Source: Leptolyngbya sp. SIO4C5
GTDB taxonomy: Bacteria; Cyanobacteriota; Cyanobacteriia; Phormidesmidales; Phormidesmidaceae
Length of the DNA: 13,203 nt
Assembly (NCBI GenBank): GCA_010671965.1
Contig: JAAHIC010000049.1
Location: 1 to 13,203 of the forward strand
Direction of reading: 5' to 3'
Both the position numbers and the translations under genes were made by a program. The notes under the pieces were generated by a model. That model did no database searches, was not told the origin of the DNA, and worked only from the letters and a program-made list of their open reading frames with translations. The first letter of the stretch is position 1, and each line of letters opens with the position of its first letter. Positions 1 through 13,203 of this stretch are shown here, one piece after another.

Positions 1-1014
<1,014 letters not shown>

Positions 1015-1054
1015 TGACGGCAGCACTTGCGCTCATGCTGATACCTCATCCGTG

Positions 1055-1083
1055 TTGACAGTTGCGCCAGATTCCTTGATTTT
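1055..1083 (+). promoter_or_regulatory. possible crtB promoter
   Basis: A perfect -35 hexamer TTGACA lies at 1055-1060 in the pds-crtB spacer. The best -10 at normal spacing (GATTTT, 1078-1083) matches only three of six positions. It could give crtB transcription independent of pds, but the hexamer alone could arise by chance. Confidence 0.25.
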
Positions 1084-1146
1084 GTTAGCTATTGCCAGTG
1101 CTGGTAGCTGATTGCAACACTGTCCATTCTCCTGCTTGGGATATTG

Positions 1147-2079
1147 ATGCTGCAACTTTCTGAATCTCCCTCTCGGCGATCGCTCACTTCCCTCGCGGAA
1201 GCCTATGAGCTTTGCCGTCAAATTACCGCTGAATACTCAAAGACCTTTTACTTAGGGACGCTGCTAATGCAGGCAGCCAAGCGAAAGGCAATCTGGGCGA
1301 TTTACGTTTGGTGCCGCCGTACCGATGAGCTGGTGGACGGGCCGCAAGCACGCTTTACCACTGAAGAAACCCTAGACCGCTGGGAAGCCCAGCTAGAATC
1401 TATTTTTGCGGGTCATCCCGTTGAAGATGCCGATGTGGCACTGGTAGACACGCTGACCAAGTTTCCTCAAGACATTCAGCCCTACCGGGATATGATTGCC
1501 GGACAGCGCATGGATCTCTATCGCTCCCGCTACGAAACTTTTGAGGAACTGCACCTCTACTGCTACCGGGTTGCTGGAACGGTCGGGCTGATGTCTACTG
1601 CCGTTATGGGGGTCGATCCTAGCTATCACTCTGCGCCCTGGGCCGCCAACCAGCAGGCTGCTCCCTATCCCGCCGATGAGGCTGTCGCTTTGGGCATTGC
1701 CAATCAGCTCACCAATATTCTGCGTGACATTGGTGAAGATGCGCGGCGGGGCCGGATTTATCTGCCCTTAGAAGATTTGCAGCTATTTGACTACACTGAA
1801 GAAGATTTATTCAACGGCGTGATTGACGATCGCTGGCGATCGCTGATGCAGTTTCAAATTCGCCGCGCTCGTAAGTATTACGCTGAAGCCGAAAAGGGGA
1901 TCAGCGTCCTCAGTCCAGATGGTCGCTGGCCTGTTTGGGCGGCTCTGATGCTGTACCGCGAAATCTTAGACGTGATTGAAGAGAATCAGTACGATGTCTT
2001 CAACCAGCGAGCCTATGTGCCAACCCTGAGAAAAATGCGCTGTCTGCCCACGGCTTTGCTCCGGGCCAGAGTGCTTTAG
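1147..2079 (+). CDS. crtB: phytoene synthase
   Basis: Phytoene synthase condenses two geranylgeranyl diphosphates to 15-cis-phytoene, the committed carotenoid step. The protein is 310 aa from ATG 1147, the usual size. A TTG directly precedes it at 1144, but MLQL is the typical cyanobacterial N-terminus, so ATG is preferred. Both trans-isoprenyl synthase signatures are present: the first Asp-rich site DELVD (60-64), the motif YCYRVAGTVGLM (138-149), and the second block from LGIANQLTNILRD through DIGED (194-198) to RRGRIYLP (200-207). These aspartates bind the Mg-diphosphates. The gene follows pds in the same direction. No strong Shine-Dalgarno sequence is visible. Nothing is truncated. Identification is very secure. 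Confidence 0.97.
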   Translation: MLQLSESPSRRSLTSLAEAYELCRQITAEYSKTFYLGTLLMQAAKRKAIWAIYVWCRRTDELVDGPQARFTTEETLDRWEAQLESIFAGHPVEDADVALVDTLTKFPQDIQPYRDMIAGQRMDLYRSRYETFEELHLYCYRVAGTVGLMSTAVMGVDPSYHSAPWAANQQAAPYPADEAVALGIANQLTNILRDIGEDARRGRIYLPLEDLQLFDYTEEDLFNGVIDDRWRSLMQFQIRRARKYYAEAEKGISVLSPDGRWPVWAALMLYREILDVIEENQYDVFNQRAYVPTLRKMRCLPTALLRARVL

Positions 2080-2117
2080 AGATTAAATCAACTGCTGTCG
2101 ATCACAACTGCAACTCT

Positions 2118-2471
2118 ATGCCGCTGATTAAAGTTCAAACCTCTGTCGACACCCCCAATCAGCCTGAGCTAGAAGCCATGCTGAAAGAGCTTTCGGCTAG
2201 TCTAGCCCAGCATATCGGCAAGCCAGAGTCCTACATCATGACTGCTTTTGAGGGCAACGTGCCCATGACGTTTGGCGGCACTACCGATCCGGTGTGCTAC
2301 GTCGAGATCAAAAGCGTCGGGACGATGGGGGCTGCTAAAACCTCCGCTATGAGCCAGGCTTTCTGCGAGAAGGTAGAGCAGTCGCTGGGTGTCCCCAAAA
2401 ATCGCACTTATATCGAGTTCGCCGATGCTCAGGGGGCGATGTGGGGCTGGAACGGGACGACGTTTGGCTAA
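2118..2471 (+). CDS. MIF-like phenylpyruvate/dopachrome tautomerase family protein
   Basis: A 117-aa protein of the tautomerase superfamily, close to macrophage migration inhibitory factor in length and pattern. Seen directly: Pro2, which becomes the N-terminal catalytic base after Met removal; a lysine in IGKPESYI (K35) aligning with the active-site Lys of MIF; MTFGG; SVGTMGAAKT; and the C-terminal block GWNGTTFG, matching the GWNNSTF-type ending of MIF. The CxxC motif of mammalian MIF is absent; one Cys remains in PVCYVE. Known members tautomerise phenylpyruvate or dopachrome as trimers; the physiological substrate in cyanobacteria is unknown. The gene starts 38 bases after crtB in the same direction and could be cotranscribed. 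Its stop codon overlaps that of convergent dnaX. Confidence 0.9.
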   Translation: MPLIKVQTSVDTPNQPELEAMLKELSASLAQHIGKPESYIMTAFEGNVPMTFGGTTDPVCYVEIKSVGTMGAAKTSAMSQAFCEKVEQSLGVPKNRTYIEFADAQGAMWGWNGTTFG

Positions 2472-4423
2472 AAGGGCACTTCTCGATCTGAGCCTGATGG
2501 AGACTGTGCCGTTTTGCCATTATTTCTGCTGCTGTCTGTTATTTCAGCACTGTCTAGGCTAACGACCTGACCATTGAAAAACTGGGCAAAACTTTTAACC
2601 GCCCGATCGAGATCGCTCTCAGGCTGCCAGCTTGCCGGGGCAGGCGCTAGGGGAATGGTGCTGTCGGGTGAGCCATTTTGAACCGGATCGGTAGGCAGCT
2701 GGGCTTTGACGGCGGTTTCTGGCGGCGCGAGATCGGCGGGCGCAATGACTTCCGGCGCAGTTTTCATGGGCTGAGCCGCAGCAGTGGGGGCTGAGGGTGC
2801 TACCTTGGCCGCTGTGTGAGCGGAGGGAGCGATCGCTGTTCGTCCGGTTTGCTGGGACTGCTGCTGAAACGCTTTAATCGCCTCTGCGGAAACAGCGGTT
2901 AATTTGACGATTACGGCTCTCCCCTGAACTTTGGCAAAAGCCTGCTCCAGCATAGACTGGCGCTCCTCTTTCGTACGCTTCAGCCAGCGCTCAGCAATAC
3001 CGATTTCAGCCTGATCAACTCCAACCTTGAGTAAACAGCCCCACTGCTTTAGCAGTATCTTCGTTGCGTTTGACTCAACTGCCTCGATGACGGCTTGCCA
3101 GGTAGCAGTCAGATTGGCATTGGTGGCGGCGACCGGTTCGGGAGCTTGAGCAGCGGCGGGTTCCCTCGCTACAGGTTCGGCGATAGGCGCAGGCAGGGTA
3201 GCGGGCGTTTTGGCAGGTGTGGGGGTTGCCGTTGGCGTCTGAGCGGCGGCTGGGGGCGGCGCTGCTGGCGGCTGGGCTGGTGCGGGGCGAGCAGGAAGCT
3301 TCGCGGGCGCGATCGCCGCGGCAGGTATTTGCTGAGCCGAGGGCAGCAACCCCAGTAGCGTCACCTCCAACCACAGTCGTGGCTGAGTGGTGTTGCGTAC
3401 CTGTAGCTCGGCCTGCCTCAGGTGCTGCTGTCCAGTTAATAGCAGGGGTAAATCAACCGCTGTCACAAAAGACTGCATCTCAGTCCAGGTGGAGGCGGTC
3501 ACGGCGACTAAATCTGAGCGATCGCCTGCCGTCTTTGCAATCAGCAGGTCTCGGTAAAATCCAGCTAGGCTTTGCAGCACAATGGTGGGTTCTCGGCCCC
3601 GATCCATCAGATGTCTTGCCTGTTCTAAAACGGCAGCGGCTTCATCGGCGGCGATCGCCTGTACCAGCCCTAGCAAGTCCCGCTCAGGCACTGCCCCCAC
3701 CAAATCCCAAACCCGCTCAACCGTCACCTGTCCGGCCAGCAAGCTAAGCTGATCTAGCAGACTCTCTGCGTCTCGCAGTCCCCCCTGGGAAATTTGAGCC
3801 ACTAGGCGGATTGCTTCCTCGGCAATATCAATATTTTCCTCACGGGCGATCGCCCCCAAATGGGTAATCATGGCCTCTAGTGGAATCCGGCGAAAGTCAA
3901 ACCGCTGACAGCGCGAAATAATCGTTGGCAGCACCCGCTGCGGATCGGTAGTTGCCAACACAAACACCACATGAGCAGGCGGCTCCTCCAGTGTTTTCAG
4001 CAAGGCATTAAACGCCGCCGTGCTGAGCATATGGCACTCGTCGATCACGTAAACTTTGTGACGGCATTGAACGGGGGCGAACTGGGCGCGTTCGATAATT
4101 TCACGAATATTATCAACCCCGGTGTTGCTGGCCGCATCAATTTCGATAATGTCAAGGGCTGAGCCGTTGGCGATCGCCCGGCAGACCTCACAGGTGCCGC
4201 AGGGTTCTGGTGTCGGCTGCTCGGTGCTTGAGCAGTTTAGAGACTTAGCTAAAATGCGGGCGCTCGACGTTTTACCCGTTCCTCTAGGGCCGCTAAATAA
4301 ATAGGCAGGGGCAATCCGGTTTTGCTGCAGCGCATTGCTCAATGTCGTGGCGATCGCCTCCTGTCCCACAAGCTGAGCAAACGTCTGTGGCCGATATTTA
4401 TGGTGGAGCGGTTCGTAAGGCAT
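2468..4423 (-). CDS. dnaX: DNA polymerase III subunit gamma/tau
   Basis: The clamp-loader ATPase subunit (651 aa) that opens and loads the beta clamp and organises the replisome. Domains in order: AAA+ module with Walker A GPRGTGKT (45-52), a zinc site C64/C75/C78/C81, Walker B VYVIDEC (124-130), sensor 1 TTD (158-160), SRC arginine-finger motif (170-172), and sensor 2 in GGLRDAES (R217). The clamp-loader collar extends to about 360. Then come a Pro/Ala-rich linker (about 365-435), a folded tau-like region (436-520), a second low-complexity linker (530-605) and a conserved tail FAQFFNGQVVSL. There is no intein in Walker A, unlike Synechocystis DnaX, and no long A-run slippery site in the coding strand. 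It lies 18 bases downstream of the FAH-family gene, probably as one operon. Confidence 0.97.
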   Translation of the reverse strand: MPYEPLHHKYRPQTFAQLVGQEAIATTLSNALQQNRIAPAYLFSGPRGTGKTSSARILAKSLNCSSTEQPTPEPCGTCEVCRAIANGSALDIIEIDAASNTGVDNIREIIERAQFAPVQCRHKVYVIDECHMLSTAAFNALLKTLEEPPAHVVFVLATTDPQRVLPTIISRCQRFDFRRIPLEAMITHLGAIAREENIDIAEEAIRLVAQISQGGLRDAESLLDQLSLLAGQVTVERVWDLVGAVPERDLLGLVQAIAADEAAAVLEQARHLMDRGREPTIVLQSLAGFYRDLLIAKTAGDRSDLVAVTASTWTEMQSFVTAVDLPLLLTGQQHLRQAELQVRNTTQPRLWLEVTLLGLLPSAQQIPAAAIAPAKLPARPAPAQPPAAPPPAAAQTPTATPTPAKTPATLPAPIAEPVAREPAAAQAPEPVAATNANLTATWQAVIEAVESNATKILLKQWGCLLKVGVDQAEIGIAERWLKRTKEERQSMLEQAFAKVQGRAVIVKLTAVSAEAIKAFQQQSQQTGRTAIAPSAHTAAKVAPSAPTAAAQPMKTAPEVIAPADLAPPETAVKAQLPTDPVQNGSPDSTIPLAPAPASWQPESDLDRAVKSFAQFFNGQVVSLDSAEITDSSRNNGKTAQSPSGSDREVPF

Positions 4424-4441
4424 AACTCTACGATAGCTTGT

Positions 4442-5257
4442 CTATCCGCCGTCAGCCCCCACTGCCTGAGGCAGCGCCATCGCGGGCCGTCGCTGCGCTT
4501 CGTTCGTCAGTGAGCCAATGCCTTCAATCTCAATCCGAACGCGATCGCCCGTTTGAATCGGCCCTGTCCCCGCCGGTGTACCAGTGAGAATCACATCCCC
4601 CGGCAGCAGCGTCATAATCTGGCTGATGTAAGCGACCAGCACCTCCGGCGAGAACACCATATCGCCCAGCGAAGCCGACTGGACTGGTTCAGCATCCTCA
4701 TTGAGAAAAGTCTGGATCCTAGCGCCAGGACTCAGCTCCCGCACAATCCAAGGCCCCAAAGGACAAAAAGTGTCAAAGCTTTTAGCCCGAGTCCACTGCC
4801 CGTCTCGCCGCTGCAAATCGCGAGCCGTCACGTCATTGGCAATCGTATAGCCCCAAATCTTAGACTGGGCCATTTCAGGGGTGCAATCTAGGCAGCGATC
4901 GCCAATCACCAAAGCTAGCTCACCCTCGTAGTCTACCTGCTGCGAACAGCTCGGTATCAAGATAGCCGAACCCGCCGCAATAATTGCCGTTGAAGGTTTG
5001 ATGAATAAAAGCGGTTCTTTCGGCACATCGCCGCCCATTTCGGCTGCATGTTCAGCATAGTTTTTGCCTACCGCCACAATTTTAGAAGGCGCACAGGGAG
5101 CCAAAACAACATAGTTCTCAGCCGCAAGCTGTAAGTCAGTTAACTGTCCGGTCAGCCAAGGTGGTGCATCTAACACCTGAACGCTCTGATCAGGCTGCAG
5201 CAGGCCATAGTGTAGCTGTCCCCCCTGGGATTGCACTCGAACGTAACGTTGCGCCAT
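4442..5257 (-). CDS. fumarylacetoacetate hydrolase (FAH) family protein
   Basis: A 271-aa metal-dependent enzyme of the FAH/2-hydroxyhepta-2,4-diene-1,7-dioate isomerase family, which hydrolyses, decarboxylates or isomerises 2-oxo/enol diacids. Motifs: VGKNYAEHAAE (63-73), PLLFIKPS (82-89), the metal ligands in DYEGELALVIG (E111, E113), ANDVTARD with D142, the active-site lysine region AKSFDTFCPLGPW (158-170), and LTGTPAGTGP (224-233). The length suits a single FAHD1-like domain preceded by a short N-terminal beta domain. The substrate cannot be read from the sequence; oxaloacetate decarboxylase or acylpyruvase activity is known for relatives. It has no clear Shine-Dalgarno. It is the first gene of a leftward unit with dnaX and faces away from rpsF. 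The tail after GSLTNEAQ looks lineage-specific. Confidence 0.93.
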   Translation of the reverse strand: MAQRYVRVQSQGGQLHYGLLQPDQSVQVLDAPPWLTGQLTDLQLAAENYVVLAPCAPSKIVAVGKNYAEHAAEMGGDVPKEPLLFIKPSTAIIAAGSAILIPSCSQQVDYEGELALVIGDRCLDCTPEMAQSKIWGYTIANDVTARDLQRRDGQWTRAKSFDTFCPLGPWIVRELSPGARIQTFLNEDAEPVQSASLGDMVFSPEVLVAYISQIMTLLPGDVILTGTPAGTGPIQTGDRVRIEIEGIGSLTNEAQRRPAMALPQAVGADGG

Positions 5258-5274
5258 GTTATTTGGTGAGTTCT

Positions 5275-5287
5275 TGCTATGATTGTA
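5275..5287. promoter_or_regulatory. overlapping divergent -10 elements for rpsF and the FAH-family gene
   Basis: On the plus strand TGCTATGAT (5275-5283) reads as an extended -10 (TGn plus TATGAT). On the minus strand TACAAT (complement of 5282-5287) is a five-of-six -10 for the leftward FAH-dnaX unit. The two share two bases. -35 matches are weak on both sides. If both are used, the two operons cannot bind polymerase at once. Confidence 0.35.
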
Positions 5288-5319
5288 AAGCCTTGCCTTT
5301 CACACCAAGGTTTAGAGAC

Positions 5320-5341
5320 AGCGGCGATCGCCGCTTTTTTT
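5320..5341 (+). terminator. terminator-like hairpin in the rpsF leader (possible attenuator)
   Basis: The perfect 16-base palindrome AGCGGCGATCGCCGCT (5320-5335), built on a HIP1 core, folds as a six-pair GC-rich stem with a GATC loop. Seven T follow (5335-5341). In the plus direction this has intrinsic-terminator form, yet no plus-strand gene ends upstream; the next plus feature is rpsF 58 bases later. It is therefore either an attenuator in the rpsF leader or a stop for an unseen short RNA. A second small stem, CCTTG (5291-5295) with CAAGG (5306-5310), precedes it. Confidence 0.5.
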
Positions 5342-5385
5342 AGCTCTGTCAATCCTTGTCACATGAAAAGGCCATTTTTGTCCAT

Positions 5386-5391
5386 AAGGAG
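5386..5391 (+). promoter_or_regulatory. rpsF ribosome binding site
   Basis: AAGGAG ends eight bases before ATG 5400. It is the strongest Shine-Dalgarno in the window and fixes the rpsF start. Confidence 0.8.
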
Positions 5392-5399
5392 CTTTAGCG

Positions 5400-5729
5400 A
5401 TGAGCTATATGTATGAAACCATGTATATCCTGCGTCCTGACCTCAATGACGAGGCCATCGATCAGGAAATTCACAAATATCAGTCAATTGCTCAAGAGCA
5501 AGGAGCTGAAATTTTAGAAACCCAGCATCGCGGCAAGCGACGGCTGGCCTATGAAATTCAAGATCATCGTGAAGGCATTTACATTCAGATGAACTACCAG
5601 GGGCCTGGCAACATCATTGCTCCCCTAGAGCGGGCTATGCGTCTGAGCGAAGAAGTGATTCGCTATCTCACCGTAAAGCAGGACATTCCGGTGGATGAGG
5701 AAGAACTAGCCGAAGCGGTCGAAGAGTAA
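5400..5729 (+). CDS. rpsF: 30S ribosomal protein S6
   Basis: Ribosomal protein S6 (109 aa), which binds 16S rRNA in the platform of the 30S subunit together with S18. The N-terminus [12 protein letters not shown], the central [24 protein letters not shown], and the [18 protein letters not shown] strand-helix region are the S6 ferredoxin-like fold signatures. The acidic tail [11 protein letters not shown] is usual. The start is fixed by a strong AAGGAG. No rpsR or ssb follows, as is common in cyanobacteria. Its leader carries the terminator-like hairpin at 5320-5341, so expression may be attenuated. A GC-rich hairpin follows the stop. Confidence 0.97.
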
Positions 5730-5741
5730 CGGCGTATTCGT

Positions 5742-5773
5742 CGCCAGCCGCTCAGCGGCGAGTGCGGCTGGCG
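5742..5773 (+). terminator. GC-rich hairpin after rpsF
   Basis: CGCCAGCCGC (5742-5751) pairs perfectly with GCGGCTGGCG (5764-5773), a ten-pair stem with a 12-base loop, beginning 12 bases after the rpsF stop. No T-run follows directly; the nearest (TTTTCT) begins 17 bases later. It is probably a terminator or a 3'-end stabiliser. A nested alternative, CCGC-TCA-GCGG (5748-5758), is also possible. Confidence 0.45.
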
Positions 5774-5809
5774 GCTAGCCAAAGAATAAGTTTTCTAAAG
5801 TACCATTTC

Positions 5810-5815
5810 TATAAT
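5810..5815 (+). promoter_or_regulatory. -10 element upstream of the coiled-coil gene
   Basis: A perfect TATAAT lies 137 bases upstream of the GTG start at 5952. No good -35 exists at 16-18 bases, and no TG extension precedes it. It is the best promoter candidate in the 5730-5951 spacer. Confidence 0.4.
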
Positions 5816-5855
5816 CTCAGCTAGCCATTACATATAGAAGCCAGGTCATGAATAA

Positions 5856-5875
5856 CTAGCCTTTAATGGGGCTAG
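5856..5875. repeat. CTAGCC inverted repeat in the leader
   Basis: CTAGCC (5856-5861) and GGCTAG (5870-5875) form a six-pair stem with an eight-base loop. The same hexamer CTAGCC also occurs at 5775-5780 and 5821-5826 in this spacer, so three copies lie within about 90 bases. Function unknown; it could be an operator or chance clustering. Confidence 0.3.
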
Positions 5876-5951
5876 GATAGCGACTTAAGTAATAAAGTTG
5901 GCTAATTGATAAAGTTACCTTTATGATAGTTCCAAAAAATGGAGTTGCCCT

Positions 5952-6500
5952 GTGACTCAGTTTGCTCATCTCAATCTCTCCGAGAACCAGCAAGAAATTG
6001 CCCAGCTGCAGGCTGAGCTGCAAATGCGCGATCAGCTCGTTCAACAGCTCTCTCAAGAACTATTTCGGCTGGTTAAAGGCAATGCTAACTTCATGCCTAG
6101 CGCTGAAATGTCAGAGCAGCACCAGGCAGAAGTACGGGCATTGCGGGAACAGCTTCAGGGTGTAGAGCAGCAGGTTGCTTTTTATCAAGGTCAAATCGAA
6201 GATCGCGATAGCGAAATCTACCAGCTTCGTCAAACCGTGCAGGAACTAACCGATCGCTCACGGATGCTGGAGCAGGTCGTGCAAGAGCTGCCTAAGGTTT
6301 ACCGCCAAAAGTTTGCCGATCGGATGCAGTTGGTTAAAGAAAAAGTCGCCAAAGTGCAGCAGGAAAACCGCCAGCTCCAGGCAGAGCTGCAAAGCGTCAG
6401 CTATCGGCTAGCGGTGCGTACCCGCCGCAGCCAGCGCTTGGATTTGCCCAGCTTCGATGTTTCTCAGTCGGCTTCGATGCCTTCTTTCGGCAGCGTTTAG
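5952..6500 (+). CDS. conserved-looking coiled-coil protein of unknown function
   Basis: A 182-aa hydrophilic protein that I do not recognise by name. It has no signal peptide and no membrane segment. Residues about 11-155 are almost entirely charged and Gln-rich heptad-like helix, broken near 43-55 (GNANFMPS), with a distinctive block ELPKVYRQKFADRM (112-125) and then KEKVAKVQQENRQLQAEL. A short Ser/Phe-rich tail (165-182) follows. The length and character suggest a cytoplasmic scaffold or filament-type partner, but no function can be assigned. The start is GTG 5952, chosen because GGAG (5941-5944) precedes it by seven bases and no in-frame ATG gives the full coil. It stands alone between rpsF and convergent rsgA. 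Confidence 0.85.
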   Translation: MTQFAHLNLSENQQEIAQLQAELQMRDQLVQQLSQELFRLVKGNANFMPSAEMSEQHQAEVRALREQLQGVEQQVAFYQGQIEDRDSEIYQLRQTVQELTDRSRMLEQVVQELPKVYRQKFADRMQLVKEKVAKVQQENRQLQAELQSVSYRLAVRTRRSQRLDLPSFDVSQSASMPSFGSV

Positions 6501-6548
6501 TCAGACAGGCGTGCTTATCCAGCAGGCCTCTAACTTAGTTCATTTTGT

Positions 6549-6588
6549 GAGGCCAGAATAGACACAGCCATTTGTCTATCCTGGCCTC
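6549..6588. terminator. long shared hairpin between convergent genes
   Basis: The arms 6549-6564 (starting GAGGCCAG) and 6573-6588 (ending CTGGCCTC) pair at 15 of 16 positions around an eight-base loop. The hairpin lies after the stops of both the coiled-coil gene and rsgA, so it could end both transcripts. Neither side has a clear T-run. Confidence 0.55.
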
Positions 6589-6593
6589 TTCGG

Positions 6594-7652
6594 CTATTGG
6601 CGCTTGTGATGCTGCCGCATCGCCTTGTTTATCTGTTTCCAGCGGGCTTTGGAGTTGTGCTGAATCTGCTGATCTTGTCGTCGAGCCAGGTAGGCTTGTT
6701 CGCGCTGCAGCTTCTGGTAGCTGGCTAAGCGATGAGCGCTCAGATCTCCGGTCGTTAGAGCCTGCTGTACAGCACAGCCTGGTTCTTGCTGATGTTGGCA
6801 GTCGCGAAAGTGACAGTTAGCGGCGATCGCTTCAATGTCAGCAAAGGTTTCCTGGACGCTATCTTCTGAAGCCCAAAGTTGAATTTCTCGCAGGCCGGGG
6901 GTATCAATCAGCAGTGCCCCCGTCGGTAACTGCCAAAGTTGGCGGTGGCTGGTGGTATGACGACCGCGACTGTCATCGGCCCGGACGGCCTGAGTGGGTT
7001 GGGCCGCATGGCCTAAAAGCTGATTGGTCAAGGTAGATTTGCCGACACCGGAGGAGCCAATCAGCGCCACGGTTTTGCCGGGTTGCAAAAAGGGATTCAG
7101 GGACTCTATCCCCTGATTTTTCAGGGCACTCAGATAGATGACGGGTACGCCAAAGGCAATCGCCTCGACTGCCGCTAGCTTTTTGTCCAGGCGATCGCAG
7201 ACATCAGCTTTGTTGAGCAGAATCACTGGACTGGTGCCGCTCTCCCAGGTGAGCGTGAGGTAGCGTTCAATCCGGCGCAAGTTGAAGTCATCGTCTAGGC
7301 CAGAGACGATAAATACGGTATCAATATTGGCAGCAACGACCTGAGCTTCAGTTTTGCTGCCTGCCACTTTGCGCACAACCTGACTTTGACGGGGCAGGAG
7401 GTTGTGGATAATGGCGGGTGTCGTGTCAGGCTGAATCACGACCCAGTCACCTACGGCAGGAAAATCCTGGAGCTGAGCCGCCTGATGACGAAATTTACCG
7501 CTCACGACAGCGGCGATTTCACCCTGAACAGTGACGAGCTGGTAGCGCTGTCGCTGCTCAACTAGAACTCTGCCAGCAGCAAAGCCTGGGGGGGCGATCG
7601 CGCTAAACACCTGCGCTAAGCGATCGCACCAACCAAATTGTTGCAATGTCAT
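6594..7652 (-). CDS. rsgA: small ribosomal subunit biogenesis GTPase RsgA
   Basis: A circularly permuted GTPase (352 aa) of the RsgA/YjeQ family that assists late 30S maturation and checks the decoding centre. The order of motifs shows the permutation: OB-fold region (about 25-90), G4 NKAD (147-150), G5 SAL (175-177), G1/Walker A GSSGVGKS (199-206), G2 region GRHTT (230-234), G3 DTPG (250-253), then the zinc-binding subdomain with C280, C285, H287 and C293. The C-terminal helix is basic and ends HHKRQ. The start ATG 7650-7652 has GAGGAA (complement of 7662-7667) nine bases upstream. An eight-base perfect inverted repeat sits directly upstream of that ribosome binding site. Length is normal. 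Confidence 0.97.
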   Translation of the reverse strand: MTLQQFGWCDRLAQVFSAIAPPGFAAGRVLVEQRQRYQLVTVQGEIAAVVSGKFRHQAAQLQDFPAVGDWVVIQPDTTPAIIHNLLPRQSQVVRKVAGSKTEAQVVAANIDTVFIVSGLDDDFNLRRIERYLTLTWESGTSPVILLNKADVCDRLDKKLAAVEAIAFGVPVIYLSALKNQGIESLNPFLQPGKTVALIGSSGVGKSTLTNQLLGHAAQPTQAVRADDSRGRHTTSHRQLWQLPTGALLIDTPGLREIQLWASEDSVQETFADIEAIAANCHFRDCQHQQEPGCAVQQALTTGDLSAHRLASYQKLQREQAYLARRQDQQIQHNSKARWKQINKAMRQHHKRQ

Positions 7653-7670
7653 TGGAAAATTTTCCTCAGT

Positions 7671-7695
7671 TAAACCTTATGTGGAGCAAGGTTTA
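7671..7695. promoter_or_regulatory. 8-9-8 inverted repeat at the rsgA ribosome binding site
   Basis: TAAACCTT (7671-7678) and AAGGTTTA (7688-7695) form a perfect eight-base dyad with a nine-base spacer. On the minus strand the repeat ends four bases before the rsgA Shine-Dalgarno. It could act as a leader hairpin affecting rsgA translation or as a protein operator. The rest of 7696-7819 holds no gene; only a small stem near 7704-7719 (CTAGCT-AAA-AGCTGG, one G-U pair) is evident. Confidence 0.45.
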
Positions 7696-7819
7696 CAGAG
7701 GGGTCTAGCTAAAAGCTGGAGAGACGCCGCGCTCTGACCTTGCCCGGAGGGTGGAGTTGATGGAAATTTTTACCGACTCAGTCATACAACGTCACCTCCC
7801 GAGTTGAAGTAAAAGCTTA

Positions 7820-7850
7820 TTGTCCCCAGTCTAGCTTTTGTTTTTAGAAT
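7820..7850 (+). promoter_or_regulatory. possible promoter for the structured RNA region
   Basis: TTGTCC (7820-7825) and TAGAAT (7845-7850) resemble -35 and -10 boxes but with a long 19-base spacer. The predicted start near 7857 precedes the stem-loop run. Confidence 0.3.
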
Positions 7851-7856
7851 TGCTTA

Positions 7857-8173
7857 TTTTCACTACTAAAGTTCACGCTGCTGGAAACAGGAAGCATCCG
7901 AAGAGTGATGGATAAGTCTGAGAGCACTTCCTAAAAGCTCCCAACTGCTTAGCGGTGAAGTTGTGCGGCAGTAAATGACTTACCCTAAGCAAAGTCTCCA
8001 GACTGCCTGTACAGTTTGGGGATGAGGTGTCTGTGGGTGGTGTGAACACCTGCAGGCACCGCTAAGGTTTTCGAGTTCTGCGAAAGTGGGCTGCCATGTA
8101 CGACAGCTTAATGAAAGAGCATAGGCGGTAAAAGCTCTGGGGTCAACCGTGACCCGTGCTGCTGTAGCATTTT
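7857..8173 (+). ncRNA. candidate structured noncoding RNA or long leader
   Basis: This ORF-free stretch is a chain of adjacent stem-loops: CTG-GAAA-CAG (7881-7890); GGAAG/CTTCC enclosing ATCC/GGAT (7890-7931); ACTGC/GCAGT (7944-7972); CTTA-CCC-TAAG (7979-7989); a 12-pair stem 7994-8005/8012-8023 with G-U pairs; GGTGTCTG/CAGGCACC (8026-8060) enclosing GGTG-TGAA-CACC; TTTTCG/CGAAAG (8068-8086); GGGCTG/CAGCTT (8088-8109); AGAGC/GCTCT (8116-8138); GGGTCA-ACCG-TGACCC (8140-8155); and TGCT/AGCA followed by TTTT (8157-8173), a weak terminator. Several stems need plus-strand G-U pairs, favouring a plus-strand RNA. I found no hallmark of rnpB, tmRNA, SRP RNA or a riboswitch class known to me. It ends 24 bases before the hydrolase ATG. 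Confidence 0.45.
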
Positions 8174-8197
8174 GCTAGATTTCGTTGTGAGCCGCCC

Positions 8198-9850
8198 ATG
8201 CTGCCAGTACAAAAAGAAACGGTGTCGATGACCACCCGCGATCGCATTCGCTTAGACGCCGATGTTTATAGACCTGCCACAGAGGGCGAGTTTCCCGTCT
8301 TGCTGATGCGACAGCCCTACGGACGGGCGATCGCCTCTACCGTGGTCTATGCCCATCCCATCTGGTACGCCGCTCAGGGTTACATTGTGGTGATTCAGGA
8401 CGTGCGCGGACGCGGCACTTCAGAGGGCAAGTTTCGCCTGTTTGCGACTGAAGTGGCCGACGGGGAAGACACGATAAACTGGGCGGCGCAGCTTCCCGGC
8501 AGCACCGGACAGGTGGGTATGTATGGCTTTTCCTACCAGGGCATGACCCAGCTCTACGCGGCTGCGGCCAAGCCGCCTGCACTCAAAGCGATCGCTCCGG
8601 CAATGGTGGGCTACGACCTCTATGCCGACTGGGCCTACGAAAATGGAGCGCTGTGCTTACAAGCAGGGTTGGGCTGGGCGCTGCAGCTAGCGGCAGAAAC
8701 GGCGCGGCTGCGCGGTGAAGCAGCAGCTTACCAAAAGCTGTATGCCGCCGCTCGCAACTTACCCCTGAACGAGACGCTGCCTACCCGACCGCAAATCCTC
8801 TCAGAGCTGGCCCCAGACTCCTTTTTCCACGACTGGCTAGATCACCCCCAGCCCGATGCCTACTGGGCAGGACTGAAGCCCCAGCTTGCAGCGGTTAAAC
8901 TGCCTATGCTGCACGTAGGCGGCTGGTTTGACCCCTATTTGCGGGGAGATGTGCGTCTGTTTCAGGCGATGCAGGGCAGAGCGCCTCAGCACTTTTGGGT
9001 TGGCCCTTGGGGACATATTCCCTGGGGGCGCATCGCGGGCGATCGCGACTTTGGCCCCGCTGCCGCTAGTCCTATCGATCGTCTGCAAATTCGCTGGTTT
9101 AATCACTTTTTAAAGGGTGAAGAGACTGGGCTGCTGGCGGAGGCACCCGTTTGTCTATTTGAAATGGGAACAAATCGGTGGCGTCAGTTTGCCGCTTGGC
9201 CTGGAGGTAAAGAAGCGACTTTTTACCTCAGCAGCAGTGGTTTGGCCGGAATGCGTGAGGATGATGGGCAGCTAGTTGAGAGTAATAGCCTGACTGAGTC
9301 AGTCACAGATGCAATCGTGCATGATCCTTGGCGTCCGGTGCCTTCTCTGGGCGGTCATGCTGGCATTCCGGCTGGCTCTTTTGAGCGATCGCTGATAGAT
9401 AACCGCAGCGATGTTCTGACTTACACCACGCCGACTCTAAATTCAGACCTGCACGTTGTTGGCGAGGTCGTGGCCGAGATTCACTGCGCCGCGGATGCTC
9501 CCAGCTTTGATCTTTGCGTCATTTTGTCTGAGGTAGATACTTTAGGACAGGTTTATAACCTGACTCAGGGCTATGGCCGCTTTGAGTCGGCTGAAACGAA
9601 CTTGACCCTGCCGCAAACATGCAGGCTAGTTCTTCAGCCCACCTGCTTTTGTATCCCTGCCGGAAATGCTTTGCGCCTGAGCCTGAGCGCTGCCTGCTTC
9701 CCTGCCTATGCCGTCAATCCAGGTACTGGGGCTACAGCAGGTGCAAGCCGTCTGATTGAGTCGCAGATGATAACGCTAGCGATCGCCTCTGGCGGTAAGC
9801 ACGATTCCAAGATTCAGCTAGCAAGTTTAAGTCAGGCAATCTTGACTTAA
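8198..9850 (+). CDS. CocE/NonD family (S15-like) alpha/beta hydrolase
   Basis: A 550-aa hydrolase of the CocE/X-Pro dipeptidyl-peptidase S15 family; members cleave esters, amides or proline-adjacent peptide bonds. The N-terminal part shows RDRIRLDADVYRP (14-26), MRQPYGR and DVRGRGTSEG (68-77). The catalytic triad is readable: Ser112 in GFSYQG, Asp245 in GGWFDPYLRG, and His273 in GPWGHIPWG. A helical cap lies at about 140-235. From about 310 to the end is the jelly-roll C-terminal domain of the family. No signal peptide is visible, so it is probably cytoplasmic. ATG 8198 is chosen because a stop precedes it in frame at 8165 and ATG 8228 would shorten the first strand; no strong Shine-Dalgarno is seen. 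The substrate cannot be predicted. Confidence 0.93.
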   Translation: MLPVQKETVSMTTRDRIRLDADVYRPATEGEFPVLLMRQPYGRAIASTVVYAHPIWYAAQGYIVVIQDVRGRGTSEGKFRLFATEVADGEDTINWAAQLPGSTGQVGMYGFSYQGMTQLYAAAAKPPALKAIAPAMVGYDLYADWAYENGALCLQAGLGWALQLAAETARLRGEAAAYQKLYAAARNLPLNETLPTRPQILSELAPDSFFHDWLDHPQPDAYWAGLKPQLAAVKLPMLHVGGWFDPYLRGDVRLFQAMQGRAPQHFWVGPWGHIPWGRIAGDRDFGPAAASPIDRLQIRWFNHFLKGEETGLLAEAPVCLFEMGTNRWRQFAAWPGGKEATFYLSSSGLAGMREDDGQLVESNSLTESVTDAIVHDPWRPVPSLGGHAGIPAGSFERSLIDNRSDVLTYTTPTLNSDLHVVGEVVAEIHCAADAPSFDLCVILSEVDTLGQVYNLTQGYGRFESAETNLTLPQTCRLVLQPTCFCIPAGNALRLSLSAACFPAYAVNPGTGATAGASRLIESQMITLAIASGGKHDSKIQLASLSQAILT

Positions 9851-9870
9851 TCTTTATATTGCAAAAACGC

Positions 9871-9911
9871 TTCACAATATCTTTAACCAGCGTTCATTTT
9901 AGCTTCACAAA
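9871..9911 (+). promoter_or_regulatory. 11-base-phased direct repeats resembling a Pho box
   Basis: Four eight-base units start exactly 11 bases apart: TTCACAAT (9871), TTTAACCA (9882), TTCATTTT (9893) and TTCACAAA (9904). The 8+3 spacing is that of PhoB/SphR-type (OmpR-family) operators. The second unit fits the cyanobacterial Pho consensus YTTAAYYW fully and the third at six of eight positions; the outer two fit poorly. The AT-rich dyad ATATTG/CAATAT (9856-9880) overlaps it and might terminate the hydrolase transcript. Confidence 0.4.
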
Positions 9912-9922
9912 AAAGGGTGCAA

Positions 9923-9928
9923 CTATAT
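9923..9928 (+). promoter_or_regulatory. -10-like box downstream of the phased repeats
   Basis: CTATAT lies 11 bases after the last phased unit, the geometry expected when a PhoB-type activator replaces the -35. Transcription would start near 9936, just before the first hairpin of the array. Confidence 0.35.
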
Positions 9929-9935
9929 GGTTCAC

Positions 9936-10465
9936 GACTCTTTAAAGCCTGCAATATCAAGGCTTTAGCTGTATTAGAGAACACAGATTAAAAAAAATAT
10001 TAAGCAAGCAAGATTATCCGATTATGGAAGCTTATACTTATCCATACGGTAATCACTGAGATACTTACAGACTTCAGGAATTGATCGTCGCAGTATCAAA
10101 CACCTTTTCAGGAATCGCAATCAGCTCTCCTTAGAGCTTTTCAGATTCAACCGTATTCGGATAGGATTAAATCCGACTTGGAAAAACAACAAGACTTGGA
10201 GGTTTTTAGCAAACTGCTTGAAATTAGTCACTTCAAAATGAAGCAGTTTCAGATATTGAAAGGGCTTAGCAAGTTTGGGGAAACCTGCTAAGCCTCTACA
10301 AAGTCAAATCTGAAAGCTTCAGCCTTTGAATTTGTAGCTCACACATTTATGGACTGAGTTGGTTGGCTTTTGGGGAAAAGCCTGCCAAACATCCTTCTTT
10401 GACTGAACCTTCTGCTAGCTCAACTGTCGTTAAGATGCTGCCTCATATTGAGTCAGTAACTCAAT
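9936..10465 (+). ncRNA. candidate structured RNA: array of about eleven stem-loops
   Basis: This gene-free stretch is AT-rich, lacks HIP1 sites, and is filled with non-overlapping stems: TAAAGCCT/AGGCTTTA (9943-9967); a 13-pair bulged stem (10012-10054); GATACT/AGTATC (10060-10097); AGCTCT-CCTT-AGAGCT then TTT (10123-10141); TCGGAT/ATCCGA (10157-10176); AAAAAC/GTTTTT (10182-10207); AAACTGCTT/AAGCAGTTT (10211-10249); GGCTTAGCA/TGCTAAGCC with inner GTTT-GGGG-AAAC (10263-10294); CAAAT/ATTTG enclosing CTGAA/TTCAG (10305-10334); a GGCTTTT-GGGG-AAAAGCC stem extended by GG/CC and TT/AA (10359-10388); and ATTGAGT-CAGTA-ACTCAAT (10447-10465). It may be the leader of the peroxidase gene or a separate RNA. 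I cannot match it to a known family; strand is inferred from neighbours and a few G-U pairs. Confidence 0.45.
10263..10390 (+). repeat. twin hairpins with identical TTTGGGGAAA apices
   Basis: The hairpins at 10263-10294 and 10359-10388 share TTTGGGGAAA at the tip (10274-10283, 10369-10378), and each is followed by CCTGCYAARC on the 3' side. Their outer stems differ in sequence but both remain paired, as expected for a duplicated element kept for structure. Another TTTGGGG occurs at 10574-10580. Confidence 0.45.
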
Positions 10466-10468
10466 CTC

Positions 10469-12748
10469 ATGCCTAATTATATTCTCGTAGCGTCAGCGGG
10501 CATCCCTCTAGCGATAGGGATCTTATGGGCGACTACTCCTTCTAGACGCTTCTTTCAAAAATTAGTTCCCAAATTTGGGGGACTGGGAACACCCTCGTTT
10601 GTAGCCTTTAAGAATTTGCTAAGGCGACGGTTTCGGATTCAGCGAACTCTATCTGTCGCAATGCTCATTGTTGCTGTAATTGCTGCTGGACAAGTGGCTT
10701 CAGCCCAGATAGAAACCGATTCTCTACAGCCACTTAACCACGCAGCTGTTCCCAAACCCAGTAACCTCAGGAATTTTGTGAAGAACGAAGAGGCCCTAGT
10801 GAGGCTAGGAAAAGCCTTATTCTGGGATATCCAAATTGGTTCAGATGGCAAAACTTCCTGCGCTAGCTGCCACTTTCATGCCGGAGCTGACAACCGTTCC
10901 CGTAATCAGCTCAGTCCAGGACTGCTCCAGGTGGCTCGTACAGATGAAACTAGGGAAGACGGGGAATTTGTTGAAAATCCTGATACGACAGTTCAGCTCG
11001 GCGGGCTGAACTATCAGCTCAAACCCCGTGACTTTCCTTTCCATAAGCTATCTAACCCCAATCGACGCGGTTCTACAGTCCTAGCAGATACCAATGATGT
11101 CGCCTCTTCGCAAGGGGTACACAACAGCATCTTTGATCAGCAGACGGGAGAGTCTACCCCCGAACCGGATGAGGTGTTTAACATTCATGGCATCAATGTG
11201 CGCAAGGTTGAGCCGCGCAACACGCCAAGCGTGATTAATGCAGTTTTCAATTTCCGTAACTTTTGGGATGGCCGCGCTCAAGAGAATTTCAACGGCGTAA
11301 ATCCCTTTGGTAAGCGCGATTCTAGTGCAGTCGTGCTGAAGCGATCGCGTGAAGGAGAGCTGGAACCAACTCAGATTAGCCTCAACAATTCTTCCTTGGC
11401 TTCTCAGGCCGTTGGTCCGCCAATCAGCGCTTTTGAAATGTCTGCCGAAGGCCGCACCTTTTCTGATATTGGCCGCCGTGCTCGTAAGCGCCGCGCCAAA
11501 GCCGCCACTCGAATGCTCAGTCTGCGACCTCTGGCGAAGCAAGCTGTAGCCTCTGATGATAGCGTGTTGGGGCCTATCAGCAGGGAGCTTAAAAATGGCC
11601 TAAACGTCAACTATCGCCGTCTCATCCGGGATGCTTTCCGTAACAAGTGGTGGAACAGTGACACATTAGTGGCCTTGAATGATGAAGGCGATATCACTTT
11701 CGTAGACGGTAAGCCGCTCAATCAGGCCGCCCCCAATGAATTCTCTCAAATGGAGTTCAACTTCTCACTCTTCTTTGGCTTGGCCGTACAAGCCTACGAA
11801 GCGACGCTGATTTCGGATGACACCCCTGTCGATCGCTATCTTGCCGGCGACAGCAGCGCCCTCACCCGCAGCGAGATTCGCGGTATGGAAGTGTTTGAAA
11901 CCAAGGGTAAGTGCATTAGCTGCCATGCCGGACCAGAACTGACTAAAGCCTCTGTCGCCAATGTCAAGAACCAGCCTTTAGAGCGGATGGTGATGGCTAA
12001 CGATCGCGTTGCGGTCTATGACAACGGTTTCTACAACATTGGGGTGCGTCCGACGACGGAAGACCTAGGGGTGGGGGGCAAAGATCCCTTTGGTAATCCT
12101 TTGTCAATGACTGAGCTGGAGCAGCAGCAAGGACGGCCTTTCCCGGTTGTACCAGGTGAAGATCCAGCTCCCACTAGGCGGCTGCGGCCCAATGAGCGCA
12201 CCGCTGTCAATGGTGCTTTCAAAACGCCGGGTCTGCGTAACATTGCTCTTACCGCCCCTTACTTCCATAATGGCGGGCAGCTTACTCTAGAGCAGGTAGT
12301 TGATTTCTACAACCGCGGCGGTGACTTCAGAAACAACCGCGATCGCGATCCTGACATTGAGCGCTTAGGGCTTACCAATCGCGAGAAGAAGGATCTGGTG
12401 GCCTTCATGGAAGCTCTCACAGACGAACGGGTGATATACGATCGTGCTCCATTTGATCACCCAGAACTGCCCTTGCCTAATGGTCAGCGGGGGAATGAAA
12501 GTGCCGTCAAAGATAACGATGGCGACGGTCAGGCTGAAGATCGCAAGGTCGTGCTGCCAGCAGTGGGCAAGAACGGTTGGACAGGCAGTCCCAACTTCCT
12601 CAATCAGCCCATTCCGGTGCGGACATCAGCCACTATTGAACCAACGGTAGATCCTTCGCCGCTAGGCGGCGGCATCAGTCCGCAAGATGCCAACTGCCCA
12701 GCCGGCACTACCTACGTTGCGCTACCCGGTGGCTATATCTGTCAGTAG
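10469..12748 (+). CDS. exported di-heme cytochrome c peroxidase-like protein (MauG/CcpA superfamily)
   Basis: A large (759 aa) di-heme c-type cytochrome of the bacterial peroxidase/MauG superfamily. Heme 1 is CASCH (C131, C134, H135) after GKALFWDIQIGSDGKTS; heme 2 is CISCH (C482, C485, H486). Other family marks are NTPSVINAVFNFRNFWDGRA (W266), FYNIGVRP (Y522) and TPGLRNIALTAPYFHNGG (H600). Typical members are about 330-400 aa; the excess comes from insertions, including the basic RRARKRRAKAATR near 340, and a tail with DNDGDG (682-687, EF-hand-like) and two Cys near the C-terminus. A signal peptide (RRRFRIQR, then a hydrophobic run ending ASAQ, about 52-80) places it in the periplasm or lumen. 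The start is uncertain: ATG 10469 adds another hydrophobic stretch, whereas TTG 10616 would begin directly at the signal peptide. Substrate unknown. Confidence 0.9.
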   Translation: MPNYILVASAGIPLAIGILWATTPSRRFFQKLVPKFGGLGTPSFVAFKNLLRRRFRIQRTLSVAMLIVAVIAAGQVASAQIETDSLQPLNHAAVPKPSNLRNFVKNEEALVRLGKALFWDIQIGSDGKTSCASCHFHAGADNRSRNQLSPGLLQVARTDETREDGEFVENPDTTVQLGGLNYQLKPRDFPFHKLSNPNRRGSTVLADTNDVASSQGVHNSIFDQQTGESTPEPDEVFNIHGINVRKVEPRNTPSVINAVFNFRNFWDGRAQENFNGVNPFGKRDSSAVVLKRSREGELEPTQISLNNSSLASQAVGPPISAFEMSAEGRTFSDIGRRARKRRAKAATRMLSLRPLAKQAVASDDSVLGPISRELKNGLNVNYRRLIRDAFRNKWWNSDTLVALNDEGDITFVDGKPLNQAAPNEFSQMEFNFSLFFGLAVQAYEATLISDDTPVDRYLAGDSSALTRSEIRGMEVFETKGKCISCHAGPELTKASVANVKNQPLERMVMANDRVAVYDNGFYNIGVRPTTEDLGVGGKDPFGNPLSMTELEQQQGRPFPVVPGEDPAPTRRLRPNERTAVNGAFKTPGLRNIALTAPYFHNGGQLTLEQVVDFYNRGGDFRNNRDRDPDIERLGLTNREKKDLVAFMEALTDERVIYDRAPFDHPELPLPNGQRGNESAVKDNDGDGQAEDRKVVLPAVGKNGWTGSPNFLNQPIPVRTSATIEPTVDPSPLGGGISPQDANCPAGTTYVALPGGYICQ

Positions 12749-12790
12749 CGCTGAGTCAAAAAGCTATAGAGTTCTGTTGCTTGAACCCAA

Positions 12791-12832
12791 GTGGGAATTG
12801 ATCTCGGAATCTATCGGAGATCAATTCCCCAC
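12791..12832. terminator. long hairpin after the peroxidase gene
   Basis: GTGGGAATTGATCTC (12791-12805) pairs with 12817-12832, perfect over 15 pairs except for one bulged C, around an 11-base loop. The T-rich tail is interrupted (TTTCAAACTTTT). It is a likely terminator or a processing/stability element between the peroxidase and the next gene. Confidence 0.5.
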
Positions 12833-12890
12833 CGCTAGCTTTCAAACTTTTACTCCAGAGTCTTGAACGGTAACGCTTCACGTTTCAATT

Positions 12891-12896
12891 GAGGAA
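12891..12896 (+). promoter_or_regulatory. ribosome binding site of the last gene
   Basis: GAGGAA ends five bases before ATG 12902 and supports that start for an ORF cut by the window edge. Confidence 0.65.
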
Positions 12897-12901
12897 ACAC
12901 A

Positions 12902-13203
12902 ATGAACATCATCAAAACAGCTTTAGGGACTGCTCTAATCTCTGCTATTACAGTAGGACTGATCCCTGCTTCAGCTCAGGTAGAGCCTGTAATCAGTGAA
13001 ATAGAAGGCCCTTTGCAGAATGTGCGAGTCAATCAGCGAGAACTGAGGGTGATGAATATCACGATTAAGGTTCCTGAAGGAACTCCCATTAATTCGCCTA
13101 CGGCAGAGCTATCTTTTGAAGATCTCAACGCTTTACCGAGACTGCCCGGTCGCAACCGAGATGGGTTTGAAGGCGGTACTGCCATCGTGATCGGTACACC
13201 TGA
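12902..13203 (+). CDS. exported protein of unknown function (5' part only)
   Basis: The first 100 codons of a protein that runs off the window. It begins MNIIKTALGTALISAITVG and has a clear signal peptide, with a probable cleavage after IPASA before QVEP (about residue 25). The mature part alternates polar and hydrophobic residues (VRVNQRELRVMNITIKVPEG, then GGTAIVIGTP), suggesting a beta-rich fold, possibly OB-like. I do not recognise the family. It lies 153 bases after the exported peroxidase in the same direction, with a long hairpin between; since both are secreted they may work together, but this is inference. GAGGAA and ATG give a secure start. Confidence 0.8.
   Translation, partial: MNIIKTALGTALISAITVGLIPASAQVEPVISEIEGPLQNVRVNQRELRVMNITIKVPEGTPINSPTAELSFEDLNALPRLPGRNRDGFEGGTAIVIGTP

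What the first reader, a model, noticed from the sequence alone, without database searches (positions are those of the whole stretch)
9936..10465. Dense array of about eleven stem-loops between hydrolase and peroxidase genes
Nearly all of this 530-base, HIP1-free, gene-free stretch can be assigned to adjacent perfect or near-perfect stems (6-13 pairs each), several with nested inner stems. Random AT-rich DNA gives some short dyads, but not a tidy non-overlapping file of this density with 9-base perfect arms (10211-10249, 10263-10294). It could be an ornate noncoding RNA or an extremely long regulatory leader for the exported peroxidase.
Basis: partly seen in the sequence, partly recalled or inferred. 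Interest (0 to 1): 0.7.

Follow-up and report, generated by a model that had tools for sequence, protein, structure and literature searches.

The report
Hairpin-rich spacer before a peroxidase gene
A 530-base gap between two genes of a cyanobacterium really is packed with small hairpins, but no related stretch was found in the sequences that could be searched, so whether it makes a working RNA or is just hairpin-prone spacer DNA remains open.

Summary
In 9936-10465 a uniform search finds 11 perfect stems (arms of 6 or more), none overlapping another; 500 shuffles average 4.1 and none reaches 11. Folding beats shuffles on both strands (z -4.2, -5.2). By Watson-Crick local folding the stretch ties with the most extreme of 1101 windows of its genome, though its borders were picked by eye; the fixed-grid window over it ranks fifth. 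No Rfam match; no convincing relative in 94 near or 387 class genomes, or in phages and plasmids; no comparable stem array upstream of 73 peroxidase homologues. On the plus strand G-U pairs add less than in any of 31 real RNAs measured; the minus strand is compatible with an RNA. I favour, slightly, a lineage-restricted spacer shaped by DNA-level inverted-repeat mutation over either RNA reading alone; the RNA readings together are about as likely. An Almyronema record carrying homologues of both flanking genes could decide it but was out of reach.

The parts
8198..9850 (+). CocE/NonD-type (PepX/S15) hydrolase ORF
   Evidence: PF02129 3e-74, PF08530 9e-24; source names say CocE/NonD
9827..9850 (+). 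intrinsic-terminator-like hairpin plus T-rich tail at the hydrolase end
   Evidence: the only terminator-like site found in 9700-10700 on either strand (shuffles mean 0.9)
9904..9931 (+). sigma-70-like hexamer pair TTCACA-16-TATGGT; would start an RNA near 9938, just before the array
   Evidence: 9 of 12 matches; 1 found, 2.0 expected in shuffles, so weak
9936..10465 (.). hairpin array: 11 non-overlapping perfect stems
9943..9967 (.). stem, arms of 8, loop 9
10023..10046 (.). stem, arms of 6, loop 12, inside a longer imperfect stem in the fold
10060..10097 (.). stem, arms of 6, loop 26 with inner stem
10123..10138 (.). stem, arms of 6, loop 4
10157..10176 (.). stem, arms of 6, loop 8
10182..10207 (.). 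stem, arms of 6, loop 14
10211..10249 (.). stem, perfect arms of 9, loop 21
10263..10294 (.). stem of 9 + 4 Watson-Crick pairs around one A-C mismatch (G-U on the minus strand), GGGG/CCCC tip
10296..10337 (.). nested stem, outer arms of 7 with inner stems of 5 and 5
10365..10382 (.). stem, arms of 7, loop GGGG; tip TTTGGGGAAA shared with 10263-10294
10447..10465 (.). stem, arms of 7, loop 5, ending 3 bases before the ATG
10469..12748 (+). di-haem cytochrome c peroxidase (CCP/MauG family); start supported by a similar N-terminus in P0003 (compared by eye)

Best explanation
A long, AT-rich, lineage-restricted spacer upstream of the peroxidase gene, filled with short, nearly perfect inverted repeats that arose at the DNA level (local template-switch or quasi-palindrome-type mutation in loosely constrained DNA) and were not selected as one RNA fold. 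If it is transcribed at all, the likeliest way is as the 5' part of the peroxidase mRNA from a promoter near 9904-9931, where the hairpins would at most slow RNA decay or mask the start codon. Shown: the excess of stems, its mainly Watson-Crick character, the absence of reachable relatives, and a different sequence at the same place in the one same-genus genome. Inferred: the mutational origin, the transcription and any effect on the mRNA.
For: On the plus strand G-U adds less than in shuffles (gain z +3.2), outside the range of 31 rnpB/tmRNA on their own strand (-2.2 to +1.9). The excess is larger when G-U is forbidden (z -6.1 + / -6.9 - against -4.3 / -5.3); on the plus strand by 1.9 units, where the largest such shift among the 31 real RNAs is 1.4. 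A strong z is no mark of an RNA gene here: without G-U all 31 real RNAs score weaker (at best -4.8) than the region (-6.1 +, -5.5 -), while two palindromic-repeat spacers (L178, L204) reach -5.3 to -8.4 with G-U. No DNA relative in 94 other near genomes, none by model R1 in 387 other class genomes. In same-genus G001 the hydrolase (78%) is followed by DNA without a match to the window. Template switching is published as able to create perfect hairpins (PMC8794818: abstract, start of the introduction and passages read).
Against: Scoring better without G-U is not special: 14 of the 31 real RNAs do so too (2 ties), and they are about as strand-symmetric as the region (asymmetry z -2.1 to +1.5 against 1.1). 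With G-U, tmRNA L240 (-4.2) ties the region's plus strand (-4.2 for 9851-10468, -4.5 for 9936-10465). The minus strand is compatible with RNA (gain z +1.0) (all). A general mutational process should fill other spacers too, yet this is first of 83 by stem count (z 4.5, next 3.1). Direct counting of G-T against A-C in stems was too small to judge (0 and 1). No ancestral sequence was available, so no template-switch event was observed. Homologues of hydrolase and peroxidase in an Almyronema MAG both list a 72,765-base contig, so the locus may be old.
Confidence: 0.4

Rival explanations
1. An extremely long structured 5' leader of the peroxidase mRNA (plus strand, about 530 nt from near 9938 to the ATG at 10469), acting on stability or translation.
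For: Layout: terminator-like hairpin at 9827-9850, one promoter-like pair at 9904-9931, array 9936-10465, ATG at 10469; plus-strand fold z -4.2. The closest homologue with reachable DNA (Scytolyngbya, L008) also has a long, well-folding upstream spacer (z -4.5/-4.9).
Against: Promoter-like sites: 1 found where shuffles give 2.0. None of 73 upstream regions reaches stem-count z 3 (best 2.6; L008 2.2); 7 of 73 reach fold z <= -4 on a strand, and three of these (L033, L043, L084) do so with long perfect palindromes (seen by eye). G-U gain on the plus strand z +3.2. L008 is not among the 40 best blastn matches to the stretch and is not hit by model R1.
Confidence: 0.2
2. A new lineage-specific structured noncoding RNA, more likely read from the minus strand (fold z -5.2; core 10208-10342 z -4.8; two hairpins with CCCC loops).
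For: Minus strand folds better; core 10208-10342 z -4.8, 0 of 200 shuffles; its G-U use lies within the range of real RNAs. The tip TTTGGGGAAA followed within 2 bases by CCTGCYAA occurs twice in the whole genome, both on hairpin tips here.
Against: No Rfam match at gathering; best below-threshold E 0.17. Model R1, built from one sequence and so weak, finds nothing at E <= 0.01 in 387 other class genomes (strict filters) and only an E 0.23 match in 84 other loci (L049). The simple scan shows no minus-strand promoter or terminator in 9700-10700. Self-similarity as strong as the tip pair occurs in 44 of 200 shuffles, and the tip motif also occurs once in G019.
Confidence: 0.22
3. A chance extreme of ordinary AT-rich spacer DNA, noticed because a reader looked for it.
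For: Stem-count z >=4 occurs in 8 of 2169 windows, also in coding DNA; counting overlapping stems, 17 of 500 shuffles reach 11; borders fit the array; the grid window is fifth of 1101 by folding.
Against: 0 of 500 shuffles reach 11 non-overlapping stems; first of 83 spacers; the only windows of 2169 with 10 stems are the two over this region.
Confidence: 0.14
4. Relic of a mobile or repeated palindromic element.
For: AT-rich (GC 0.37-0.42), HIP1-free, not at the same place in G001; palindromic repeats exist elsewhere in this genome (seen by eye).
Against: Single copy in its own genome; no six-frame Pfam or NCBIfam trace; no phage or plasmid match; no direct-repeat family inside.
Confidence: 0.04

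Closest known systems
REP / GTAG-tagged palindromic repeats (PMC3733652)
   Same: Short stem-loops, stems of 5-13 bp, often clustered, known in cyanobacteria (abstract and passages read).
   Different: REPs are multicopy families sharing sequence and a tag; the stretch here is single copy and its stems differ from each other apart from one shared tip.
Large bacterial structured noncoding RNAs (OLE, GOLLD, ROOL; names recalled)
   Same: Several hundred noncoding bases with many stems (recalled).
   Different: No match to any Rfam 15 family on either strand at gathering; no relatives found.
Cyanobacterial cis-regulatory leader motifs such as psaA (PMC2864571)
   Same: Hairpins in a possible 5' UTR (psaA has three hairpins; passages read).
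   Different: Those were found by conservation across species; no comparable array was seen upstream of 73 peroxidase homologues.
Quasi-palindromes perfected by template switching (PMC8794818)
   Same: Near-perfect Watson-Crick hairpins created at the DNA level (abstract and passages read).
   Different: No ancestral sequence is available here to show an event; I did not see a dense file of eleven described in the passages read.

Membership tests
Any Rfam 15 RNA family | covariance-model score at or above gathering | tested here: not met
   0 matches in the window; 3 matches at E<=10 in 9700-10700, all below gathering, best E 0.17
Conserved leader of the peroxidase gene | similar stem array upstream of homologous peroxidases | tested here: not met
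   0 of 73 upstream regions with stem-count z >=3 (85 loci, of which 4 dropped for reversed orientation, 7 with under 150 nt, own copy excluded); model R1 at E<=1 finds only an E 0.23 match among the 84 other loci
Conserved leader of the peroxidase gene | compensatory base changes in close orthologues | not testable with these tools
   closest proteins P0002 (80%) and P0003 (74%) came without DNA
REP / palindromic repeat family | many copies in the genome | tested here: not met
   only itself at E<=0.001; 13 further matches at E<=10, all short, best E 0.33
Intrinsic terminators | GC-rich hairpin followed by a T run | tested here: not met
   one site in 9700-10700, at 9827-9850, outside the array
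tRNA/tmRNA cluster | ARAGORN hits | tested here: not met
   0 genes in the window
Structured noncoding RNA | G-U use like that of real RNAs | tested here: inconclusive
   plus strand outside the range of 31 real RNAs (+3.2), minus strand inside it (+1.0)
Structured noncoding RNA | transcript of the region | not testable with these tools
   no RNA data
DNA template-switch product | ancestral sequence lacking the inverted copy | not testable with these tools
   no close relative of the spacer reachable

The most novel reading that the evidence does not exclude
A new, lineage-restricted ornate RNA of about 530 nt, either a multi-hairpin leader of an exported di-haem peroxidase or a minus-strand RNA with two CCCC-loop hairpins, that by local Watson-Crick folding stands further from shuffled sequence than rnpB or tmRNA of its relatives.
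Probability: 0.35. Interest if true: 0.65.

Novelty: new member of a known kind. Interest (0 to 1): 0.3.

Why it matters
If it is an RNA, it would be a sizeable structured RNA with no match in Rfam 15, tied to a redox enzyme gene. If it is DNA-level inverted-repeat build-up, it warns that a strong folding z-score in one genome does not identify an RNA gene: two palindromic-repeat spacers of this genome outscore all 31 rnpB and tmRNA measured under the same local fold. The G-U-gain comparison against real RNAs of the same class is a cheap extra check.

Tried and rejected
Known RNA family (none at gathering). tRNA or tmRNA genes (none). Hidden or decayed gene: six frames with stops read as X against Pfam and NCBIfam (none); the longest ORF overlapping 9851-10468 has 47 aa and lies mostly outside it, the next 37 aa. 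Phage or plasmid origin (no match); two hairpin patterns in viral contigs (0 matches). Dispersed repeat. NtcA-like and LexA-like sites by regular expression, consensus recalled (none in the window). Direct repeat behind the shared TTTGGGGAAA tips: unique in the genome as a motif, but matched by 44 of 200 shuffles as self-similarity, so not claimed. G-U against A-C counts in stems: too few. The ten cross-genome matches are more than the roughly 4 that E <= 0.01 over 388 genomes would give; I looked at the seven that came as loci: 23-42 bases each, five inside stop-free frames of 156-739 codons, none extending further, except that L196 has a second 19-base match 1.2 kb away; L193 (83% over 42 bases of the stem at 10296-10337) is the most hairpin-like and was not pursued. 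A shared element with L008: no listed blastn match, no model hit; the L008 spacer itself was found in none of 57 relatives of its genome except a 27-base match. One search was translated one base out of frame and was replaced.

Full report
Place and surroundings. The stretch 9851-10468 separates a CocE/NonD-type (PepX/S15) hydrolase (8198-9850, +) from a di-haem cytochrome c peroxidase (10469-12748, +). The peroxidase start at 10469 is supported by P0003, whose N-terminus is similar in kind (compared by eye). GC is 0.37-0.42 in the 300-base windows of the stretch, against 0.46-0.63 in windows inside the two flanking genes. The window is one whole contig of a 5.6-Mb draft genome of 1203 contigs; the best named relatives of both proteins are cyanobacteria.

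The observation. A uniform count of perfect Watson-Crick stems (arms >=6, loop 3-40) in 9936-10465 returns 11, all mutually non-overlapping; 500 shuffles give 4.07 +- 1.41 and none reaches 11. If overlapping stems are counted too, 17 of 500 shuffles reach 11. Unrestricted folding gives z -4.2 on plus and -5.2 on minus, 0 of 100 shuffles as good on either strand. The strongest part is 10201-10400 (z -3.7 and -5.9).

Control against the genome itself. I sampled about 635 kb of the genome (59 + 20 contig stretches and the window) and took its 83 gene-free stretches of >=250 nt (ORFs of >=90 codons masked). By stem count the region is first of 83 (z 4.5, next 3.1). By local folding with G-U it is third of 83; 6 of 83, itself included, have z <= -4, and the two ahead of it, L204 and L178, carry a dispersed palindromic repeat (seen by eye). 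Over 1101 grid windows with Watson-Crick-only folding and 20 shuffles each, the exact region scores -6.96 against -6.95 for the most extreme window; the grid window on it is fifth (-5.42). By stem count in 2169 windows the result is milder: 8 have z >=4, one within the rsgA ORF of this window, although the largest count, 10, is found only in the two windows over this region.

Does it look like an RNA? I measured 17 of the 18 above-cut-off rnpB and all 14 above-cut-off tmRNA in the same way. On their own strand they score z -0.2 to -4.2 with G-U and +0.3 to -4.8 without; the region scores -4.2 / -4.8 (plus / minus) with and -6.1 / -5.5 without. So no real RNA beats it, but one tmRNA ties its plus strand when G-U is allowed. 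Scoring better without G-U is not special in itself: 14 of 31 real RNAs do, with 2 ties; nor is strand symmetry. What does stand out is the gain from G-U: z +3.2 on the plus strand, outside the -2.2 to +1.9 of the real RNAs; the minus strand (+1.0) is inside. So a plus-strand RNA is disfavoured and a minus-strand one is not. The span limit of 60 penalises rnpB and tmRNA, which have long-range pairs (recalled), so the comparison of z is only indicative. Direct counting of G-U against A-C positions was too small to help.

Relatives. I found none that convinces. DNA: only itself among 95 near genomes. In 388 class genomes there are ten matches besides itself, 23-70 bases, E 0.0025-0.0097 per genome, somewhat more than the roughly 4 expected at that cut-off; of the seven that came as loci, five lie in long open frames and none shows the array. 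Phages and plasmids: none. Rfam: none at gathering. Model R1 of the minus-strand core 10208-10342 (one sequence, so weak) finds only the source in 388 genomes (strict filters) and, in the window plus 85 loci, the source, its plus-strand image and one E 0.23 match. Same-genus G001 has the hydrolase at 78%, no DNA match behind it and no peroxidase at E <= 1e-30. The peroxidase is in 5 of 95 near genomes including its own and at E <= 1e-100 in no other of 63 genomes of the order.

Upstream regions of homologous peroxidases. Of 85 loci (L002-L086), 4 were dropped for reversed orientation, 7 had spacers under 150 nt, and the own copy was set aside, leaving 73. None reaches stem-count z 3 (best 2.6); 7 of 73 fold at z <= -4 on some strand. 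Of the four I looked at, L033, L043 and L084 owe it to long perfect palindromes. The fourth, Scytolyngbya L008, is the closest homologue with reachable DNA (z -4.5/-4.9; stem count z 2.2); I found no shared sequence and count it as weak support for a structured upstream region, at about the 1-in-10 rate of the set.

A locus that could decide. The nearest peroxidase (P0002, 80%) and a 76% hydrolase (P0123) are both named Almyronema sp. MAG and both list a longest contig of 72,765 bases. They most likely lie on one contig, so the gene pair is probably old and a homologous spacer may exist in the public record. I could not fetch it.

How it most likely works. I place slightly more weight on DNA-level inverted-repeat build-up in a weakly constrained, lineage-restricted spacer (0.40) than on either RNA reading alone (leader 0.20, ncRNA 0.22); together the RNA readings are about as likely. 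Template switching can create perfect hairpins in one step (PMC8794818; abstract, start of introduction and passages read). The main weakness is that such a process should not single out one spacer of 83. The leader has a tidy layout (terminator-like 9827-9850, promoter-like 9904-9931, array, ATG), but the promoter match is no better than chance. The ncRNA reading fits the minus strand best. The hairpins 10263-10294 and 10365-10382 share a tip found only there in the genome, yet equal self-similarity occurs in 44 of 200 shuffles. On checking, I lowered the DNA-level reading from 0.45 to 0.40 and raised the others a little, because the recount showed that 14 of 31 real RNAs also score better without G-U and that one ties the region.

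Verdict. Observation confirmed, interpretation open. Interest is moderate to low until the Almyronema spacer or RNA-seq is examined. I make no claim about what is or is not in print on this stretch; papers used are cited by identifier with what I saw of them.

Noticed in passing
L178:6074-6581 and L204:1588-2002 (own genome): A dispersed palindromic element (GTAGGATGGGCAAAG ... CCGTGCCCATC type) present twice in each of these spacers (by eye), which are the two strongest-folding of the 83 sampled.
   Followed up: partly
window 12791-12832: Long near-perfect hairpin (GTGGGAATTGATCTC ... GAGATCAATTCCCCAC) between the peroxidase and the next gene, without a T run; the 120-nt window 12721-12840 has z about -5.6 on both strands.
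   Followed up: no
window 12902-13203: ORF running off the contig end, N-terminus like a signal peptide (by eye), no Pfam match for the first 100 residues; possibly co-transcribed with the peroxidase.
   Followed up: no
L087:7225-7410 (own genome): Several spaced copies of CGCTGAATTGGTACACAT next to a long inverted repeat, resembling the end of a mobile element (recalled, not tested).
   Followed up: no
window 6891-7420: Nine non-overlapping perfect stems inside the rsgA coding sequence, z 4.2, showing that stem count alone reaches such values in genes.
   Followed up: no
window 10274-10283 and 10369-10378: TTTGGGGAAA twice in the window (0.04 expected), both at hairpin tips in this stretch; with CCTGCYAA following within 2 bases it is unique to them in the genome and occurs once in 94 other genomes searched.
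   Followed up: partly
L193:1501-1540 (class genome G279): 83% match over 42 bases to the nested stem at 10296-10337; one of ten short cross-genome matches, possibly chance.
   Followed up: partly
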